Origin: a bacterium
GTDB lineage: Bacteria; JAMCPX01
Assembly (NCBI GenBank): GCA_021792615.1
Contig: JAJYUJ010000008.1
Coordinates: 1 to 64,000 of the forward strand
DNA length: 64,000 bases
Direction: 5' to 3'
Positions 1 through 64,000 of the stretch are shown here, in pieces; position 1 is the stretch's first letter; each line of letters begins with the position of its first letter. Both the position numbers and the translations under genes were made by a program. A model generated the notes under the pieces. That model was not told the origin of the DNA, searched no databases, and saw nothing but the letters and a program-made list of their open reading frames with translations.

Positions 1-138
1 ACTACGTATGAAGCATTCACCGGCACCGGGTACATAGCATTAAATCTCACTACCGGAGAAGGCGGGTATTACCTGAGCGGTAACCTCCATGGAGGCATGA
101 CGGTGCTTGCCTATATATATATTGGCCTCCTTACTTAG
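1..138 (+). CDS. C-terminal end of a larger protein, transglutaminase/RHS-associated tail (partial)
   Basis: An open frame runs from the first base to a TAG at 136-138 and gives 45 residues. It contains GTGYIALNLTTGEGGYYLSG followed by GG. I recognise this as similar to the GTGYI-(I/L)-D-PETG-G-GAYMISGG element seen near the C-terminus of some large secreted transglutaminase-like and RHS-type proteins. Here the usual Asp-Pro is Asn-Leu. The hydrophobic end (AYIYIGLLT) follows a Gly-Gly pair, as in those proteins. The N-terminal part lies outside the window, so function and length cannot be stated. The family call rests on one motif. Confidence 0.55.
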   Translation, partial: TTYEAFTGTGYIALNLTTGEGGYYLSGNLHGGMTVLAYIYIGLLT

Positions 139-273
139 GACTGCCGACAATAGACCCAAATGAGAACATAACCCCTGATAAAGAACCCAATTCAGTAGTC
201 CATCTTATCAAGGTCAGCCCCGATTGGGCAGTTGGTACAGTCGGGCAATGATTGTCCGGTGACAGTGTTTAGC

Positions 274-300
274 TTGACACTGTGGTTTTAAAATGATAAC
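274..300 (+). promoter_or_regulatory. Candidate promoter for rpsT
   Basis: A perfect -35 hexamer TTGACA lies at 274-279. The AT-rich stretch after it holds only imperfect -10 matches (TGATAA or GATAAC around 294-300) at a short spacing of about 15 bases. It is the only sigma70-like -35 between the preceding stop codon and rpsT. The -10 assignment is weak. Confidence 0.35.
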
Positions 301-334
301 CATAGTCCAATTTTGAATGGAGGTACGTATATAA

Positions 335-643
335 ATGGCACAGACAGGTAAGACGAGAAAACCGCCGAAGAAGTCCAAATCGGTTTTAAAGAGGCAGAGA
401 CAGAATGTGAAAAGAAGGGCACGCAACACGTCCGCCCTGGCTTCTTTGCATACCGGAATAACCAAATTCGATTCATTGCTGACACAAAACGATATAGATA
501 AGGCAAAAAAATATCTGCAGGAGTTGGTGTCTTTTGTTGCGCATCTTTCGTCGCGAGGCATCCTGAAGAAACAGACGGCGAGCAGAAAGATCTCAAGGTT
601 GAATTTACGCTTTAATAAAGCTTCCCGTGTAAAAGCTCAATAG
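335..643 (+). CDS. rpsT: 30S ribosomal protein S20
   Basis: A 102-residue, strongly basic protein of the S20 family, which binds 16S rRNA early in assembly of the small subunit. The N-terminal region is rich in Lys/Arg (KTRKPPKKSKSVLKRQRQNV) followed by helical segments, and the RGILKKQTASRKISRLN stretch is typical of S20. The start is supported by GGAGG about 11 bases upstream of the ATG. Length is slightly above the usual 85-90 residues because of extra residues before the first helix. The last 32 bases overlap the 3' end of the convergent holA, so the two transcripts are antisense at their ends. Confidence 0.95.
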   Translation: MAQTGKTRKPPKKSKSVLKRQRQNVKRRARNTSALASLHTGITKFDSLLTQNDIDKAKKYLQELVSFVAHLSSRGILKKQTASRKISRLNLRFNKASRVKAQ

Positions 644-1469
644 TCAGCATATCGAGGGCAAGGTTATTCGTAACCAGACCCTTTCTCATGGCAAGGCTGT
701 AATCGTAGATGAGTCCGATTCGTTTGCGCAGTGCAGTGTCGTCCGGTGTATCATAGAGTAATTGCCGTAATTTCCAGAGGAGTGCGCCTATAACCATTGC
801 ACTTTCAGCGCCGGTCTCTTTTATTTTTTTCAAGTCATGGAAAGCCGCTTTATCCCTATGGTTCAATACTTCGCTCACAAATTTGAAGGTATCGGATTTG
901 TTCAGATTAAACGTGAGTTCGCTGACGGCATTTTCGTCTATAGTCCCGTCTTTTCCCGCATACGTCGACAATTTATTGAGCTCATTTTCTATGATTCCCC
1001 ATGTCGATATCTCGAATACACTGGTGAGCATGTCTACGGCTGTATTCGTAATCTTTACGTTGTGCTCTTTTATGTAGTCCTGAATGAGAGAATACGTGGT
1101 CTGATTCGTCAGCGCGTATTTTTTAATCGTTTTTGCAGCCCGTAGTGCTGTGAATTTGCTGAGCTTTAATGCGTCCGTATTTTCCGTTACGAGTATGAGA
1201 AGAGTATGCTCGGCCGCAGAAGCTGAGAATTTTACAACAGCTTCTATGACCTCGGGCTTGAGTGATTCGGCATTCACGATGACCGCAGCCCTGTTCTTCG
1301 AGAGAAGGGAATCCGTATACAGTGCATTGTTGAGTTGATTAAGGTCGGTGGATTTCCCGTCAAGCGTATCAAGGGCGTCCTGCGTAACGGCATGCTGCGC
1401 CAAAAGTTTCCGTATCAGGGCGGAATTGTAGGAATTATCCTTACCGGTTATGAAATGTGCGGTACCCAT
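612..1469 (-). CDS. holA: DNA polymerase III delta subunit
   Basis: A 285-residue protein of the HolA family, the clamp-loader subunit that opens the DnaN sliding clamp. The N-terminus (HFITGKDNSYNSALIRKLL) fits the start of HolA AAA+-like domain I. The central region (QDYIKEHNVKITNTAVDML, then a WGIIENELNKLSTYAG-like segment) and the C-terminal helical domain (VIGALLWKLRQLLYD) are typical. It is shorter than E. coli HolA (about 340 residues). It follows lptE by 8 bases; this lptE-holA order is common in Gram-negative bacteria and supports the call. Its stop codon lies inside rpsT on the other strand. Confidence 0.85.
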   Translation of the reverse strand: MGTAHFITGKDNSYNSALIRKLLAQHAVTQDALDTLDGKSTDLNQLNNALYTDSLLSKNRAAVIVNAESLKPEVIEAVVKFSASAAEHTLLILVTENTDALKLSKFTALRAAKTIKKYALTNQTTYSLIQDYIKEHNVKITNTAVDMLTSVFEISTWGIIENELNKLSTYAGKDGTIDENAVSELTFNLNKSDTFKFVSEVLNHRDKAAFHDLKKIKETGAESAMVIGALLWKLRQLLYDTPDDTALRKRIGLIYDYSLAMRKGLVTNNLALDMLTIELLHGKLY

Positions 1470-1477
1470 GGCTCTGG

Positions 1478-2014
1478 TCAGAAATTACTGTGCATCGCAT
1501 CGAATGCCCTCTGCGTCATTGATATGGCAAGCAAGTTTATCGTATCCTTTTCTTTCTCTTTTGTCAGCAGGGGATCATTTATCGGGTAGAAATCCATGCT
1601 TTCCGTAAACCCTTTCATTTCCCATAATGTTTTGTCCGTTATGACCTGAACAAGCTTTACATTGATAGTGATGGTTAATTGATAAACTGTGGCTATACCT
1701 GCGGGAGAAAAGAACACGGGAACAGAACTGTAAGATACAATTGTTCCATCGACAATACCTTCTGCGTCAGATTTCGAAACAAGCTTTGTGTCCGATGAAT
1801 CGGCAATGGTTTTCCTCATCGAGGCAGTGAAGAGATCCTCTATGGCCACTTCGTCCGTCAGGTTTATAAACACCGGCACATAAAGCCTGCTTACCTTAAG
1901 AGGCACGACACCCGTACCTCTGCCAAAATTATAACCGCACCCGGACACGAGTGCAGTTATAATTATTATCAATGCTGCCAGAGAAGTGTATAATCTTACT
2001 GTTGAACTGTTCAA
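1478..2014 (-). CDS. lptE: LPS-assembly lipoprotein LptE-like
   Basis: A 178-residue lipoprotein. The signal sequence ends in the lipobox LVSGC with the acylated cysteine at residue 26, followed by GYNFGRG; the CGY start is characteristic of LptE. The family forms a plug with the barrel protein LptD that places lipopolysaccharide in the outer leaflet. The rest has the LptE alpha/beta pattern: VSRLYVPVFINLTDEVAIEDLF, then a variable region, then DPLLTKEKEKDTINLLA. Position immediately upstream of holA is the standard neighbourhood. Sequence in this family is poorly conserved, so the call rests on lipobox, length and position. Confidence 0.8.
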   Translation of the reverse strand: MNSSTVRLYTSLAALIIIITALVSGCGYNFGRGTGVVPLKVSRLYVPVFINLTDEVAIEDLFTASMRKTIADSSDTKLVSKSDAEGIVDGTIVSYSSVPVFFSPAGIATVYQLTITINVKLVQVITDKTLWEMKGFTESMDFYPINDPLLTKEKEKDTINLLAISMTQRAFDAMHSNF

Positions 2015-2112
2015 CGGCCCATTCTCTGTATAACCAAAATATTATTTAAAACCTTCTCTGCGTTCAGTCTGCGTAGTTTTTTACTACTACTACTTTCCGG
2101 AAGGTGTTTATT

Positions 2113-2511
2113 TTATTTGGTCTTTGATTTAACCTTTATCTTTTTTACGGCGTTCGATTTTGTTGCTGCCTGTTTCTTCTTCGTCGCATCTTTATAAATC
2201 TTTTCCGCCTGTTTTCTGTAACCTTCAATTTTCTCTTTTATATCTGAAACGGTGCTTTCTGCTCTATCTTTGTAGAGTTTTAACGCCTTGTCCTGAAGGT
2301 CCATAAATACCTTTTCATACTTCTTTTGCTCGGACTCTAACCTGTTGACGATGTTTTTTATCTGCGGATTGTTTACCGCCAGCTTCGCAATATCGTTTGT
2401 CGTTTTTACCACCAGTTCCTGAACCTGGGATTGTGTCTTCTTGGCGAGTTTCTGAGCCTCATCTTTGAATTGTTTTAGTACATCCAACAGCCTTGTTTGT
2501 TTTGCTGCCAT
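2113..2511 (-). CDS. Lysine-rich coiled-coil protein of unknown function
   Basis: A 132-residue protein that I do not recognise. Residues 5 to about 105 are predicted helical with heptad-like spacing of Leu/Val/Ile among many Lys, Glu and Gln (LLDVLKQFKDEAQKLAKK; KYEKVFMDLQDKALKLYKDR). The last 25 residues are an almost pure Lys/Ala/Thr/Val tail (KKKQAATKSNAVKKIKVKSK), like histone-H1-type tails or phasin-type proteins with a basic C-terminus. No signal peptide or membrane segment is visible. GGAGG stands about 9 bases before the ATG. A nucleoid-associated or phasin-like role would fit the composition but is inference. Confidence 0.75.
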   Translation of the reverse strand: MAAKQTRLLDVLKQFKDEAQKLAKKTQSQVQELVVKTTNDIAKLAVNNPQIKNIVNRLESEQKKYEKVFMDLQDKALKLYKDRAESTVSDIKEKIEGYRKQAEKIYKDATKKKQAATKSNAVKKIKVKSKTK

Positions 2512-2682
2512 AAAAACCTCCTTATAAGTTTATTGTCTTCTATACATGATAAGCATAATAAAGTCAAAAAAAAGTAGAGGAGAGTACCCAAGGGCCAAGG
2601 AACCTGCAATTTCCCAATTTCTACCCGGCTGTGTTGACGGCTGCATTTTTCGACGGGGCAAGAGTGCAGAGCAAGGGGATGG

Positions 2683-2725
2683 AGAGAAACAAACAGAAAC
2701 CCCCGTGCTTAAAAGCCCGGGGGTT
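2683..2725 (-). terminator. Rho-independent terminator after the porin gene
   Basis: Read on the minus strand, a GC-rich stem pairs 2718-2725 with 2698-2705 (AACCCCCG against CGGGGGTT) around an inner CTTTTAAG-like loop. A T-rich run (TTTCTGTTTGTTTCT) follows. It lies about 65 bases past the stop codon of the porin, with no other minus-strand gene between. Confidence 0.7.
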
Positions 2726-2788
2726 AGAATCATCCTGGAGCGAAGCCGGCCTTCGCCGGCGAATCGGAGTTATTTCAAGTTGATTGTC

Positions 2789-3955
2789 TTAAAATGCAAA
2801 TCTTAGATTTAATGCAACAGCCTGATCCGTGAAGGTTGTTTTCTGCTTTGAGAGGTTATAACCGTCCAGGGTGTACATATTGTAATCGAGAGCCAGGATT
2901 GTTTCTTTCGAGATATCATAGCTTATACCGGCAAGCGCCCATGTATTCTCCGATGTTGTGACAAACTTAAGCAACTCTGTTGAATAAAGATTGCCGGTGC
3001 CAAGGCTTACCGTCGGTGCTATCGTACCGCTGACCGGTGTATAGGAATTGTTTCCATTCGGTTTCATATCGAGGTAACGGGCAAATATCCTCAGTTTCTC
3101 TTCACCCGGTATACGCATGAAACCCCAGAACTCATACCCGTAGCCGTGGTTGAATTTCGCTTTGCCCTGGTCCGCAGAAGTAATATGATCGTCTGCCCAC
3201 ATCCAATCACCGGCGACTCTCAATAAGCTGTTGGTGTACACAAGCATGGCTATTGCGCGTTTCGGATTGTAGCCCGGTACGCCGTTGTGCATACTTTCAT
3301 CCATACCGAACAGGTCGAATATGAACGGCTTTATGTTTAATGCTATTCTTGCAGCTCCGGCATAGCCTCTCCCGTTCTGCGGTGCCTGGTAGCCTTCACC
3401 GTTTGACACCATGACGTGGTAATCAATCAGTTTATTAAACAGGTTTCCAACAATCGCTACACCCAGGTCGCTTGACGGCATAAACCCTTCGTAATCCGGA
3501 GCTGTTTCAGAGACGAATCTGTAGTTCCACAATCCTTCTTCGTAGGGTATCCATGGTGTTTCCGTTAAACCAAACCGTATCGCTATATTCTTTACCGGAG
3601 TAAAGATGCCGTAGAGATATTTTACAAACACATTCCCTCTTCCGTTTGATGCGCTTGGGTCCGAGTATGCCTCATCAAGGGTGAACTTGCCGGAAAACTC
3701 GTTGTTTATTTTACCGATAGCTATGAGGTATGCCCTCGACAGCCTTACGCCGTTCGTGTTTGCGCTGTTTTCATTTGCCTGCGTTTGTCCGACCTTTGCA
3801 TTATCAAAATGGTCTCCTGAAGCCTGCATTGCATTCAGATATGCTTTTACCCCGACATTAAGATTGTTGTTGATCTGATATGCATAAGCCCCTGTGCTGA
3901 AGAACACAACTCCCAATACTGCTGCTCCCAATATTCTTTTTACTTTTTTTGCCAT
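2789..3955 (-). CDS. Outer-membrane porin-like beta-barrel protein
   Basis: A 388-residue protein with a Sec signal peptide (basic KKVKR, hydrophobic core, STGAYA at about residues 21-26, a plausible cleavage site) and a long series of alternating hydrophobic beta-strands. It ends in VALNLRFAF; a terminal Phe is the usual recognition signal for outer-membrane assembly. Segments such as RAYLIAIGKINNEFSGKFTLDEAY and IRFGLTETPWIPYEEGLWNY resemble porins of the phosphate-selective O/P type or anaerobe 'short-chain' porins, but substrate cannot be read from sequence. The start is supported by GGAGGAG just before the ATG. It has its own terminator and reads away from the small lipoprotein gene on the other strand. 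Confidence 0.75.
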   Translation of the reverse strand: MAKKVKRILGAAVLGVVFFSTGAYAYQINNNLNVGVKAYLNAMQASGDHFDNAKVGQTQANENSANTNGVRLSRAYLIAIGKINNEFSGKFTLDEAYSDPSASNGRGNVFVKYLYGIFTPVKNIAIRFGLTETPWIPYEEGLWNYRFVSETAPDYEGFMPSSDLGVAIVGNLFNKLIDYHVMVSNGEGYQAPQNGRGYAGAARIALNIKPFIFDLFGMDESMHNGVPGYNPKRAIAMLVYTNSLLRVAGDWMWADDHITSADQGKAKFNHGYGYEFWGFMRIPGEEKLRIFARYLDMKPNGNNSYTPVSGTIAPTVSLGTGNLYSTELLKFVTTSENTWALAGISYDISKETILALDYNMYTLDGYNLSKQKTTFTDQAVALNLRFAF

Positions 3956-4166
3956 TTCTCCTCCTTCATTTTAAAGTTTGTGGCTTTCATTACTAAGAAA
4001 AATATCAGTATAGAATGAACACAGCATTACGGACGTGTAAAATTCAGGTAAAACCGGAAATCCGTACTACTCGAGCAGGGGGCTGTGGTTTTTGAGGAAA
4101 GATCTCAACAGGGAGTTCCGTCAGACCCCTTGCAATTTTTCGGGGATATGTTTTCAGCGCTTACTA

Positions 4167-4195
4167 TTGACAAACATTTTGCAGTGGCATATCAC
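4167..4195 (+). promoter_or_regulatory. Promoter of the small lipoprotein gene
   Basis: A perfect TTGACA (4167-4172), a 17-base spacer and TATCAC (4190-4195, four of six matches to the -10 consensus). Transcription would start near 4202, exactly where the conserved inverted repeat of the leader begins. Confidence 0.6.
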
Positions 4196-4203
4196 GCATA
4201 TAA

Positions 4204-4299
4204 ACCCCGTTAGAAGGGTTGGCTTAGAACATATCTTTATGCTACAGATTGTAAAGGGAGGGTTATGTACTTATGCATAGCTTGGCCTTCTAACGGGGT
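4204..4299 (+). promoter_or_regulatory. Structured 5' leader closed by a 14-bp stem
   Basis: ACCCCGTTAGAAGG (4204-4217) is the exact reverse complement of 4286-4299. With the promoter just upstream, the RNA would begin with one arm of a long-range stem and the other arm would end about 15 bases before the Shine-Dalgarno sequence of the lipoprotein gene. The enclosed 68 bases contain further short self-complementary stretches. The stem could protect the 5' end of an abundant mRNA or be part of a regulatory RNA. I do not recognise a known riboswitch class. Confidence 0.5.
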
Positions 4300-4328
4300 A
4301 AAATTCTAAATAAAGGAGGTAAGGATAC

Positions 4329-4511
4329 ATGAAGAAGTTAATGCTATTAGCGATTGTTCTCGCTTTCACAGCGGGCATGACAGGCTGCCACAAAGAAGCA
4401 ACAGAGCAAGCGGCACCAGCAGTCACAGCACCGACAACAACGACAGCAGCACCGGCATCACCGACAACAGCAGCGCCGGCATCACCAACAACAGCAGCAC
4501 CGGCAAAGTAA
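4329..4511 (+). CDS. Small Ala/Pro/Thr-rich lipoprotein
   Basis: A 60-residue lipoprotein with a very clear signal (KKLMLLAIVLAFTAGMTGC, acylated Cys at residue 20). A 40-residue low-complexity tail follows, built from near repeats of APASPTTA. A strong AAAGGAGGT ribosome-binding site precedes the ATG and a strong terminator follows, so this is a single-gene transcript set up for high expression. The tail composition suggests an extended spacer, as in small abundant envelope lipoproteins of the Lpp kind, but there is no coiled coil and no recognisable peptidoglycan-binding motif apart from the C-terminal Lys. Function is unknown. Confidence 0.85.
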   Translation: MKKLMLLAIVLAFTAGMTGCHKEATEQAAPAVTAPTTTTAAPASPTTAAPASPTTAAPAK

Positions 4512-4530
4512 GAAAAGCACTGTTTTATGA

Positions 4531-4559
4531 AGAGGGAGTTTATTGCTCCCTCTTTTTTT
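4531..4559 (+). terminator. Rho-independent terminator
   Basis: AGAGGGAG (4531-4538) pairs with CTCCCTCT (4546-4553) around a 7-base loop and is followed directly by a run of T. It lies 20 bases after the lipoprotein stop codon. Confidence 0.9.
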
Positions 4560-4645
4560 ATGGCCCGCGGGGTTTAACCTGTTACACCGATCATGGAAGA
4601 TAAATTGCGAATGCAGCTTGCAGCAATGTTACATTCATAACCCCG

Positions 4646-4735
4646 AAAAATGCGTTTGAAAAAAAAGGAAGTTTATGCAATGAGCGATAAGCCCGCGTCA
4701 CGTGACTTTCCCAATGAGTGCGGTTTTTTATCGAG
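4646..4735. repeat. Truncated copy of the AACCCGAAAAATGC-end repeat family
   Basis: One end is clear: CCCCGAAAAATGCGTTTGAA, then AAAAAGGAAGTTTATGCAATGAGCGAT and CCCGCGTC. This matches the right-hand arm of the 227-bp copies. The opposite terminus was not found on the far side of the adjacent nuclease cassette, so this copy is broken. Confidence 0.7.
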
Positions 4736-4771
4736 AAGGATATTTAGGGTATTGTCTGTTATTTTCCAATC

Positions 4772-4804
4772 CCCCTCTTAGATTAAGAGGGGTTAGGGGA
4801 GTTA
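4772..4804. repeat. Left inverted repeat of the DUF559 cassette
   Basis: A hairpin CCCCTCTTA-GAT-TAAGAGGGG (4772-4792) continues into TTAGGGGAGTTA. Positions 4785-4804 are the reverse complement of 5154-5173 with one mismatch in 20. The repeat encodes the last six residues (NSPNPS) and the stop codon of the nuclease gene. Confidence 0.85.
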
Positions 4805-5154
4805 CCTCTTTCTTTTATTTCATACAATACGCCTTCAATATTTTCCACAACATCATTGTTCCAGAATCGTATCACTTTTATCCCTTGTGCTCTTAAATAT
4901 TCAGCGCGTATATTGTCGTGTTTCTTGTTATCTTCTTCGCCATGTTGGCCACCGTCCAATTCAATAGCAAGTCTTAACTCTGAACAATAGAAATCAAGAA
5001 TATATTTCCCTATACTATATTGTCTATAAAACTTTAGTCCGTAGAATTGTTTGTTTCGTAAATGACTCCACAGAAGTTTTTCTGCATCTGTTTGATTATT
5101 CCTTAAATTACGTCTTGTTTCTTTAAATGTCGGGTCATTGTGTATAAATTTCAT
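4783..5154 (-). CDS. DUF559 (Vsr-like) endonuclease-domain protein
   Basis: A 123-residue protein of the DUF559 family, small single-domain proteins related to very-short-patch-repair nucleases of the PD-(D/E)xK fold. The core YILDFYC (Asp54), AIELDGGQH (Glu65, Asp67, Gln70, His71) and IKVIRFWNNDV is intact; LLWSHLRNKQFYGLKFYRQY is the usual N-terminal part. An upstream in-frame Met at 5313 is less likely: the family normally starts close to the KFIHNDPTF segment, and the extra residues would be repeat-encoded. The ATG at 5154 directly abuts the right inverted repeat, whose GGGGATAGGGGAG supplies the only ribosome-binding sequence, and the stop lies in the left repeat. The gene thus spans the cassette exactly. 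Function is not established for the family. Confidence 0.85.
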   Translation of the reverse strand: MKFIHNDPTFKETRRNLRNNQTDAEKLLWSHLRNKQFYGLKFYRQYSIGKYILDFYCSELRLAIELDGGQHGEEDNKKHDNIRAEYLRAQGIKVIRFWNNDVVENIEGVLYEIKERGNSPNPS

Positions 5155-5186
5155 AACTCCCCTATCCCCTCTTATCTTAAGAGGGG
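5154..5186. repeat. Right inverted repeat of the DUF559 cassette
   Basis: TAACTCCCCTATCCCCTCTT (5154-5173) mirrors the left repeat, and the hairpin CCCCTCTTA-TCT-TAAGAGGGG (5166-5186) is repeated with a different three-base loop. It contains the start codon edge and Shine-Dalgarno sequence of the nuclease gene. Confidence 0.85.
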
Positions 5187-5194
5187 AAACATTT

Positions 5195-5226
5195 GAAGAA
5201 CCACGTCGTAAACAACGTGGTTCTTC
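5195..5226. repeat. 12-bp palindrome next to the DUF559 cassette
   Basis: GAAGAACCACGT (5195-5206) is perfectly complementary to 5215-5226 around an 8-base loop. There is no T-run on either side, so it is not an obvious terminator. It is followed by CCCGCC-ATA-GGCGGG near 5269-5283, another repeat-like hairpin. From here to the DUF2249 gene (5230-5695) I see no convincing gene. Confidence 0.6.
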
Positions 5227-5695
5227 GTCAGTATGGAACATGTTAATTATATAGTTCGCCTTGACACTCCCGCCATAGGCGGGGGGGATTGCGGCGAACA
5301 CCCGTTCAATCATCCCTTCACTGTTGATCCAGTCAGTAAATACCGTTAGAAATTACCTTGTTCATTGGTAACTTTTATAAAGGCCAAGAGCGGCAATCGG
5401 GGTAAAAGTCGCTGGTAACTATTAACGTTGAGAAAAGGGGAAAAAACAAGGCGTAGTGCGGTTTTACACTCCTTTTTACAGGTAACATATTGACAAATCA
5501 ACCCGTTTAATTTGCTTTTAAAAAGTCGGAAACTCATGAACAAAGCCGGCTGGTCTCTTCAAAAATCGGAAAGGTTTTCATCAGGGCTGGTACAATTGAC
5601 GTATAGGAGGATATGATGATTTCGTACAATCGCTCTATGATCCGCATCATATACCTTCACGTCAGAACGAGTAATGTACAGCCTGGAGGGAAATC

Positions 5696-5929
5696 ATGGA
5701 CGAAAAAATTATCGAGCTGGACATACGGCAGCTGCCGCCTGCGATGCGGCATGTAAAGATATTCGAGCTCTGGGACCGTTTGAACTCAGGGCAGTCGATC
5801 CTGCTGATAAACGATCACGATCCGAAACCGCTTTACTACCAGTTTGAGGCCGAGTTTGAAGGAAAATTTGATTGGCACTACGAGCAGGAAGGTCCTGAAG
5901 ACTGGGTTGTGACCATAAGTAAAAAATAG
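5696..5929 (+). CDS. DUF2249 domain protein
   Basis: A 77-residue single-domain protein of the DUF2249 family. The pattern IIELDIRQLPPAMRHVKIFELWDRL, then GQSILLINDHDPKPLYYQF and a final Trp/Val strand (EDWVVTISKK) matches the family, which has a TusA-like fold. Members occur in anaerobes and denitrifiers, often near cupin or hemerythrin-type genes, with unknown function. GGAGGG is 8 bases before the ATG. The stop codon is 2 bases from the stop of the convergent deacylase gene. Confidence 0.85.
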   Translation: MDEKIIELDIRQLPPAMRHVKIFELWDRLNSGQSILLINDHDPKPLYYQFEAEFEGKFDWHYEQEGPEDWVVTISKK

Positions 5930-5931
5930 CT

Positions 5932-7524
5932 TTATACTGTTTTTCTGAGCATCTTTCCGGGCAGTGCCTTCGTATGCACGCCCTTCTGAACCACGGTAAC
6001 CCCGTTGACCATGACGGTGTCGATGCCCGAGGGATATACGTGGGGCTGCAGGTAGGTAGACCTGTCCTCCATGCGTTCCGGTGAGAAGATAACGATATCC
6101 GCAAACCATCCCTCCTTTATCATGCCCCTTTGCTGTATCCCGGCCCTTTGTGCGGGCAGGGACGTCATTTTATAAACTGCCTGCTCGAGGCTGAGAATAT
6201 TGGTTTTCACAAAGTCCGTGAAAACCCTCGGATACGTACCGTATGACCGTGGGTGCGGCTTGCCTTCATGCAGGGGGCCGTAGTCTGCCCGCAGCCCTGC
6301 GTCAGAGCCGATCGACACGTACGGCTTCGCAAGTATGCGCTTCAGGTTGCCATCGTCCATTGCAAAGTAGATCGCCGTTGTCATCAGCTTCTCTTTCACA
6401 AGGATGTGATAGATCGTATCAATCGGCTGCATACCCAGTGCCGAAGATATCTCCGGAATGGTTTTACCTTCGAATTTCCTGTACTCGTCCGTGAAACATT
6501 GCGAAATCATAATCCTGGAGAAATAATCGTTCAGGTCATTGTGCTGTGCACTCAACTCGTCATGGATTCTGCTCCGCACTGCTTTATCCTCAAGCCTTGC
6601 CAGGGCCGCTTCTGTCGAATCCGCATATACCCAGTCGGGCATGACAGAGGCAAGGCCCGTATACGCTGACAAATACGGGTACCGGTCTGCTGCCACGTCA
6701 ACACCGTTTTTTTGTGCCGCCTCGATAAGCTCGAACACTTTGTCTATCTTGTGCCAGTTCTCCGGATTCATGGTCTTCAGGTGGCTTATCTCAACCGGTA
6801 GTCCGGCGCGCCTGCCTATCTCAAGGGCTTCTTCCACGGACTCGACCAGCGTCCTGCCCTCGGACCGCATGTGTGTTGCATAGATACCTTTATAGTCCGC
6901 AGCGACCTTTGCAAGCTCTATGACTTCCTTCGTGTCTGCGTAAGCACCCGGTGTGTAGGCAAGGCCTGTCGACATACCGAATGCACCGGCTTCCATGGAC
7001 TCTTTTACCAATGCACGCATGCTGTCCAGCTCTTTGTCCGTGGGACTGCTGGTTTTCCTCCCCATGACGGAACCCCGTATGGTCCCCTGCCCGACGAGCA
7101 TCGCATTGTTGATCGAGCTTCCCTGCTTTTCAACCCGCTGGATATAATCCATGAGGGTTTTTATGTTAAGGTCGAGCTTATAACTTTCGTAGTATTGTTG
7201 TTCGCGTTCCTTCAGGATAATCCCTCCGACCGGTGCTATCGAATACCCGCAGTTACCGTTCACCTCCGACGTAACGCCCTGCCTGACCTTGCTCTCTGCA
7301 TAGGCATTCAAAAGGATATGATAATCTGAATGAGAATGGATATCTACGAACCCCGGCGAAACCGTCATACCCGCTGCATCGACAACCTTGTCCGAGGCAA
7401 TACCTGTTTTCGATATGCGGTTTATCGTATCGCCGGCTATTTCTACGTCTGCAAAAAAACCGGCCTTCCCGCTTCCATCTACAATAAAACCGTTTTTAAT
7501 GACGAGCCTGTCGCTCATGGACAC
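5932..7524 (-). CDS. N-acyl-D-amino-acid deacylase family amidohydrolase
   Basis: A 530-residue metal-dependent amidohydrolase of the D-aminoacylase family, which hydrolyses N-acylated D-amino acids to the D-amino acid and a carboxylate. Features in order: the beta-sandwich start (LVIKNGFIVDGSGKAGFFADV), metal motif DIHSHSD, the VNGNCGYS cysteine segment typical of D-aminoacylases, the ATHMRSEGR and ISHLK histidine motifs, the SDAGLR aspartate near the C-terminal end of the barrel, then HPRSYGTYPR and the returning sandwich strand (GWFADIVIFSPERMEDRSTY). All expected metal ligands are present. Substrate specificity is not readable. The methyltransferase gene lies 12 bases upstream on the same strand. 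Confidence 0.88.
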   Translation of the reverse strand: MSMSDRLVIKNGFIVDGSGKAGFFADVEIAGDTINRISKTGIASDKVVDAAGMTVSPGFVDIHSHSDYHILLNAYAESKVRQGVTSEVNGNCGYSIAPVGGIILKEREQQYYESYKLDLNIKTLMDYIQRVEKQGSSINNAMLVGQGTIRGSVMGRKTSSPTDKELDSMRALVKESMEAGAFGMSTGLAYTPGAYADTKEVIELAKVAADYKGIYATHMRSEGRTLVESVEEALEIGRRAGLPVEISHLKTMNPENWHKIDKVFELIEAAQKNGVDVAADRYPYLSAYTGLASVMPDWVYADSTEAALARLEDKAVRSRIHDELSAQHNDLNDYFSRIMISQCFTDEYRKFEGKTIPEISSALGMQPIDTIYHILVKEKLMTTAIYFAMDDGNLKRILAKPYVSIGSDAGLRADYGPLHEGKPHPRSYGTYPRVFTDFVKTNILSLEQAVYKMTSLPAQRAGIQQRGMIKEGWFADIVIFSPERMEDRSTYLQPHVYPSGIDTVMVNGVTVVQKGVHTKALPGKMLRKTV

Positions 7525-7536
7525 CGTTCTCCTTCC

Positions 7537-8103
7537 CTATTTCATGGCTATAATGCCGTACTGATGGTCACCGGATGGACCCTTCACCACGATATCAAAG
7601 TATTTTTTCAGCAGCCCGAACGCTTCATCGTAAGAAATTCTTTCTTCCAGCGGCGGTCCCGCGGGAGTCGGCTCTTTTTTGTGGTCTATGATGAGCAGCC
7701 TTCCGTTATCCTTCATAAGCCTCTTCAACTCTTTGATAAACGCGTCCCGGTCCTCTGCCTCATGGAGCATATTAACATTTATCACCACATCCGCCGTTTT
7801 ATCGCCGAGCGGAATTTTTGTCTCTTGTGAAAGGATTGGTTTTACATTGCTGACGTTGCGGTCTTCCATTTCTTTTTTCAAAAGAGAGAGCATGTCATCC
7901 GACAGATCTACTGCATACACAACGCCCCTTTTCCCGACAATCGCCGATAACGGAAAGGTATAAAACCCGATACCGCAGCCAACGTCTACAACGGCCATGT
8001 TCTCTGCCACGCCTGCTGCCTTGACTATGGTATCCGGCTGTTCGTGTTCAAGGCGCCGGGGACTCATTAAATTGCGTGCATGTTCCGGATTAAATTTGTG
8101 CAT
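7537..8103 (-). CDS. Class I SAM-dependent methyltransferase
   Basis: A 188-residue methyltransferase of the UbiE/Methyltransf_11 type. Motif I is AVVDVGCGIGFYTFPL, the acidic end of strand 2 is YAVDLSDDML, and NVNMLHEAEDRDAF with LIIDHKKE make up motifs around strands 4 and 5. The N-terminus (FNPEHARNLMSPRRLEHEQPD) is typical of small methyltransferases found in anaerobes and archaea. The substrate is unknown. It is probably co-transcribed with the deacylase that follows 12 bases downstream. Confidence 0.88.
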   Translation of the reverse strand: MHKFNPEHARNLMSPRRLEHEQPDTIVKAAGVAENMAVVDVGCGIGFYTFPLSAIVGKRGVVYAVDLSDDMLSLLKKEMEDRNVSNVKPILSQETKIPLGDKTADVVINVNMLHEAEDRDAFIKELKRLMKDNGRLLIIDHKKEPTPAGPPLEERISYDEAFGLLKKYFDIVVKGPSGDHQYGIIAMK

Positions 8104-8130
8104 GGATTTTATTTAAAATAAACACTATCC

Positions 8131-8152
8131 CGAAAAATGCAATAAGGAGGTA
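8131..8152. repeat. Solo terminus of the AACCCGAAAAATGC-end repeat family
   Basis: The segment contains CCCGAAAAATGCAATAAGGA, identical to the left arm of the larger copies. No second arm is found nearby, so only a remnant is left. Confidence 0.6.
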
Positions 8153-8160
8153 TACTTCGA

Positions 8161-8190
8161 GAAAAAAAGGGGGCGGAAGTGCTCCGCCCC
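8161..8190 (-). terminator. Rho-independent terminator after dodecin
   Basis: On the minus strand GGGGCGGA (complement of 8183-8190) pairs with TCCGCCCC (complement of 8170-8177) around a 5-base loop and is followed by seven T. It ends the pgsA-dodecin transcript. Confidence 0.9.
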
Positions 8191-8207
8191 TCATGGTTTT
8201 GTTGTTT

Positions 8208-8411
8208 TCAATCCTCAAGAATAAACGTGATGTTCATGGTGACGCGGTATTCCGACACCTTGCCATCCTGGATCTTTGCCTTCTGGGACACGATCTCCGC
8301 ACCGGTAAGATTTCTCAAGGTCTTGTTTGCCCTCTTCATCCCATCATTAAATGCCTCTTGCCATCCTTTTGTGGACGACGCCACAACCTGTGTTACTCTT
8401 GCTACTGCCAT
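8208..8411 (-). CDS. Dodecin
   Basis: A 67-residue protein matching dodecins, small proteins that assemble as hollow dodecamers and store flavin (sometimes coenzyme A). The pattern VTQVVASSTKGWQEAFNDGM, then RNLTGAEIVSQKAKIQDGKV and EYRVTMNITFIL is diagnostic; the Trp in KGW is the residue that stacks on the flavin in bacterial dodecins. It starts one base after the pgsA stop codon and is followed by a strong terminator, so it is the last gene of that operon. Confidence 0.93.
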   Translation of the reverse strand: MAVARVTQVVASSTKGWQEAFNDGMKRANKTLRNLTGAEIVSQKAKIQDGKVSEYRVTMNITFILED

Positions 8412-8412
8412 A

Positions 8413-9012
8413 TTACACCTCCGTTTTTAGTGTATTTGAGAAGTTTACAAAATAATTTACGCCCGACCAGAGCGTTACGAACAACGCTATCCAGGCGAAC
8501 AGCATACCTACTCTCTGAAAGTCCACGCCAAAATATGTATAATGTACCAGCAGTGCAAAAACAGCGGCTATCTGAAAATTCGTTTTATATTTTCCTTCGA
8601 GGGAAGCGGGTATGATGGTACCCGAATTTGCAGATAATGCCCTTAATCCCGTTACTGCAATCTCCCTGCCGATAATGAGGACGACGATCCATGCGTGCAG
8701 CCGGTGGATGGACACCAGCATGATCATCGTCGTTGCTATGAGGAGCTTGTCCGATAGAGGGTCAAGCAGTTTACCGAGGTTTGTCGTTCCTTTATACTTG
8801 CGCGCAAAATACCCGTCGAAGAAATCCGTAAGCCCGCCAATGCCGAACAAAACAGCGCAGATAAAACTGATAAGCTCAAGCGATGCAACGTGAGCCGGCG
8901 CTGTGTAACGCAGGATCTCAAACAACACGACAATAAAAGGTATGATAAATACCCTTGACAGGCTGAGTATATTAGGCAGCGACTTCAAATCGTTTGAAAG
9001 AGTGTCAGGCAT
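8413..9012 (-). CDS. pgsA: CDP-diacylglycerol--glycerol-3-phosphate 3-phosphatidyltransferase
   Basis: A 199-residue integral membrane enzyme that makes phosphatidylglycerophosphate, the committed step to phosphatidylglycerol and cardiolipin. The CDP-alcohol phosphotransferase signature is complete: TDFFDGYFARKYK with GTTNLGKLLDPLSDK carries the invariant Asp/Gly/Ala/Arg and the two late aspartates. About five to six hydrophobic segments are visible. The ATG overlaps the end of the TPR-AIM24 gene by 8 bases, indicating translational coupling. Confidence 0.93.
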   Translation of the reverse strand: MPDTLSNDLKSLPNILSLSRVFIIPFIVVLFEILRYTAPAHVASLELISFICAVLFGIGGLTDFFDGYFARKYKGTTNLGKLLDPLSDKLLIATTMIMLVSIHRLHAWIVVLIIGREIAVTGLRALSANSGTIIPASLEGKYKTNFQIAAVFALLVHYTYFGVDFQRVGMLFAWIALFVTLWSGVNYFVNFSNTLKTEV

Positions 9013-10573
9013 CTATGAATACCACCCCTTCACCATGGAACGAGATGAAACTGTCATTGTCGTAATGTTTTATGGAAGACTGTCTCGGGATCAGTTTTCC
9101 ATACCATCCTATCAAAGAATTGAGGCGTACCGACAGGTAATGCTCCGTATGAACATGGATACTCTGCAGCTTGTCGTGCAGGCCGACAAACACATCGGCT
9201 GTACCCCTGATCTGGGTTACGTTTATGCTTTTGTCGGCCTGTACCTCGACCCTGCCGTTCTCCCATTCAAGATCTCCCTGAAATGCTATAAGCCTTTCAT
9301 CATCCAGGAACATGGATTCATTCTTCAGCTTGAACTCTTTTATCTTTTTGTAATCGCTCTTTAAAACCAGTGCGCCTTTTCCGTAAACGAGGACTATGGG
9401 ATCGTCTTTTTTCTCCGCAAAAACGGATTTCGTATCCTTGCCCCTGTACCGTTTGTATGCCTGTTCGATCGTAAGACTTTCAGTAAGGCTGACAATTCCT
9501 TTATCCCGTACATAGACGATGTTACCGTTTAAGTTAAAAAGCACCATCGCGTCGTTTATGAAATTTACTGCCGAGTCAAATTTCGACAGTGTCGTTTTTT
9601 CCGTTAAGAGCAACAGGCCTTCGGGAGATTTTGCCGCGGTGTTGTCTTCTTCTTGTTTTAGGTCCTGATTCCCGGACTTTTCACTGCTGTCCTCTTGTGT
9701 TTCGACCGGAACGGATTGCCCTTCCCCGGAAAAATGCTCTGTTACAGCCGCCGGCTCATCGGGCTGTCCGGACACTTCCTCCTCCGGTTCTTCGGTAACG
9801 GGTCCTTCCGGCACCCCGGTTTGCTCATTCATGCGTTCTTGTTCGTCTATGGCAGACGGCCCGCGCTCCGTCTCGATTGATTGTTCCTCTTCATATTCTT
9901 CCACACCGGCATGTCCGGCTGCCTGCTGTTCGACAGCGGCTTCCTGCCTGTTCCCGGCGATCGGTGCCCCGGGCTGGGGTTCATGCGTTTCCTGCTGCGG
10001 AATAAAAGCAGGGACGGCTATTTTTTCGTGGGGTTCGGCGGATTTGTCTTTTTCCATTGCTTCCTGCATAATATCCTCGGTCGATAGCTCGGATTCGACG
10101 GCTTCGTTCGAACCGCCTTTTTTTATCTTTTTCACATACTCATCCATGCCGGCCTTTTTAAACATTTCTATTGCTTCATCCGTCCTGCTGAGCTGCAATA
10201 ACGCCTTGCCGTACAACTTTAAAATCGTTTTGCTTTCCGGTTCTTTCTGCAGAACAAGGGAAAATTCTTTTATTGCGCTGTCGTGCTGATTATTCTTAAG
10301 ATACGCCACTCCGAGATTCGTACGGAGAGATACGGTCTGGGGATAACGGGTTATGAGTTCCTCGTATATTTTAACTGCCTTGGCATACTGTTCCAGCTTC
10401 AGCATGATGATTGCAAGGAGGTTCAGCGCCCTGTCGTCTGTAGGACTGAAATCCAGTACCCGCTCGATTTCATCCTTTGCATCTACGTAGTTCTCCTCTG
10501 CAATATACTTTTTTGCTTTTTCTATCGCTTTTTCATGCATATCTTTGTGCGAAAGACGCTTCATCTTTGCCAT
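9005..10573 (-). CDS. TPR protein with C-terminal AIM24-like domain
   Basis: A 522-residue protein. Residues from about 15 to 150 form TPR repeats (KAKKYIAEENYVDAKDEIER; LLAIIMLKLEQYAKAVKIYE; LGVAYLKNNQHDSAIKEFSL). A long Glu/Pro/Gln-rich, probably disordered linker follows. The C-terminal part of about 170 residues resembles the AIM24/TerD-like beta-sandwich (LVYGKGALVLKSDY ... FISFHGEGVVFIDA). The start was set at the Met 63 bases inside the longest frame because AGAGGT lies just upstream and the preceding gene stops 3 bases before it. AIM24 domains occur in membrane-associated proteins, but the role of this fusion is unknown. It ends inside the pgsA start. Confidence 0.8.
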   Translation of the reverse strand: MAKMKRLSHKDMHEKAIEKAKKYIAEENYVDAKDEIERVLDFSPTDDRALNLLAIIMLKLEQYAKAVKIYEELITRYPQTVSLRTNLGVAYLKNNQHDSAIKEFSLVLQKEPESKTILKLYGKALLQLSRTDEAIEMFKKAGMDEYVKKIKKGGSNEAVESELSTEDIMQEAMEKDKSAEPHEKIAVPAFIPQQETHEPQPGAPIAGNRQEAAVEQQAAGHAGVEEYEEEQSIETERGPSAIDEQERMNEQTGVPEGPVTEEPEEEVSGQPDEPAAVTEHFSGEGQSVPVETQEDSSEKSGNQDLKQEEDNTAAKSPEGLLLLTEKTTLSKFDSAVNFINDAMVLFNLNGNIVYVRDKGIVSLTESLTIEQAYKRYRGKDTKSVFAEKKDDPIVLVYGKGALVLKSDYKKIKEFKLKNESMFLDDERLIAFQGDLEWENGRVEVQADKSINVTQIRGTADVFVGLHDKLQSIHVHTEHYLSVRLNSLIGWYGKLIPRQSSIKHYDNDSFISFHGEGVVFIDA

Positions 10574-10575
10574 GG

Positions 10576-11181
10576 TTACCTCTGCGTATATCCCTTCATT
10601 TTCCAGAAGGCCTTCAGGACCTTTGTAACATACCACTGCGTTTCAGGATACGGCGGTATGCCGTTATATTTTAAAACGGCCTTTTCTCCAGCATTGTAGG
10701 CCGCTATTGCCTTTATGTAGTTCCCGTTAAACAGCGTATACAGGTATTTAAAATACCTGACCCCTGCTTCTATATTCTCTTTTGGCGCATAAAGGTTTCC
10801 AATATTCATGGTCCGTGCCGTCGAAGGCAGAAGTTGCATAAGTCCCACGGCACCTGCAGAAGATATTGCGTACGGCATAAAATTGCTCTCGACCTTTATC
10901 ATGGCCATAATGAGCATGGGATCCACTCCATACCTTTCCGAGATACTGTATACTTTTGCCCTGAGTGCCGATGGGGATATCTGCATGTGATTGAAGGATC
11001 CGTAATCCCTGAACAATATTTTATACTTTCTGGTTGTCGGTACATTCGTAAAATGTACCACATTATTACTGTCTACGTAGGTATAAATGTCAGCACGCAC
11101 GGGCAGGGCATTTACAATGAACAAGCTCGCTGCCAAAACGCATGCTGTAATTATTATTTTTTGACAGGGACTTTTGAACAT
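10576..11181 (-). CDS. Lytic transglycosylase (SLT, family 1)
   Basis: A 201-residue secreted enzyme that cleaves the glycan strands of peptidoglycan, giving 1,6-anhydro-muropeptides. The signal peptide runs to ALPVRA; a DUF4124-like segment (DIYTYVDSNNVVHFTNVP) precedes the SLT domain. The catalytic Glu98 is in IKVESNFMPYAISSAGAVG, followed by LMQLLPSTA and the AAYNAGEKAV motif. It is followed closely by the TPR-AIM24 gene and sits 6 bases after argJ. Confidence 0.92.
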   Translation of the reverse strand: MFKSPCQKIIITACVLAASLFIVNALPVRADIYTYVDSNNVVHFTNVPTTRKYKILFRDYGSFNHMQISPSALRAKVYSISERYGVDPMLIMAMIKVESNFMPYAISSAGAVGLMQLLPSTARTMNIGNLYAPKENIEAGVRYFKYLYTLFNGNYIKAIAAYNAGEKAVLKYNGIPPYPETQWYVTKVLKAFWKMKGYTQR

Positions 11182-11187
11182 AGGTAC

Positions 11188-12378
11188 CTAACTTGTATAT
11201 GTCGAATTAATGCGGATATAGTCGTACGTAAGATCGCACGTCGTTACATTGAATCCCCTGGTTCCTGCGCCGAGGTCTAGGGTAAGCTGTATGGTCCTGT
11301 TCTTCATGGAATTCCTTACCTTGAGCAGGGCATCATTGTCAATACCCTTTCCGCAGTTAAAGACTGCTTGTTTACCGATCCATATTTTCAACGTAGACTC
11401 ATTTGCATAGCTGCATGCTGCCCCGACCGTTGCAACGATCCTTCCCCAGTTTGGGTCCTCTCCGAAAAATGCGGTTTTTATGAGCGGTGAGTTCGCAAGT
11501 TTAAAGGCGATTTTCCGGGCGTCTTCTTCTGATTTTGCACCCGCTACGTTGACCTCGATTACCTTGCTTGCACCCTCTCCGTCTTTCACCATTTTTTCTA
11601 TCAATTCTTTTGATAAGTCCATCATCGCCTGCTCGAACAGCTGATAACTCTTGTTGTCTTCGGTAATGGCCTCGTTTTGCGCAAGCCCGTTTGCAAGGAT
11701 AAACACCGTATCGTTCGTGCTCATTTCTCCATCTATCGTGATCCGGTTGAACGACATACCGGTTGCATTCGACAGTGCCTTTTTCAAAGCACCCGCCGAA
11801 ATATTGGCGTCCGTGGTGAAGAACGCGAGCATGGTTGCCATGTGCGGCTGTATCATGCCCGACCCTTTTACAAATCCCGTCAGGATGACCTCTTTGCCGC
11901 CTATCTTTAATCTCCTCGAACCGTATTTTGGTACGGTATCGGTTGTCATGATTGCCCGTACGGCATCCATGAACCCCTGTCTTGAAAGATCGTTTTTCAG
12001 GGCAGCTATCTGTGCTACGATTTTGGCTACCGGCAATCGTCTTCCTATGACACCGGTCGATGCGACGAGGACCTCGTCGGATTTCACGCTAAAGCCTTTG
12101 GTGTATGCGTTTATGATCTCGTTAACATCCTTGATTCCGTCCTTGCCCGTAGCTGCGTTTGCTATACCGCTGTTTGCAAGTATAAGCCGCTTTTCTCCCT
12201 TTTTGAGCTGGTTCATGGAAACAACGACCGGCGCAGCCTTAATTGCATTCGTCGTGAACATGCCTGCGGCCCTGGCAGGGACTTCCGAATAAATTATCGC
12301 AAGGTCCTTCTTCCCGTCGGTCTTAATCCCGCTTACCGCGCCTGCATATAAAAAGCCTTTTGGTAGTGATAGTGCCAT
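11188..12378 (-). CDS. argJ: Glutamate N-acetyltransferase / ornithine acetyltransferase
   Basis: A 396-residue ArgJ family enzyme that transfers the acetyl group of N-acetylornithine to glutamate in the arginine pathway. GSGMIQPHMATMLAFFTTDA contains the autoprocessing site; Thr182 becomes the nucleophile of the beta chain. Substrate-binding segments (NSGIANAATGKDG; DGEGASKVIEV; GEDPNWGRIVATVG; DLGAGTRGFNVTTCDLTYDYIRINSTYTS) are intact. The N-terminal GFLYAGAVSGIK is standard. argF and argD are about 50 kb away, so the arginine genes are scattered. DUF2889 is 2 bases upstream. Confidence 0.95.
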   Translation of the reverse strand: MALSLPKGFLYAGAVSGIKTDGKKDLAIIYSEVPARAAGMFTTNAIKAAPVVVSMNQLKKGEKRLILANSGIANAATGKDGIKDVNEIINAYTKGFSVKSDEVLVASTGVIGRRLPVAKIVAQIAALKNDLSRQGFMDAVRAIMTTDTVPKYGSRRLKIGGKEVILTGFVKGSGMIQPHMATMLAFFTTDANISAGALKKALSNATGMSFNRITIDGEMSTNDTVFILANGLAQNEAITEDNKSYQLFEQAMMDLSKELIEKMVKDGEGASKVIEVNVAGAKSEEDARKIAFKLANSPLIKTAFFGEDPNWGRIVATVGAACSYANESTLKIWIGKQAVFNCGKGIDNDALLKVRNSMKNRTIQLTLDLGAGTRGFNVTTCDLTYDYIRINSTYTS

Positions 12379-12380
12379 AG

Positions 12381-12839
12381 TTAACCTTCCTTAAAAACTA
12401 TACATGTATTTTTTAAATAAGGCATAACGTTTGCTATTCGCTCTTCCTCGCTCTGTTCCTGCTTCTTATCTACCCTTCCGTATCCTGCCCTTACACCTAT
12501 TAGCATGGATGACGAAAATCTCATAGCGTTTTGTAGGATCTCGACAATATGCGTGCAGCCGGTTGCATGACCGAGTGTATCTGCAATTTTTTTATTTATA
12601 CCCCTTTCTACCTTAAAACCTATTATTTTACGTACATGTACAAGTGCATTGGGGCATCCGGAATAGGGGACCCGTACCATTTTTGCATCCGCATCAACGA
12701 TCTCCCGTGTTGTAAGATCTATCTTTATCTCGGTGCTTATGCTGTGATGCAAATCAAGTAATGATGCGGCAACAACCACGGTATTTTTATCAACCGGATG
12801 TAATCGTATGTTGATATTCCTTTCGTAAACGTCATTCAT
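12381..12839 (-). CDS. DUF2889 protein
   Basis: A 152-residue protein of the DUF2889 family. It begins with ERNINIRLHPVDKNTVVVAASLLDLHHSI, passes through a Cys-Pro pair (PYSGCPNALVHVRKIIG) and a GCTHIVEILQNAMR helix. The start was set at the Met preceded by GAGGAAC, immediately after the DUF35 stop codon; the longer frame would run into that gene. Members often lie beside acyl-CoA or thiolase genes, as here, but no activity is known. The conserved Cys-Pro and Cys-Thr-His positions could bind a metal or a ligand; this is inference. Confidence 0.82.
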   Translation of the reverse strand: MNDVYERNINIRLHPVDKNTVVVAASLLDLHHSISTEIKIDLTTREIVDADAKMVRVPYSGCPNALVHVRKIIGFKVERGINKKIADTLGHATGCTHIVEILQNAMRFSSSMLIGVRAGYGRVDKKQEQSEEERIANVMPYLKNTCIVFKEG

Positions 12840-12840
12840 T

Positions 12841-13392
12841 CTAAAGTTCCTCCTGTGCCGGAACAAACCAGAAATCTCCCATATCGCCATTCCTGTGTTC
12901 TTTAAATTGGATCGTGAGTTTCATACCGACCCTTGCTTTTTTTACGTCTTCCATAAATACGTTCTGCATGATCAGGGTATCGGCTCCCGCAACCTTGACA
13001 AACGCACAAACATACGGGGTCTTTCCGAAAAAAACGGATGTTCCATAATAAACGATCGTATAGGTCGCGATCTCTGCGGTACCGCCCAGCTTCACCCATT
13101 GGGTCGGCGTATAGCATTCGTTGCAGTTAATCCTCGGCGGCAGCCACACCTTTCCGCACTGCGTACATTTCGTCCCGTAAAGCTGCTTATTGTCCCGGAT
13201 CTCCCTGAAAAACCTGGAGATACCTCCATAGGTGTATTTGTACGTGATATCCATGATGTCCGGAATCTCGAGAGGTGCATCCAGAGAAGGATTGCCGTCA
13301 AGTTCATCCTTAAAGGCTTTTTCAATAAGTTCTTTGGGGACTTTAATCTTTTTTGATGCCTCTTCAAGCCACTGCGCTTTGTCCTGTATCAT
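12841..13392 (-). CDS. DUF35 OB-fold protein with zinc ribbon, partner of the thiolase-like enzyme
   Basis: A 183-residue protein. The N-terminal helical part leads to a rubredoxin-like zinc ribbon (GTKCTQCGKVWLPPRINCNEC, four cysteines) and a C-terminal OB fold (AEIATYTIVYYGTSVFFGKTP, then FVKVAGADTLIMQNVF). DUF35 proteins are obligate partners of thiolase-like enzymes: in archaea they bridge thiolase and HMG-CoA synthase, and in actinobacterial sterol breakdown they pair with the aldolase Ltp2. It is placed directly after the thiolase-like gene (10-base gap), as expected for such a complex. Confidence 0.9.
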   Translation of the reverse strand: MIQDKAQWLEEASKKIKVPKELIEKAFKDELDGNPSLDAPLEIPDIMDITYKYTYGGISRFFREIRDNKQLYGTKCTQCGKVWLPPRINCNECYTPTQWVKLGGTAEIATYTIVYYGTSVFFGKTPYVCAFVKVAGADTLIMQNVFMEDVKKARVGMKLTIQFKEHRNGDMGDFWFVPAQEEL

Positions 13393-13402
13393 AGGTCCTC
13401 CT

Positions 13403-14668
13403 TTATCTCTTTCTCCTTGCTGACTTCACCTTCGCCTTCACCCTCGCCCCCTTGACCCCTTTCCCCTTTATCTTATCCTGCCTTTCCACGATCATTGCCG
13501 CTGTCCATGCTGTTGCAGGACCTCCGATGCTCTGGACAAGACCGACCCGGGCATTTTTAACCTGTCTTTTCTCCGCCCTGCCCTGGACCTGCAGTGCCGC
13601 CTCCCCTGTCTGCATAACACCTGTTGCACCGACCGCGTGTCCGCAGCCTATCAGCCCGCCGCTCGGGCTTACCGGAAGATCCCCGGTCATCTCAACGACG
13701 CCGTCCTCTATCAATTTTCCCCCGTCCCCGGGCTTACAAAAGTTGAATGCTTCATACGAAAGAATCTCGGCGCCGGTAAACGCATCGTGCAGTTCGGCAA
13801 AATCCAGTTCTTTTCGCGGGTTCTTTATGCCCGACATTTTATAGGCATCTCTGCCGGCGTAAAGACTCGAGGTAAAAATAGTAATGTCGTCCCGTTCTCC
13901 GGCGAATGCCTTATCCAGCGAAAGGCCGACGCCTGTTATCCATGCGGGATTGTCCGAAAGGGCTTTTGCCACCTTTTCCGATGCGAGGATGATGGCAGAC
14001 GCGCCCTCTGAATAAAGACAGTTGTCATAAAATTTAAACGGATAGGTGATCATCTTCGAATTGAGAACGTCGTCTACCGTCAGCAGCTTCGGGCTCTGGG
14101 CAATCGGGTTATTCATGGCGTTTTTATGGTTTTTTACGGAGACCATTGCCATCTGTTTTTCTGTCGGAGTACCGTACTTGTTTATGTGCGCAATCAACGG
14201 CAGTGCGTACGATGCAGCGGCAGTAAGCCCCATGGGATTTTCGAAGGTCATGTCGCCGGAAAACAGTATGGCCTTCAGTGTCTCCGGTGTTGAATGTCCG
14301 ACGGTATAATTGTAATTGTCCGTTGCTTTCTCGACCCCGAGTACCATGACGATATCGTAAAGACCCGAGGCAATCCACGTCCACCCGACAAATACCGCCG
14401 CGCCGCCGGTTGCACCGCCCGTTGCAACCCTTACGGAAGGTTTCAGCCCCATGCCGATATAATTATGAATATACACGTCCGGCATGAACTGCCGTTCAAA
14501 GAACTCATTATAAATGCCGTAGACGACACCACCGACCTCTTTCTTATCAATGCCTGCGTCTTCAAGCGCGAGTTTGGCCGCATCGTATGCAAGTTCATAA
14601 TATGTTTTTTCCAGCCAGCGAGCCTTGAATGACGTGGTTCCTACTCCAACAATGCCGACCTTATTCAT
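13403..14668 (-). CDS. Thiolase-fold acyl-CoA enzyme lacking the nucleophilic cysteine
   Basis: A 421-residue protein of the SCP-x/archaeal thiolase family. The start was taken at the Met preceded by AAAGGAG. The N-terminal half begins MNKVGIVGVGTTSF; the C-terminal half has LHDAFTGAEILS (His294) and SPSGGLIGCGHAVGATGV (His344). Where thiolases have (E/D)NAC-A-SG the sequence reads RVATGGATGG, so Gly85 takes the place of the nucleophilic Cys. Thiolysis or condensation by the usual mechanism is therefore unlikely; a retro-aldol reaction of the Ltp2 type on a 3-hydroxyacyl-CoA would fit, since Ltp2 also works with a DUF35 protein. The last 25 residues are a Lys/Arg/Gly/Val low-complexity tail not usual in the family. 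Confidence 0.85.
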   Translation of the reverse strand: MNKVGIVGVGTTSFKARWLEKTYYELAYDAAKLALEDAGIDKKEVGGVVYGIYNEFFERQFMPDVYIHNYIGMGLKPSVRVATGGATGGAAVFVGWTWIASGLYDIVMVLGVEKATDNYNYTVGHSTPETLKAILFSGDMTFENPMGLTAAASYALPLIAHINKYGTPTEKQMAMVSVKNHKNAMNNPIAQSPKLLTVDDVLNSKMITYPFKFYDNCLYSEGASAIILASEKVAKALSDNPAWITGVGLSLDKAFAGERDDITIFTSSLYAGRDAYKMSGIKNPRKELDFAELHDAFTGAEILSYEAFNFCKPGDGGKLIEDGVVEMTGDLPVSPSGGLIGCGHAVGATGVMQTGEAALQVQGRAEKRQVKNARVGLVQSIGGPATAWTAAMIVERQDKIKGKGVKGARVKAKVKSARRKR

Positions 14669-14910
14669 AATAACTCCTTTACAGGGCATCTTTCTTATCA
14701 TATTTATTCTGTTTTATCCAGTTTTATTTTTTTATTTTTCGGACATTGGTTATCGACGGCAGGCTTGATTTCCACGGTTCTTTTATGGTTGTTGATTGCA
14801 ATTTCCCCCCTGTGTGTTAGGGTTTCGGGAATATGCTGGATAGGGATAAAGAAAAACAAGCCGGTTATCCTGATTTTGCAATCTTTAAAATATAAGGAAG
14901 GGGATGGGAT

Positions 14911-16365
14911 ATGAAGAAACTTTTGACTCTGTCGGGAACACAGCTTGCGCAGATGATACGCACGAAAGAGGTTTCATCGCTTGAAATTGTAAACCTCCAT
15001 ATCGAGCACATCCGGAAGGTAAATCCTTCCATCAATGCAGTTGTGCGTGACCGTTTTGATGCTGCAAGAGTGGAGGCGAAGGATGCCGACAAGCGCGTAG
15101 GGAATTCGGCGCCGGAGTCGCTCCCTCCTTTCCTCGGTGTTCCGTGCACCATAAAGGAGAGCTTCATGCTCACCGGTATGCCGAACACGTCGGGGCTTGT
15201 CGCACGGAAAAATGTTATTGCGGACCATGATGCAACCGCTGTTGAAAGATTGAAAAAATCAGGCGCAATACCTCTCGGTGTAACCAATGTCCCCGAGCTT
15301 TGCATGTGGATGGAAACGGACAACAGACTGTACGGCAGAACCAACAACCCCTATGACCGGGAACATATCGTCGGCGGCAGTTCAGGGGGAGAAGGGGCGA
15401 TCGTCGGGTCCGGAGGCTCGCCGTTCGGGCTCGGTGCCGACATAGGAGGCTCCATACGTATGCCTGCTTTTTTTAACGGCGTCTTTGGCCACAAAGCGAC
15501 AGGCGGGCTTGTACCGAATACCGGGCAGTACCCCATCGCAAGAAACAAGGCCCTCACGTATCTTACGACTGGTCCGATCGTACGCAGGGCTGAAGACCTG
15601 ATGCCGCTCCTCAGGCTTATGGCCGGGCCCGACAACATAGACAAAGGGTGCACGGTTATGAAGATCGGTGCTCTGTCCGACGTTACGCTCAAAGGGTTAA
15701 CCGTAATCGATGTCGAAGATAACGGGAAAACGCGGGTCAGCAGTGACCTGAAGAAAGCACAGCGAAAAGCTGCGGACTTCCTCGGAAGCAGGGGTGCGAT
15801 CGTAAAAAGAACGAGGATTGCCGGTTTGAAAAAGTCTTTTGATATATGGGCATCCATGCTCTCGGCATCGGACCAGGAATCCTTCAGTGCAAGCCTTGGC
15901 AACGGGACTGCCATACATCCGCTGTTCGAGATGATAAAGTGGTCCATGCGCATCTCGGAACACACGCTCCCTTCGATTGTCCTCGCTATGACCGAACAAC
16001 TGTTCAAGTATATGCCAGCCCGCACAAAGAGGCTGGTGGAAGCAGGCGTAAGCCTGCGCGCGGAACTGGTGAATCTGATAGGTCAAAACGGCATTATGCT
16101 GTATCCGTCTTACTCCCGGCCTGCGCCGGAGCACAGAAAGCCGCTGCTAACACCGTTCGATTTTGCTTACACAGCGATACTCAACATGATGGAAATCCCG
16201 GTCACCCAGGTACCCCTCGGCCTCAATGAAGAAGGCCTGCCTCTCGGGGTGCAGGTCGCGTCAGTCCACGGCAACGATCATGTTACCATCGCCGTTGCGC
16301 TCGAGCTTGAAAAGGCTTTTGGAGGCTGGGTCCCTCCGGACATCGGCCTTTTGAAAAATGCATAA
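14911..16365 (+). CDS. Amidase signature family enzyme
   Basis: A 484-residue amidase signature hydrolase. The Ser-cisSer-Lys triad is visible: Lys82 in VPCTIKESF, Ser157/Ser158 in GGSSGGEGA and the nucleophile Ser181 in ADIGGSIRMPAFF. FGHKATGGLVPNTG follows as in fatty-acid-amide-hydrolase-like members, and the C-terminal PVTQVPLGLNEEGLPLGVQVA is typical. It lacks the neighbours expected of GatA, and the sequence is of the FAAH/general amidase branch rather than GatA. Substrate unknown. AAGGAAGGGG precedes the ATG. The 210 bases upstream contain no other gene; no clear promoter was found there. Confidence 0.9.
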   Translation: MKKLLTLSGTQLAQMIRTKEVSSLEIVNLHIEHIRKVNPSINAVVRDRFDAARVEAKDADKRVGNSAPESLPPFLGVPCTIKESFMLTGMPNTSGLVARKNVIADHDATAVERLKKSGAIPLGVTNVPELCMWMETDNRLYGRTNNPYDREHIVGGSSGGEGAIVGSGGSPFGLGADIGGSIRMPAFFNGVFGHKATGGLVPNTGQYPIARNKALTYLTTGPIVRRAEDLMPLLRLMAGPDNIDKGCTVMKIGALSDVTLKGLTVIDVEDNGKTRVSSDLKKAQRKAADFLGSRGAIVKRTRIAGLKKSFDIWASMLSASDQESFSASLGNGTAIHPLFEMIKWSMRISEHTLPSIVLAMTEQLFKYMPARTKRLVEAGVSLRAELVNLIGQNGIMLYPSYSRPAPEHRKPLLTPFDFAYTAILNMMEIPVTQVPLGLNEEGLPLGVQVASVHGNDHVTIAVALELEKAFGGWVPPDIGLLKNA

Positions 16366-16400
16366 ACGAACGATTCAACATCCCACGTACATTTTTTGGT

Positions 16401-16457
16401 CAACCCGAAAAAGACGATTAAAAAATAAGGAAACTCCCTTAGTGCATTTTTGGGTTA
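16401..16457. repeat. Minimal copy of the AACCCGAAAAATGC-end repeat family
   Basis: A 57-base palindromic unit. The left arm is AACCCGAAAAAGACGATTAA then AAAATAAGGAAACT; the right arm CCCTTAGTGCATTTTTGGGT ends in TA. The two arms correspond to the two termini of the longer copies joined directly, so this is the family without interior. The rest of 16366-16560 holds no gene. Confidence 0.7.
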
Positions 16458-16560
16458 TCCTGATTTCTTAACAATACGACATCGGTTCGTTCTTGTGCCT
16501 TCTCTGGATTTCTTGATCCATAGCGTTCTGCGTGGTATCCTTGGTTAAGGAGGTGTAGCG

Positions 16561-18078
16561 ATGGTTAAATTTTTAAGCATTGCTTTATCGATCCTGTCTT
16601 TGATAGTAGTTGTCCAGGGGTGTTCTGAAAACAAGTCATCGCCGCAGAGCGGTAACCCCTATCTTTCAAACAGTGCATGGCCTATTATTCACCACTCCAG
16701 TTCGCAGACCGCAAGCTCACCGTTCGCAGGTCCCGGAAGCCAGGCAGGCAGACCGCCCCGTGCTGATTTCATAACCTCCACGGTCCAGGGGACCGGTCCT
16801 GTTGTTTTTGACTCAAAAGGCAATGTACTTTTTGAGAAGGTCGCGATTTTGAACCAGGTACATATCTTCAGCAAGCTGGATCCGGTTACGCTGAATACTA
16901 TTACATCCTATACCGTCAATGTTTCAGCCTCGGATCCCTTGAACGGACTGTATTCTTTTGTTGATTACCATGACTGCTGGTGGAACGCGTACAATCAAAC
17001 CTTCTTAAGGTTGTGCTTTAACGGGAATTCCATAGTCCCGGATATGTCGATTAATCTTGCGGCGCTTTATCCCACGCAGATTACATCTCAGGATTCCATC
17101 GTCAGTATGAATCCGCTGTATGCAAGCCCTGGTATGATGGACATAGCCTTTGTTACCGAAGGCCTTCAACCCGTACATCAGGGCGGGTATTTTACACAGA
17201 CCATTACCGGTGCGAAGGTCGGGGTAATGCGTATCAACAGCGACCGCAGTATAAGCCTCTTTATGCAGGATTTCCCCAATGAGGACATAACCAATAGCTT
17301 TGCCGTTTCTCCGGATGGCGGTATCTATGTCATAACGGACAAACATGCAGTAAAGCTCATGCTTCAGCAAACGTGCTCGTGCGGTGCGGATGCATTGAAG
17401 ATAGTTTGGGAAGTACCCTATGAGACGGGCTTGCCCATCCAGCAGATAGCCTGTCCCAATGCTACCCCGGATTGGGAGTGCAGAATTAATGTTATGTTGA
17501 ATGGCGGCAGATTGAGTCCGGATGGCTCCGGCACAACGCCGACCCTCATGGATCACGGCAAGTACATGGTATTTGCTGATGGAGAACTTCCTCTGAAGCT
17601 GGTCGCCTTACGAACTACGGATGGCAGCGCTCTTCCCATCGATAAGCCTGTTCCGTTTACCGAAACAACGGCACAGACAGAAAATATCTGCGCGTCTTTC
17701 GGCAATACGTTTGTCATAGAGAACAACTACAGCCCCGGGGTTGCCGCCTATGAAATCACGGGTCAACCCGGCCAGGAAACGGTCAGACAGCTTTGGGTCA
17801 ATTACTCTGTCTTTGCTCCGAATGCTGTCCCTCTTATTGCGGGCGGCACGGACACGGTTTATGTGTACGAGATGCAGGGACCGAGTTTCTACCCGCTTAC
17901 GACAACAACGCAGCAATGGTTTGTAACGGCACTCGATCTCGGAACAGGTGCCGTTGTATGGAGAAAACCCATTGGCAGCAATATTCCGTATAACAGCATT
18001 TACGCGCCGCTTTCCCTCGATAACAAGCAACAAATTTATATAGGTCTTTTCGGCGGCTTGCTGAGGATCCGTCAGTAG
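16561..18078 (+). CDS. Lipoprotein with beta-propeller-like repeats
   Basis: A 505-residue lipoprotein. Hydrophobic signal then VVVQGC with acylated Cys21, followed by a Ser/Gly/Pro-rich linker to about residue 70. The body has repeated strands with Gly-Gly-X-Tyr and 'DGGIYVITDKHAVKLM'-type blades (GPVVFDSKGNVLFEKV; VSPDGGIYVITDK; DLGTGAVVWRKPIGSNIPYN; DNKQQIYIGLFGGLLRIRQ), as in PQQ-like propellers. Cysteines occur in pairs (TCSCGAD; ACPNATPDWECR) and may form disulfides. It is preceded by AAGGAGGTG and appears to stand alone. It resembles in kind, not closely in sequence, the propeller lipoprotein at 26413-27990. Confidence 0.75.
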   Translation: MVKFLSIALSILSLIVVVQGCSENKSSPQSGNPYLSNSAWPIIHHSSSQTASSPFAGPGSQAGRPPRADFITSTVQGTGPVVFDSKGNVLFEKVAILNQVHIFSKLDPVTLNTITSYTVNVSASDPLNGLYSFVDYHDCWWNAYNQTFLRLCFNGNSIVPDMSINLAALYPTQITSQDSIVSMNPLYASPGMMDIAFVTEGLQPVHQGGYFTQTITGAKVGVMRINSDRSISLFMQDFPNEDITNSFAVSPDGGIYVITDKHAVKLMLQQTCSCGADALKIVWEVPYETGLPIQQIACPNATPDWECRINVMLNGGRLSPDGSGTTPTLMDHGKYMVFADGELPLKLVALRTTDGSALPIDKPVPFTETTAQTENICASFGNTFVIENNYSPGVAAYEITGQPGQETVRQLWVNYSVFAPNAVPLIAGGTDTVYVYEMQGPSFYPLTTTTQQWFVTALDLGTGAVVWRKPIGSNIPYNSIYAPLSLDNKQQIYIGLFGGLLRIRQ

Positions 18079-18161
18079 GCAAGTAATTTTGCATGTACCC
18101 GGGACAGTGAACCCGAAACATGAGATGAAAGAATTGTTTAAAAGGAAAACAGGGAGGAACG

Positions 18162-18944
18162 ATGGGTATAGTTGAATACAAGAAAAAAGCCGCGCTCGGT
18201 ATTATTACCATGAACAGGCCGGATGCCATGAACGCCATCAACGCTGAACTCGGCAATGCTTTATTAAAGTCACTTATCGATGCGGAATACGATAAAGAGG
18301 TAAGGGCCATCATGCTTACCGGGACAGGAAGGGCATTCTCAAGCGGAGGGGATGTAAAAGCGATGCTCGCCAGTGCAGAGCCAAAGGGAAAGTTTTTCAA
18401 GGAGCTCACCGTTTATTTGAACGGGATCATCAACACCATACTCATGATGCGGAAACCGGTCATAGCAGGCATGAACGGTGCGGCTGCGGGTGCCGGGGTA
18501 AGCCTCGCACTCGCCTGCGATCTCGTCACTGCCGCCCGTTCTTCACGGTTCAACCTTGCATACACCAAAATAGGTCTTACGCCTGACGGCGGTGCAACGG
18601 CCATGCTCGCACACCATGTCGGGCCGAAAAGGGCCATGGAATACATCATGTTAAACCCCGACATCACCGCAGAGAAGGCATTGGAGATCGGACTGGTCAA
18701 CAGGGTTTTTGATGATGCCACCTTTATGGAGCAGACGATATCGTTTGCACAGGCTCTTGCCGGCGGGCCTACCGTTGCGTTCGCATATACGAAACGTACC
18801 ATGAACCACGCATACCCGGGGCCGCTGGAACGGATACTCGAACTCGAGCGGGAAGGCATAGCTGCCTGCGGATCCACGGAGGACTTCAAAGAGGCGAGCG
18901 CAGCCTTTGCAGAAAAGCGTACCCCGGTATTCAAGGGCAGTTAA
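18162..18944 (+). CDS. Enoyl-CoA hydratase/isomerase family protein
   Basis: A 260-residue crotonase-fold protein, close to PaaG/PaaB-type hydratase-isomerases. The first oxyanion-hole segment is GRAFSSGGDVKAML, the second GMNGAAAGAGVSLALACDLV; FNLAYTKIGLTPDGGATAML carries an Asp where classical hydratases have the second catalytic Glu, and the first Glu position is also not conserved (GAAAGAG). This pattern occurs in the isomerase-like branch, so the reaction may be a double-bond shift rather than hydration. GGGAGG precedes the ATG. The TAA stop codon lies within the terminal bases of a 227-bp repeat copy that begins here. Confidence 0.88.
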   Translation: MGIVEYKKKAALGIITMNRPDAMNAINAELGNALLKSLIDAEYDKEVRAIMLTGTGRAFSSGGDVKAMLASAEPKGKFFKELTVYLNGIINTILMMRKPVIAGMNGAAAGAGVSLALACDLVTAARSSRFNLAYTKIGLTPDGGATAMLAHHVGPKRAMEYIMLNPDITAEKALEIGLVNRVFDDATFMEQTISFAQALAGGPTVAFAYTKRTMNHAYPGPLERILELEREGIAACGSTEDFKEASAAFAEKRTPVFKGS

Positions 18945-19167
18945 CCCGAAAAATGCGTTTGAAAAATAAGAAAGTTTAGGTGATGAGCGATAATCCCGCG
19001 TCAAATAAAGGTATTCTTCGAAAATCCGATGAGGAAACCATACCGGGTAATTGCATATAAACATACAGAGAACTTAAATCTCGTTTCTATAAAGAAACGT
19101 TTAGATATCAGGTGGATCGCGGGATTGAGCGAACAAGTAAACTTTCTTATTGCATTTTTCGGGTTAA
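18941..19167. repeat. 227-bp inverted-repeat element, copy A
   Basis: Starts TTAACCCGAAAAATGCGTTT and ends GCATTTTTCGGGTTAA. Internal landmarks, read from the left: GATGAGCGATAATCCCGCG, GGTAATTGCATATAAACATA and GGTGGATCGCGGGATTGAGC. It is the reverse-orientation twin of the copy at 53566-53792, with the same length. It contains no transposase. Both ends carry TTAA or TA, compatible with a TA target duplication as in Tc1/IS630-type MITEs. Confidence 0.8.
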
Positions 19168-19230
19168 CCCGGTGTTCTCTGCAAGAAAGGAAGATATCCG
19201 CCTTTTATTCCGAATACTACCAGTCCGCTG

Positions 19231-19411
19231 TTGACAAGCTGTTGAAAATGCCCCTGCATGTCATTGCATTGCGAGGAGTCCCGCCGGAGGCGGGACGACG
19301 AAGCAATCTGTAACTTATTGACATATAAAAACCGGAATTGCCCGACCCATCTTTGCCGTGTGCCCGCGTTTGCAATGACCGTAATTCGAGTTTTTCAACA
19401 GCCTGTTGATT
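19231..19411. repeat. Composite intergenic repeat with GTCATTGC-type core
   Basis: GCTGTTGAAAA (19238-19248) is the exact reverse complement of 19392-19402, and the match extends imperfectly outward. Between them is TGTCATTGCATTGCGAGGAG, a GC-rich hairpin (CCCGCC-GGA-GGCGGG), GACGAAGCAATCTG, and a distal TTTGCAATGACC. The GTCATTGCGAGGAG...GACGAAGCAATCT string is a widespread bacterial intergenic palindrome. No protein-coding content. Confidence 0.65.
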
Positions 19412-19433
19412 CCTGACTATTCTGTGCTATACT
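19406..19433 (+). promoter_or_regulatory. Promoter of mnmG
   Basis: TTGATT (19406-19411), a 16-base spacer and TATACT (19428-19433) preceded by TGC, i.e. an extended -10. Expected start of transcription is near 19440, 40 bases before the ATG. Confidence 0.6.
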
Positions 19434-19461
19434 TGTTTTTTATAAGCTTGAGACCGTAAAA

Positions 19462-19477
19462 TGTTTCATGTGAAACA
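19462..19477. promoter_or_regulatory. parS-like ParB-binding site
   Basis: TGTTTCATGTGAAACA is a perfect 16-base palindrome except for the central dinucleotide step, and differs from the parS consensus TGTTTCACGTGAAACA at one base. It lies 2 bases before the mnmG start codon. parS sites cluster near the origin, and mnmG is commonly close to parAB, so the place is right; parA and parB are not in the window. Confidence 0.6.
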
Positions 19478-19479
19478 CT

Positions 19480-21372
19480 ATGAAAACAATCAACTACGAT
19501 ACTGTTTATGATATTATTGTTGTAGGCGCCGGGCATGCCGGCATAGAGGCTGCGCTTGCGGGCGCACGCATGGGGTGTAATGTTTTACTGCTGACCGGTA
19601 ACCTGGACACCGTAGGCTATATGTCGTGTAACCCTGCCATAGGAGGTCTCGCCAAAGGACAGCTGGTCAAAGAGATCGATGCGCTCGGCGGGCAGATGGC
19701 AAAAACAACGGATTATGCAGGCATCCATTTCAGGCGTCTGAATACCAACAAAGGTCCTGCTGTCCGTGGCAACCGCGCACAGTGCGACAGGGTCATGTAC
19801 CGGACCTTTATGAAAAAGGTCATAGAACAACAGGATGGTATTGATCTGAAACAGGCGACGGTTACCGGCATCATTGCCCGGAATAAAACCGTTCAAGGGG
19901 TGGAAACATCCCTCGGACTTAACTTTTATGGTAAAACGGTAATTCTTACAACCGGCACGTTCCTCAACGGACTTATCCACATAGGTCTCACGCATTTCCC
20001 GGCAGGCAGGGCAGGGGAGCCGCCTTCGATAGGCTTATCCGACAGCCTGACAAGTCTTGGGTTTACCATAGGCAGGCTCAAAACAGGGACCACTCCCCGG
20101 CTTGACGCAAAAACCATCGATTTTTCCGTGCTGGAACCCCAGCACAGCGATATTCCTCCTATTCCCTTTTCTTTTTCCACAGAAAAGATCACAAACCCCC
20201 TTGTCGCATGCTACATGACGTACACGAATGAGCAGGCGCACAACTTTATCCTTTCCGGCCTTGACAGGTCTCCGCTCTATTCCGGGATCATCAAAGGGAC
20301 AGGTGCCCGGTATTGCCCGTCTATCGAAGATAAGGTAGTTAAATTCAAGGACAAACAGAGGCACCAGATATTTCTGGAGCCCGAGGGCTATCAGACAAAA
20401 GAGGTATACCCCAATGGACTTGCGACAAGCTTGCCCTACGATATACAATTAAAAATGCTCAGGGCAATAAAGGGACTCGAAAAGGTCGAAATCATGAGAC
20501 CCGGCTATGCCATAGAGTACGACTTTGTCGATCCGACCCAGCTCTACCCGACACTGGAAACAAAGCTTGTTCACGGCCTTTATCACGCAGGTCAGATAAA
20601 CGGTACTTCCGGGTATGAAGAGGCTGCTGCACAGGGGATCGTCGCAGGCATCAATGCGGCATTGCAGATTCAGCATAAAGAGCAGCTTATTATAACCCGG
20701 CAACAGGCCTACATCGGCGTGCTTATAGATGACCTTGTAACAAAAGGGACTCAGGAGCCGTACAGAATGTTTACATCAAGGGCCGAGCACAGACTTATTT
20801 TAAGAGAGGACAACGCCGATATGCGCCTCAGTGATATCGGCCGGTCAACAGGGCTCCTCGGTGAAAAGGACTATCGTCTTTTTGTTCAAAGGCGCGAGCA
20901 GTACAATGACATGCTGGGTAAACTCCAGTCCAAAAAGATAAAAGGTGAAACAGCCAAAAGTATTTTAATTCAAGCAGGTTACGCAGAGATCTCCGACACA
21001 ACGACCCCATATCAACTTCTTAAAAGGCCCAATATAACAATAAAACACCTGGAATCCATTGAACCATGGCTTTTACCTATAAACAGTGCTCTTAAAGATG
21101 CCCTCGAGGTAGAAGTAAAATATGACGGCTATATCAAAAGGGAACTGGAGTTTATAAGCAGGCTTTCAAAGCTTGAGCATACCCGAATACCGGCTTCATT
21201 CACCTTCAGCGGCATCCCGGGTTTATCTACGGAAATAAAAGAAAAGCTCAACAAGTTCAAACCAATTACCCTTGGGCAGGCATCGCGGATATCGGGTATT
21301 ACACCTGCGGCAATAGCAATACTCGATGTGTATATAAAAAGATTCAGAACTCAGCGGCCTCCGGAAGAATAA
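19480..21372 (+). CDS. mnmG: tRNA uridine-5-carboxymethylaminomethyl modification enzyme MnmG (GidA)
   Basis: A 630-residue FAD- and NADH-dependent enzyme that, with MnmE, modifies the wobble uridine of certain tRNAs. The dinucleotide-binding start [20 protein letters not shown], the family motif [20 protein letters not shown], the [14 protein letters not shown] segment and [12 protein letters not shown] are all intact, and the C-terminal helical domain that contacts tRNA and MnmE is complete. The partner mnmE is 15 kb away next to dnaA. A parS-like site sits in the leader. Confidence 0.97.
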
Positions 21373-21436
21373 CCCTTCACCTGACTCCTGCTCATACTAT
21401 AGACAAAATTTATTCTATGCTTATATACTATAGGAT

Positions 21437-23641
21437 ATGACGAAATATCAGGTAACCCAATGGTTTGAAACACATACGTTTCACAGCCAGGATTTCTCAA
21501 ATCTCCAGTCTCTTTTACTGTTGAAACAAAAGAGGGGGCTGAAGATCAGCCTCTGCCTGCCGACACTGAATGAAGAGACAACCATAGGAAATATCATAAC
21601 AACATTAAAAACCGCACTCTACGATGATATCGGGCTGCTCGATGAGATCGTTGTGATCGACAGCGCTTCAAGCGACAAAACACGGGATATTGCACAAACG
21701 CTCGGTGCAAAGGTTTACCTGCATAAGGATATCATGCCCTCGCTCGGCACCTATAAAGGCAAAGGCGAGGCACTGTTCAAAAGCCTGTACGTGCTCGAGG
21801 GCGATATCATCGTCTGGATAGATGCCGATATACGAAACATGGATCCGAGATTTGTCTATGGCCTTATAGGGCCGCTCCTGAGAAACGAGCACATCCTGTT
21901 TACCAAAGGGTTTTATGTCCGGCCCATTCTGTCCGGAAACGACCTGAAACCTGTTGGCGGCGGCAGGGTTACAGAGCTGCTTGCCCGGCCGCTTTTCAAT
22001 GCTTTTTACCCGGAGCTCGCCGGATTTATACAACCCCTCGCAGGCGAGTACGCCGGATTCAAGCACGTGTTCGGGCAAATCCCCTTCCCCACGGGATATG
22101 GGGTGGAAACCGGTATGCTTATATCCTTGTTGAAACTTATCGGGATAGATGCAATGGCCCAGGTCGATCTGGAAATGCGAATACACAGAAACCAGAGATT
22201 GACCGATCTGAGCAAAATGTCTTTCGGCATACTGCAAACCTTCATGAAAAGGCTACAGGAAGATAATAAGGTAGAACTCCATGAGAAACTGAACATGGAA
22301 TATTTTCAATCACTGTTGTCATCCGGCGTCAGTAAGATTGATAAATTGATGCTGGAAGAATACGAGCGCGCCCCCGTTGCATCACTGAAGCCTGTTGCAG
22401 AATCTCAACCTTTACCCCGCGTCAAGGTCTCGGCGGAGCAGGGCGATTTTGACATCATGATAGGTATTCCAAGTTTCAACAATGCAGATACCATTTCGCA
22501 TGTACTTGAAGCTGTGACCATCGGGGTTGAAAAATATTTTCCGTCGAGCCGCTGCATCATCATCAATTCCGACGGCGGGTCCAGTGACGGGACACCGGAT
22601 ATCGTAAAAACATTCAAGCAAAGAAGTCCGAATATCGTCTACATGACCCATCCCCTGTTTACGGTCCATAAACTCTCTATCCCGTATACAGGCATTCCCG
22701 GGAAAGGCAGTGCCGTAAAACTCATACTGGAGAAAGCTGTGGAGTTCAAAGCAAAGGCATGTGTGCTTGTGGACGCTGACCTCCGCAGCATTTCCCCGGA
22801 GTGGCTGGAAAATCTGCTTGGTCCGGTTATTTATAATCAATACGATTTTGTCGCGCCCTATTATTCGCGGTATAAGTATGACGGTACGATAACGAACATG
22901 ATCGTTTATCCTCTTACAACCGCATTGTACGGTAAATCCCTCCGTCAACCGATAGGAGGGGATTTCTGCATATCTCAAAACCTATTTAAGCTGTATCTGG
23001 AGCAGCCTGTCTGGGCCACGGATATAGCACGGTTCGGCATTGATATATGGCTGTCGACGCTCGCCATTGCCGGAGGGCATCAGGTGTGCCAGTCTTATCT
23101 CGGCACCAAGATACATAAAGCCAAAGATCCCGCGCTGGATCTTGTAAATATGTTCATGCAGGTCGTCGGAACGACCTTCATGCTTATGGAGACATACGAC
23201 AAGGCTTGGGCTGGATTACATGATGTCGATCCAATACCTTTATACGGTTTTGTCTATGAGGCAGTACCCGAGCCGATCAGTGTTGATGTCGAAAGGATGC
23301 AGCGGCACTTCGACGAAGAATTGCCGGAGATTGACAATATACTGCGCATGATATTATCAAATGATGTATACGGGAACGTGATGGCGTTGATACATAAGAA
23401 AGAGTTCCCCGACGATCTCTGGGCAGCGGTCATCTACGAATTCGCCTACGCTTTTCATAAAAAAAAGATAGACAGGACATCATTGTTGAAAACCATGGTG
23501 CCGCTTTACCTCGGGAAGGTCGCATCTTTTGTATACAAGACCCTTTATTCGTCTGCAACGCAGGCCGAAGAATCCGTGGGGGACATCGTAAAGAGCTTTG
23601 TAAAACAAAAAAAGTATCTGGAGGATCTATGGAAAGGGTGA
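21437..23641 (+). CDS. Double glycosyltransferase, N-terminal domain like glucosyl-3-phosphoglycerate synthase
   Basis: A 734-residue cytosolic protein with two GT-A domains. Domain 1 (about residues 35-300) has the GT81/GpgS pattern: LCLPTLNEETTIGNII, VIDSASSDKT, KGKGEAL, WIDADIRNMDP with the metal-binding Asp residues at 129-131, then GGGRVTELLARPL and GYGVETGML; such enzymes make glucosyl-3-phosphoglycerate, a precursor of glucosylglycerate. Domain 2 (about 333-600) repeats the fold (IMIGIPSFNNADTISHV; INSDGGSSDGT; GKGSAVKL; VDADLRSISPEW at 445; TDIARFGIDIWL), as in other GT2-like retaining enzymes of the same clan. The last 130 residues are helical. Fusion of the two is unusual. No phosphatase (gpgP) gene is adjacent. 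Confidence 0.78.
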   Translation: MTKYQVTQWFETHTFHSQDFSNLQSLLLLKQKRGLKISLCLPTLNEETTIGNIITTLKTALYDDIGLLDEIVVIDSASSDKTRDIAQTLGAKVYLHKDIMPSLGTYKGKGEALFKSLYVLEGDIIVWIDADIRNMDPRFVYGLIGPLLRNEHILFTKGFYVRPILSGNDLKPVGGGRVTELLARPLFNAFYPELAGFIQPLAGEYAGFKHVFGQIPFPTGYGVETGMLISLLKLIGIDAMAQVDLEMRIHRNQRLTDLSKMSFGILQTFMKRLQEDNKVELHEKLNMEYFQSLLSSGVSKIDKLMLEEYERAPVASLKPVAESQPLPRVKVSAEQGDFDIMIGIPSFNNADTISHVLEAVTIGVEKYFPSSRCIIINSDGGSSDGTPDIVKTFKQRSPNIVYMTHPLFTVHKLSIPYTGIPGKGSAVKLILEKAVEFKAKACVLVDADLRSISPEWLENLLGPVIYNQYDFVAPYYSRYKYDGTITNMIVYPLTTALYGKSLRQPIGGDFCISQNLFKLYLEQPVWATDIARFGIDIWLSTLAIAGGHQVCQSYLGTKIHKAKDPALDLVNMFMQVVGTTFMLMETYDKAWAGLHDVDPIPLYGFVYEAVPEPISVDVERMQRHFDEELPEIDNILRMILSNDVYGNVMALIHKKEFPDDLWAAVIYEFAYAFHKKKIDRTSLLKTMVPLYLGKVASFVYKTLYSSATQAEESVGDIVKSFVKQKKYLEDLWKG

Positions 23642-23738
23642 CCAGCCGTCCATGTAAGCCGGGGTCATCCCGGTCATGCAAGGCCGTTGAGCGGATACGA
23701 ACGGCTCTTGCAAAATATTTGTTTAAAGGAGGACTACA

Positions 23739-24428
23739 ATGGAGTTTTTGAACACAATCATCATACAACCTTTTGTTGCCTGGTATCACACCGTGGTGAG
23801 CTATATACCGAATATCCTGACCATGCTGCTTGTCATTATAATAGGATTTATGCTTGCATGGCTTTTCAGACGGATTGCACGGTTTTTATTCAAGTTGCTG
23901 AAGGTCAACGAACTCGGTGAAAAAACCGGTCTTGCCGTAATATTCAGCGATAATTCTCTCAGCGGCATCGGTGAAAGATTCATTTATTGGTTTATCGTGT
24001 TCATTTTCCTCATGCTCGGTCTGAGCGCTCTGAAACTTGCACCTATTGATCACTTGATAACGGTTTTTTTCCTCTACCTGCCGAAACTCATTGCCGCTAT
24101 TGTCATATTCATTTCCGGTTATTTGCTCGCGGATTTCCTGGACCGTATCATGGTGCTTGCTGCGGTCGGCTCTCATCTACCCCATGCAAAAGCAATCGGC
24201 AGGCTGACAAAACTCGCCGTCGTCATATTCTTTGTGTTCATTTCTCTTGACCTGCTTGAGATAGGGAAAAACGTAATCGTCGCTGCGTTCTCCATCATTT
24301 TTGGCGGTGTTGTGCTGGGGCTTGCAATAGCATTCGGATTTGGTGCGAAGGACATTGTAAGGGCATGGCTTGAAAAGCAGATAAAGGATTCGAACAACCA
24401 CAAGGACGACGGCATATCGCACCTGTGA
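23739..24428 (+). CDS. Membrane protein with conserved TM-helix repeats (MscS-related)
   Basis: A 229-residue protein with five or six hydrophobic segments. Repeats of the 'conserved TM helix' (PF05552) type are visible: SYIPNILTMLLVIIIGFMLAW and FLYLPKLIAAIVIFISGYLL, ending with FGGVVLGLAIAFGFGAKD, which resembles the pore helix of small mechanosensitive channels. The cytoplasmic beta domain of full MscS is absent, so this is the short form. A strong AAAGGAGG precedes the ATG. A role in osmotic adjustment would match the adjacent compatible-solute-type glycosyltransferase, but this is inference. Confidence 0.8.
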   Translation: MEFLNTIIIQPFVAWYHTVVSYIPNILTMLLVIIIGFMLAWLFRRIARFLFKLLKVNELGEKTGLAVIFSDNSLSGIGERFIYWFIVFIFLMLGLSALKLAPIDHLITVFFLYLPKLIAAIVIFISGYLLADFLDRIMVLAAVGSHLPHAKAIGRLTKLAVVIFFVFISLDLLEIGKNVIVAAFSIIFGGVVLGLAIAFGFGAKDIVRAWLEKQIKDSNNHKDDGISHL

Positions 24429-24472
24429 GGAATAAACCGAATTAAGTAAAGATACATTTATTCCTGCTCAAA

Positions 24473-24549
24473 TGGTGTGCCTGGCGCGATTCGAACGCGC
24501 GACCCACAGCTTAGAAGGCTGTTGCTCTATCCACCTGAGCTACAGGCAC
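24473..24549 (-). tRNA. tRNA-Arg (anticodon TCT)
   Basis: The minus strand folds as a complete cloverleaf: acceptor GTGCCTG paired with CAGGCAC, D-arm with AGCTCAGGTGGATAGAGC, anticodon arm ACAGC-CTTCTAA-GCTGT with anticodon TCT, and T-arm GCGCGTTCGAATCGCGC. Discriminator A and the CCA end are encoded. Confidence 0.97.
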
Positions 24550-24580
24550 ATCTTTCCGAAAGTAAATCATTCATACAACA

Positions 24581-24656
24581 TCGGGGCGAGCCGATTTGAA
24601 CGGCCGACCTCTTGCTCCCAAGGCAAGCGCTCTGGACCAGGCTGAGCTACGCCCCG
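24581..24656 (-). tRNA. tRNA-Pro (anticodon TGG)
   Basis: Acceptor CGGGGCG pairs with CGCCCCG; the anticodon arm is CTTGC-CTTGGGA-GCAAG, anticodon TGG. The T-arm is GGCCGTTCAAATCGGCT. CCA is not encoded. The 5' half of the gene is repeated 158 bases upstream. Confidence 0.95.
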
Positions 24657-24931
24657 CTAATAATAATACCTACCAACTTTCCTGGTTAATCTCAACCTTG
24701 CCTTGTCCGCCCGCCCGCTCACCTTCTCGCGGGCGTGAACAAACCTGAGGCTCTTTCTTCATCACCTCGTTCACCCCAAGGCAAGCGCTCTGGACCAGGC
24801 TGAGCTACGCCCCGCTAATACATTACCTATCAAATTCTCTCAGCCTTCACCATAATTGCCTTGTCCGCCCGCCTGCTCACCTTCTCGCAGGCGTGAACAA
24901 TCGTGAGGCTCTTTCTTCATCGCCTCGTTTA
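24617..24931 (-). repeat. Tandem 158-bp duplication including the 5' half of tRNA-Pro
   Basis: The 42 bases from the tRNA 5' end to the anticodon loop (24617-24658) recur at 24775-24816 with no differences. The following approximately 115 bases are similar in both copies (24659-24774 and 24817-24931). Each unit holds a hairpin with the same loop TCACCTTCTC: stem GCCCGC/GCGGGC at 24713-24734 and GCCTGC/GCAGGC at 24871-24892. The second copy shows a C-G to T-A change on both sides of the stem. Confidence 0.85.
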
Positions 24932-25095
24932 TTGCATATTAATAGTAACAACAATGACCGAGAAATGCAATACTGAAACCATACAATGATTATTTTCCTT
25001 TATTCAAGTACAACTCTACGTGCTATCCTGTACGGAGCTAGTTTAAGTACCGTTCTAAATAAATTATGTATTAAATTACATATAAGGAGAGTGCT

Positions 25096-25302
25096 ATGGC
25101 AAAGACAACCGTTGATATAGATGAGAATCTTTTAAAGGAAGCACGCAAAATCACCCATCTGAAAACGAAGAAGGCTATCATTGAAAGAGGCATCCGAGAA
25201 CTTCTGAGGATAAATTCTCAGGAGCTCTTGAAGCAGGAACTCGGATCTTTCGATATCGAACTTTCACTTGATGAACTAAACAAGAAAAGGAGGCAAATAT
25301 GA
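25096..25302 (+). CDS. VapB-type antitoxin
   Basis: A 68-residue ribbon-helix-helix protein of the VapB/DUF2191 kind. TTVDIDENLLKEARKITHLKTKKAIIERGIRELL gives the beta-strand and two helices that bind operator DNA; FDIELSLDELNKKRR is the acidic-then-basic C-terminal segment that normally wraps around a VapC toxin. AAGGAGA is 8 bases upstream. The stop overlaps the next start as ATGA, the usual vapB-vapC junction, but what follows is not vapC. Confidence 0.85.
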   Translation: MAKTTVDIDENLLKEARKITHLKTKKAIIERGIRELLRINSQELLKQELGSFDIELSLDELNKKRRQI

Positions 25303-25531
25303 CCAGAAAAGGAACAACAGGCGTATGCCCAATCTGCGGGGGCACAAAAAAAGAGGTAAAACTACCTTTACAGCAGACATGGGTTCTGGCATCGTAGTAG
25401 TAAGGGACGTCCCTGCCACGATATGTTCCCAGTGCGGAGCAGATTGGATTAGAGACCCTGTTGCTGCAAAACTGGAGAAGATCGTTGAAGATACCCGAGA
25501 AAACATACTATTGTTGAAGCTACAACGCTGA
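25299..25531 (+). pseudogene. YgiT/MqsA-type zinc-finger antitoxin split by a -1 frameshift at an A7 slippery site
   Basis: From the ATG at 25299 the frame reads MTRKGTTGVCPICGGTKK and then departs from the family, stopping at 25395-25397. In the -1 frame it continues RGKTTFTADMGSGIVVVRDV, then PATICSQCGADW and a helical end to a TGA at 25531. Joined at the A-run (25346-25352), the two parts make a normal 77-residue YgiT-type protein with the two CxxC zinc pairs. The run is an in-frame A-AAA-AAA heptamer, and the shift needed is exactly -1. It may be a broken gene, a sequencing error or real slippage. YgiT proteins usually accompany an MqsR/DUF4258 toxin, absent here. Confidence 0.75.
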
Positions 25532-25739
25532 CCGTATAATGGCCGTTACAGAATTCGGAAAAAATCGAATGTTAAGTTCCCCGAGAATTCCCATAAGAAA
25601 TGTTATGTCAACTATTAATTTCGAATAAGTTAGAACTCTCCCAGAACCTCGTGATTGCCCCGTAATCACCCCATCACATCCGTGGCGCTGCCTTGCCCGT
25701 AGGTTATCCCTTATCAGATCCCATTATTTATTATGTTTC

Positions 25740-26372
25740 TTAATAATGATATAGAAGTGTAATATTTACTGACGTGGTACTTCCATCGCTACTAATCGGT
25801 AAGCTTACTGTTGTATTTGTTCCCCCTCCGGATACATTAATTTTATCATAAGCAAAGTAATGGTAGATTACTTCTGCGCCAAGAGACAGATAACTGGTTA
25901 AGTATCCTTCATACCCAATACCAAGATCGATTCCTATATTTGGATTTGCTGTATATGTCATTTTAGGATTTACATTAGATGTTTGCAATACGCGATTAAC
26001 ATAGCCTCCACCGATTAAAAAGTATATGTTGTTTGTCTTATTCAAAGGAATTATAGGTTTTACATTCAAATACGGCAATTCCATAAAGCTCCACGAACCA
26101 TTTAAATTTTGAGGGGAGCTGAATCTGCCAATACCTTGATCATACCCTAACTCTAATGCCAGATAATCAATAAACTGATACCCACCTCTTATTGTCCAGC
26201 CAGGAGCCAGCGAATAACCATCTTCATTCGGGCCAGTTGGATTATCTATCCCAGCACCAACACCAACATATAGCCCATTATGATCGCCAGCAAATACAGA
26301 AGGTGTCATACAAAAACTTACTGTTAATAACGTAGCAACCATAATACTCGTAAACTGAACTATATTTTTCAT
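25740..26372 (-). CDS. Outer-membrane beta-barrel protein (OmpW/OmpA-barrel type)
   Basis: A 210-residue protein with a signal peptide ending near SVFA and eight or so amphipathic strands (GLYVGVGAGIDNPTG; GYQFIDYLALELGYDQG; IYFLIGGGYVNRV; NIGIDLGIGYEGYL; SLGAEVIYHYFAYDKI), ending TLLYHY with a terminal aromatic residue. It is the last gene of an operon of four exported proteins. Role unknown; small barrels of this type are often adhesins or channels for hydrophobic compounds. 25532-25739 contains no gene. Confidence 0.75.
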   Translation of the reverse strand: MKNIVQFTSIMVATLLTVSFCMTPSVFAGDHNGLYVGVGAGIDNPTGPNEDGYSLAPGWTIRGGYQFIDYLALELGYDQGIGRFSSPQNLNGSWSFMELPYLNVKPIIPLNKTNNIYFLIGGGYVNRVLQTSNVNPKMTYTANPNIGIDLGIGYEGYLTSYLSLGAEVIYHYFAYDKINVSGGGTNTTVSLPISSDGSTTSVNITLLYHY

Positions 26373-26412
26373 AGAGTCTGCCTCCTTTTCTTGGTGCTCT
26401 TATTGATATTCT

Positions 26413-27990
26413 TTAATATATTGCATAAAGGTAACCATCTGTTGAGGCAATATAGATCGTTCCATCTGCTCCGATTGCAGGGGAAGACGAGTAAATTGCT
26501 CCACCTGTTTGATATGTCCACCTTGGAAAACCTGTCGATTTAAATGCAAAGAGCTTGCCATCAGTGGAGCCTACATAGATTGTTCCATCTGCACCGATTG
26601 CTGGAGAAGATTGTATGGGTACAAATGTTACATATATCCATTTTAAAGTTCCATCGGGATTGATTGCATAAAAAAGTCCGCTTGCTGTACCAAAATATAT
26701 TGTTCCATCAGGACCTATGGCAGGGGCAGTTAAAGTAGTTTCTGTAATATCGCTGTCATAATAGTTCCATTGCTCGTCTCCATTTGAATTAATTGATAAA
26801 AGAGAACTGTATTCTATTCCGCCACCATATACGCTGAAGTAAGTACAACCACTTGTTCCTATTGCTGGAGGAGATGCAAGCCCGAACAATTCACCACGTG
26901 GAGCACTGCGCCATTCAGGTGTTCCATCGGGATCAGTGGCACTTTCTATTCCAGCTAGTTGTGTACCGTAAAGTATTCCATTAGTGTCTATTGCTGGTGC
27001 AGTATATGGATATAAAGGAATATCAAAGGAATTCAAATACATTTTAAGAGTACCATTAGAATTTATTGCAAGCAGATCTCCAGATAGATCTCGAGATATT
27101 ACTACATATATAGTTCCATCGGTTCCTATAGTAGGAGAAGAAGGAATAGCGGGGTATACACCAGTCAATGAAGGATGAATCAGTGAATACAAAGCTCCAA
27201 TTTGATAAGTCCATTTCAGAGTGCCATCTTGATTCAGGGCATACAGCATTTCTCCACCGTTGTTAGTGGAATAACCACTTACATAGATGGTTCCATCTTC
27301 TCCTATTGCTGCAACTGGAAAGATAAAATTTTCGGCGGCATAACCGTTTTGAAGTCCTGTACCTCTAATGTTAGATGAAATGTTCCATCCTGTTGAATAT
27401 GTCCATTTTAACCCACCTGTTGAATTCAATGCATACAATATCCCGTTATCGGCACAGATGATGTAGATTGTTCCACTTGCATCTATGGTAGGAGAACCGC
27501 ATGCAATACCAATCTGATGCTTCCATCTGAGTGTACCCGTTGTTGAGCTTGTATCAACGCCGCTCAATCCGGTTTGTTCTAAATTCTGCATGTACTTGGG
27601 CCAGGGAGCATTCGTCTGAAGTTTAATGGGTCCTGTAGAAGTTTGTGTATCCAACTTTGTGGTTTCTTTTGTAAATGGAGATGATGAACCAGCATAGGTA
27701 ACTGTAACTGTTGCATTCCCTGCATCTCCATACGTATATGGCGATGAGATTGCCACGGTCATATTATGACTATCCGTAGCTATGCTAAACCCATTTGTTG
27801 CGCCCCAAGTGTAATAAAGATTTGCTCCTTGAGGTGCATCTACGTTCACTGATAAAAGGATAATCCCTCCGGGTGCTGGCACTCCAGATTCTGTTATGTA
27901 TCGGATAATCAGTGGTTGATGTTGTGTGTTTTGCTTACCACAATTTATGAGGGCAAGAATACCCACGATGCATATAAAAACTTTTGGCAT
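26413..27990 (-). CDS. Lipoprotein with PQQ-like beta-propeller repeats
   Basis: A 525-residue lipoprotein, acylated at Cys17 (LALINC). Residues about 35-140 look like an Ig-like domain (GGIILLSVNVDAPQGANLYY). From about 150 a series of at least seven near repeats of the kind SSPAIGADGTIYVGSTDGKL-FAFKS forms a propeller like that of BamB or PQQ enzymes; no PQQ-site residues can be assigned. It lies 22 bases after the 961-residue protein and 40 bases before the barrel gene, so a surface complex of these products is plausible. Confidence 0.85.
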   Translation of the reverse strand: MPKVFICIVGILALINCGKQNTQHQPLIIRYITESGVPAPGGIILLSVNVDAPQGANLYYTWGATNGFSIATDSHNMTVAISSPYTYGDAGNATVTVTYAGSSSPFTKETTKLDTQTSTGPIKLQTNAPWPKYMQNLEQTGLSGVDTSSTTGTLRWKHQIGIACGSPTIDASGTIYIICADNGILYALNSTGGLKWTYSTGWNISSNIRGTGLQNGYAAENFIFPVAAIGEDGTIYVSGYSTNNGGEMLYALNQDGTLKWTYQIGALYSLIHPSLTGVYPAIPSSPTIGTDGTIYVVISRDLSGDLLAINSNGTLKMYLNSFDIPLYPYTAPAIDTNGILYGTQLAGIESATDPDGTPEWRSAPRGELFGLASPPAIGTSGCTYFSVYGGGIEYSSLLSINSNGDEQWNYYDSDITETTLTAPAIGPDGTIYFGTASGLFYAINPDGTLKWIYVTFVPIQSSPAIGADGTIYVGSTDGKLFAFKSTGFPRWTYQTGGAIYSSSPAIGADGTIYIASTDGYLYAIY

Positions 27991-28012
27991 ATTTTTTTCT
28001 TCTCAAGAATGC

Positions 28013-30898
28013 TTAGTATATACCACTCGGGAAAATTAGATTTATGCATGAGTTGTTTTGGTTATTTTCTATGCTTGATAAGAATATTTCGTCAAGCTTA
28101 GAAGGAGCATACTTAAACTCTCCATAATGATAAAACGCAGGACCTCCTTTACTAGGTGAATGTGGGACAAGAATAGGCTGGGAAATGGTGCCCTTGTTGT
28201 CCGTAGGACATAATGATTGTGGAAGAGTTTGAGATGCCATATAACCATATTCTTTTAGTGGCCCTATGACTGCATTGCTTATCTTTATTGCATTGGCTTT
28301 CATATTACTTGCAATTAGTGGATTCAATATAGCTTGTGAAAAGAATCCTTCGCATGCGCTATATAAATCAGTAGGGAGAGTGGGATCTACCACTATTGCT
28401 GCGGAACCTACTGCTGCTGATATTGCGGTGCATAGACCGTCTATTTGTTCTTGAGGAATCTTAACGGCTTGAACGGCAGCGTCTACAGAATCTGTAGAAA
28501 AATCTAATATATTACTTGTTGTGATATACGGCTCTAATTTAAGCGTCAGCCATGGCACATCAATCTCGGGAGTCATATTCCAAACTGGTCCATCAGACCA
28601 TCCAGCTTTGCATTGGGGATATCCTTGGCTCCAATCAACGGAGTAACACGGATTTTTCCACCAAGTTTTAATATACATGCTGACATTTATTTGTCTTGCT
28701 ATTAAAGATATAGTTATACTTCCGTTATTGTTTGTAGTAATAATGGGGGAGCTGGAATTATCTAATGTGGCGGAGTCGATGATTATATTACCCTTTATCT
28801 GTACTCCAGCCTTAAAAGTATTAGTGGGATCTGGTTTTGCATTATTAGCATTACCTATTGTTGGGATAGTAGTATAAGCTGCCTTCTCCAGTTCTGTAAA
28901 TGGAACAAACCCACCATTGTAATAAGTTTGGCAACCACTATTGATGGTCGTTCCATTGAAGGTATAAACAACCTTCGGATCCCCCTTGGGACAGAGATAA
29001 TAACCCGGAACGAATGTCGATGGCCTGCATGACGGATCCACTTTTATTGAACATTCATAATCAAGTGGATCAATTAAATCAGGTGCACAATTTGGATTTA
29101 CCCATGTAGCTGTTGTAAATTCTTGATTACAATAATAAGTCTGGTTATCTGTGGTAGTTTGACCATGGGTATAATCATAATAAAGCTGAAGTATAACAGC
29201 TATGGCGTTATTCAGATTATTATCATTGATTTTTTGTTCCGCTTGATATAGAGGATTACTTGGGGACAACTCATAGGTGCCATTATCTTCCGTTATATCC
29301 TTAACCATTGAAGGGCATATCTGTCCTCCAATACTGTAATTGCCATTATTACACAATGGTAACAGAGTACTTAGAAGAGTGTTCAATAAGGACATGGGAC
29401 CCATATTTCCTATAAGAAGTTGGCATGGTTGATCCATGATACAGTTTTTATCATTGCTGCAATCGGAATAATTTTCGCAAAGGAATGGTACTACCTTATT
29501 TGTTGGCTGGTAGTTGACTGTAATGAAATCGGTTCCTCTGTTTGTTCCCGCTGTGTTATAACCCGTTGCCACCAGTGTTTGTATACCAGGTTTTGTAAAT
29601 GGCACTACGCCACTCGTCGAGAAATTTATACCAGATGTCCCTGTGCTTGTAGTAGCACTGGTTGCAAGTATATTATTAGAAGGAGAAGTAATTGTTACAC
29701 TTGCAATATCAGAAGTAGCATCACCATATAAGCTAAACGGTGCGGTTATCGTGGGTATGTTCACATTGTCGCTTTGAGGATTGTCTATACGAATAGGCGA
29801 TGTGTGAAATGTCGTTACCTGGTCAGCTATACTATAATTGCTGCTCTCCAATGGGTTGGCAGATAAATCCTGATTACCTGCGAGCCCAGTAGGCATATTA
29901 CATTTTACCGTGGGATAAGTAAGCTTATACACTGTATCAATATCAAACCCATTTGCAGACGCTATTGTATAGCTGAATGGTTCATATGCTGGCCATTGAT
30001 TGTCCACGGTTAAGAATGTTGAAAATGTAGTATTCCAATTACCAAGCATAACATTACTATATCCTGCGTATTGACTACCGTCGACAGGAGAAAAATTCCC
30101 GCTGCTATCTTTCTTTTCAAATGCAAATTCTACAGGAGAATATAAGGTGCGTGAGAAATTCGTTGTAAACGGATAGTGTGGTGGGACGTTCATATAATCT
30201 GCATCTGGTAATGGTGCTAGTCCCATAGAACCTCCATTACCAGCTAACCAGTTCAAGAACAAGAAGAAATCGACTATACCTCCGGCAACAAGTACTTGAG
30301 CTCCAGACACAGCTCCAAACTCATTACCGTATTCGTATGATTTTACAGTCACTGGTGCACCATACTGCTGAACCGCTTCGAAAGTGTAGATGGTATTTAC
30401 CAGGGCATTGGGATTGTTTTCCAAGGAAATACCAGATTGGGTTTGTAGACCTCCATTATAGTTTACAAAAAAGTCAGCTTGTTCATACCATGCAATCTGC
30501 TGAAGATTTATCCATAAAGTAAGTTCCGTTCCTGTCGAATCAAATGAGCTATGCGTAAAATTAAGCCCAGTGACTATCCCTGCGCTGGGAAGTATTTCGA
30601 TTCCATTCATAACGAATGTTCCGGGTGCATATGTAGCCGTATTTATGGGGGAAATAAAATCTATTATTAACGCAAGTTGATTTGTAGGCTGAATCAATCT
30701 ACCGCATTGTGGATATAGATGAACATCTTTTATATAATTCGCCATAAAGGCGGTATTCGGGGGTAAAGTCGTTGGAGTACAAGAGCCACCTCCACTATTA
30801 AAACTACAACCACCTCCAAATGTATTATTACACTGGACAGACGACATAATGAGTATGAACAAAACACCTATTGATAAGAGTAGATATGATCCCTTCAT
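28013..30898 (-). CDS. Large cysteine-rich lipoprotein of unknown function
   Basis: A 961-residue lipoprotein that I do not recognise. Signal and lipobox end in SSVQC (Cys23), followed by a Gly/Ser/Cys stretch. Residues about 60-170 (LALIIDFISPINTATYAPGT onward, ending NTIYTFE) fit a bacterial Ig-like (SbsA/Big_5) domain. A second Ig-like region lies at about 385-470. From about 470 come Cys-rich stretches (CENYSDCSNDKNCIMDQPC; NPNCAPDLIDPLDYECSI; DPSCRPSTFVPGYYLCPKGD), with some twenty cysteines in all, likely disulfide-bonded. The C-terminal region has one more hydrophobic helix-rich part. It is 11 bases downstream of the 291-residue gene. Surface location is inferred. Confidence 0.8.
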   Translation of the reverse strand: MKGSYLLLSIGVLFILIMSSVQCNNTFGGGCSFNSGGGSCTPTTLPPNTAFMANYIKDVHLYPQCGRLIQPTNQLALIIDFISPINTATYAPGTFVMNGIEILPSAGIVTGLNFTHSSFDSTGTELTLWINLQQIAWYEQADFFVNYNGGLQTQSGISLENNPNALVNTIYTFEAVQQYGAPVTVKSYEYGNEFGAVSGAQVLVAGGIVDFFLFLNWLAGNGGSMGLAPLPDADYMNVPPHYPFTTNFSRTLYSPVEFAFEKKDSSGNFSPVDGSQYAGYSNVMLGNWNTTFSTFLTVDNQWPAYEPFSYTIASANGFDIDTVYKLTYPTVKCNMPTGLAGNQDLSANPLESSNYSIADQVTTFHTSPIRIDNPQSDNVNIPTITAPFSLYGDATSDIASVTITSPSNNILATSATTSTGTSGINFSTSGVVPFTKPGIQTLVATGYNTAGTNRGTDFITVNYQPTNKVVPFLCENYSDCSNDKNCIMDQPCQLLIGNMGPMSLLNTLLSTLLPLCNNGNYSIGGQICPSMVKDITEDNGTYELSPSNPLYQAEQKINDNNLNNAIAVILQLYYDYTHGQTTTDNQTYYCNQEFTTATWVNPNCAPDLIDPLDYECSIKVDPSCRPSTFVPGYYLCPKGDPKVVYTFNGTTINSGCQTYYNGGFVPFTELEKAAYTTIPTIGNANNAKPDPTNTFKAGVQIKGNIIIDSATLDNSSSPIITTNNNGSITISLIARQINVSMYIKTWWKNPCYSVDWSQGYPQCKAGWSDGPVWNMTPEIDVPWLTLKLEPYITTSNILDFSTDSVDAAVQAVKIPQEQIDGLCTAISAAVGSAAIVVDPTLPTDLYSACEGFFSQAILNPLIASNMKANAIKISNAVIGPLKEYGYMASQTLPQSLCPTDNKGTISQPILVPHSPSKGGPAFYHYGEFKYAPSKLDEIFLSSIENNQNNSCINLIFPSGIY

Positions 30899-30909
30899 AA
30901 GTACCTCCC

Positions 30910-31785
30910 TTAGTATGTGTTTGGTATCAATTGCTTTATGTAGCCCATTGCGTTGTTAAGCATCTCATTCGTTATGTAAGATGGTGGATCCTGGTTGGAT
31001 AATGCAATCTTTGCCTTTGTCTGGGGCGTTGATTGCGTAAAGGATTCTATCTGAGAAAGCGATCTCGCAGATGCGAGCGCTGTCAGTGAATTATTGTTGG
31101 GATTGTTAATAATTGATTGTAGAACAGGTTCCAATGCTTTATTGTACGTGTTCCCGCTTGATTCTGCACAGGCAGCTTGGAGAAGATCGGGCTGACTTGA
31201 ATCAAGACAATATTCAAATGTCTTTATAATCTTATGAAGATAATGACTGCTGCCCTCTTCATTATTATCATCTCCATCATTACATCTTTCGGAAGAATTA
31301 TCACGGTTATTTAAAACAATATAATGAGCTAATTGGCCAAGCGTAATCGCTGCCTCTATCCTCAAACTGAGTTCAAACTTGTAAGCGCTCGGGGTAGCTG
31401 AAGCGTTACACGCATTTGAGAACTTATTAAAAATGCTCGAATCATCATCTATCTTCTGCGTTACAATGGTACTTGTGCCTTTTATCGTCTCGTAAAGCTT
31501 GCCTTCATATGCAACATCCAACGCCTTCGAAACGACCTGCTGTGCATGGGTTTGTGGATGCTCTAAGATTTCTTCTGCCGCTCCATAACGCTCATGCTTT
31601 TTATCACTGTTCAATCGGTTAAGTAAATCTTGTTCTCTGTTGCTAAACCAGGAAATAAACGATTGGCACTGAGGTGAAATGGTGGTATTGTTTTGTCCTG
31701 ATCGATCGTCGTCGCTGAATGCTGAATTTAATACAAATCCTAGGAACAAGGATATTACACTTAGAAACAAAAGAATTCTTTTCAT
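30910..31785 (-). CDS. Secreted helical protein, first gene of the exported-protein operon
   Basis: A 291-residue protein with a signal peptide (KRILLFLSVISLFLGFVLNSAFS). The remainder is mainly helical; FELSLRIEAAITLGQLAHYIVLNN and NSLTALASARSLSQIESFTQ resemble single HEAT-like repeats, and there are Asp/Asn/Ser-rich loops (NRDNSSERCNDGDDNNEEGS). Function unknown. GGAGG is present just before the ATG. The gene is preceded by a 13-bp palindrome and a TTGACA box on the same strand. Confidence 0.75.
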   Translation of the reverse strand: MKRILLFLSVISLFLGFVLNSAFSDDDRSGQNNTTISPQCQSFISWFSNREQDLLNRLNSDKKHERYGAAEEILEHPQTHAQQVVSKALDVAYEGKLYETIKGTSTIVTQKIDDDSSIFNKFSNACNASATPSAYKFELSLRIEAAITLGQLAHYIVLNNRDNSSERCNDGDDNNEEGSSHYLHKIIKTFEYCLDSSQPDLLQAACAESSGNTYNKALEPVLQSIINNPNNNSLTALASARSLSQIESFTQSTPQTKAKIALSNQDPPSYITNEMLNNAMGYIKQLIPNTY

Positions 31786-31810
31786 ACAAAGCCCTCCTTC
31801 TCAACCGTCT

Positions 31811-31842
31811 ATATTTGAAACCCTCTATCGGGTTTCAAATAT
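31811..31842. promoter_or_regulatory. Perfect 13-bp palindrome upstream of the exported-protein operon
   Basis: ATATTTGAAACCC (31811-31823) and GGGTTTCAAATAT (31830-31842) are exact complements around a 6-base loop. It lies 26 bases before the start codon at 31785 and downstream of the candidate promoter, so it would be in the leader. It may be an operator, a stabilising hairpin or a repeat. Confidence 0.5.
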
Positions 31843-31903
31843 ACTAAAACAAATCTGCTTTTAAAGGTGAACTAAGTTGTTTCTACATTCGTGATTAATC
31901 TTA

Positions 31904-31932
31904 GATAAATCAGAAATACTTATAGTTGTCAA
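31904..31932 (-). promoter_or_regulatory. Candidate promoter of the exported-protein operon
   Basis: On the minus strand TTGACA (complement of 31927-31932) is followed after 17 bases by TTTATC, a weak -10. The rest of 31843-32221 shows no supported gene. Confidence 0.35.
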
Positions 31933-32221
31933 GAGTCTAGTTTTCGATCAAAGCTGTAGTCGATAATGTAAAGTAGGTGCACGAAGATCCTCGAAGCCCA
32001 GCGGCTTCTCTACACCGTTCAAAAAACGTCCCTTTTTGGAACGCTTATTTTAAATCTCGGTTTCAGAGGGAAGCGTTTACCCTGTTTTGATACCCCTTTT
32101 TTGGACACCAAAAAGAGCTTATCAAGCATGCGGTCATCCGCGATAATAAACGAATGTATCTTGTCCAGGGGTTGTTGTAGAGAACGTACGAATAAGACAG
32201 AAGAAACCGATCGTTTATTGC

Positions 32222-32716
32222 TCAGGGCTGTTTCTTTGATTTGCCTGAAAACAGCAGGTCGATGGCGAGCAGGATTGCTCCGACGGTGATCGCACTGTCC
32301 GCTACGTTGAACGCAGGCCAGTGCGTGTTTTTTACAAACACATCTATAAAATCCACAACGTAACCGAGCCGTATCCGATCGATAACATTTCCAACCGCAC
32401 CGCCCATGATCATGGATAATGCGATCATGGACAATCCGGTCATGTCCTTCGAAAACAGATATACAAAAAACAGTACAATAAAAACGGCTACCGACAGCAC
32501 CGTAAGCATCGTTGTCCGGAATATACACTGGCCGTTGTTGAACATACCGAAAGCAACCCCCCGGTTATAGACACTGACGAGATCAAGGAAACCCGGGACG
32601 ATAACAACCTGCCGGGTAAGGTAATGGACCACAAGGTATTTTGACACCTGATCCAGCAGCACGATAACAGCGGCTATCAGAACGAGGGTCGTCAGCCTCT
32701 GCTTTAAGGGTATCAT
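32222..32716 (-). CDS. lspA: Lipoprotein signal peptidase II
   Basis: A 164-residue four-helix membrane aspartic protease that removes signal peptides of lipoproteins after acylation. Both catalytic aspartates are visible: VGNVIDRIRLGYVVDFIDV and FNVADSAITVGAILL. The N-terminal helix reads LIAAVIVLLDQVSKYLV, as expected. The start was set at the Met that overlaps the ileS stop by one base (TGATG); a longer frame runs into ileS. The ileS-lspA order is the normal one. Confidence 0.95.
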   Translation of the reverse strand: MIPLKQRLTTLVLIAAVIVLLDQVSKYLVVHYLTRQVVIVPGFLDLVSVYNRGVAFGMFNNGQCIFRTTMLTVLSVAVFIVLFFVYLFSKDMTGLSMIALSMIMGGAVGNVIDRIRLGYVVDFIDVFVKNTHWPAFNVADSAITVGAILLAIDLLFSGKSKKQP

Positions 32717-35511
32717 CAACGGACCGCCTCGACACATCGTGTGCACAGCGTCGGATGCTGCGCGTCCTGACCCACCGAATCCGAATAATTCCAGCACCGT
32801 TCGCATTTTTGCCCGTGCGCCTTTTGAATCTGCACGTTCAGGACATCTGTTCCCTGTTTTACTTCTACCTGGGAAACGATAAAAAGCTCGGTCAGGGTAT
32901 TTTTATATTTTTCCAGCAATGCCTTATCCTCTTTTCCGGCCTCAATGACAACCATCGTTTCCAGCGAAGAACCAATGGTCTTGTTTGCACGCTGTATCTC
33001 GATAGCCTTGTTGACCTCGTCCCGTATGAGTCTCAGCCTGCCGTAGTCCTGATATACCGTCGTGTCCGTTTCCGGGAATACCCGGTGCCGGGCACTATCC
33101 GTTAAAAATATACTTTCTGTCCCTTTGTCCGGCATATATCGCCATACTTCTTCCGCCGTAAACGACAAGACCGGCGCAAGCATGGTAACAAGTGAAACAA
33201 GAATATCATACAGCACGGTCTGTCCGGAGCGCCGTGCTGTTGAAGTAGCTTTTGAAACATACAATCTGTCCTTGAGAATATCCAGATAGAAAGAACTCAG
33301 ATCGACGATACAGAAATCGAGGATTGCATGATAAACGATATGGAAATCATACTCACGATAAGCCCGGTCTATTCGTTTGACAAGCTCCGCGGTCTTATAC
33401 AGCATATAACGATCGACCGCCTGCATATCCGCATATGCCGTCCGTCCTTGCGCAGGATCGAAATCATACAGGTTCCCCAATATGAATTTTATGGTATTCC
33501 GGATCTTTCGGTACGCCTCTTTCAATCGTTCCAGGATTTCCTTTGAAACACTGACGTCGCCTCTGAAATCCTCTGCGGAAACCCACAATCTCAGTACATC
33601 CGCGCCATACTTATCAATGACCTCCTGCGGTGCAACGACGTTGCCGAGCTGTTTGCTCATTTTTCTGCCCTTCTCGTCCACAACAAATCCATGGGTGAGT
33701 ACGGCCCTGTACGGTACGCCGTGTCCCGCCGTCAGGGATGTAAGCAGTGTCGATTGGAACCATCCCCTATGTTGATCGCTGCCCTCGAGATAAAGGTCCG
33801 CAGGCCAGACAAGATTATCGGTATGTTTGAGCACCACCGCATGACTAACCCCGGAGTCGAACCACACGTCCAGAATATTTTCTTCCTTCTCAAAACTTTT
33901 TCCGCCGCACTTCGGGCATGCATAGTCCGCCGGTATGAAGTCTCCGGCATCTTTTTCGAACCACGCATCAGCTCCTTTATCTTTAAACAGTTGAGAAACG
34001 CGCAAAGCAATATCCGGGTCCGCTACACTCTGCCCGCATCCCTTGCAGTAGAACACCGGGATCGGCACACCCCATACGCGCTGCCGGGATATACACCAAT
34101 CCGGTCTTGTTTCGAGCATGCCCTGAATCCTGTCTTTGCCCCATGAAGGTATCCACGCAACGCTATCTATTGCCTTCAACGCTTCTTTTCTCAGGTCGTG
34201 CTTTTCAACGGAGATAAACCATTGTTCCGTGGCCCTCGTTATAACGGGCTTTTTGCACCGCCAGCAGTGCGGATATGCATGAGGGTAGTCCTGCTGTTTT
34301 AACAGTGCACCATTTTCCTTGAGCTTTTCTATAATCTCTTTATTCGCATCGAATACGAACTTGCCGGCAAAAAACTCCACCTCGTTCATGAATTTGCCAT
34401 ACCTGTCCACCGGTGAATAGACCTCAAGCCCGTACCGCTCTCCGGTCTTATAGTCATCTGCGCCGTGTCCCGGTGCAGTATGAACGCAACCCGTACCGAT
34501 ATCCGTTGTAACGTAATCCCCGAGCGTAATAAGAGAGTCCCTGTTATAAAAGGGATGTGACGCAATAATGCCTTCAAGCGTTTCGCCCTTAAAAATCCCT
34601 TTTACCTGCCCTTCTTTCCACCCCGGCAATATTTCCTTAAGACTCGCCAACAGCGGTTGGGCAACAATATAAATATACTCTATTGGTTGTGACGGTACTC
34701 CCGGTACAAAAGAAACATCTGTTTTGACTTCGAAAGCAACGTACTCCAGTTCCGGGTGTACGGTAATGGCAAGGTTGGCTGGAAGTGTCCATGGTGTTGT
34801 CGTCCATATGACAAAATAAACATTTTTGCCCCTCAATGATGCCGGCAGCTTTCCTTTGTCGTCCTTGACCTTGAACCGGACATAGACAGAGGGAGAGACA
34901 TGGTTTTCGTATTCGACTTCAGCCTCTGCAAGCGCGGTAGCGTCGTGAGCGCACCAGTAAACAGGCTTTTTGCCTTTATACACATAGCCGTTGCGCATGA
35001 TCTTCGACAGCTCTTCGACGATCGCCGCTTCATAGCCGTAATTCATGGTGAGGTAAGGCGCTTCCCACCTGCCGAGAACCCCGAGCCGCATAAACTCCTG
35101 CCGCTGTATATCGACAAACTGCTGTGCAAATTTTCTGCATTCCCGGCGTATCTCGAGTTTCGACATCCCCTGTTTTTTCTGTCCCAGAGACTTATCGACA
35201 TTATGTTCAATGGGCAAACCATGACAATCCCAGCCGGGCACGTACTCCGCTTTGAAACCGTGCATTGCTTTTTCCTTGATGATAATATCTTTCAGAATCT
35301 TGTTGAGCGCATGGCCTATGTGTATGTGTCCATTCGCATACGGAGGTCCGTCATGAAGCATAAAGGTTGCACCGGAGCTGTTTTTCCTGATGATCTTTTC
35401 ATAGATGGCATTCTCCTCCCAGAACTTGAGAATATCCGGCTCTTTTTTGGGAAGGTCCGCCTTCATCGGAAAATCGGTCTTCGGTAAATTCAACGTGTTC
35501 TTGTAATCCAT
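32716..35511 (-). CDS. ileS: Isoleucyl-tRNA synthetase
   Basis: A 931-residue class I aminoacyl-tRNA synthetase. PPYANGHIHIGHALNK contains the HIGH motif, GRKMSKQLGNVV the KMSKS motif, and DWCISRQRVWGVPIP and the editing-domain TTTPWTLPANLAI segment are intact. The C-terminal zinc site CERCWNYSDSVGQD, with LCTRCVEAV, identifies the bacterial type. Translationally coupled to lspA. Upstream 98 bases separate it from mgsA. Confidence 0.97.
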   Translation of the reverse strand: MDYKNTLNLPKTDFPMKADLPKKEPDILKFWEENAIYEKIIRKNSSGATFMLHDGPPYANGHIHIGHALNKILKDIIIKEKAMHGFKAEYVPGWDCHGLPIEHNVDKSLGQKKQGMSKLEIRRECRKFAQQFVDIQRQEFMRLGVLGRWEAPYLTMNYGYEAAIVEELSKIMRNGYVYKGKKPVYWCAHDATALAEAEVEYENHVSPSVYVRFKVKDDKGKLPASLRGKNVYFVIWTTTPWTLPANLAITVHPELEYVAFEVKTDVSFVPGVPSQPIEYIYIVAQPLLASLKEILPGWKEGQVKGIFKGETLEGIIASHPFYNRDSLITLGDYVTTDIGTGCVHTAPGHGADDYKTGERYGLEVYSPVDRYGKFMNEVEFFAGKFVFDANKEIIEKLKENGALLKQQDYPHAYPHCWRCKKPVITRATEQWFISVEKHDLRKEALKAIDSVAWIPSWGKDRIQGMLETRPDWCISRQRVWGVPIPVFYCKGCGQSVADPDIALRVSQLFKDKGADAWFEKDAGDFIPADYACPKCGGKSFEKEENILDVWFDSGVSHAVVLKHTDNLVWPADLYLEGSDQHRGWFQSTLLTSLTAGHGVPYRAVLTHGFVVDEKGRKMSKQLGNVVAPQEVIDKYGADVLRLWVSAEDFRGDVSVSKEILERLKEAYRKIRNTIKFILGNLYDFDPAQGRTAYADMQAVDRYMLYKTAELVKRIDRAYREYDFHIVYHAILDFCIVDLSSFYLDILKDRLYVSKATSTARRSGQTVLYDILVSLVTMLAPVLSFTAEEVWRYMPDKGTESIFLTDSARHRVFPETDTTVYQDYGRLRLIRDEVNKAIEIQRANKTIGSSLETMVVIEAGKEDKALLEKYKNTLTELFIVSQVEVKQGTDVLNVQIQKAHGQKCERCWNYSDSVGQDAQHPTLCTRCVEAVR

Positions 35512-35609
35512 AATAACTTAACACTTTAAATGAATAACGAACACTCTGTCAAGCACCTACGTGCCGGTTCGTGATTTGCCAACGTATGTTCCCGGTGAAT
35601 GTGCCGCTA

Positions 35610-36011
35610 TCAGTGAGGAATATTTGTCTTTTTTTTGTCAAACATGGGCGATGAGATCAAAAAATCCGCCGTTGCCCTGTTGCAGGCCATGGGGATGTTG
35701 TACAGCACGGCAAGCCTCAGCAGAGCTTTCACGTCGACGTCGTGCGGCTGCGGTGTCAGAGGGTCCCATAAAAAAATGAGTATATCTATCTTTCCTTCTG
35801 CGATCATGGCGCCCGTTTGCGCATCCCCGCCGTGAGGCCCGCTCAGTAAAAGGTTCACCTCGAGCCCCGTATGTCTTTTTATTTCCTGTCCGGTAGACCG
35901 GGTCGCATAAACGGTGTATTCTCTGAGTGTTCCTTCATTGTATTTTACCCATTCCACAAGGTCCAGCTTTTTAGAATCATGCGCAACAAGCGCAATGACC
36001 TTATTGTTCAT
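35610..36011 (-). CDS. mgsA: Methylglyoxal synthase
   Basis: A 133-residue enzyme that converts dihydroxyacetone phosphate to methylglyoxal and phosphate, a bypass of lower glycolysis. [17 protein letters not shown] carries the conserved His/Asp, ATRSTGQEI the Thr/Gly phosphate site, [17 protein letters not shown] and [21 protein letters not shown] the active-site region with the catalytic Asp. The start was set at the Met preceded by AAAGGAGA; a longer frame adds 15 unlikely residues. Confidence 0.93.
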
Positions 36012-36086
36012 AGAAAAAGTCTCCTTTTTTTGTTTTGTCCCGTCCCTGTCCCGCAACCCGGGAATAAAGTAACGGTTCCATGGGTC

Positions 36087-37475
36087 TTACTTGCCTATGC
36101 AGAATTCTGCAAAGATCTTATCGAGTATATCCTGCGATGTCACTTCTCCGGTAAGCTCTTTCAGTCCGACAAGCGCGCTGTCGACTTCTTCGGCGACAAT
36201 TTCCGGGAATGCCTGTTGATCGATAAGATTGATGGCTGCATTTAAGGAAAGCTCTATATGTTCCAGTGCCTGCTTATGCCGGTACCTGTTTATGACCGGC
36301 GCATTCTCGATCGAGGGCGATAGAGCGGGTCCTGAAACGCCCTGTACGAGTGACTCGACGCCTTCGCGCGTTTTAGCCGATACCGGGAATACGGAATAAT
36401 CCTCAAATGCATTTTTTGCCTGTTCAATCTGGTCTGCGGATGCAATATCCACTTTGTTTATCGCGATAATGACATTGTCCTTGTGCTCTTGTGCGATCGA
36501 GAGTTCTTCGTCGTAACGAGACGCTGCCGCCGGATCAATAACAATGATGACGATATCCGATTTTTCTACCCTGCTGCGGGTCATCTCCATACCAAGCTTT
36601 TCGATAGGCTCTTCGCTGTTCCGGATCCCCGCAGTGTCGGTAAATACGAGTTTTACGCCTTTGTGGTTGATTACTTCTTCTATATAGTCCCTCGTCGTTC
36701 CCGGATGGGGTGTAACTATGGCCCTGTTTTCTCCGACGATTGCGTTAAAAAGGCTTGATTTGCCCGCGTTGGGCCTTCCAATCAATACAACGTGTATGCC
36801 TTCCCGTATAATTTTTGCATGGTCGTAACTTTTCAATACGTGTACGACCTCATCATGCGCAGCCTGCAGTATGAACTTCAGATCGAACAATTGCTTTGGG
36901 GAAGCTTCCTCCTCCGGAAAATCTATCAGCACTTCTAAGTTTGTTTTTACCTGAACGAGCTTTTTCTTTATCGAAGAAATAAACTCGGACAGTACGCCCG
37001 AAATCTGTTTTATTGCCTGCACTCTCGCAGCGTCTGTATCCGCCCGAACAAGATCCAAAACCGCTTCCGCCTGTAACAGATCCATCTTGCCATTCAAAAA
37101 TGCCCGTCTGGTAAATTCTCCCCTGTCTGCAAGCCTTGCCCCGGCCTTCAATACTCTCTGCAAAACGGAGTTGATGACATTCGAACCTCCGTGCGTGTAT
37201 ATCTCCACCATTTCCTCCCCGGTGTAGGTTTTGCCGGCTTTCATAAAAGCGATCAATACCTGATCGAGAGAAGAGGTGTTTGCCCCATTCATAACAGAAC
37301 CCCGGTACAATCTGTGGCTCTGATATTTTTTTATGGGTTTTGAAGGTAAAAATATCTCCCGGAATATTTGGTATGCCTTGTTGCCGCTCAGCCGGACTAT
37401 GCCTATGGCGCCTTCACCCTGGGCCGTGCTTATGGCAGCAATGGTGTCGGTTGTTACGATTGTATTTTTTTTCAT
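36087..37475 (-). CDS. mnmE: tRNA modification GTPase MnmE (TrmE)
   Basis: A 462-residue GTPase that works with MnmG on the wobble uridine. The N-terminal tetrahydrofolate domain begins DTIAAISTAQGEGAIGIVRL; the helical domain (FTRRAFLNGKMDLLQAEAV) is interrupted by the G domain: GRPNAGKSSLFNA (G1), DTAGIR (G3), AINKVD (G4), VSAKTREG (G5). The C-terminal FCIGK with the conserved Cys is intact. It lies between the probable origin and mgsA, which is a typical origin-proximal place. Confidence 0.97.
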   Translation of the reverse strand: MKKNTIVTTDTIAAISTAQGEGAIGIVRLSGNKAYQIFREIFLPSKPIKKYQSHRLYRGSVMNGANTSSLDQVLIAFMKAGKTYTGEEMVEIYTHGGSNVINSVLQRVLKAGARLADRGEFTRRAFLNGKMDLLQAEAVLDLVRADTDAARVQAIKQISGVLSEFISSIKKKLVQVKTNLEVLIDFPEEEASPKQLFDLKFILQAAHDEVVHVLKSYDHAKIIREGIHVVLIGRPNAGKSSLFNAIVGENRAIVTPHPGTTRDYIEEVINHKGVKLVFTDTAGIRNSEEPIEKLGMEMTRSRVEKSDIVIIVIDPAAASRYDEELSIAQEHKDNVIIAINKVDIASADQIEQAKNAFEDYSVFPVSAKTREGVESLVQGVSGPALSPSIENAPVINRYRHKQALEHIELSLNAAINLIDQQAFPEIVAEEVDSALVGLKELTGEVTSQDILDKIFAEFCIGK

Positions 37476-37953
37476 AGTACTGTTTTATTCAGTTTAATCT
37501 TTTACCGCTTGTCACGGCAACGATTATAAAACCTATTCCTATTCTGTGCATATTCATGTACAAGTGTCAATCTGACAGAGAGTATCCACTCTCAAAAACC
37601 TTCCCGGTTTGCCGCTCAATGTTTGCTATCATCAAAAGCTTGACAAGCAGGAATTATAGCATAATATGAAGTTGTGAAAAAGACTAAATTACTTTTATAT
37701 TTCAATAAGTTAGTCAATAACAACACTTTGTGGTCAGTTTTTTACACTATACCATATATTGTTTATATTTAATGGTTTTTTTTCGCATGAAAAGCAGGGG
37801 AAAAGCACAGAAAATGAATGGTAACTATTTGTATTATATATACTTTACAGGTTTTCCACAGGTGTTGAAAAACTTGTGTGTTTCTCATGCTGGTTTGCTT
37901 TTGATCTCAACAAGTTACACTACAAGTTATATGATAATTATAAGGGGGCCTCT
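37476..37953. other. Probable replication origin region upstream of dnaA
   Basis: 478 bases without a gene between divergently placed mnmE and dnaA. It is AT-rich and holds two matches to the DnaA box TTWTNCACA: TTTTCCACA (37852-37860) and TGTGAAAAA on the other strand (37673-37681). An imperfect box TGTGCATAT lies near 37545. The AT-rich run at 37683-37850 is a candidate unwinding element. The position beside dnaA-dnaN and mnmE supports this, but the box density is modest. Confidence 0.55.
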
Positions 37954-39270
37954 ATGGAAGCGTGGGAAAAAATAAAAAAAGAATTGATTAATATTTATAA
38001 GGATACCAACGACGATCCGTGGATAACTATCTTAAATCCTTTAAGTTTTAATGATAACTCCCTTATACTTGGGGTACCTGATGATTTTTCATTAGACTGG
38101 ATAAAAACTCACTATCACTCTGATATATTGAAATTGGCAAGGTCTATAATCGGCGACGGAACAAATGTCGAGTTGGTAATCGACCATAGAGAAGAAATCG
38201 ATGTTGAAAGTCACGCTTTTTTACCTAATATAGGGTTTACCCATCTCAATAATTCAAAAGGCCTTTTAAAAAACTATACCTTTGATAATTATGTGGTAGG
38301 CGAATCAAATAAATTTGCAAGCGCTGCCGCGGTTGCCGTTTCTCAAAACCCGGGCAGGTCATATAATCCTCTTTTTATATACGGCGGTGTCGGACTCGGC
38401 AAAACACACGTTATCAATGCGATCGGCAACCTCATCGACGATGAACATAAAGGGTTGAATATCATTTATATGACCACGGAAAATTTCGTTAACGATCTTG
38501 TGAATCATCTGAGAGACAGGAAAATGGATATTTTCAGGGAGGTCTATAGAAATTGCGATGTGCTGCTTATCGATGATATTCAGTTTATTTCGAATAAGGA
38601 GCGATCCCAGGAAGAAATGTTTCATACATTCAATACGCTGTATGAAGAAAAGAAACAGATAGTATTTACGTCCGATAAACTCCCCAAAGAAATTCCCAAT
38701 ATAGAGGAGCGGCTGAGAAGCAGGTTCGAGATGGGTCTTATCGCAGACATACAGGTACCCGACATAGAAACGAAGGTAGCTATTATAAAAAAGAAGGCAG
38801 AGAGTGACCGTATCGAGATCGATGATGAAATAGCTTTTTTCCTGGCATACAACACCCAATCGAACATACGGGAACTCGAAGGCTATCTTACCCGGTTGTC
38901 CGCGTATGCAATTTTGACAAAGACAAAGCTGAATATCCACGTTGCAAAAGAAGTTTTATCCGGTCTCATTAGAAAAAAGGATAAATGGCTTACCATAGAT
39001 GATATCCAGAAAGCAGTAGCCATGCATTTCAAAATAAAAGTTTCAGACCTTCTTTCTACGAAGAGAATGAAGTTTATAGCCCTCCCCAGGCAGGTGGCAA
39101 TGTTTTTGTCCCGCACGCTCACCAATGCTTCTTATCCTGAAATAGGACTCCAATTTGGGAACAAGGACCATTCAACCGTCATTCACTCCGTCAATAAAAT
39201 AACAGAGATGATAAAGGACAATCAAAGTATAAAAGATGCTGTTGAAAAAATCAAAAAAGGTTTAGGATAA
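37954..39270 (+). CDS. dnaA: Chromosomal replication initiator DnaA
   Basis: A 438-residue AAA+ protein. The start was set at the ATG preceded by AAGGGGG, giving MEAWEKIKKELINIY; the longer frame adds 26 residues of unlikely composition. Domain I residues 1-80; domain III has NPLFIYGGVGLGKTHVINAI (Walker A), LLIDDIQFI (Walker B) and RLRSRFEMGL (box VII/sensor region). Domain IV ends with the DNA-binding signature GNKDHSTVIHSVNKI. dnaN follows after 185 bases. Confidence 0.97.
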   Translation: MEAWEKIKKELINIYKDTNDDPWITILNPLSFNDNSLILGVPDDFSLDWIKTHYHSDILKLARSIIGDGTNVELVIDHREEIDVESHAFLPNIGFTHLNNSKGLLKNYTFDNYVVGESNKFASAAAVAVSQNPGRSYNPLFIYGGVGLGKTHVINAIGNLIDDEHKGLNIIYMTTENFVNDLVNHLRDRKMDIFREVYRNCDVLLIDDIQFISNKERSQEEMFHTFNTLYEEKKQIVFTSDKLPKEIPNIEERLRSRFEMGLIADIQVPDIETKVAIIKKKAESDRIEIDDEIAFFLAYNTQSNIRELEGYLTRLSAYAILTKTKLNIHVAKEVLSGLIRKKDKWLTIDDIQKAVAMHFKIKVSDLLSTKRMKFIALPRQVAMFLSRTLTNASYPEIGLQFGNKDHSTVIHSVNKITEMIKDNQSIKDAVEKIKKGLG

Positions 39271-39455
39271 GAGAGTGATAAAGTTGTTGAAAAAGTACAA
39301 TTTATTTTTTATAGTGTTTATCAACAGAATAAGAACAATAGATTAAACAGGAATTATGAATTGTTTATATAAAAAATTCAATAACATAAGATAATAATTA
39401 TTTTATAAACATGCTTTACTACTACTAAAAATATAAAGACTATTAGGAGAGAATA
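39271..39455. other. Very AT-rich spacer between dnaA and dnaN
   Basis: 185 bases, overwhelmingly A and T, with runs such as TAATAATTATTTTATAAA near 39390. TTATCAACA near 39317 is one base from a DnaA box. It could be a duplex-unwinding element or a second part of a split origin. No gene and no clear terminator. Confidence 0.4.
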
Positions 39456-40550
39456 ATGGAATTTACAATAGATAAAAGAATTTTGCTGATAGAAGTAAGC
39501 AAGGTTATCGGTGCAACGGAGCGAAAAGCTACAATGCCTATTTTATCAAATATATTATTAAAAGCGGAGAAGGGGACTCTTAAGATAACGGGAACGGATT
39601 TGGAAGTTACGATAATAAGCATCATCAACTGTAATATTGTATCGGAAGGACAGGTATCCATTCCTGCAAAGAAATTTTATGATTATATCAGAGAATTGCC
39701 GGACAGGGACATCAACATAAAAAAAGAAGACGGTTTTATAGAGATCAGTACGGAAAAGATTTCCGGCAGATTAAAGGTGTTACAGGCAGAGGATTTTCCA
39801 CATATAGACGAATACAAGGGAAGTTATACGAAGGTATCGTATGAACAATTATTAAAGATGATCGATAAAACAATCTATGCAACGTCAATCGATGAAGTAA
39901 AATATAGCTTGAATGGTGTTTATATAGAAAAGGCCCTCGATAGTCTGCGTTGTGTTGCGACGGACAGTCACCGTCTTGCTCTGTACGAGGATGAAAGTCT
40001 AAAATCTATAGAGGGTCTTACAAAAGGTATCATCGTTCCAAGAAAAGGTCTGTATGAAATAAAGAAAATCGGCACGGAAAATGAAATAAATATCGCGGTA
40101 GAAAAAAATAAAAATTTAATTGTGAATATAGGGAATACGATTATACAAATACGGTTACTGGATTATGATTTTCCGGATTATAAATCGGTTTTACCTTCCG
40201 AAACAACAATAAATATAAAAATAAAAAAAGATATTTTGGTGTCCGCGGTCAAAAGGGCACAATCGATATATCAGGAAAAAATATCGCGGGTTGTATTGGA
40301 CATACAGAAAGACACAATCATCGTCGAGAGCAACGAACCCGATATCGGTGAAGTAAAGGAAGAAATAGAGATCGACTATAAAGGTAATCCGCTGAAAATA
40401 GGGTTTAATGGCAAATACCTGCTCGATTGTTTGAACTCTATGGACGGCGAATTCGTATCCATGGGTTTCAATAACGAACAAAGCGCAAGTACGTTTTTTG
40501 CGGACGACAATAAAAAGCATATGAACCTCATCATGCCGATGAGGATGTAA
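39456..40550 (+). CDS. dnaN: DNA polymerase III beta subunit (sliding clamp)
   Basis: A 364-residue clamp protein with the three-fold repeated domain of the family. Starts MEFTIDKRILLIEVSKVIGA, has LKITGTDLEVTI, then VATDSHRLALYEDE and ends with HMNLIMPMRM, all characteristic; the C-terminal MPMR(M/L) lines the protein-binding pocket. AGGAGAG precedes the ATG. It follows dnaA and has the same orientation. Confidence 0.97.
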   Translation: MEFTIDKRILLIEVSKVIGATERKATMPILSNILLKAEKGTLKITGTDLEVTIISIINCNIVSEGQVSIPAKKFYDYIRELPDRDINIKKEDGFIEISTEKISGRLKVLQAEDFPHIDEYKGSYTKVSYEQLLKMIDKTIYATSIDEVKYSLNGVYIEKALDSLRCVATDSHRLALYEDESLKSIEGLTKGIIVPRKGLYEIKKIGTENEINIAVEKNKNLIVNIGNTIIQIRLLDYDFPDYKSVLPSETTINIKIKKDILVSAVKRAQSIYQEKISRVVLDIQKDTIIVESNEPDIGEVKEEIEIDYKGNPLKIGFNGKYLLDCLNSMDGEFVSMGFNNEQSASTFFADDNKKHMNLIMPMRM

Positions 40551-40564
40551 TCCCGGTCAGGGAA

Positions 40565-40581
40565 CCGGCCAAAGGCCGGTA
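40565..40581. terminator. Possible terminator hairpin after dnaN
   Basis: ACCGGCC-AAA-GGCCGGT, a perfect 7-bp stem with a 3-base loop, 15 bases after the dnaN stop codon. The T-rich part after it is interrupted (AAGTCTTCTGACTTTTAC), so efficiency is uncertain. Confidence 0.45.
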
Positions 40582-40697
40582 AGTCTTCTGACTTTTACGT
40601 GGCTTTATACAAACCCTTTCAATAAGGAAATTTTTCGCAGTATGCCCGCCATACGAGGATGGGCTTATGAACGGGATAAAGGATAAGAGGTGAAACT

Positions 40698-41201
40698 ATG
40701 AAAAAAATGACCGAACAGAACTTGAGAGCGGCTTTTGCGGGAGAGTCTCAGGCTCACATGCGTTATTTGATTTTTTCCGAAAAAGCCGAAAAAGAAAAGA
40801 AAACAAATCTTGCACGCCTTTTTAAGGCTATCTCTTTTGCCGAACAGGTACATGCTACCAACCATTACCGGGCACTCGGGGAGATCCGGGACTCATCGAA
40901 TAATCTTCAGGAAGGCATAGACGGAGAAACGTACGAAGTGGAAGATATGTACCCTGCATATAAAGCAGTCGCCGAACTCCAGAAAGAACAATCCGCGGTC
41001 AGGACTACAAACTATGCGCTGGAAGCGGAAAAGATACACGAAGAAATGTATAAAACCGCAAAACAAACGGTTGATCAGGGAAAGGACATAGAAATCGGAG
41101 ACATGTATATATGCGATATCTGCGGATACACGGTCGAAGGGGAAGCTCCTGCCGTCTGTCCGATCTGCGGCGCGAAAATAGAAAGGTTTAAAAAATTCTA
41201 A
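40698..41201 (+). CDS. Rubrerythrin
   Basis: A 167-residue di-iron protein that reduces hydrogen peroxide in anaerobes. NLRAAFAGESQAHMRYLIF and ARLFKAISFAEQVHATNHY carry the first ExxH-type ligands, EAEKIHEEMY the second set; the C-terminal rubredoxin-like domain has CDICGYTVEGEAPAVCPICG with four cysteines. AGAGGTG precedes the ATG and a terminator follows, so it is monocistronic. Confidence 0.95.
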   Translation: MKKMTEQNLRAAFAGESQAHMRYLIFSEKAEKEKKTNLARLFKAISFAEQVHATNHYRALGEIRDSSNNLQEGIDGETYEVEDMYPAYKAVAELQKEQSAVRTTNYALEAEKIHEEMYKTAKQTVDQGKDIEIGDMYICDICGYTVEGEAPAVCPICGAKIERFKKF

Positions 41202-41207
41202 AAAAGA

Positions 41208-41240
41208 AGGGGGCAGGTTTTCTCCCAGCCCCCTTTGGTT
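41208..41240 (+). terminator. Bidirectional-looking terminator after rubrerythrin
   Basis: AAGGGGGC and GCCCCCTT form a strong stem around AGGTTTTCTCCCA, followed by TGGTTATTTCTTTTC on the plus strand. On the minus strand the same stem is followed by TTTTTTAG, so it may also end the convergent DUF2892 gene. Confidence 0.75.
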
Positions 41241-41460
41241 ATTTCTTTTCTCCCTGCTGCGGTTGATCAGGCTTTTTTACCGTAGAGATCCCTGCAACCC
41301 GATACAGAGGACAGTAGTTTATACTCCCCGTCAGTATGGGAATAAAGCCTATGAGTCCCACCCATCTCCATGCAGAATGTACCCAAAAGATCATAGAGAT
41401 TAACAGCAACCCTATTATCCAGCGTATGATTTTATCTGTCGATCCGACATTTTTTTCCAT
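41239..41460 (-). CDS. DUF2892 small inner-membrane protein
   Basis: A 73-residue membrane protein. MEKNVGSTDKIIRWIIGLLL, WVHSAWRWVGLIGFIPILTG and NYCPLYRVAGIST are the DUF2892 pattern (as in the membrane part of YgaP), two helices followed by the CPLY motif. The start was set at the Met preceded by CAGGAGGT; the longer frame upstream is unlikely. Often linked to sulfur metabolism, but no rhodanese domain is fused here. Confidence 0.9.
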   Translation of the reverse strand: MEKNVGSTDKIIRWIIGLLLISMIFWVHSAWRWVGLIGFIPILTGSINYCPLYRVAGISTVKKPDQPQQGEKK

Positions 41461-41599
41461 ACACACCTCCTGAGGCATAACATATACCATATATAAAAAA
41501 ATACAAGAACAAGGCCGCAGGATTTTACCCGGCATCGTCTTTAACTCCTCCCCTGCTCCGAATAAATCCATAAAACACCCGCAGGCATTTTCCGGTTCA

Positions 41600-41650
41600 T
41601 CCACAAATGCATTTGAAAAACAGGGAAGTTTGTATATAGTTGCAATGTGC
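41600..41650. repeat. Degenerate fragment of the AACCCGAAAAATGC-end repeat family
   Basis: AAATGCATTTGAAAAACAGG, then GAAGTTTG and, shortly after, TTGCAATGTGCAATAAAGAG resemble the arms of the family. The outer AACCCG is missing. The rest of 41461-41691 shows no gene. Confidence 0.4.
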
Positions 41651-41691
41651 AATAAAGAGAGTAAATATCATTCCAGAAAAGGAGATAAGAT

Positions 41692-42567
41692 ATGGAAGAG
41701 CACAATAAAGAGGCGGTCATCGGTATTATCGGCGGCAGCGGGCTTTATTCAATAGAAGGTTTAAAGGGTATACAAGAAAAAAGAATAACGACACCGTTTG
41801 GAGAGCCCTCGGACGCCTATATTATGGGAGAGCTCGACGGCACAACTGTGGTTTTTCTGCCCCGGCACGGCAGGGGACACCGCATTTCTCCATCGGAGAT
41901 CAATTTCAGGGCCAACATATTCGGAATGAAGATGCTGGGTGTTAACAGGCTCATATCCGTCAGCGCAGTCGGCAGTATGAAAGAGCAAATCAAACCCGGA
42001 CACATTGTTGTGCCGGATCAATTCATAGATTTGACAAAACGGAGAATATCGACTTTTTTTGGCAATGGCCTCGTGTCCCATGTTTCTATGGCAGACCCCG
42101 TATGTCCCGTTTTGTCCGAAAAACTCTCCACAACCGGAAAGGATCTGGGCATTCCGATGCACAAGGGAGGTACGTATATTTGTATCGAGGGCCCACAGTT
42201 TTCTTCAAGAGCAGAATCGCACCTTTACCGGCAATGGGGCGTGGACATCATAGGTATGACGAATATGCCCGAAGCGAAGCTCGCGCGGGAGGCGGAGATT
42301 TGTTATGCAACGCTCGCCCTTGCTACGGATTATGATTGCTGGTATCAGGGTATGAAGGATGTCGGCGTTGAGGATGTTGTAAAAATCATGAGCGAAAACG
42401 TGGTAAACGCAAAAAAAATAATAGGTGCGGTTGTTCCCCGTATCGAAAAAGAAAGGGAATGCTCCTGTGCACACGCCCTGAAAGACAGCTTCCTTACCGC
42501 TGCCGAAGCAATACCGCAACAAATCAAATCCGATTTAAAACCTATCATAGGGGGTTACCTGAAGTGA
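41692..42567 (+). CDS. mtnP: S-methyl-5'-thioadenosine phosphorylase
   Basis: A 291-residue phosphorylase that splits methylthioadenosine to adenine and methylthioribose-1-phosphate, recycling the polyamine and SAM by-product. [16 protein letters not shown] is the phosphate-binding start, [20 protein letters not shown] and [16 protein letters not shown] are substrate-site motifs, and [20 protein letters not shown] with TDYD is the purine site. The family also includes methylthioinosine phosphorylases, so the base preference is not certain. The stop overlaps the next start (GTGA). Confidence 0.93.
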
Positions 42568-43010
42568 AGACAATTAAAATAGTGTTCCCGCTGATTTTAC
42601 TGCCGTTCTTTTTTTCCTGTGCCGCACAGAACAATGTTATCGACACCGGAAATACAATGCAGGAAAGATATGCAGCAATGAGACAGGAGGAGCAGTCTTT
42701 CAATGTAAATCTTATCCCGCCGGACAACGGCAGGGCGATATGGGAAGGAAAACAACTGGAAGATCCCTTCAACGTAAGGGTAAATCAGGGAAAGACCTAT
42801 CAAATAGAAATTGATACTGGTGACGGTAACGCATACAAGGGTACCGTTCAGGTCATCGGCGACGGTGGGACCGTCGGAATGCACCAGGGATTCGATGTGC
42901 GGCTGTCTGGTTATATCCGGGAGATGCTGAAACACACTAAGCAGGTATCCTACTATCTGAATTCGCCCGGCGGTAAACAGGAACTGCTGGTAACATTTTT
43001 TGCACCCTGA
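42564..43010 (+). CDS. Lipoprotein of unknown function
   Basis: A 148-residue lipoprotein using a GTG start that overlaps the mtnP stop as GTGA. The signal [19 protein letters not shown] gives acylated Cys19. The rest has a beta-strand-rich region ([36 protein letters not shown]) without a match I recognise. The longer upstream frame is rejected because it has no signal in the right place. It precedes lpxK by 67 bases, so a cell-envelope role is possible. Confidence 0.75.
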
Positions 43011-43077
43011 CCCGATATCGTATTTTCTTGTCTACAGGGAATAGAGTCCAACGACAGCACATAAGTAAAAAGCCGAG

Positions 43078-44118
43078 ATGAATATTTTTTATAAAAAAAA
43101 CCCCCTGATCGATGTTGTGCTGCTGCCGTTGGTTGTGGTATCCCTTGTTTTCCGTTTCATAACGGACATACGAAGGTTCCTTTACCTGCAGGGTATCCTC
43201 AGCTCGTACCGGGCGAAAAGCCGCATCATATCCGTCGGCAACCTTACGGTCGGGGGCACGGGAAAGACGCCGATGGTCATCTACCTGAGCACGATCCTTA
43301 CCGGGAAAAGGCTTGCAGTTGTCTCAAGGGGCTACGGTTCCAAAGGCAGGGGAACCAGGATTGTTTCGGACGGTAAAAACATTCTCCTGGGTGCAGAGTT
43401 GTGTGGCGACGAACCGTACCTTATAGCGAAATCCATTCCCGGTGCGGTTGTTGCCGTTGGAGCGAAAAAAGCACAGGTCATCCGTTTTGTCGAGCAGCAG
43501 TATAGTCCGGACATTATTATACTGGATGACGGCTTTTCCCACCTTAAAGTGAAACGGGATCTGGACATCGTGCTGATTGACGGAGAGAAAGGTTTTGGGA
43601 ATGGCCACCTCCTGCCTGCGGGCCCTCTCAGGGAACCTCCGGGAGCGATGCGCCGTGCAGACAGTATCGGGGTAAAAGGGGAAGGGCACACGGTTGAAAA
43701 TCAGATCAAAAAATACGCACCGCTTGATAAGGTCTTTCATTTTACGTACCGCTTCAAGGGGATAAAAACTATCCGCCAAGACGCGGAAGTGGATGCGGGT
43801 ACCATGAAAAACAAAAAAGTGCTGGCGGTTGCGGGTATAGCATTCCCGGACAGCTTTTTCCGTACGCTTGAAGCGGCCGGCGTTCACCCTGCAAACTGTA
43901 TAGCCGGGCAGGACCACAGCACCTATGATAAAAATAAGCTCCGTATGCTTACGGAACGGTTCAGCCCGGATGCGGTAATAGTAACCGCAAAGGACGCGGT
44001 GAAGATTAAGGAAATAGAAAGGGACGAAGGAGTGCAGTGGTTGTACGCAGATATAGCAGTCTCAGAGGCCGGGGAAAATCTGAAAAACATACTCCGGAAG
44101 AAAGGTTTTCTGCCGTGA
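43078..44118 (+). CDS. lpxK: Tetraacyldisaccharide 4'-kinase
   Basis: A 346-residue membrane-bound kinase that phosphorylates the lipid A precursor at the 4' position. It has the N-terminal membrane segment (VVLLPLVVVSLVFRFI), the P-loop VGNLTVGGTGKTPMV, LAVVSRGYGSKGRG, then GDEPYLIAKSIPGAVVAV and DDGFSHLKVKRDLDIVLID, all typical; the DDGFQH motif reads DDGFSH here, with the catalytic Asp and His retained. The last bases form GTGA with the next start. Confidence 0.95.
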   Translation: MNIFYKKNPLIDVVLLPLVVVSLVFRFITDIRRFLYLQGILSSYRAKSRIISVGNLTVGGTGKTPMVIYLSTILTGKRLAVVSRGYGSKGRGTRIVSDGKNILLGAELCGDEPYLIAKSIPGAVVAVGAKKAQVIRFVEQQYSPDIIILDDGFSHLKVKRDLDIVLIDGEKGFGNGHLLPAGPLREPPGAMRRADSIGVKGEGHTVENQIKKYAPLDKVFHFTYRFKGIKTIRQDAEVDAGTMKNKKVLAVAGIAFPDSFFRTLEAAGVHPANCIAGQDHSTYDKNKLRMLTERFSPDAVIVTAKDAVKIKEIERDEGVQWLYADIAVSEAGENLKNILRKKGFLP

Positions 44119-45005
44119 TCAAAAAAGTCAGGCATTTTTTGGAATATAAAGTCGTACGTGCGCTCATCCTTTTCTTGAATATGTTTTCAGAAAAACAAAT
44201 CGCATCGATTGCGGCGTTCTTCGGGTTTTTGTGGTACAGGATAGACGCCAGGCACCGCGCGATCGCAAAAACAAACATAGGATACGCATTCCCCTCGATG
44301 TCCATGGAGAACAAGTCCAGGATTTTACAAGAAAGCTACAAGAACATCATAAAGACATTCATAACATTTCCCCGGATCGCGGATTTTCATGCGGAAAGCA
44401 TCAAAAAGACATTCGAATTTCAATGCGAAGAATACTACGAAGAGGCCCTCAAAAGAGGGAAGGGCGTGTTCCTGCTGACCGGCCATCTTTGCAACTGGGA
44501 ATTTGCGGCAGCAGCGCACAGCATAAAGCACGGGGGTCTTGTGGCAGTTGCAAAAGACATCCACAACCCCTTCATCGACAGCTACATAAAGGCCCTGCGC
44601 AAAAGTGCGCTTATAGATGTCGTAAGGCCGCGCAATGCGGTTTTCAGACTCCTCCGGAGCCTGAAGCAGGGAAAAACAATTGCCATGCTCCTCGATCAAA
44701 ACACCCTGCGCCATGAGGCGGTGTTCGTCAATTTCTTCGGCAGACCGGCGGCAACACAGTATGCAATGGCGTTGATGGCTTTAAAAACGGGCGCTGCCGT
44801 TGTTCCGGGGTTTATAAGCCCGGATCCCGTAAACGACAGGTACGTTATACGGTATGAAAAGCCAATCTATGCCGACGGTATCCAGGACAAGGAAAAAGCA
44901 GCGGAGAAGTTAACCCAGCAGTTTACAACGATCCTGGAGGACCAAATCAAAAGAGTTCCCGGACAATGGTTCTGGGTGCACAACAGGTTCAAAACCACAC
45001 TTTGA
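44115..45005 (+). CDS. lpxL: Lipid A acyltransferase (LpxL/HtrB family)
   Basis: A 296-residue membrane acyltransferase that adds secondary acyl chains to lipid A. The catalytic H-x4-(D/E) motif is GHLCNWEFA (His-x4-Glu), and RSLKQGKTIAMLLDQNTLRH, AVFVNFFGRPAATQYAMALM and PGQWFWVHNRFKT match the family; QW-WxHxRF is diagnostic. The start was set at GTG overlapping the lpxK stop; the longer frame reads through lpxK. The exact acyl position (LpxL or LpxM) cannot be told. Confidence 0.92.
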   Translation: MIKKVRHFLEYKVVRALILFLNMFSEKQIASIAAFFGFLWYRIDARHRAIAKTNIGYAFPSMSMENKSRILQESYKNIIKTFITFPRIADFHAESIKKTFEFQCEEYYEEALKRGKGVFLLTGHLCNWEFAAAAHSIKHGGLVAVAKDIHNPFIDSYIKALRKSALIDVVRPRNAVFRLLRSLKQGKTIAMLLDQNTLRHEAVFVNFFGRPAATQYAMALMALKTGAAVVPGFISPDPVNDRYVIRYEKPIYADGIQDKEKAAEKLTQQFTTILEDQIKRVPGQWFWVHNRFKTTL

Positions 45006-45050
45006 GGATATGAAGATAGCAGAAAAAGCATAAAGACCGCAGGCAGCAGC

Positions 45051-47294
45051 ATGAAAAAGAAAACAAAAAAAAAGGTGTACGTAATTTCCCTTGCAGCGGC
45101 AGGTATACTGGTTATTACCGCCTCGGTGTTTCTCTATTTTCTCTACGTGAAGATAACGGAGGTTTTTATTTCAAGAGGGTTTCCTTCGCCGTCCATCGTC
45201 TACGCTGCTCCCACATTCATACAAAACGGCATGGGTATGTCCATACAATCGCTGCAGGATAAATTGAATGCACTCGATTATCATGAGACAGACGCTGAGC
45301 CCGTGAAGCAGGGTAGTTATTCGGTGTCCGGAAATGCCGTGTATGTCTATACCAAAAAATTTGCTATGCCTGCCTATACCATAACGCCCGTGCAGGCCCG
45401 TATACCGGTATCCGGCGGCACGGTATCCGGTATGACCGATTTCAGCGGCACTGCGATAAGCAGCATCGAACTGGAACCCGAACAGCTTGCGGTATTTTTT
45501 GGTGATGATTTTAAAATGCGTATCCCGGTAGCGCTCCCCGCAATGCCGGATGACCTTCTCAATGCAGTCATTGTCACAGAGGATGCGCGGTTCTTTGAGC
45601 ACGGGGCCATAGATATAAACGGCATAATCAGGGCCATGATTGCGGATATCGCGTCCATGAGCATACAGCAGGGAGGCAGTACCATAACGCAACAGCTTGT
45701 AAAAATACTTTTTCTCAGTAATCAACGCACCTTCAGAAGGAAGTTCATGGAAGCGATCATGGCGTTAATGATAGCACACCGTTTTACAAAGGCGCAGATA
45801 CTCAATGCATACCTGAACGATGTTTATCTCGGACAGGATGGACACATCAGTATTGTCGGTATGGGGGCTGCAGCCAAATATTATTTTTCGAAGCCTGTAG
45901 CAAAGCTGACCCTCGCACAATGCGCCATGCTTGCAGGACTGATCGCATCACCGAACCGGTACTCGCCGATCTATGGCGGGGAAGAGGCCATGAAAAGAAG
46001 GAACTACGTCCTTTCCAGGATGATGTTGTACCATGTGATCACCAACAGCGAGTATCAGACCGCGCTCGGCGAGCCCATAACGGTAGAAGTGTCACCGGTA
46101 CATGTTAAAAAAGCTCCGTACTTTGTGGATTATATTGAAGGCCAGCTTTCAGAAAATTATTCAAAAGAACTCTTAACGACAGACGGCTTGAGAATTTTTA
46201 CAACGCTCGACCCGGATGTGCAGTCTATGGCTGAGAAAGCCATGGGTGAAGCACCGGCATCGCTTGAAGGTGCCATGGTTGTCATGCAGCCGCAAACAGG
46301 CTATGTGCTGGCCATGATAGGCGGCAGGGATTATAACAAAAGTCAGTTCAACCGGGCTGTTCTGTCGAGAAGGCAGATTGGCTCGTGCGTCAAACCTTTT
46401 ATCTATATGCTTGCATTTGAAACGATGGCGAAAGACGGCTTTTCCCAAATTACAACCATTGATGATGCGCCGTTGAAGATGGAAACCGGTGCAGGAGAAT
46501 GGGAGCCGCAAAACTATGACAAGCGGTTTTTAGGGTATATGACCGCACGCTATGCCTTGCAGCACTCGATCAATGTACCCGCGGTAAAGGTCTCGATGGA
46601 TGTGGGTATCGAAAAGATTTCGGGATTGCTCGAACTGCTCGGACTGGACTCGGATATTCCGGCATTTCCGTCTATTGCCCTCGGCAGTACAGCGACATCA
46701 CCGCTGGATCTGAGCCGGGTATATACGATATTTTCCAACAACGGGTATGAACCCGTAACACCGGTAAGTATAAAGGCCGTCACGGATATGGATAATAATA
46801 TTATCTATAAAACGGAACTGCAATTCAAACCTGTGGGCAGCGAACAGGCATGCTATGTCGTTACGAATGTGCTTCTTGGAAATGAGACAGAAGGCACGGG
46901 CAGGGGGTTGCGGCGGTTCGACATCCAGGGACAGTATTCCGGAAAAACCGGTACGACGAACGATTTCAGGGACACATGGTTTGCGGGATACACCCCGGAT
47001 GTCGTTGCTGTTGCCTGGTTGGGCTATGACAACGAGGCAAGGATCGGGGTGCCGGCTGCAGCAGTGGCTTTGCCGGTTGTCGGCAGATTTCTCGGCATGT
47101 ATACGCACCGGTACGGAGGCAAAGACTTCCCCGTGCCACCGGGCATAAAATTCTCCTGCGTCGACCGTTCCACAGGCCTGAGCGGCAGGAATATAACGGA
47201 TTGTGTTCAGGCCGCGTTCATATCCGGGACAGAACCAAGCAGGGGTGCAATAAACAGCATCATGGACTGGTTCAAACATCTGTTCAGAAAATAA
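45051..47294 (+). CDS. mrcB: Bifunctional penicillin-binding protein 1b-like
   Basis: A 747-residue peptidoglycan synthase. After a short basic cytoplasmic part and one membrane helix comes a UB2H-like region (SLQDKLNALDYHETD). The glycosyltransferase has VTEDARFFEHGAID (catalytic Glu177) and QQGGSTITQQLVK. The transpeptidase has SCVK (445-448), SIN (506-508) and KTGT (632-635), so both activities are intact. The UB2H start and the EDARFFEH variant point to PBP1b rather than PBP1a. It follows the lipid A genes by 45 bases. Confidence 0.93.
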   Translation: MKKKTKKKVYVISLAAAGILVITASVFLYFLYVKITEVFISRGFPSPSIVYAAPTFIQNGMGMSIQSLQDKLNALDYHETDAEPVKQGSYSVSGNAVYVYTKKFAMPAYTITPVQARIPVSGGTVSGMTDFSGTAISSIELEPEQLAVFFGDDFKMRIPVALPAMPDDLLNAVIVTEDARFFEHGAIDINGIIRAMIADIASMSIQQGGSTITQQLVKILFLSNQRTFRRKFMEAIMALMIAHRFTKAQILNAYLNDVYLGQDGHISIVGMGAAAKYYFSKPVAKLTLAQCAMLAGLIASPNRYSPIYGGEEAMKRRNYVLSRMMLYHVITNSEYQTALGEPITVEVSPVHVKKAPYFVDYIEGQLSENYSKELLTTDGLRIFTTLDPDVQSMAEKAMGEAPASLEGAMVVMQPQTGYVLAMIGGRDYNKSQFNRAVLSRRQIGSCVKPFIYMLAFETMAKDGFSQITTIDDAPLKMETGAGEWEPQNYDKRFLGYMTARYALQHSINVPAVKVSMDVGIEKISGLLELLGLDSDIPAFPSIALGSTATSPLDLSRVYTIFSNNGYEPVTPVSIKAVTDMDNNIIYKTELQFKPVGSEQACYVVTNVLLGNETEGTGRGLRRFDIQGQYSGKTGTTNDFRDTWFAGYTPDVVAVAWLGYDNEARIGVPAAAVALPVVGRFLGMYTHRYGGKDFPVPPGIKFSCVDRSTGLSGRNITDCVQAAFISGTEPSRGAINSIMDWFKHLFRK

Positions 47295-47405
47295 ACCCCT
47301 GAGAAAATCAAGCTATACCCGGTTCCCGGTTTCCTTTCACTTGTCTATCACACGGTGTTCATCCCATATTGACAAATAAACAGAGAAAAGATATGAAAAC
47401 ACATT

Positions 47406-48350
47406 ATGTCCGATTTTAATAACAGTTTACTTAAACTGTCCGAAAACATCGAAAAGGTGATTGTAGGGAAAAAGGACGTAATAGATCTGGCCGTTATAAC
47501 CCTCTTGTGTCGCGGGCACCTATTGATTGAAGATGTCCCGGGCCTGGGTAAAACGATGCTGGCAAGGGCCATCGCCGGTTCTCTGGCTCTTCATTTTAAA
47601 AGAATCCAATTTACTCCGGACCTGCTCCCGTCGGATATTACCGGTGTATCCATCTATAATCAGAAAACCGGTGAATTCGAATTCAGGTCCGGGCCGGTGT
47701 TTACAAATATCCTTCTTGCGGATGAGATTAACAGGACGACACCGAGGACCCAGTCCAGCTTGCTGGAATCCATGGAGGAGTCGCAGGTCACGATAGACGG
47801 TAAAACTTACCCGCTCCCTGAAACATTCATGGTCATTGCCACCCAGAACCCCATTGAGCTCCAGGGCACATATCCTTTACCAGAAGCGCAGCTCGATAGG
47901 TTTTTTATGAAGATAAAGGTCGGGTATCCTTCGATCGAGCAGGAAGTGAAAGTAATGGAAATGCAGGTGAAGGAACATCCGATTCATTCGATTTCATCGG
48001 TTCTTTCCAGCAACGAGTTGAAGACAATGCAGGATGCAGTAAAGGACGTTTATCTGGACAAATCCGTCAAGGAGTATATCGTCCAGATCGTCGATGCCAC
48101 TCGTGAGCATACGCACCTTAACCTCGGAGCAAGCCCGAGAGGATCTATTTATCTTATGAGGGCGTCTCAGGCGATGGCCCTGCTGCAGGGTGTAAGTTTT
48201 GTAGAGCCGTCAATCGTAAAACATATGGCCGTGCCGATCCTGTCACACCGGATTATGGTCAAACCACAGTCAAAGCTTGAAGGAATGACTCCGGAAAAGG
48301 TACTGGAAGATATACTGAGCAGTGTGCCTGTCCCCGTAAGACAATCCTGA
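47406..48350 (+). CDS. MoxR-type AAA+ ATPase
   Basis: A 314-residue AAA+ chaperone-like ATPase. The P-loop is EDVPGLGKTMLARAIAG, Walker B LLADEINRTTPRTQSSLLESM, sensor motifs FMVIATQNPIELQGTYPLPE with AQLDRFFMKI. MoxR ATPases are encoded with DUF58 and transglutaminase proteins, as here, and are thought to assist assembly of a partner complex. It starts a three-gene operon (2-base spacing to DUF58, overlap to the transglutaminase). Confidence 0.95.
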   Translation: MSDFNNSLLKLSENIEKVIVGKKDVIDLAVITLLCRGHLLIEDVPGLGKTMLARAIAGSLALHFKRIQFTPDLLPSDITGVSIYNQKTGEFEFRSGPVFTNILLADEINRTTPRTQSSLLESMEESQVTIDGKTYPLPETFMVIATQNPIELQGTYPLPEAQLDRFFMKIKVGYPSIEQEVKVMEMQVKEHPIHSISSVLSSNELKTMQDAVKDVYLDKSVKEYIVQIVDATREHTHLNLGASPRGSIYLMRASQAMALLQGVSFVEPSIVKHMAVPILSHRIMVKPQSKLEGMTPEKVLEDILSSVPVPVRQS

Positions 48351-48351
48351 G

Positions 48352-49611
48352 ATGAGAAGATTCATAACGAAAAGGACGGCGTTGATTTTGATCGCTGTCG
48401 TCCTTTTCCTTATTGCGTGGAACAGGAACATTAACCTCCTGTACGGCATGTTCGCTATTCTTACTTCCCTGATTATACTGTCCCATCTCCTTCCCCGGTA
48501 TGCCATAAAAGGCCTGATCGTAACCAGGACACTTCAACCCGTTGCGTTTGAAGACGATGAGATAGAGGTAAAGATCTATGTCGAAAAGAATGCGTGGACA
48601 AAAGGCTACATGATCGAAATAACGGATTCCATGCCTGCTGCCGGGCCATCGTTCCAGAAGCCCATGGTGTTCATCGCAAAACTGCCGGTGAAAAGGAAAC
48701 AGGAGTTTTCCTTTAAGACGGTTTGCTATAAGAGAGGAGTGTATTCCGTCGGCCCCATATCCGTAAGCTCGGCCTACCCGCTCGGCATCGTTTCTGTCAA
48801 TAAACCGGCAGACAACGCCAGGAAGACGCTGACCATTTACCCGAAATTGTTTTCCATAGCATCGTTTCCTCTTGTGGCCGGTACCACCATGCCCATGAGT
48901 GGTACGGAGGCTATGGCGAAGTCAGGCGGTAACGAAGATTTCTTTGGTACAAGAGAGTACAGGCAGGGTGACAGCCTTAAATTCATACATTGGCCATCCA
49001 CAGCCAGACACGGTCAATTGATCGTCAAAGAGTTTGAAATACGGGCATCTACCGAGGTCACGGTTCTTATGGATCTGCACAAAGACTCGTGTACGGGCAC
49101 AGGGAGGGAAACGACGCTGGAATACGCCGTTAAAATAGCCGGATCGGTTGCAAGGTTTGCGATCGAAAAAGGCCACCATGTCCAGTTCATCGGCTACGGG
49201 GAAAAAAAGCATGTCGTACCGTCTGCAAGGGGCATTGACCAGCTTGCGTTTATTCTGGACGTGCTTGCGAAAGTACAGGCCGACAGCACTGTACCGTATC
49301 ACCGGGCGATAACAATGTCCGCAGGGCTTCTCAGAGACGGAGGGACAGTGGTGCTGATGTTTTCCAGACTGGATTCCAATATCAGAGATTACGTTTACCC
49401 CATGGGCATTCTCAGGTCAAAGAGGATAAAGCCGGTTTGTGTTTTTTTAAACGACAAAAGCTTTCAAGGTGATGTGTCCGCGCCCGAGCATGACGAGAAA
49501 TCACCGGGGACCCGGTTTGTGCATGAGTTCATAAAGGAGTTTGCGAGCGAGTACCCGTCCGTCTATTTCGTATCGAAAGGGGACAACTTGCAGGACGTAT
49601 TCGCCGTATGA
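48352..49611 (+). CDS. DUF58 protein
   Basis: A 419-residue protein with two N-terminal membrane helices ([31 protein letters not shown]) and the DUF58 core [20 protein letters not shown], then [12 protein letters not shown]. The following part ([16 protein letters not shown]) is a vWA-like fold with an acidic metal-binding start. DUF58 proteins are found with MoxR, presumably as its substrate. The last 4 bases overlap the transglutaminase start. Confidence 0.93.
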
Positions 49612-51884
49612 ACAAGATAAAGTATTCCCCTGTTTACATAGGCATGTATTTTCTTCTGGTTTCAGCAATACTCGCCGTACAGAGCACGCGAAACGGTGCG
49701 GTGATGACTTTGGTGTATACCGCAGCCTGGGCAATCATATATGGGATAGGGCTCATCTGTGGGTGGCAATATAAGGAAAAGGGGACAAAAGCGTTTGTCA
49801 TAATAACGAACGTTCTCGCAGTATTTGCTCTGGTCGTGTTTTTAGCCAGCTTTGTATTTTCCGGTGTGGTTGATGGCTTGATCGCCTGTCTTCTGTGGCT
49901 CCAGGCAGGAAGGAACTTTACCATCTCCCTGCGGAGAGACATATTTTATACCTATTTTGTTTCCCTTATCCTGATCCTCTATGCATCGAGCATCAGCAAA
50001 GCGACGGTATTTGTTTTCTTTATTATTCTGTATGTCCTTGCAGGAATGTTTACTTTCATGGCCGAACATCTCGATGAAAGGATCTCTTATGCGAGCGGAG
50101 GAGACAGAGACACCTTGACGAAAGGTATGCATCTGCCGGTCAAGGGTGGGGTACTTTCCCTTATGACCCTTGCTATTGCCGCGGTCATATTCCTGATAGT
50201 TCCGATGTTTCCATCTCCGCACATCCAGTCGTTCCCGTCAGTTGGTGGATGGTCATACAGAAACGTGTGGCAGAAAAGAAGAAAAGGTGAAAAAAAAGAT
50301 ACCGGCAGGGGCGAAAACGCATTTCTTGGATTGCAGGTTTTTAACGGTACAGTGCGGGCCGGAAAAGGAAAAACCACAAAATCCGTAGAGCACAAGCCTA
50401 CTTTCAAGGAAATGTATAACGGCTTTAAAAAGAAATTCGATATTACATCTCCAGGACGATGCATGCTTTCCAACAGAATCGTTTTCTACCTCCAGGCCGA
50501 TCGTCCCTTATATCTCCGGGGAAAAATATTTGATAGTTTCAACGGCCGCGTTTGGAAAAACAGCAGCAACGGGAGTGAGACCGTGTTAATCAACAAGGGT
50601 GTTTTTACCTTCGATATATTCACCTACGAAAAAGAAGCTGAAGAGGGAGGCGTGGGACAGGTATATACTATCGAAAGGAATATGCCCGATATTATATTTA
50701 CAGCATATAAACCGCTTAAACTGTGGTTCCCGGGAGATGCGGTGCAGAAGGAATATGACCTGTCGCTGCGTGCCTCCGGCTATCTGCACAGCGGGACCAT
50801 ATATTCTGTGCTCTCGGAAATAAGAGACGTGGACGGCAGGCAGACCGGAGGGTGGGAGCCTTTGGACAGGGCCGACCTGCACCGTTACCTCCAGCTTCCG
50901 AAAAGACTGCCCGAAAAGATAAAAAAACTTGCATGGTCCGTTGCCGGAAGTGTGAAAAGTAATTATGAAAAAGCAGAGGTCGTGGAGCACTATCTCAAGA
51001 CCCATTATACCTATACGCTGGCAACCATTTTTGAGAAACCAAAAGGAGACCCTGTCTCCTATTTCCTTTTTCAACGAAAAGAAGGACACTCCGAGTATTT
51101 CGCATCTTCCATGGTTGTCCTGCTCAGGACGCTCCATGTTCCTGCCAGGCTGGTCACGGGATATTATGCCGCACATTACAATCCCATTACAGGCTATTAC
51201 GAGGTCAGGGAATTGGACGCCCATGCGTGGGTTGAGGCCTATGTCAACTATGCATGGATAACCTTTGATCCGACACCCGGTTTTCAGTGCCCTTTGCCTC
51301 ACCATGCACACGGGTACCTCATTGCTTCAGCACTGATGCGATATTTAAAAAACCGTTTTCGGATCGCCGGTATGACCAACCGGGAAACCAGATGGGTAAA
51401 AGCTTTGCAAAAGACTCAAAACTCTTTTGACCGGGTCGCAATGTTCCTGAAGAAGGCATGGATGATTTTTAAAGAACATATATGGGTATGGCTGAAGTCC
51501 ATAGGCATTATTGGCCTCATTGGCGGACTATTCGCGGCAGTTATTGCAGTTGTTATACATTTTATTTTACAACCAGCCTTTGATTTGTTGCGATTGAAAA
51601 GAATGAAAAACAAAGATCCGGAAAAATTTATTATACATTGTTATTGGGCGATGGAGAGATGTTTTAAGAGAAAGGGCGTTCCGAGACCTCGTTCCTGCAC
51701 ACCCGGGGAATATGGGACTGACCTTACGGTTCGGTACCGGCACCTTGCCGGACAGATAAGAACGATTACCGGTTTGTTCCAGCTGGCTGTATACGGCGCC
51801 TATGCACTGAATACGGTGGACATAGAAAATGCATACCAGGCCTACAAGGAGATAGAGTTCGGCCGTCATACCGGCAGAAAATGA
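49608..51884 (+). CDS. TgpA-like transglutaminase protein with serine at the catalytic cysteine position
   Basis: A 758-residue membrane protein of the DUF3488/TgpA type. Several N-terminal helices (residues about 10-210), a large periplasmic part and the transglutaminase core (about 480-560), one further membrane helix near 640 and a cytoplasmic C-terminal DUF4129-like part. The core reads [18 protein letters not shown] with Ser495 (TCC) where family members have Cys; His539 ([10 protein letters not shown]) and Asp554 (FDPTP) are kept with normal spacing. The protein is full-length and lies in a normal moxR-DUF58-tgpA operon, so the substitution is not part of general decay. Confidence 0.88.
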
Positions 51885-51979
51885 GGTGAATCTCTTGGAC
51901 AATAATGGTTTTCCGGTTGGTGCTCATCATTGGAGAGATGAGGCGGGGAAGGGAGATAATAACGAGACGCAGAGAACAT

Positions 51980-52008
51980 CTCACAACCTTCCTTTTTTGT
52001 GATATAAT
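51980..52008 (+). promoter_or_regulatory. Promoter of the C69 dipeptidase gene
   Basis: TATAAT (52003-52008) preceded by TGA, i.e. an extended -10, with CTCACA (51980-51985, four of six matches) 17 bases upstream. It gives a leader of about 160 bases before the ATG at 52174. Confidence 0.6.
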
Positions 52009-52173
52009 GCCCTTACAAGAGAAAGTAACCTAAATTCACTACGTGCACGATGAAGACGCCGAAGTTAAAAATATATTTCGTGAACAGGCCGCACCGGAGA
52101 CGGATGGCCGGGCAGAATGCCGGTAGGAGAAGTCCGCATCATGCCTTTTTATATTCTGTGAAAGGAGACCCTC

Positions 52174-53520
52174 ATGTGTGATACAATCGTTGCTACAGCA
52201 AAGGCAACCGCCGATGGAACTGTCATACTTGCAAAGAACAGCGACAGGGAAGCCAACGAAGCCCAGCTTTGGAAGTACATTGCCCGTCGATCGTATGCCG
52301 GGGACACACAACTCCAGTGCACCTACATTTCTATCCCTCAGGTAAAGGAAACCCATGAAATGTTTCTGTCAAAGCCGTTCTGGATGTGGGGAGGCGAGAT
52401 GGGTGCAAACGCCAAGGGTCTTGCCATTGGCAATGAAGCGGTTTTTACGAAAGAACCGTACGAAAAAACGGGACTGCTTGGCATGGATTTAATACGCCTT
52501 GCACTTGAGCGGTGCAGCAGCGCCTATGACGCGCTCATGTTAACAACGGAGCTTATCGAATGGTATGGGCAGGGCGGCAACGGCGGAATGGCTCATAAGC
52601 TTTATTATCACAATTCATTTATTTTTGCCGATACCAAAGAAGCCTACCTCCTTGAAACAGCGAATAAACATTGGACAGCCATGAAAGTCGACGGTGTCAG
52701 AAGCATTTCCAACGGCCTGACTATTGAAGAGGATTTTGACTCTTCTTCCAAAGGTATCCAGGACTATGCTCGTCAAAAAGGGTATCTGAAAAAAGGGCAG
52801 ACGTTTAATTTCCGGAAGTGTTTTTCTGATACCTTGTACACCCGTTTTTCACGATGTTCGGACAGGCAAACCCGTACCACTGCCTGCGCCCTCCGAGATA
52901 ATACGTCCCTGACTCCAAAAAAAATGTTCGCCATTCTCCGGGATCACGGAAACAGCGATACGCCTCTGCCTCCGGACAAAACATCCATGGGTACCGTTTG
53001 TATGCATGCATCGTTCGGGCCGCTGCGCACGAGTCAATCGGTTGCCGCTTTTGTTGCACATCTGCGCGCGGATACGCCTGTTTTCTGGGCAACGGGTTCA
53101 TCGGCAACCTGTACCAGTGTCTTTATGCCGTTCTATCTTACCGGTAAGGAGATAGATTATTTTCCGGCCGAAGAAACCGGTACCTATTCACCGGCATCAT
53201 ACTGGTGGATGCATGAAAAGATCCACCGCCAGGCAATTTTCAAATGGGACTTCTTTCAGAAATATATTGTTCCTGACAGGAAAGGATTGGAGGAAGAGTT
53301 CGCTGTAAAGGAACAGGAGATCTACAAGCAGAAGAACACTCCTCTGCAAAAGTATTTTGATTTTTCCCGGTCTTGCGTTGAAAAGGTCCTCGGTATTCAC
53401 GGGAAATGGGAAAAAGAATTGAAAGAAGCTCCGTATTCCAAAATAAAAACTACCTTCAAGCTTTTCTGGAATGCGCAAACGAAAAAAGCCCAACTGAAGG
53501 GCAACGGAGTTACCCCTTAA
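52174..53520 (+). CDS. C69 family dipeptidase (secernin-like)
   Basis: A 448-residue N-terminal-nucleophile hydrolase of family C69. It starts MCDTIVATAKATADGTVILA and KNSDREANEAQ; after Met removal Cys2 becomes the nucleophile, as in dipeptidase A and secernins. Other family segments are GMDLIRLALERCSSAYDAL and LLETANKHWTAMKVDGVRSI, with PETGTYSPASYWWMHEKIHR-type residues near the C-terminus. No signal peptide, so it acts in the cytoplasm. GAAAGGAGA precedes the ATG. Confidence 0.9.
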   Translation: MCDTIVATAKATADGTVILAKNSDREANEAQLWKYIARRSYAGDTQLQCTYISIPQVKETHEMFLSKPFWMWGGEMGANAKGLAIGNEAVFTKEPYEKTGLLGMDLIRLALERCSSAYDALMLTTELIEWYGQGGNGGMAHKLYYHNSFIFADTKEAYLLETANKHWTAMKVDGVRSISNGLTIEEDFDSSSKGIQDYARQKGYLKKGQTFNFRKCFSDTLYTRFSRCSDRQTRTTACALRDNTSLTPKKMFAILRDHGNSDTPLPPDKTSMGTVCMHASFGPLRTSQSVAAFVAHLRADTPVFWATGSSATCTSVFMPFYLTGKEIDYFPAEETGTYSPASYWWMHEKIHRQAIFKWDFFQKYIVPDRKGLEEEFAVKEQEIYKQKNTPLQKYFDFSRSCVEKVLGIHGKWEKELKEAPYSKIKTTFKLFWNAQTKKAQLKGNGVTP

Positions 53521-53532
53521 CACTTTGTTTCG

Positions 53533-53559
53533 TCCTCCTTTTCTAAAGAAGGAGGCTTT
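53533..53559 (+). terminator. Probable terminator after the C69 dipeptidase
   Basis: CCTCCTT (53534-53540) pairs with AAGGAGG (53549-53555), followed by CTTTGA. The T-run is short. It is directly followed by a 227-bp repeat copy. Confidence 0.5.
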
Positions 53560-53565
53560 GATAAA

Positions 53566-53792
53566 TTAACCCGAAAAATGCAATAAGGGAATTTACATAT
53601 TCGCTCAATCCCGCGATCCACCTGATATCTATACATTTCCATAGAGAAACGAGATTTCAGTCCTCTGTATGTTTATATGCAATTACCCGGTATGGTTTCC
53701 TCATCGTATTTTCGAAGAATACTTTTATCTGACGCGGGATTATCGCTCATTGCATAAACCTCCTTATTTTGCAAATGCATTTTTCGGGTTAA
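53566..53792. repeat. 227-bp inverted-repeat element, copy B
   Basis: Starts TTAACCCGAAAAATGCAATA and ends GCATTTTTCGGGTTAA. It is the reverse complement of copy A (18941-19167), equal in length and with scattered single-base differences. The plus strand contains a short frame starting MFICNYPVWFPHRIFEEY, also present in copy A; it is probably not a gene. Confidence 0.8.
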
Positions 53793-53870
53793 AAAACAAT
53801 GGTGTTGGACTTACCCGTCGAACCCCTTTTTATAGAAGGGCAGGACTTTTTGTGATAAAGACCATGGTGT

Positions 53871-54614
53871 ATGAAGATACTGGTGTGCGTAAAACAGGTG
53901 TCTGTGCCCGGGACGTATCCGGCCGCCGACAAGCCCCCCCCGGGGTTCCGGATCAACAGTTATGACGAGTATGCGCTTGAAGAAGCGCTGCTGTTGAAAG
54001 AGCGTATCGAAAAGACAACCGTGCATGCCGTTTCTGCGGGACCGGAAAGGGTTACCGCGGTTATCAAGCGGGCAATGGAAATGGGCGCAGACCAGGGCAT
54101 GCATATCCGGTATGAACAAGAAGAGCAGCTCACGCCGTATCAGGTTGCGACGCTGATTGCATCGTATGCGCGGGATCGACAGTACGATATTATTCTGACC
54201 GGCGTCATGGCGGATGACGATATGCAGATGCAGACAGGGCAGATGATTGCCGGGATACTCGGTTATCCGTATGCATCGTCTGTAGTCAGCCATGAGATTC
54301 GGGAGGGCAGGACGATGTACGTTGAAAGGGAGTGCGATGCACGCCAGAGGCAGTGTCTTGAAATAGAAATGCCCTGTGTGCTTACCATTCAGTCAGGCAT
54401 CAACAGGCCGCGCTATCCATCGCTTTCGAATATCCTGAGGGCAAAACAGCAGAAGATTGAATCTATCAATGCCCTTGACCTGCCTGAGGCCAGGGAAACA
54501 GAGGTAAGGCTCTTTTCGCCCGGGATAAAACCAAAGGGGACGATCCTGCAGGGTACCCGGAGGGAAAAGGCAGTACAACTGCTCGAAATTCTGCATGAGA
54601 AAGCCCTTCTTTAA
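53871..54614 (+). CDS. etfB: Electron transfer flavoprotein beta subunit
   Basis: A 247-residue protein. MKILVCVKQVSVPGTYPAAD is the typical start, then FRINSYDEYALEEALLLKE (the -INPYDEYALEEAL- signature) and a DDDMQMQTGQM segment; the C-terminal part holds RPRYPSLSNILRAKQQKIE, the loop that recognises partner dehydrogenases. EtfAB carries electrons between acyl-CoA dehydrogenases and the quinone or ferredoxin system. 14 bases before etfA; the ATG is just downstream of repeat copy B, and no promoter was recognised between. Confidence 0.95.
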   Translation: MKILVCVKQVSVPGTYPAADKPPPGFRINSYDEYALEEALLLKERIEKTTVHAVSAGPERVTAVIKRAMEMGADQGMHIRYEQEEQLTPYQVATLIASYARDRQYDIILTGVMADDDMQMQTGQMIAGILGYPYASSVVSHEIREGRTMYVERECDARQRQCLEIEMPCVLTIQSGINRPRYPSLSNILRAKQQKIESINALDLPEARETEVRLFSPGIKPKGTILQGTRREKAVQLLEILHEKALL

Positions 54615-54628
54615 AGGAACGTGCATGC

Positions 54629-55621
54629 ATGAGAAATAAGATCGCAGTCATAGCCCAGCATGCAGACAACAGGATCGATCCTGTTACGTATGAAGCGGTA
54701 TCCTGTGCCCTGGAGTTATGTGCAGGAGAGACTTCATGCATTCAAATTATCGTTCCAGGCGACCGGGTAGAAAAGGTCGCGCAGGAAATATCCGGGGAAA
54801 CAGGTATTGACACCATAGCCCTGGAAAACGAACTCCTGAAAATCTACAACGCAGAGGCATACACATCAGCGCTTGTCACTTTTTTCAGGCAACGGGCACC
54901 CGGATATATTCTTATACCGCATACATCCGTGGGTTACGATTTTGCACCGTTGCTTGCCATCAAACTCGAGGCATCCTGCATAACGGCAGTGAAGCAGGTA
55001 AACGGTTCGGATGGGACCACGGCATTTGTGCATGAGGTTTTTGACGGGAGGCTTTACGCCGAGGTTGTTTCAAAAACAAAAACCACGGTGATAACTATCC
55101 AGCCCGGTGCATGGGAACCCCTCGGCAGGCAACCGGGCAAAAGCGGCATTGTTGAGACAAGGAACGTAACGGTTAATCCGGGGAAAACCAGGACTATCGC
55201 ATTCAGGCAATCAGATTATCAAGGGGCAGCTCTGGCAAACAGCGAGGTTATCGTATCCGCAGGAAGGGGCATCGGCAAAAAAGAAAACCTGTCATTGATA
55301 TATGAAGTTGCAAAACTATTCCCGCGTTCCGCTCTGGGCTGTTCGAGGGCGGTGTGCGATGCCGGATGGCTTGAATACAGTCACCAGGTGGGCATAACCG
55401 GTTCGACGGTATCGCCGAAGCTCTATTTTGCAATCGGCATATCCGGAGCCGTTCAGCATATCACCGGCATAAAGGGTGCACAGGTGATTGTTGCGGTAAA
55501 CAGCGATCCCGCCGCGAGGTTTTTCACCATTGCGGACTATTGTATCGTGGAGGACCTGACGCAGTTCATACCCACCCTTGTCGAAGAATTCAAAAAAAAG
55601 TACGGCTCTTTCTCAAAATAA
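54629..55621 (+). CDS. etfA: Electron transfer flavoprotein alpha subunit
   Basis: A 330-residue protein. The C-terminal FAD-binding domain reads VSAGRGIGKKENLSLIYEVA, LGCSRAVCDAGWLEYSHQVG (R of the RPVVDxGW position kept as SRAVCDAGW), GSTVSPKLYFAIGISGAVQH and VAVNSDPAARFFTIADYCIV, all intact. Position after etfB is normal. No acyl-CoA dehydrogenase or EtfD/FeS partner is adjacent. Confidence 0.95.
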   Translation: MRNKIAVIAQHADNRIDPVTYEAVSCALELCAGETSCIQIIVPGDRVEKVAQEISGETGIDTIALENELLKIYNAEAYTSALVTFFRQRAPGYILIPHTSVGYDFAPLLAIKLEASCITAVKQVNGSDGTTAFVHEVFDGRLYAEVVSKTKTTVITIQPGAWEPLGRQPGKSGIVETRNVTVNPGKTRTIAFRQSDYQGAALANSEVIVSAGRGIGKKENLSLIYEVAKLFPRSALGCSRAVCDAGWLEYSHQVGITGSTVSPKLYFAIGISGAVQHITGIKGAQVIVAVNSDPAARFFTIADYCIVEDLTQFIPTLVEEFKKKYGSFSK

Positions 55622-55696
55622 TTTTGAAACGGGAGAAAACCCTTTTCTTACGATCGCAAATAGGGTAAGAGACACCATGAGGATAAACCAGGAGCT

Positions 55697-56470
55697 ATGA
55701 AAAAATCAAAACCAATAATGCATAAACTAGGCAGCGCGGCCGTGAAAACCGGTGTTATCGTAGGGAATACGATCGTAGAAAACTATAAAAAAATAGACCC
55801 TGATGTTATTCGCCATCTCTTGCAGGTTCCCCTGCTCAGCTATTCTCTTTTCGTGTCAAGACATGAAAAGATCGATCCCGGCAAGCCGGACGGACACCCT
55901 CCCCTTATATTTGTTCACGGACTCGGCGGGAACAGGGGAAACTTCCTTCTCATGTCCTGGTACCTCTGGCTGCTTGGCAGAAAACGCAGTTACAAGATCC
56001 ACTTCGATGCAGGACAGTCTATACAAGATATGACCGCGGCACTTGCTCGTTTCATACGGGAAGTACTCAAGGTCACGGGGCAGCGGCAGGTCGAAATCGT
56101 TGCCCACAGCCTTGGCGGACTGGTTGCACGTATGGCAATCAAGAAATACAGGCTTTCGCATCATGTCAAGACCCTCATCACCCTGGGCAGCCCGCACCAT
56201 GGGACATACTCCGCACGCTACGCAAACACGGCGATAACGAGAGAGATCAGGCCCAACAGCAAACTCATAAAGGAGCTGGAGAAACAGCCCTGGCCAAAGG
56301 GCGTACGAGGCGTAACATTCTGGAGCAGGAGCGATCTCCTGGTCATACCGCCGGAGTCCGCTGCTATGGACGGTACAACGCAGGTCGAGGTTACACCGTT
56401 TACGCATTACAGTTACCTTATCGATCCGAAAAGCTGGGCTGCTGTTCAACGTGCCCTCGAGAACGGATAA
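55697..56470 (+). CDS. Alpha/beta-hydrolase, lipase-like
   Basis: A 257-residue lipase-type hydrolase. LIFVHGLGGNRGNFLLMSWY carries the oxyanion-hole HG, VEIVAHSLGGLVARMAIKKY the G/AxSxG nucleophile Ser (AHSLGG), TLGSPHHGTYSARYA the conserved GSPHxG, and ESAAMDGTTQVEVTPFTHYS the late catalytic Asp and His. Close to PGAP1-like and LipB/EstA-type enzymes. No signal peptide is obvious, but the N-terminus is hydrophobic in part. GGAGC is 6 bases before the ATG. Confidence 0.88.
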   Translation: MKKSKPIMHKLGSAAVKTGVIVGNTIVENYKKIDPDVIRHLLQVPLLSYSLFVSRHEKIDPGKPDGHPPLIFVHGLGGNRGNFLLMSWYLWLLGRKRSYKIHFDAGQSIQDMTAALARFIREVLKVTGQRQVEIVAHSLGGLVARMAIKKYRLSHHVKTLITLGSPHHGTYSARYANTAITREIRPNSKLIKELEKQPWPKGVRGVTFWSRSDLLVIPPESAAMDGTTQVEVTPFTHYSYLIDPKSWAAVQRALENG

Positions 56471-56566
56471 ACTCCCGCGAGCACGTGTCCCGATGGACAG
56501 AAACCAGCACCATTCTTTTTAGACATCTTCCGGCATTTATGGTAATAACTCACGCAGGAGCAGACC

Positions 56567-57292
56567 GTGGATAAAGATTTCGAGATAGCTTTAATTGTAC
56601 CGTACGTATCCCAGAAGATGCAGATCGTGGAGGCATTTTTAAAAAATACGAAGAAGGAATACAAGCCGGCAGTACTGAAATCCTTCAATCTTTATTGCTG
56701 GTCGTCGAGCGATTCTCTCGGCATCATTTTGTCGTATGATTTTGTTACCTTTCTTCCGCGTTATTTCAACCCCATAAAATCGTTTTCGGCAAAAGTGGAG
56801 GCAAAAATTTACGAGCTCATGGCTTTCGGTGAGAATGAGAGAAAGGAATTCAAAAGTAAATTCATACTGACATCGGACCTTAAATTCATCGGCGACTTCG
56901 ATATTTCATTTGCATTGAATAATATTCTCAGGAGAACGAGCACAACGATGGGCAGAAAATATCCGCGGTACAACGCAAGCATCAAAGTCACTTTCAAATC
57001 GCAAGAGCAATTTATCCAGGAATATACGAAGGACATTTCCAAGGGCGGGATATTTGTTGCTACGGAAAAACTGCTCCCGTTAAATTCAAAGGTGGATTTG
57101 TTGTTGTCTCTTCCGGATTTTCCACGCGGGATCGGAATCATAGGCGAGGTCGTGCATGTTGTCGGCCCGGAACAAGGCAAACAGCCGGGTGGCAGCAGAA
57201 TTGCAGGCATGGGGATCCAGTTTATAGAATTCAAAGGTGATGGACAAAAGGCACTGGAGGGGTACTTTAAATCCCTGGACAAGGAACCATAG
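56567..57292 (+). CDS. PilZ-domain protein with unknown N-terminal domain
   Basis: A 241-residue protein using a GTG start preceded by CAGGAG. The N-terminal 125 residues are not recognised. The C-terminal PilZ domain (about 128-235) has both cyclic-di-GMP-binding motifs: RKYPRYNAS (RxxxR) and DISKGGIF (DxSxxG), then a barrel ending GSRIAGMGIQFIEF. This is the TIGR02266-type PilZ domain known from Myxococcus-like bacteria. The domain probably controls motility or surface polymer genes elsewhere. Confidence 0.85.
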   Translation: MDKDFEIALIVPYVSQKMQIVEAFLKNTKKEYKPAVLKSFNLYCWSSSDSLGIILSYDFVTFLPRYFNPIKSFSAKVEAKIYELMAFGENERKEFKSKFILTSDLKFIGDFDISFALNNILRRTSTTMGRKYPRYNASIKVTFKSQEQFIQEYTKDISKGGIFVATEKLLPLNSKVDLLLSLPDFPRGIGIIGEVVHVVGPEQGKQPGGSRIAGMGIQFIEFKGDGQKALEGYFKSLDKEP

Positions 57293-57340
57293 ATACCGCT
57301 TCCCCCATCGCATCGTCACAAACTCTTTGCTTGCAGCGGA

Positions 57341-57594
57341 TAACCCGAAAAATGCAATAAGGAAATTTACTTATTCCCGCGATCCACAACCCCCTCATTC
57401 CCCCTTGACAGGGAAAATCATTTCTTAGGGGGCTGAATTTTCTTCTTTTCATTTCCTCTCCTCTTAGGAGAGGATTAAGGTGAGGTCTATGGTCGTCTTC
57501 ATGAGACCTCATCCGCACCCTTCCCTGCCGGGTGGGTACCCCATCGCTCATTGCATAAACTTCCTTATTTTTAATACACACGCTCCCGGGTCAA
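57341..57594. repeat. Composite inverted-repeat element, copy C
   Basis: Starts TAACCCGAAAAATGCAATAA and ends with a degraded CGCTCCCGGGTCAA. The interior holds CCCCCTCATTCCCCCTTGAC, a TCCTCTCCTCTTAGGAGAGG hairpin and the palindromic TGAGACCTCA-type segment near 57500. It shares its interior with the copy at 63094-63372 in opposite orientation, but lacks 27 bases there between two copies of CCTTGACAGGG. Confidence 0.75.
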
Positions 57595-57601
57595 CCCGTG
57601 C

Positions 57602-58753
57602 CTACTTAACCTGCCAGCGCTTTGAAACGAATGACAGTACAAACGGTGTAATCAGGGTCGTTACCACGACCATAAAGATAATGATCGCATATACCCGGCT
57701 GCTGATAACGCCCATGTTCAGCCCGATAAGGGCGACGATCATGCCGACCTCTCCCCGCGGTATCATGCCCAGCCCCACGAAGTTCATTACCCCGAACCCG
57801 TAGCGAAAAGCACCGAGTCCGCAGCCGATATATTTACCGGCTATGGCTATCATGGTGTAGACGGCGGCTATAAGAAGGATGCTGCTGCTGAAAAGCAGGT
57901 GCGGCTGGATCTTCATGCCAATCATGACAAAAAAGAATGGGACCAGAAACTCATAGATGGAGTCGAACATGTCCCCGAGGTGCCTGTCCTCGAGTTCGGC
58001 CATGAGCAATCCCGCAAAAAAAGCGCCGACAATACTTGCCATGCCAATATACGACGTCAAAAACGAGAGGCCGAGGAGCACGGTCATACTCAGGATGAAT
58101 TCGTTTTTCTCCAGCTTCATTTTTTCCAGCCGTGTCTTGAGCATTTTTATTGATCTGCTGCCGATAAGGAAAATACCTGCAAGAAACAAAACGACGATAA
58201 AGAATAAGGACAGAATTTTATAAACGTCGATGCTGCCGTTAGTCTCACCGGTTACGGCCGCAAGCACGAGTAAGCCCAGGATATCATCGGCAACAGCCGC
58301 GCCGAGTATGAGCTTTGCCGAAACAGTATGCCCGAGCTCCATATCTTTCAAAACCCGTGCGGTTATGCCTACCGATGTGGCGACCAGTGCCGTTGCGACA
58401 AACAACGCCTCTATGCCCCTATGGCCGGTGAAGAGGATGAAGAAATAGCCGAGTACCATGGGTAGTGCGACACCGAGCGTTGCTACGATGGTCGCATCGA
58501 TGCCGATTTTCAGCATGTCTTTCAGCCGTGTGTGGAGGCCGACGACAAACAAGAGCATCATTGCCCCGAGCTCGGAAAATGCATCGAGCACCGGCGTTTC
58601 TTTGATAAGGTGCAGCCCGCCGGCGCCGAGAACGAGGCCCGCTGCGATCTCGCCGATCATCGGAGGTATATGGATTTTTTGGAAAATATAGTTGAAAAGT
58701 TTGGCGCTTACGAAAATAAGGAAGAGGTCGAAGAGGATGCCGGTGTGTTCCAT
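57602..58753 (-). CDS. Cation/proton antiporter (CPA2, NapA/KefB-type)
   Basis: A 383-residue membrane transporter with about 12 hydrophobic segments. PPMIGEIAAGLVLGAGGLHL is the family signature of the first helices; GAAVADDILGLLVLA holds the two neighbouring Asp residues of the CPA2 ion-binding site (ADD). No C-terminal TrkA-N domain is present, so it is the short form used for Na+/H+ or K+/H+ exchange. The start overlaps the glmS stop by one base (TAATG). Confidence 0.9.
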   Translation of the reverse strand: MEHTGILFDLFLIFVSAKLFNYIFQKIHIPPMIGEIAAGLVLGAGGLHLIKETPVLDAFSELGAMMLLFVVGLHTRLKDMLKIGIDATIVATLGVALPMVLGYFFILFTGHRGIEALFVATALVATSVGITARVLKDMELGHTVSAKLILGAAVADDILGLLVLAAVTGETNGSIDVYKILSLFFIVVLFLAGIFLIGSRSIKMLKTRLEKMKLEKNEFILSMTVLLGLSFLTSYIGMASIVGAFFAGLLMAELEDRHLGDMFDSIYEFLVPFFFVMIGMKIQPHLLFSSSILLIAAVYTMIAIAGKYIGCGLGAFRYGFGVMNFVGLGMIPRGEVGMIVALIGLNMGVISSRVYAIIIFMVVVTTLITPFVLSFVSKRWQVK

Positions 58754-60582
58754 TATTCCACGGTAACGCTTTTGGCCAGGTTCTTGGGCTGGTCAACATC
58801 AGTGCCGTTGATTACCGCGATATGATATGCGAGCAACTGGAGGGGGACGATCGAAAGTATGGGGGTGAAGAGTTCGTCGATCTCGGGGAGCAAAAAGAAC
58901 GAATCCGAGAGGTTCTGGATCTCGTTGTTGCCTGCGTTCGTAAAACTGATGATCTTCCCGTCCCTTGCCTTTACCTCTTCCATGTTGTTTTTTATCTTTT
59001 CATAGACCTTGCCTTTAACGGCTATAAAAACGACGGGCATATCTTTATTGACCAGTGCTATGGGGCCATGTTTGATCTCTCCCGCAGGATAGCCCTCTGC
59101 ATGGACGTAGGAAATCTCTTTGAGTTTGAGCGCGCCCTCCAGAGCCACAGGGTAGCTTATGCCCCTGCCGAGATAGAGGAAATCAGAGTAGCGTGCATAT
59201 TCCTTTGCAATGGAGACCAGCAGGTCTTCTTGTTTCAGGAGGGTGTCCAGCAGAGACGGAATGGTAACCAGGGTATCGATAGAGAGGGCGGCCTGTTGTT
59301 TCGAAATCCTGCCGAGGCCCCTGCCGATATGTATGGCAAGCAGATAGATCGTGATCAACTGTGCCGTGAACGCCTTTGTGGATGCAACGCTTATCTCGGG
59401 ACCCGCATGGGTATAGAGGACGTGGTCCGATTCCCGTGCTATGGTACTGTCTATAACGTTGCAGATACTCAGAACATGACTTCCGTGTTTTTTTGCGAGA
59501 CGCAGGGCTGCAAGCGTGTCCGCGGTCTCGCCGGACTGGGATATGGCAATGGTTAATGTTTCGTTGCCCACAAGCGGCGTTTTATATCTGAATTCGGATG
59601 CCACGTCGACATCGACGGGGATACCCGTCATCTCCTCGATGATATACTTGCCGGTCAGGCCCGCATGGTAGGATGTACCGCATGCCACAAAATTTATCCG
59701 TTTCAGCGCATGCATGATTTTCCCGTCGATCCCGGCCTCTTTGAGGTCTATCTCTTTTTTATCGAACAGCAGCCGGTCCCGCATGGTGTCCGTTATTGCC
59801 TGCGGCTGTTCGAAAATTTCTTTTTGCATAAAATGCTTGTATCCGCCTTTTTCCGCCATCGCCGGGCTGATATCGAACTGTTTTGGATTCACGGGCAGCG
59901 GGCTGCCGGTGAAATCAAAAAGCTTTACATCCTCAGCGGTGATAACGGCAATGGTCCCGTCGTTCATAAACAGCATTTTGTTGGTGTACGGCAGGATTGC
60001 AGGCATGTCCGAGGCGAATATATTCTCGCTGTTGCCAAACCCCAGCACCAGGGGGCTTGCCTCCCGTACGGCTATGAGCTTGTCCGGGTTCTTTGCGTAC
60101 AGGACACCGAGTGCAAAGGAGCCCCTCAATTGGTTAACCGAAGCAAGGACCGCTTGTTCGAACGGCTCTCCGGACTTGATATGGTCTTCTATAAGATGTG
60201 CTATGATCTCGGTATCGGTTTCCGACTTGAAGTGGTGCCCCCGGTCCTTCAGCATTGCTCTGAGTTCCGTATAGTTTTCTATAATGCCGTTATGGATGAC
60301 AACAACGTCTCCTGCCCTGTGGGGGTGGGCGTTTTCATCTGAGGGTTTACCGTGTGTTGCCCAGCGCGTATGACCGAGACCTGTTGTCCCGTTTATCGTT
60401 TCATGCCGGACGACCTCGATAAGATCTTTTATCTTCCCTTTTTTTCTCCGTACGATAAGCCCGTCATCCGTCAGGATAGCGACACCGGAAGAATCGTATC
60501 CCCGGTACTCCAGCCTTTTCAGGCCGTCGAGGATAATGGGAAGTGCATGCCTCTTGCCTATGTACCCGACGATGCCGCACAT
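58753..60582 (-). CDS. glmS: Glutamine--fructose-6-phosphate aminotransferase
   Basis: A 609-residue enzyme forming glucosamine-6-phosphate. After Met removal Cys2 is the glutaminase nucleophile (MCGIVGYIGKRHALPI); RWATHGKPSDENAHPH and the two SIS domains (SQSGETADTLAALR; LGRGISYPVALEGALKLKEISY) are intact; it ends with LAKSVTVE as usual. Overlaps glmU by one base, so the two steps to UDP-GlcNAc are made together. Catalyses the first committed step of cell-wall amino-sugar synthesis. Confidence 0.97.
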   Translation of the reverse strand: MCGIVGYIGKRHALPIILDGLKRLEYRGYDSSGVAILTDDGLIVRRKKGKIKDLIEVVRHETINGTTGLGHTRWATHGKPSDENAHPHRAGDVVVIHNGIIENYTELRAMLKDRGHHFKSETDTEIIAHLIEDHIKSGEPFEQAVLASVNQLRGSFALGVLYAKNPDKLIAVREASPLVLGFGNSENIFASDMPAILPYTNKMLFMNDGTIAVITAEDVKLFDFTGSPLPVNPKQFDISPAMAEKGGYKHFMQKEIFEQPQAITDTMRDRLLFDKKEIDLKEAGIDGKIMHALKRINFVACGTSYHAGLTGKYIIEEMTGIPVDVDVASEFRYKTPLVGNETLTIAISQSGETADTLAALRLAKKHGSHVLSICNVIDSTIARESDHVLYTHAGPEISVASTKAFTAQLITIYLLAIHIGRGLGRISKQQAALSIDTLVTIPSLLDTLLKQEDLLVSIAKEYARYSDFLYLGRGISYPVALEGALKLKEISYVHAEGYPAGEIKHGPIALVNKDMPVVFIAVKGKVYEKIKNNMEEVKARDGKIISFTNAGNNEIQNLSDSFFLLPEIDELFTPILSIVPLQLLAYHIAVINGTDVDQPKNLAKSVTVE

Positions 60583-61973
60583 TATCTGCCGCCGAGCTTG
60601 CTTTTTCTCTTCATCGCATACCCCTCGATTGTCCTCTGCTCGGAACGCTCGATGCCGAGAGCTCCCGGGGGCACGTCCTTGGTAATGGCCGATGCGGCCC
60701 CGATTATGGCCCCCCTGCCGACGCGGACCGGAGCAACAAGGGCTGTATCGCTTCCGATAAATGCCTCGTCCTCAATCACGGTTGGGTTTTTCTTGAACCC
60801 GTCATAGTTGCAGGTAATCGTACCGGCGCCAACATTCACCCTGCTGCCTATGGTCGCATCGCCGATATACGAGAGATGGTTTACCTTCGAACCCTTGCCG
60901 ATGGAGGATTTTTTGACTTCGACAAAGTTGCCGATGCGGACATTTTCATCGAGGACCGTCTCGGGCCGCAACCGGGCAAAGGGGCCTATTATCGCATCCT
61001 TGCCCACGATACTCTGCTCTATGACACTGTACGGCTTAATTTCTACCCCGTCGTTTATTTTGGAATCTTTTATAATCGTTCCGTTCCAGATAATGCACCG
61101 TTTCCCTATTTTTGTCCCGTTCATGAGAAAACTGTTCGGATAGACGATGCTGTCCTTACCGATGACGACATCCTGTTCGATGTAAGTGGTGCCGGGATCG
61201 AAGATCGTAACACCGCTCGCCATAAGTCTGTTCAACTTGCGCTGATTGAGTATGCTCTCGGAGTGCGCCAGTGCCTTCCTGTTGTTGACGCCAAGTACCT
61301 GGTCCGCATCGTCGGTATGGTAGTTCATTACCTTTTTTTTCATGGACTGCAGGATGCTGATGATATCGGTGAGATAGTATTCCCCGGTAACCTCGGAGGG
61401 CTTGACACGCTCCAAAGCCTTCAGGAGCAGCTTGCAGGACGCCAGGTAAATACCCGCGTTGATCTCTTTCACTTTTTTCACCTTATCGTCTGCGTCATTT
61501 TCTTCTACGATCTTGAATTTGCCCGCCTTTTTGATGACCCTCCCGTACCCTTCCGGATTGTCCAGCGTGGAGGTTATAAACCCGAGAGATGCTTTGGATG
61601 CCTTGTAGTGTTCATAAAAATCCTTGATAAGCACATGTTTTATCAACGGCACATCGCCATTCAGAATCAGAACATCACCCTCGAGTTCAGAGAGCTCCTG
61701 AGATGCGGAACGAACCGCATCCGCGGTACCGAGCTGTTTGTCCTGGTGGACAAATATGGCGTCTTCATACCTCTTTGCAACATAGTCCATGATGATTTCT
61801 TTGCCGATGCCAACGACAACGATGACCTTGTCGGAAGGCAGATCGATCGCCCTCCTCAGGATGTACTCGATCATCGGCAGTCCGCCGATGGGATGAAAAA
61901 CCTTCGGAATATCGGATTTCATCCGTTTGCCTTCGCCCGCCGCAAGGATAATGGTATAAAGCTTTGTATCCAT
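60582..61973 (-). CDS. glmU: Bifunctional UDP-N-acetylglucosamine pyrophosphorylase / glucosamine-1-phosphate acetyltransferase
   Basis: A 463-residue enzyme. The N-terminal uridyltransferase starts TIILAAGEGKRMKSDIPKVF; the C-terminal part is a left-handed beta-helix of hexapeptide repeats (VYPNSFLMNGTKIGKRCIIW, IGKGSKVNHLSYIGDATIGS, GAGTITCNYDGFKKNPTVI) with the catalytic His and Asn region intact. Followed by glmS with a TAATG overlap. argF lies 15 bases upstream. Confidence 0.97.
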   Translation of the reverse strand: MDTKLYTIILAAGEGKRMKSDIPKVFHPIGGLPMIEYILRRAIDLPSDKVIVVVGIGKEIIMDYVAKRYEDAIFVHQDKQLGTADAVRSASQELSELEGDVLILNGDVPLIKHVLIKDFYEHYKASKASLGFITSTLDNPEGYGRVIKKAGKFKIVEENDADDKVKKVKEINAGIYLASCKLLLKALERVKPSEVTGEYYLTDIISILQSMKKKVMNYHTDDADQVLGVNNRKALAHSESILNQRKLNRLMASGVTIFDPGTTYIEQDVVIGKDSIVYPNSFLMNGTKIGKRCIIWNGTIIKDSKINDGVEIKPYSVIEQSIVGKDAIIGPFARLRPETVLDENVRIGNFVEVKKSSIGKGSKVNHLSYIGDATIGSRVNVGAGTITCNYDGFKKNPTVIEDEAFIGSDTALVAPVRVGRGAIIGAASAITKDVPPGALGIERSEQRTIEGYAMKRKSKLGGR

Positions 61974-61988
61974 GGATATCCTCCCCTG

Positions 61989-62894
61989 TTATTTGATTAA
62001 GAATTTCAATATTGCCTTTTGCATGTGGAGTCTGTTCTCCGCCTGATCAAACACGACCGATTGCCTGCCGTCCAGTACTTCGGATGTTATCTCTTCTCCC
62101 CGGTGAGCGGGAAGGCAGTGCATAACGATTGCATCGCGGCCGGCGTGCTGCAGCAATGTGCCGTTGATCTGGAATCCCTCAAATGCCTTCAGCTTTTCCA
62201 TTCTTACGTTCTCCTGCCCCATGCTGACCCATACGTCGGTATAAACAACGTCCGCATTCCTGACCGCATCAACCGGAGTATTGCACAGCGTTATAGATTC
62301 CGGGCTCATTGCCATTGCCTTTTTCAACACCGCCTGCGGCGGCTTATGCGATTCCGGTGTTGCAATGTTCAGCTTGATGCCGAGTACGCCTGCAGCCTCA
62401 AGCCATGAGTTTAAAACATTGTTGCCGTCGCCGATATAGGCGTAGGTCAGTTTCTTATAATCACCCTTTTTTTCATACACGGTGAGAAGGTCACTGAGTA
62501 TCTGGCATGGATGGGAAAGATCGGAAAGCCCGTTGATGACAGGCACGGATGCCGCATCAGCAAGTTGGATGACATTGTCATGGGCAAAGGTGCGCAGCAT
62601 GATAGCGTCGACATACCGCGACATAGTGCGGGCAGTGTCCCGGATGGTTTCACCCCGCGAGAGCTGCAGGTCGTTGGAATTGAGGAACAGGGCAGTTCCG
62701 CCGAGCTGGTACATGCCCACTTCAAACGAGATCCTTGTCCTTGTCGAAGATTTTTCGAAGATCATGGCAAGGGTCTTTCCCTTTAACGGCGGCGAGCCTT
62801 TCTTTCCCTTTTTCAGCTTAACCGCTTCTTTTATCAGTCCGTCAATCTCTGCCTTTCTTAGGTCAAATATACTGATCAAATCTCGTTTCGACAT
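61989..62894 (-). CDS. argF: Ornithine carbamoyltransferase
   Basis: A 301-residue enzyme that converts ornithine and carbamoyl phosphate to citrulline. FEKSSTRTRISFEVGMYQLG is the carbamoyl-phosphate loop, SDLSHPCQILSDLLTVYE (the HPxQ motif), YIGDGNNVLNSWL and DAIVMHCLPAHRGEEIT (HCLP) are complete. The start is preceded by AAGAGGAT. It lies downstream of argD, from which a composite repeat separates it. Confidence 0.97.
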   Translation of the reverse strand: MSKRDLISIFDLRKAEIDGLIKEAVKLKKGKKGSPPLKGKTLAMIFEKSSTRTRISFEVGMYQLGGTALFLNSNDLQLSRGETIRDTARTMSRYVDAIMLRTFAHDNVIQLADAASVPVINGLSDLSHPCQILSDLLTVYEKKGDYKKLTYAYIGDGNNVLNSWLEAAGVLGIKLNIATPESHKPPQAVLKKAMAMSPESITLCNTPVDAVRNADVVYTDVWVSMGQENVRMEKLKAFEGFQINGTLLQHAGRDAIVMHCLPAHRGEEITSEVLDGRQSVVFDQAENRLHMQKAILKFLIK

Positions 62895-63093
62895 ACCATC
62901 CTCTTCTCTTTATTTTATCCCGTTGAAAAGTTGAGCCCTGCAGGCACAAACCATTTTGATAAATAAAACGCCTTATCAAAAGGGCATTATTATCACCGCA
63001 TCCTTTCTAACGGGATTTATCCGGATCACAGTACCATGCCTGACTGATTTTATCAAATGGATACGGAAAGTGCGTCTGAAAAATAAATGAGGA

Positions 63094-63372
63094 AACCCGC
63101 ATAATGCGTTTTAAAAATAAGGAAGTTTATGCAATGAGTGATGGGGTACCCACCCGGCCGGGAAGGGTGCGGATGAGGTCTCATGAAGACGACCATAGAC
63201 CTCACCTTAATCCTCTCCTAAGAGGAGAGGAAAAGAAAAGAAGAAAATTCAGCCCCCTAAGAAATGATTTTCCCTGTCAAGGGGATAAGTAAGGTCTCCC
63301 CCTGTCAAGGGGGAATGAGGGGGTTGTGGATCGCGGGAATAAGTAAATTTCCTTATTGCATTTTTCGGGTAA
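63094..63372. repeat. Composite inverted-repeat element, copy D
   Basis: Starts AAACCCGCATAATGCG (degraded terminus) and ends GCATTTTTCGGGTAA. Interior as in copy C but with two copies of the CCCTTGACAGGG string and the bases between them. A second partial arm (TGCGTCTGAAAAATAA) lies just outside at 63070-63086, and a fragment resembling the interior (ATGAGCGATGGGATG; GGATCGCGGAATTGAG) continues at 63377-63413 up to the end of argD. The region 62895-63093 has no gene. Confidence 0.75.
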
Positions 63373-63426
63373 CTGTAATGAGCGATGGGATGAAAGGATC
63401 GCGGAATTGAGTGAAAAATGCTGCCG

Positions 63427-64000
63427 CTATTGCAGAGCCGAAGCAACAGCCTTTTCGAACAGTTCCAGGCCCTTTTTCAGCTCCTGCCGGGTAATGATAA
63501 GCGGCGGCAGAAACCTGACGATAGTACCGTTGGTCACATTGACGATAAGACCCGATTTCAGGCATGCATCAAAAACCTTTGCCGCATGGTCGGGATTATA
63601 AAACTCCGTGCCCAGGGCAAGCCCTATGCCCCGGATGTCTTTTATGGTATCCGGATATTTTTTCTTTATCTCCCGCAGTTGTTTTAATGCGGCGGCGCCG
63701 AGGTCTTTGGCATTGCCGGACAGCCTGTGCTTCATTATATAATTTATCGAAGCTATCCCGGCCGCTGCGGCAAGGGGCGAACCCCCGAACGTTGTGCCGT
63801 GGGTACCATAATCGAAATATTTGGATACCGCTTTTGTTGCGAGCATTGCCCCCATGGGTACGCCCCCTGCAATGGATTTCGCAATGGTGACCATGTCCGG
63901 CTTTATTCCATAATTTTCGTAAGCGAACAGCCTGCCCGTCCTTCCAAGTCCCACCTGCACCTCGTCCATAATCAAAAGGATGTCCTTTTTCTTTGTCTGC
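63427..64000 (-). CDS. argD: Acetylornithine aminotransferase, C-terminal part (cut by the window edge)
   Basis: 191 residues up to the window edge. LLIMDEVQVGLGRTGRLFAY is the class III aminotransferase signature with the PLP-ring Asp; VTIAKSIAGGVPMGAML has the Schiff-base Lys, and HGTTFGGSPLAAAAG and TIVRFLPPLIITRQEL follow. The N-terminal half lies beyond the window. The succinyldiaminopimelate/ornithine transaminase distinction cannot be made, but the place next to argF supports acetylornithine. Confidence 0.93.
   Translation of the reverse strand, partial: QTKKKDILLIMDEVQVGLGRTGRLFAYENYGIKPDMVTIAKSIAGGVPMGAMLATKAVSKYFDYGTHGTTFGGSPLAAAAGIASINYIMKHRLSGNAKDLGAAALKQLREIKKKYPDTIKDIRGIGLALGTEFYNPDHAAKVFDACLKSGLIVNVTNGTIVRFLPPLIITRQELKKGLELFEKAVASALQ

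Follow-up and report, generated by a model that had tools for sequence, protein, structure and literature searches.

The nuclease cassette and its palindromic ends

The window, i.e., the whole stretch of 64,000 nucleotides that was analysed, carries a short intergenic cassette in which a DUF559 gene (translation MKFIHND...GNSPNPS*) is the sole gene between two inverted, REP-like hairpin repeats. The features of the cassette and of its two repeated flanks are as follows.

4703 to 4771, strand not applicable: repeated flank Y, also adjoining this palindrome at C41, C54, and C64 and in two relatives
4772 to 4792, strand not applicable: 3'-side REP-like hairpin CCCCTCTTAGATTAAGAGGGG, the minus strand of which gives the last codons and the stop
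4783 to 5154, minus strand: DUF559 gene of 123 aa for a solitary PD-(D/E)XK nuclease with a Vsr/EDxHD-like fold (from its translation, PF04480, and an AlphaFold2 model)
4793 to 4804, strand not applicable: G-rich tail of the 3' repeat (TTAGGGGAGTTA on the plus strand), retained in mini-elements
5152 to 5165, strand not applicable: tail of the 5' repeat (ATAGGGGAGTTATG on the minus strand), ATG included, retained in mini-elements
5166 to 5186, strand not applicable: 5'-side REP-like hairpin CCCCTCTTATCTTAAGAGGGG
5305 to 5540, strand not applicable: repeated flank X, also adjoining the palindrome at C63 and C41

Read on the minus strand, the order is hairpin CCCCTCTTAAGATAAGAGGGG, tail ATAGGGGAGTT, ATG, the 123-aa DUF559 gene, GTAACTCCCCTAA, and hairpin CCCCTCTTAATCTAAGAGGGG. 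The hairpins are CCCCTCTTA-GAT-TAAGAGGGG (4772-4792) and CCCCTCTTA-TCT-TAAGAGGGG (5166-5186), and the complete inverted repeat of the cassette, CCCCTCTTAnnnTAAGAGGGG(A/T)TAGGGGAGTTA, matches at 29 of 33 positions. The 20-bp inverted repeat (19/20) that an earlier note on this DNA had described as bounding the gene is the inner part, TAAGAGGGG(T/A)TAGGGGAGTTA, of this longer repeat. The placement of the gene ends given there was borne out by the translation, with the stop of ...GNSPNPS* lying inside the left hairpin and GGGGATAGGGGAGTT of the right repeat lying directly 5' of the ATG. The motif GGGGAG, 2 bases before the ATG, has a short spacing for a ribosome site and is a plausible candidate for that role. 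The inverted repeat scored 21; among 2220 control positions of identical geometry, taken from other loci, 0.09% reached a score of at least 20. Each repeat also folds as a single-stranded DNA hairpin of 9 bp with a 3-nt loop (z -3.0 and -3.7).

A profile search placed the window protein in DUF559 (PF04480; E 3.2e-37, 127.2 bits against a cut-off of 20.6). Its conserved residues are E25, D54, E65, D67, Q70, and H71, with E25, D54, E65, and D67 invariant across 41 DUF559 sequences. The AlphaFold2 model (pLDDT 87.8) matched, in order, 3hrl (Z 15.5), the homing endonuclease I-Bth0305I (Z 11.3; Foldseek E 2.9e-4), and Vsr (Z 10.2). The modeled core fold together with the acidic active-site residues assigns the protein to the PD-(D/E)XK superfamily, with catalysis as a prediction. 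By 2005, YcjD had been assigned to this superfamily and matched by profile to Vsr (PMC1189080). A Caulobacter DUF559 protein leads to DNA damage in cells that lack its partner cytosine methylase (PMC12907096), so DUF559 proteins are able to act on cellular DNA.

Flanks of the cassette and comparison with relatives

The cassette is flanked by other small repeats. A paralogous Y-palindrome-X site at C41 holds a single palindrome and no gene, which is compatible with either gain or loss of the gene. C64 and C63 end or begin within a second cassette, flanked as in the window, and are probably a single locus broken in assembly. The earlier note had raised the case of a cassette conserved in place in all relatives; beside the right-hand neighbor gene, found in 4 genomes, neither the cassette nor its flank sequence was present, and the gene order there differs. 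A clear target-site duplication of the cassettes was sought and none was recognized. Two further repeats lie close by, namely a 59-bp repeat at 4642-4700 (CCCCGAAAAATGCGTTTGA...GAGCGATAAGCCCGCG) that recurs almost unchanged some 20 or more times in the same genome and has further copies across the family, and a 117-bp repeat at 5193-5309 (GAAGAACCACGTCGTAAACAACGTGGTTC...GGCGGGGGGGATTGCGGCGAACACC), situated between the cassette and flank X, with many copies in the family genomes.

Dispersed palindromes and gene-less derivatives

The exact palindrome class CCCTCTTAN1-6TAAGAGGG occurs 18 times in the genome of the window (reversed control 0), and about 29 copies were found when up to 3 mismatches were allowed, compared to 2 for the reversed control. 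Fifteen palindrome pairs were read in this genome and its relatives, most of which have the form hairpin-tail-GTTATG...GTAACTCCC-hairpin and retain both gene ends (the ATG end and the GTAAC end) in the absence of the cassette middle. Internal gene sequence was also retained by C57 and C12:72084, corresponding to window positions 4769-4839 (87%) and 5091-5197 (83%). As judged from these sequences, the gene-less pairs are internal-deletion derivatives of the cassette. Gene-less copies sharing both ends of an autonomous copy, as defines a MITE, were thus present in the own-family genomes. Palindromes also occurred in G002 and G008, own-family genomes of 82-84% completeness in which a DUF559 match was sought and none was obtained.

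The same genome encodes a second DUF559 gene (L002) and a fragment (L003), both with palindromes different from those of the window. In the second gene (G000:C12:75131-75451), several copies of another palindrome are translated as part of the C-terminus (CCCCCTGATAAGGGGG, giving PPDKGDKGG), and a repeat of the GTCATTGCGAG...GAAGCAATC...CGCAATGACGG kind lies beside it (L002 1249-1340), similar to the CGTC-tagged repeats for which no transposase was found (PMC3733652).

DUF559 loci across bacteria

The survey comprised 77 DUF559 loci from genomes of many phyla, scored by the best inverted repeat around the domain (threshold at least 14) and compared with 2220 control positions of the same geometry in the same loci. 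Flanking inverted repeats were present in 62% of the loci compared to 0.36% of the controls, answering the concern of the earlier note that homologues might generally lack such flanks, while about 38% were without a strong repeat pair. A constant plan of C-rich arm, loop, G-rich arm, G-rich tail, gene, and mirror image was maintained across loci with varying sequence. This shared layout, together with the gene-less derivatives and the gene-less C41 site, upholds the view of the earlier note that a PD-(D/E)xK nuclease and its ends form a small unit. Chance or base composition as the source of the flanking repeats was ruled out by the in-locus controls and reversed patterns. Carriage of DUF559 was likewise rejected for phages (2 of 50,697 records) and for plasmids (44 of 72,556 records, several being of chromosome size).

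The palindrome type follows the DUF559 gene type, each with its own dispersed palindrome. The CCCTCTTA...TAAGAGGG type was found in all 9 own-family genomes plus G060 and G061 and was absent from the 24 other genomes (control 0). The CCCTCTCC type had 4-149 copies where the DUF559 is of that type (0-1 for reversed controls of dispersed palindromes) and 0 copies in G000, G003, G009, G013, and G080, and was also carried by a few genomes whose fetched DUF559 has a related type. Protein similarity correlated with repeat similarity (r 0.46; 0 of 5000 permutations). Among 119 Acinetobacter genomes, the palindrome was present in 62 of 71 with a solitary DUF559 compared to 14 of 48 without (p 8e-11), a count that includes the gene's own flanking copies and, as with the other genome-level tests, is uncorrected for phylogeny.

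The flanking pair is often decayed in Acinetobacter, where 20% reach a score of 14, and one decayed palindrome lies upstream of the Neisseria DUF559 gene. Flanking palindromes were sought and none found for E. coli ycjD. The weak Acinetobacter pairs and the repeat-free ycjD therefore point to lineages in which the unit has decayed or become domesticated. DUF559 domains within very long proteins had no flanking repeats (scores 8-10). The DUF559 frames of L032 and L052 are broken at the same place by a different repeat with ends ILSPKTRRQEEE, a nested insertion of another small element.

In-frame copies and the hrpA site

About one in four of 80 loci has its cassette within an uninterrupted host reading frame. 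The hosts are:

HrpA (L067, L069), ValS (L078, L118), and MetH (L105, L109)
IspE (L088), Mfd (L077), and HsdM (L075, L076, L084, L117)
MmeI (L083, L095) and a Mur ligase (L093)

The insert divides the family profile of the host while removing nothing or almost nothing from it (in ValS the profile ends at 591 and resumes at 590; in HrpA it resumes at 231), and the palindromes at the two junctions are translated into linkers, for example PSPSGRGAGGEG and LTPTPLPEGEG. Insertion into housekeeping genes is tolerated because palindromes and gene are read through without a stop. One Rickettsiales genome, AM-377-L16, has in-frame cassettes in both mfd (L077) and valS (L118), with tandem palindromes at mfd, which are possibly an autonomous relative of in-frame palindromic elements. 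Cassettes of three proteobacterial groups (L075, L084, and L117) appear to share one HsdM position, before Y.DIPGFCKS, as horizontal transfer or homing could produce.

The hrpA site was followed in the family of L069, where 11 loci with an empty site and 11 genomes with a full cassette were read along with single- and double-repeat inserts; these loci were chosen by match score and the counts are not frequencies. All inserts are multiples of three without a stop. They measure 450-594 nt and contain only DUF559 and translated palindromes, and Pfam scans for an intein-type Hint domain gave no match in them. On the hrpA tree, empty, repeat-only, and full alleles interleave, the full versus not-full state changes 10 times (at least 5 forced by strong branches), and two DUF559 clades conflict with the tree (AU p 8.5e-5 and 1.9e-48). 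The allele comparison points firmly to recurrent occupation of this site by cassettes. An unrelated in-frame palindromic repeat (GTAGGAGCGAGCTTGCTCGCG) occupies the same hotspot in L246, and the loop therefore accepts several element families.

Full hrpA alleles are alike, and unlike empty ones, only within the first 30 nt on each side, with an effect of +0.052 (2 of 500 permutations) on one side and +0.113 (0 of 500) on the other, and a synonymous Ala codon co-varies with the insert (p 3e-5). Short co-varying flanks are the expected trace of co-conversion in homing. Adaptation of the host protein could account for part of this flank signal but would not explain its synonymous part. The pattern expected of homing, in which a conserved site is occupied repeatedly and its flanks are co-converted, is thus an indirect, comparative finding at hrpA that concerns relatives of the window cassette, not that cassette itself.

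Mechanism and rival explanations

The association of DUF559 genes with flanking palindromes, the gene-specific palindromes, their dispersal, the deletion derivatives, the in-frame insertion, and the recurrent occupation of one hrpA site were observed, and the cassette is in our judgment quite probably a mobile gene resembling homing endonuclease genes and furnished with REP-like ends, in which cleavage, palindrome recognition, and repair-driven copying are inferred. The window cassette would then be an autonomous copy in a family of very small mobile elements, each composed of a solitary DUF559 and two inverted REP-like palindromes to which the nuclease would be adapted. The nuclease probably cuts or nicks at its own palindrome or at a target site that matches it. 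As in homing, repair templated by an occupied copy would then bring in the gene, its palindromes, and a few base pairs by co-conversion. An internal deletion would reduce the cassette to a REPIN/MITE-like pair of facing palindromes with both gene ends, and more extensive loss would reduce it to a single palindrome. The homing-like movement suggested in the earlier note is the best fit to the recurrent hrpA insertion with its short co-varying flanks, while the nuclease-induced repair that it invoked stays a supposition.

The main mechanistic rival retains DUF559 as the enzyme and has it act on single-stranded DNA hairpins during replication, as RAYTs do, in place of a double-strand break followed by homing. 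The hairpin with an asymmetric tail fits the REP plan, the cassette repeats fold as single-stranded hairpins, and dispersal to many unrelated sites exceeds what homing to one site needs; nevertheless, the fold is that of duplex endonucleases without a covalent tyrosine intermediate and the co-varying tracts at the hrpA flanks are short, and this route appears unlikely. Still less probable is movement of the REP system by RAYT (HUH/Y1) transposases with DUF559 as a passenger caught between two REPs, even though a gene between inverted REPs is the layout of REPtrons and a Y1_Tnp match was present in 29 of 32 genomes. None of the 20 RAYT/IS200 loci from the same genomes had palindromes of the DUF559 type, many having quite different inverted repeats, and G075 and G081 had 18 and 78 palindromes without a Y1_Tnp match, which together rule out RAYT-driven movement as a general explanation; the tracking of palindrome type with DUF559 type also speaks against it.

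The Vsr fold of the window protein, the DNA damage caused by the Caulobacter protein (PMC12907096), and the repeat-free E. coli ycjD would suit a housekeeping, Vsr-like repair or defense nuclease whose palindromes are regulatory hairpins (terminator or autoregulation). Such a role is very improbable, as it fails to explain the dispersed copies, the both-end deletion derivatives, the gene-specific palindromes, and the in-frame insertion in hrpA, valS, and metH. The in-frame copies could also be regarded as ordinary functional domain fusions unrelated to mobility, since several hosts are DNA-modification proteins (HsdM, MmeI) in which a nuclease domain could be useful; against the other hosts ValS, MetH, IspE, HrpA, and Mfd, the host profiles split with little or no loss between translated palindromes, and the interleaving of presence and absence among species, this idea has scarcely any credibility.

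The homing-like cassette therefore looks like an undescribed mobile element, as a nuclease-palindrome unit found in many phyla and even in frame in housekeeping genes. Whether such cassettes constitute an independent class, with a Vsr/EDxHD-fold nuclease and REP-like ends, homing into palindromes and conserved gene sites and living in frame in essential genes without splicing, is in our estimate evenly balanced. If so, a large proportion of the G/C-rich palindromic repeats without a known transposase would have in this class the autonomous partner that they lack at present. Many bacterial genomes hold dozens to hundreds of short palindromes of unexplained origin unless a RAYT is at hand, and many of these would be accounted for by a further widespread family of palindrome-matched enzymes that is unrelated to RAYTs. 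It would also give a testable role to DUF559, still labelled "unknown function." Unspliced in-frame nuclease cassettes in valS, metH, ispE, hrpA, and mfd would represent a new route of persistence for selfish genes and give rise to odd insertions in annotated proteins.

Comparison with known systems

No link of DUF559 to palindromic repeats and no description of the cassette was found in the open-access literature. Vsr shares the fold of the window protein, which differs in being encoded by a solitary gene with palindromes and in its pattern E...D...ExDGGQH in place of the FxH of Vsr. YcjD/COG2852 and PDB 3hrl (N. gonorrhoeae NGO0050) share family and fold (phmmer E 3e-21; Z 15.5), but unlike the window gene E. 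coli ycjD has no flanking palindromes and the Neisseria gene has the single upstream one. Rickettsia palindromic elements (RPEs) are likewise translated palindromes in frame in protein-coding genes, a likeness confined to the wider DUF559 family (PMC10969869). As described they include no transposase or nuclease gene, whereas here the palindromes bracket a nuclease gene, and the R. conorii RPE was assigned to the CGTC repeats that have no recognized transposase (PMC3733652).

Like the RAYT/REP systems (REPtrons and REPINs), the cassettes place one small gene between inverted REP-like palindromes that have an asymmetric tail, are accompanied by scattered palindromes, single or in pairs, of a type matched to the gene, and are mainly chromosomal (PMC3733652; PMC8266576). 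The cassette repeats differ in having no GTAG tag, the gene-less pairs in retaining both gene ends, and the copies in being frequently intragenic and in frame. I-Bth0305I, a homing endonuclease of the EDxHD/Vsr fold, has in common with the cassettes its fold, the recurrent occupation of one site, and short co-varying flanks, while the cassettes differ from such genes by having no intron or intein, their own palindromic ends, and many dispersed gene-less copies. To our knowledge, own palindromic ends, gene-less copies, and in-frame residence without splicing are not known in homing endonuclease genes. The cassette resembles both a REPtron and a homing endonuclease gene, having the gene between inverted REPs, the dispersed REPs, and the REPIN-like pairs of the former, but departs from what defines a REPtron by carrying a PD-(D/E)XK nuclease in the place of the HUH/Y1 tyrosine transposase.
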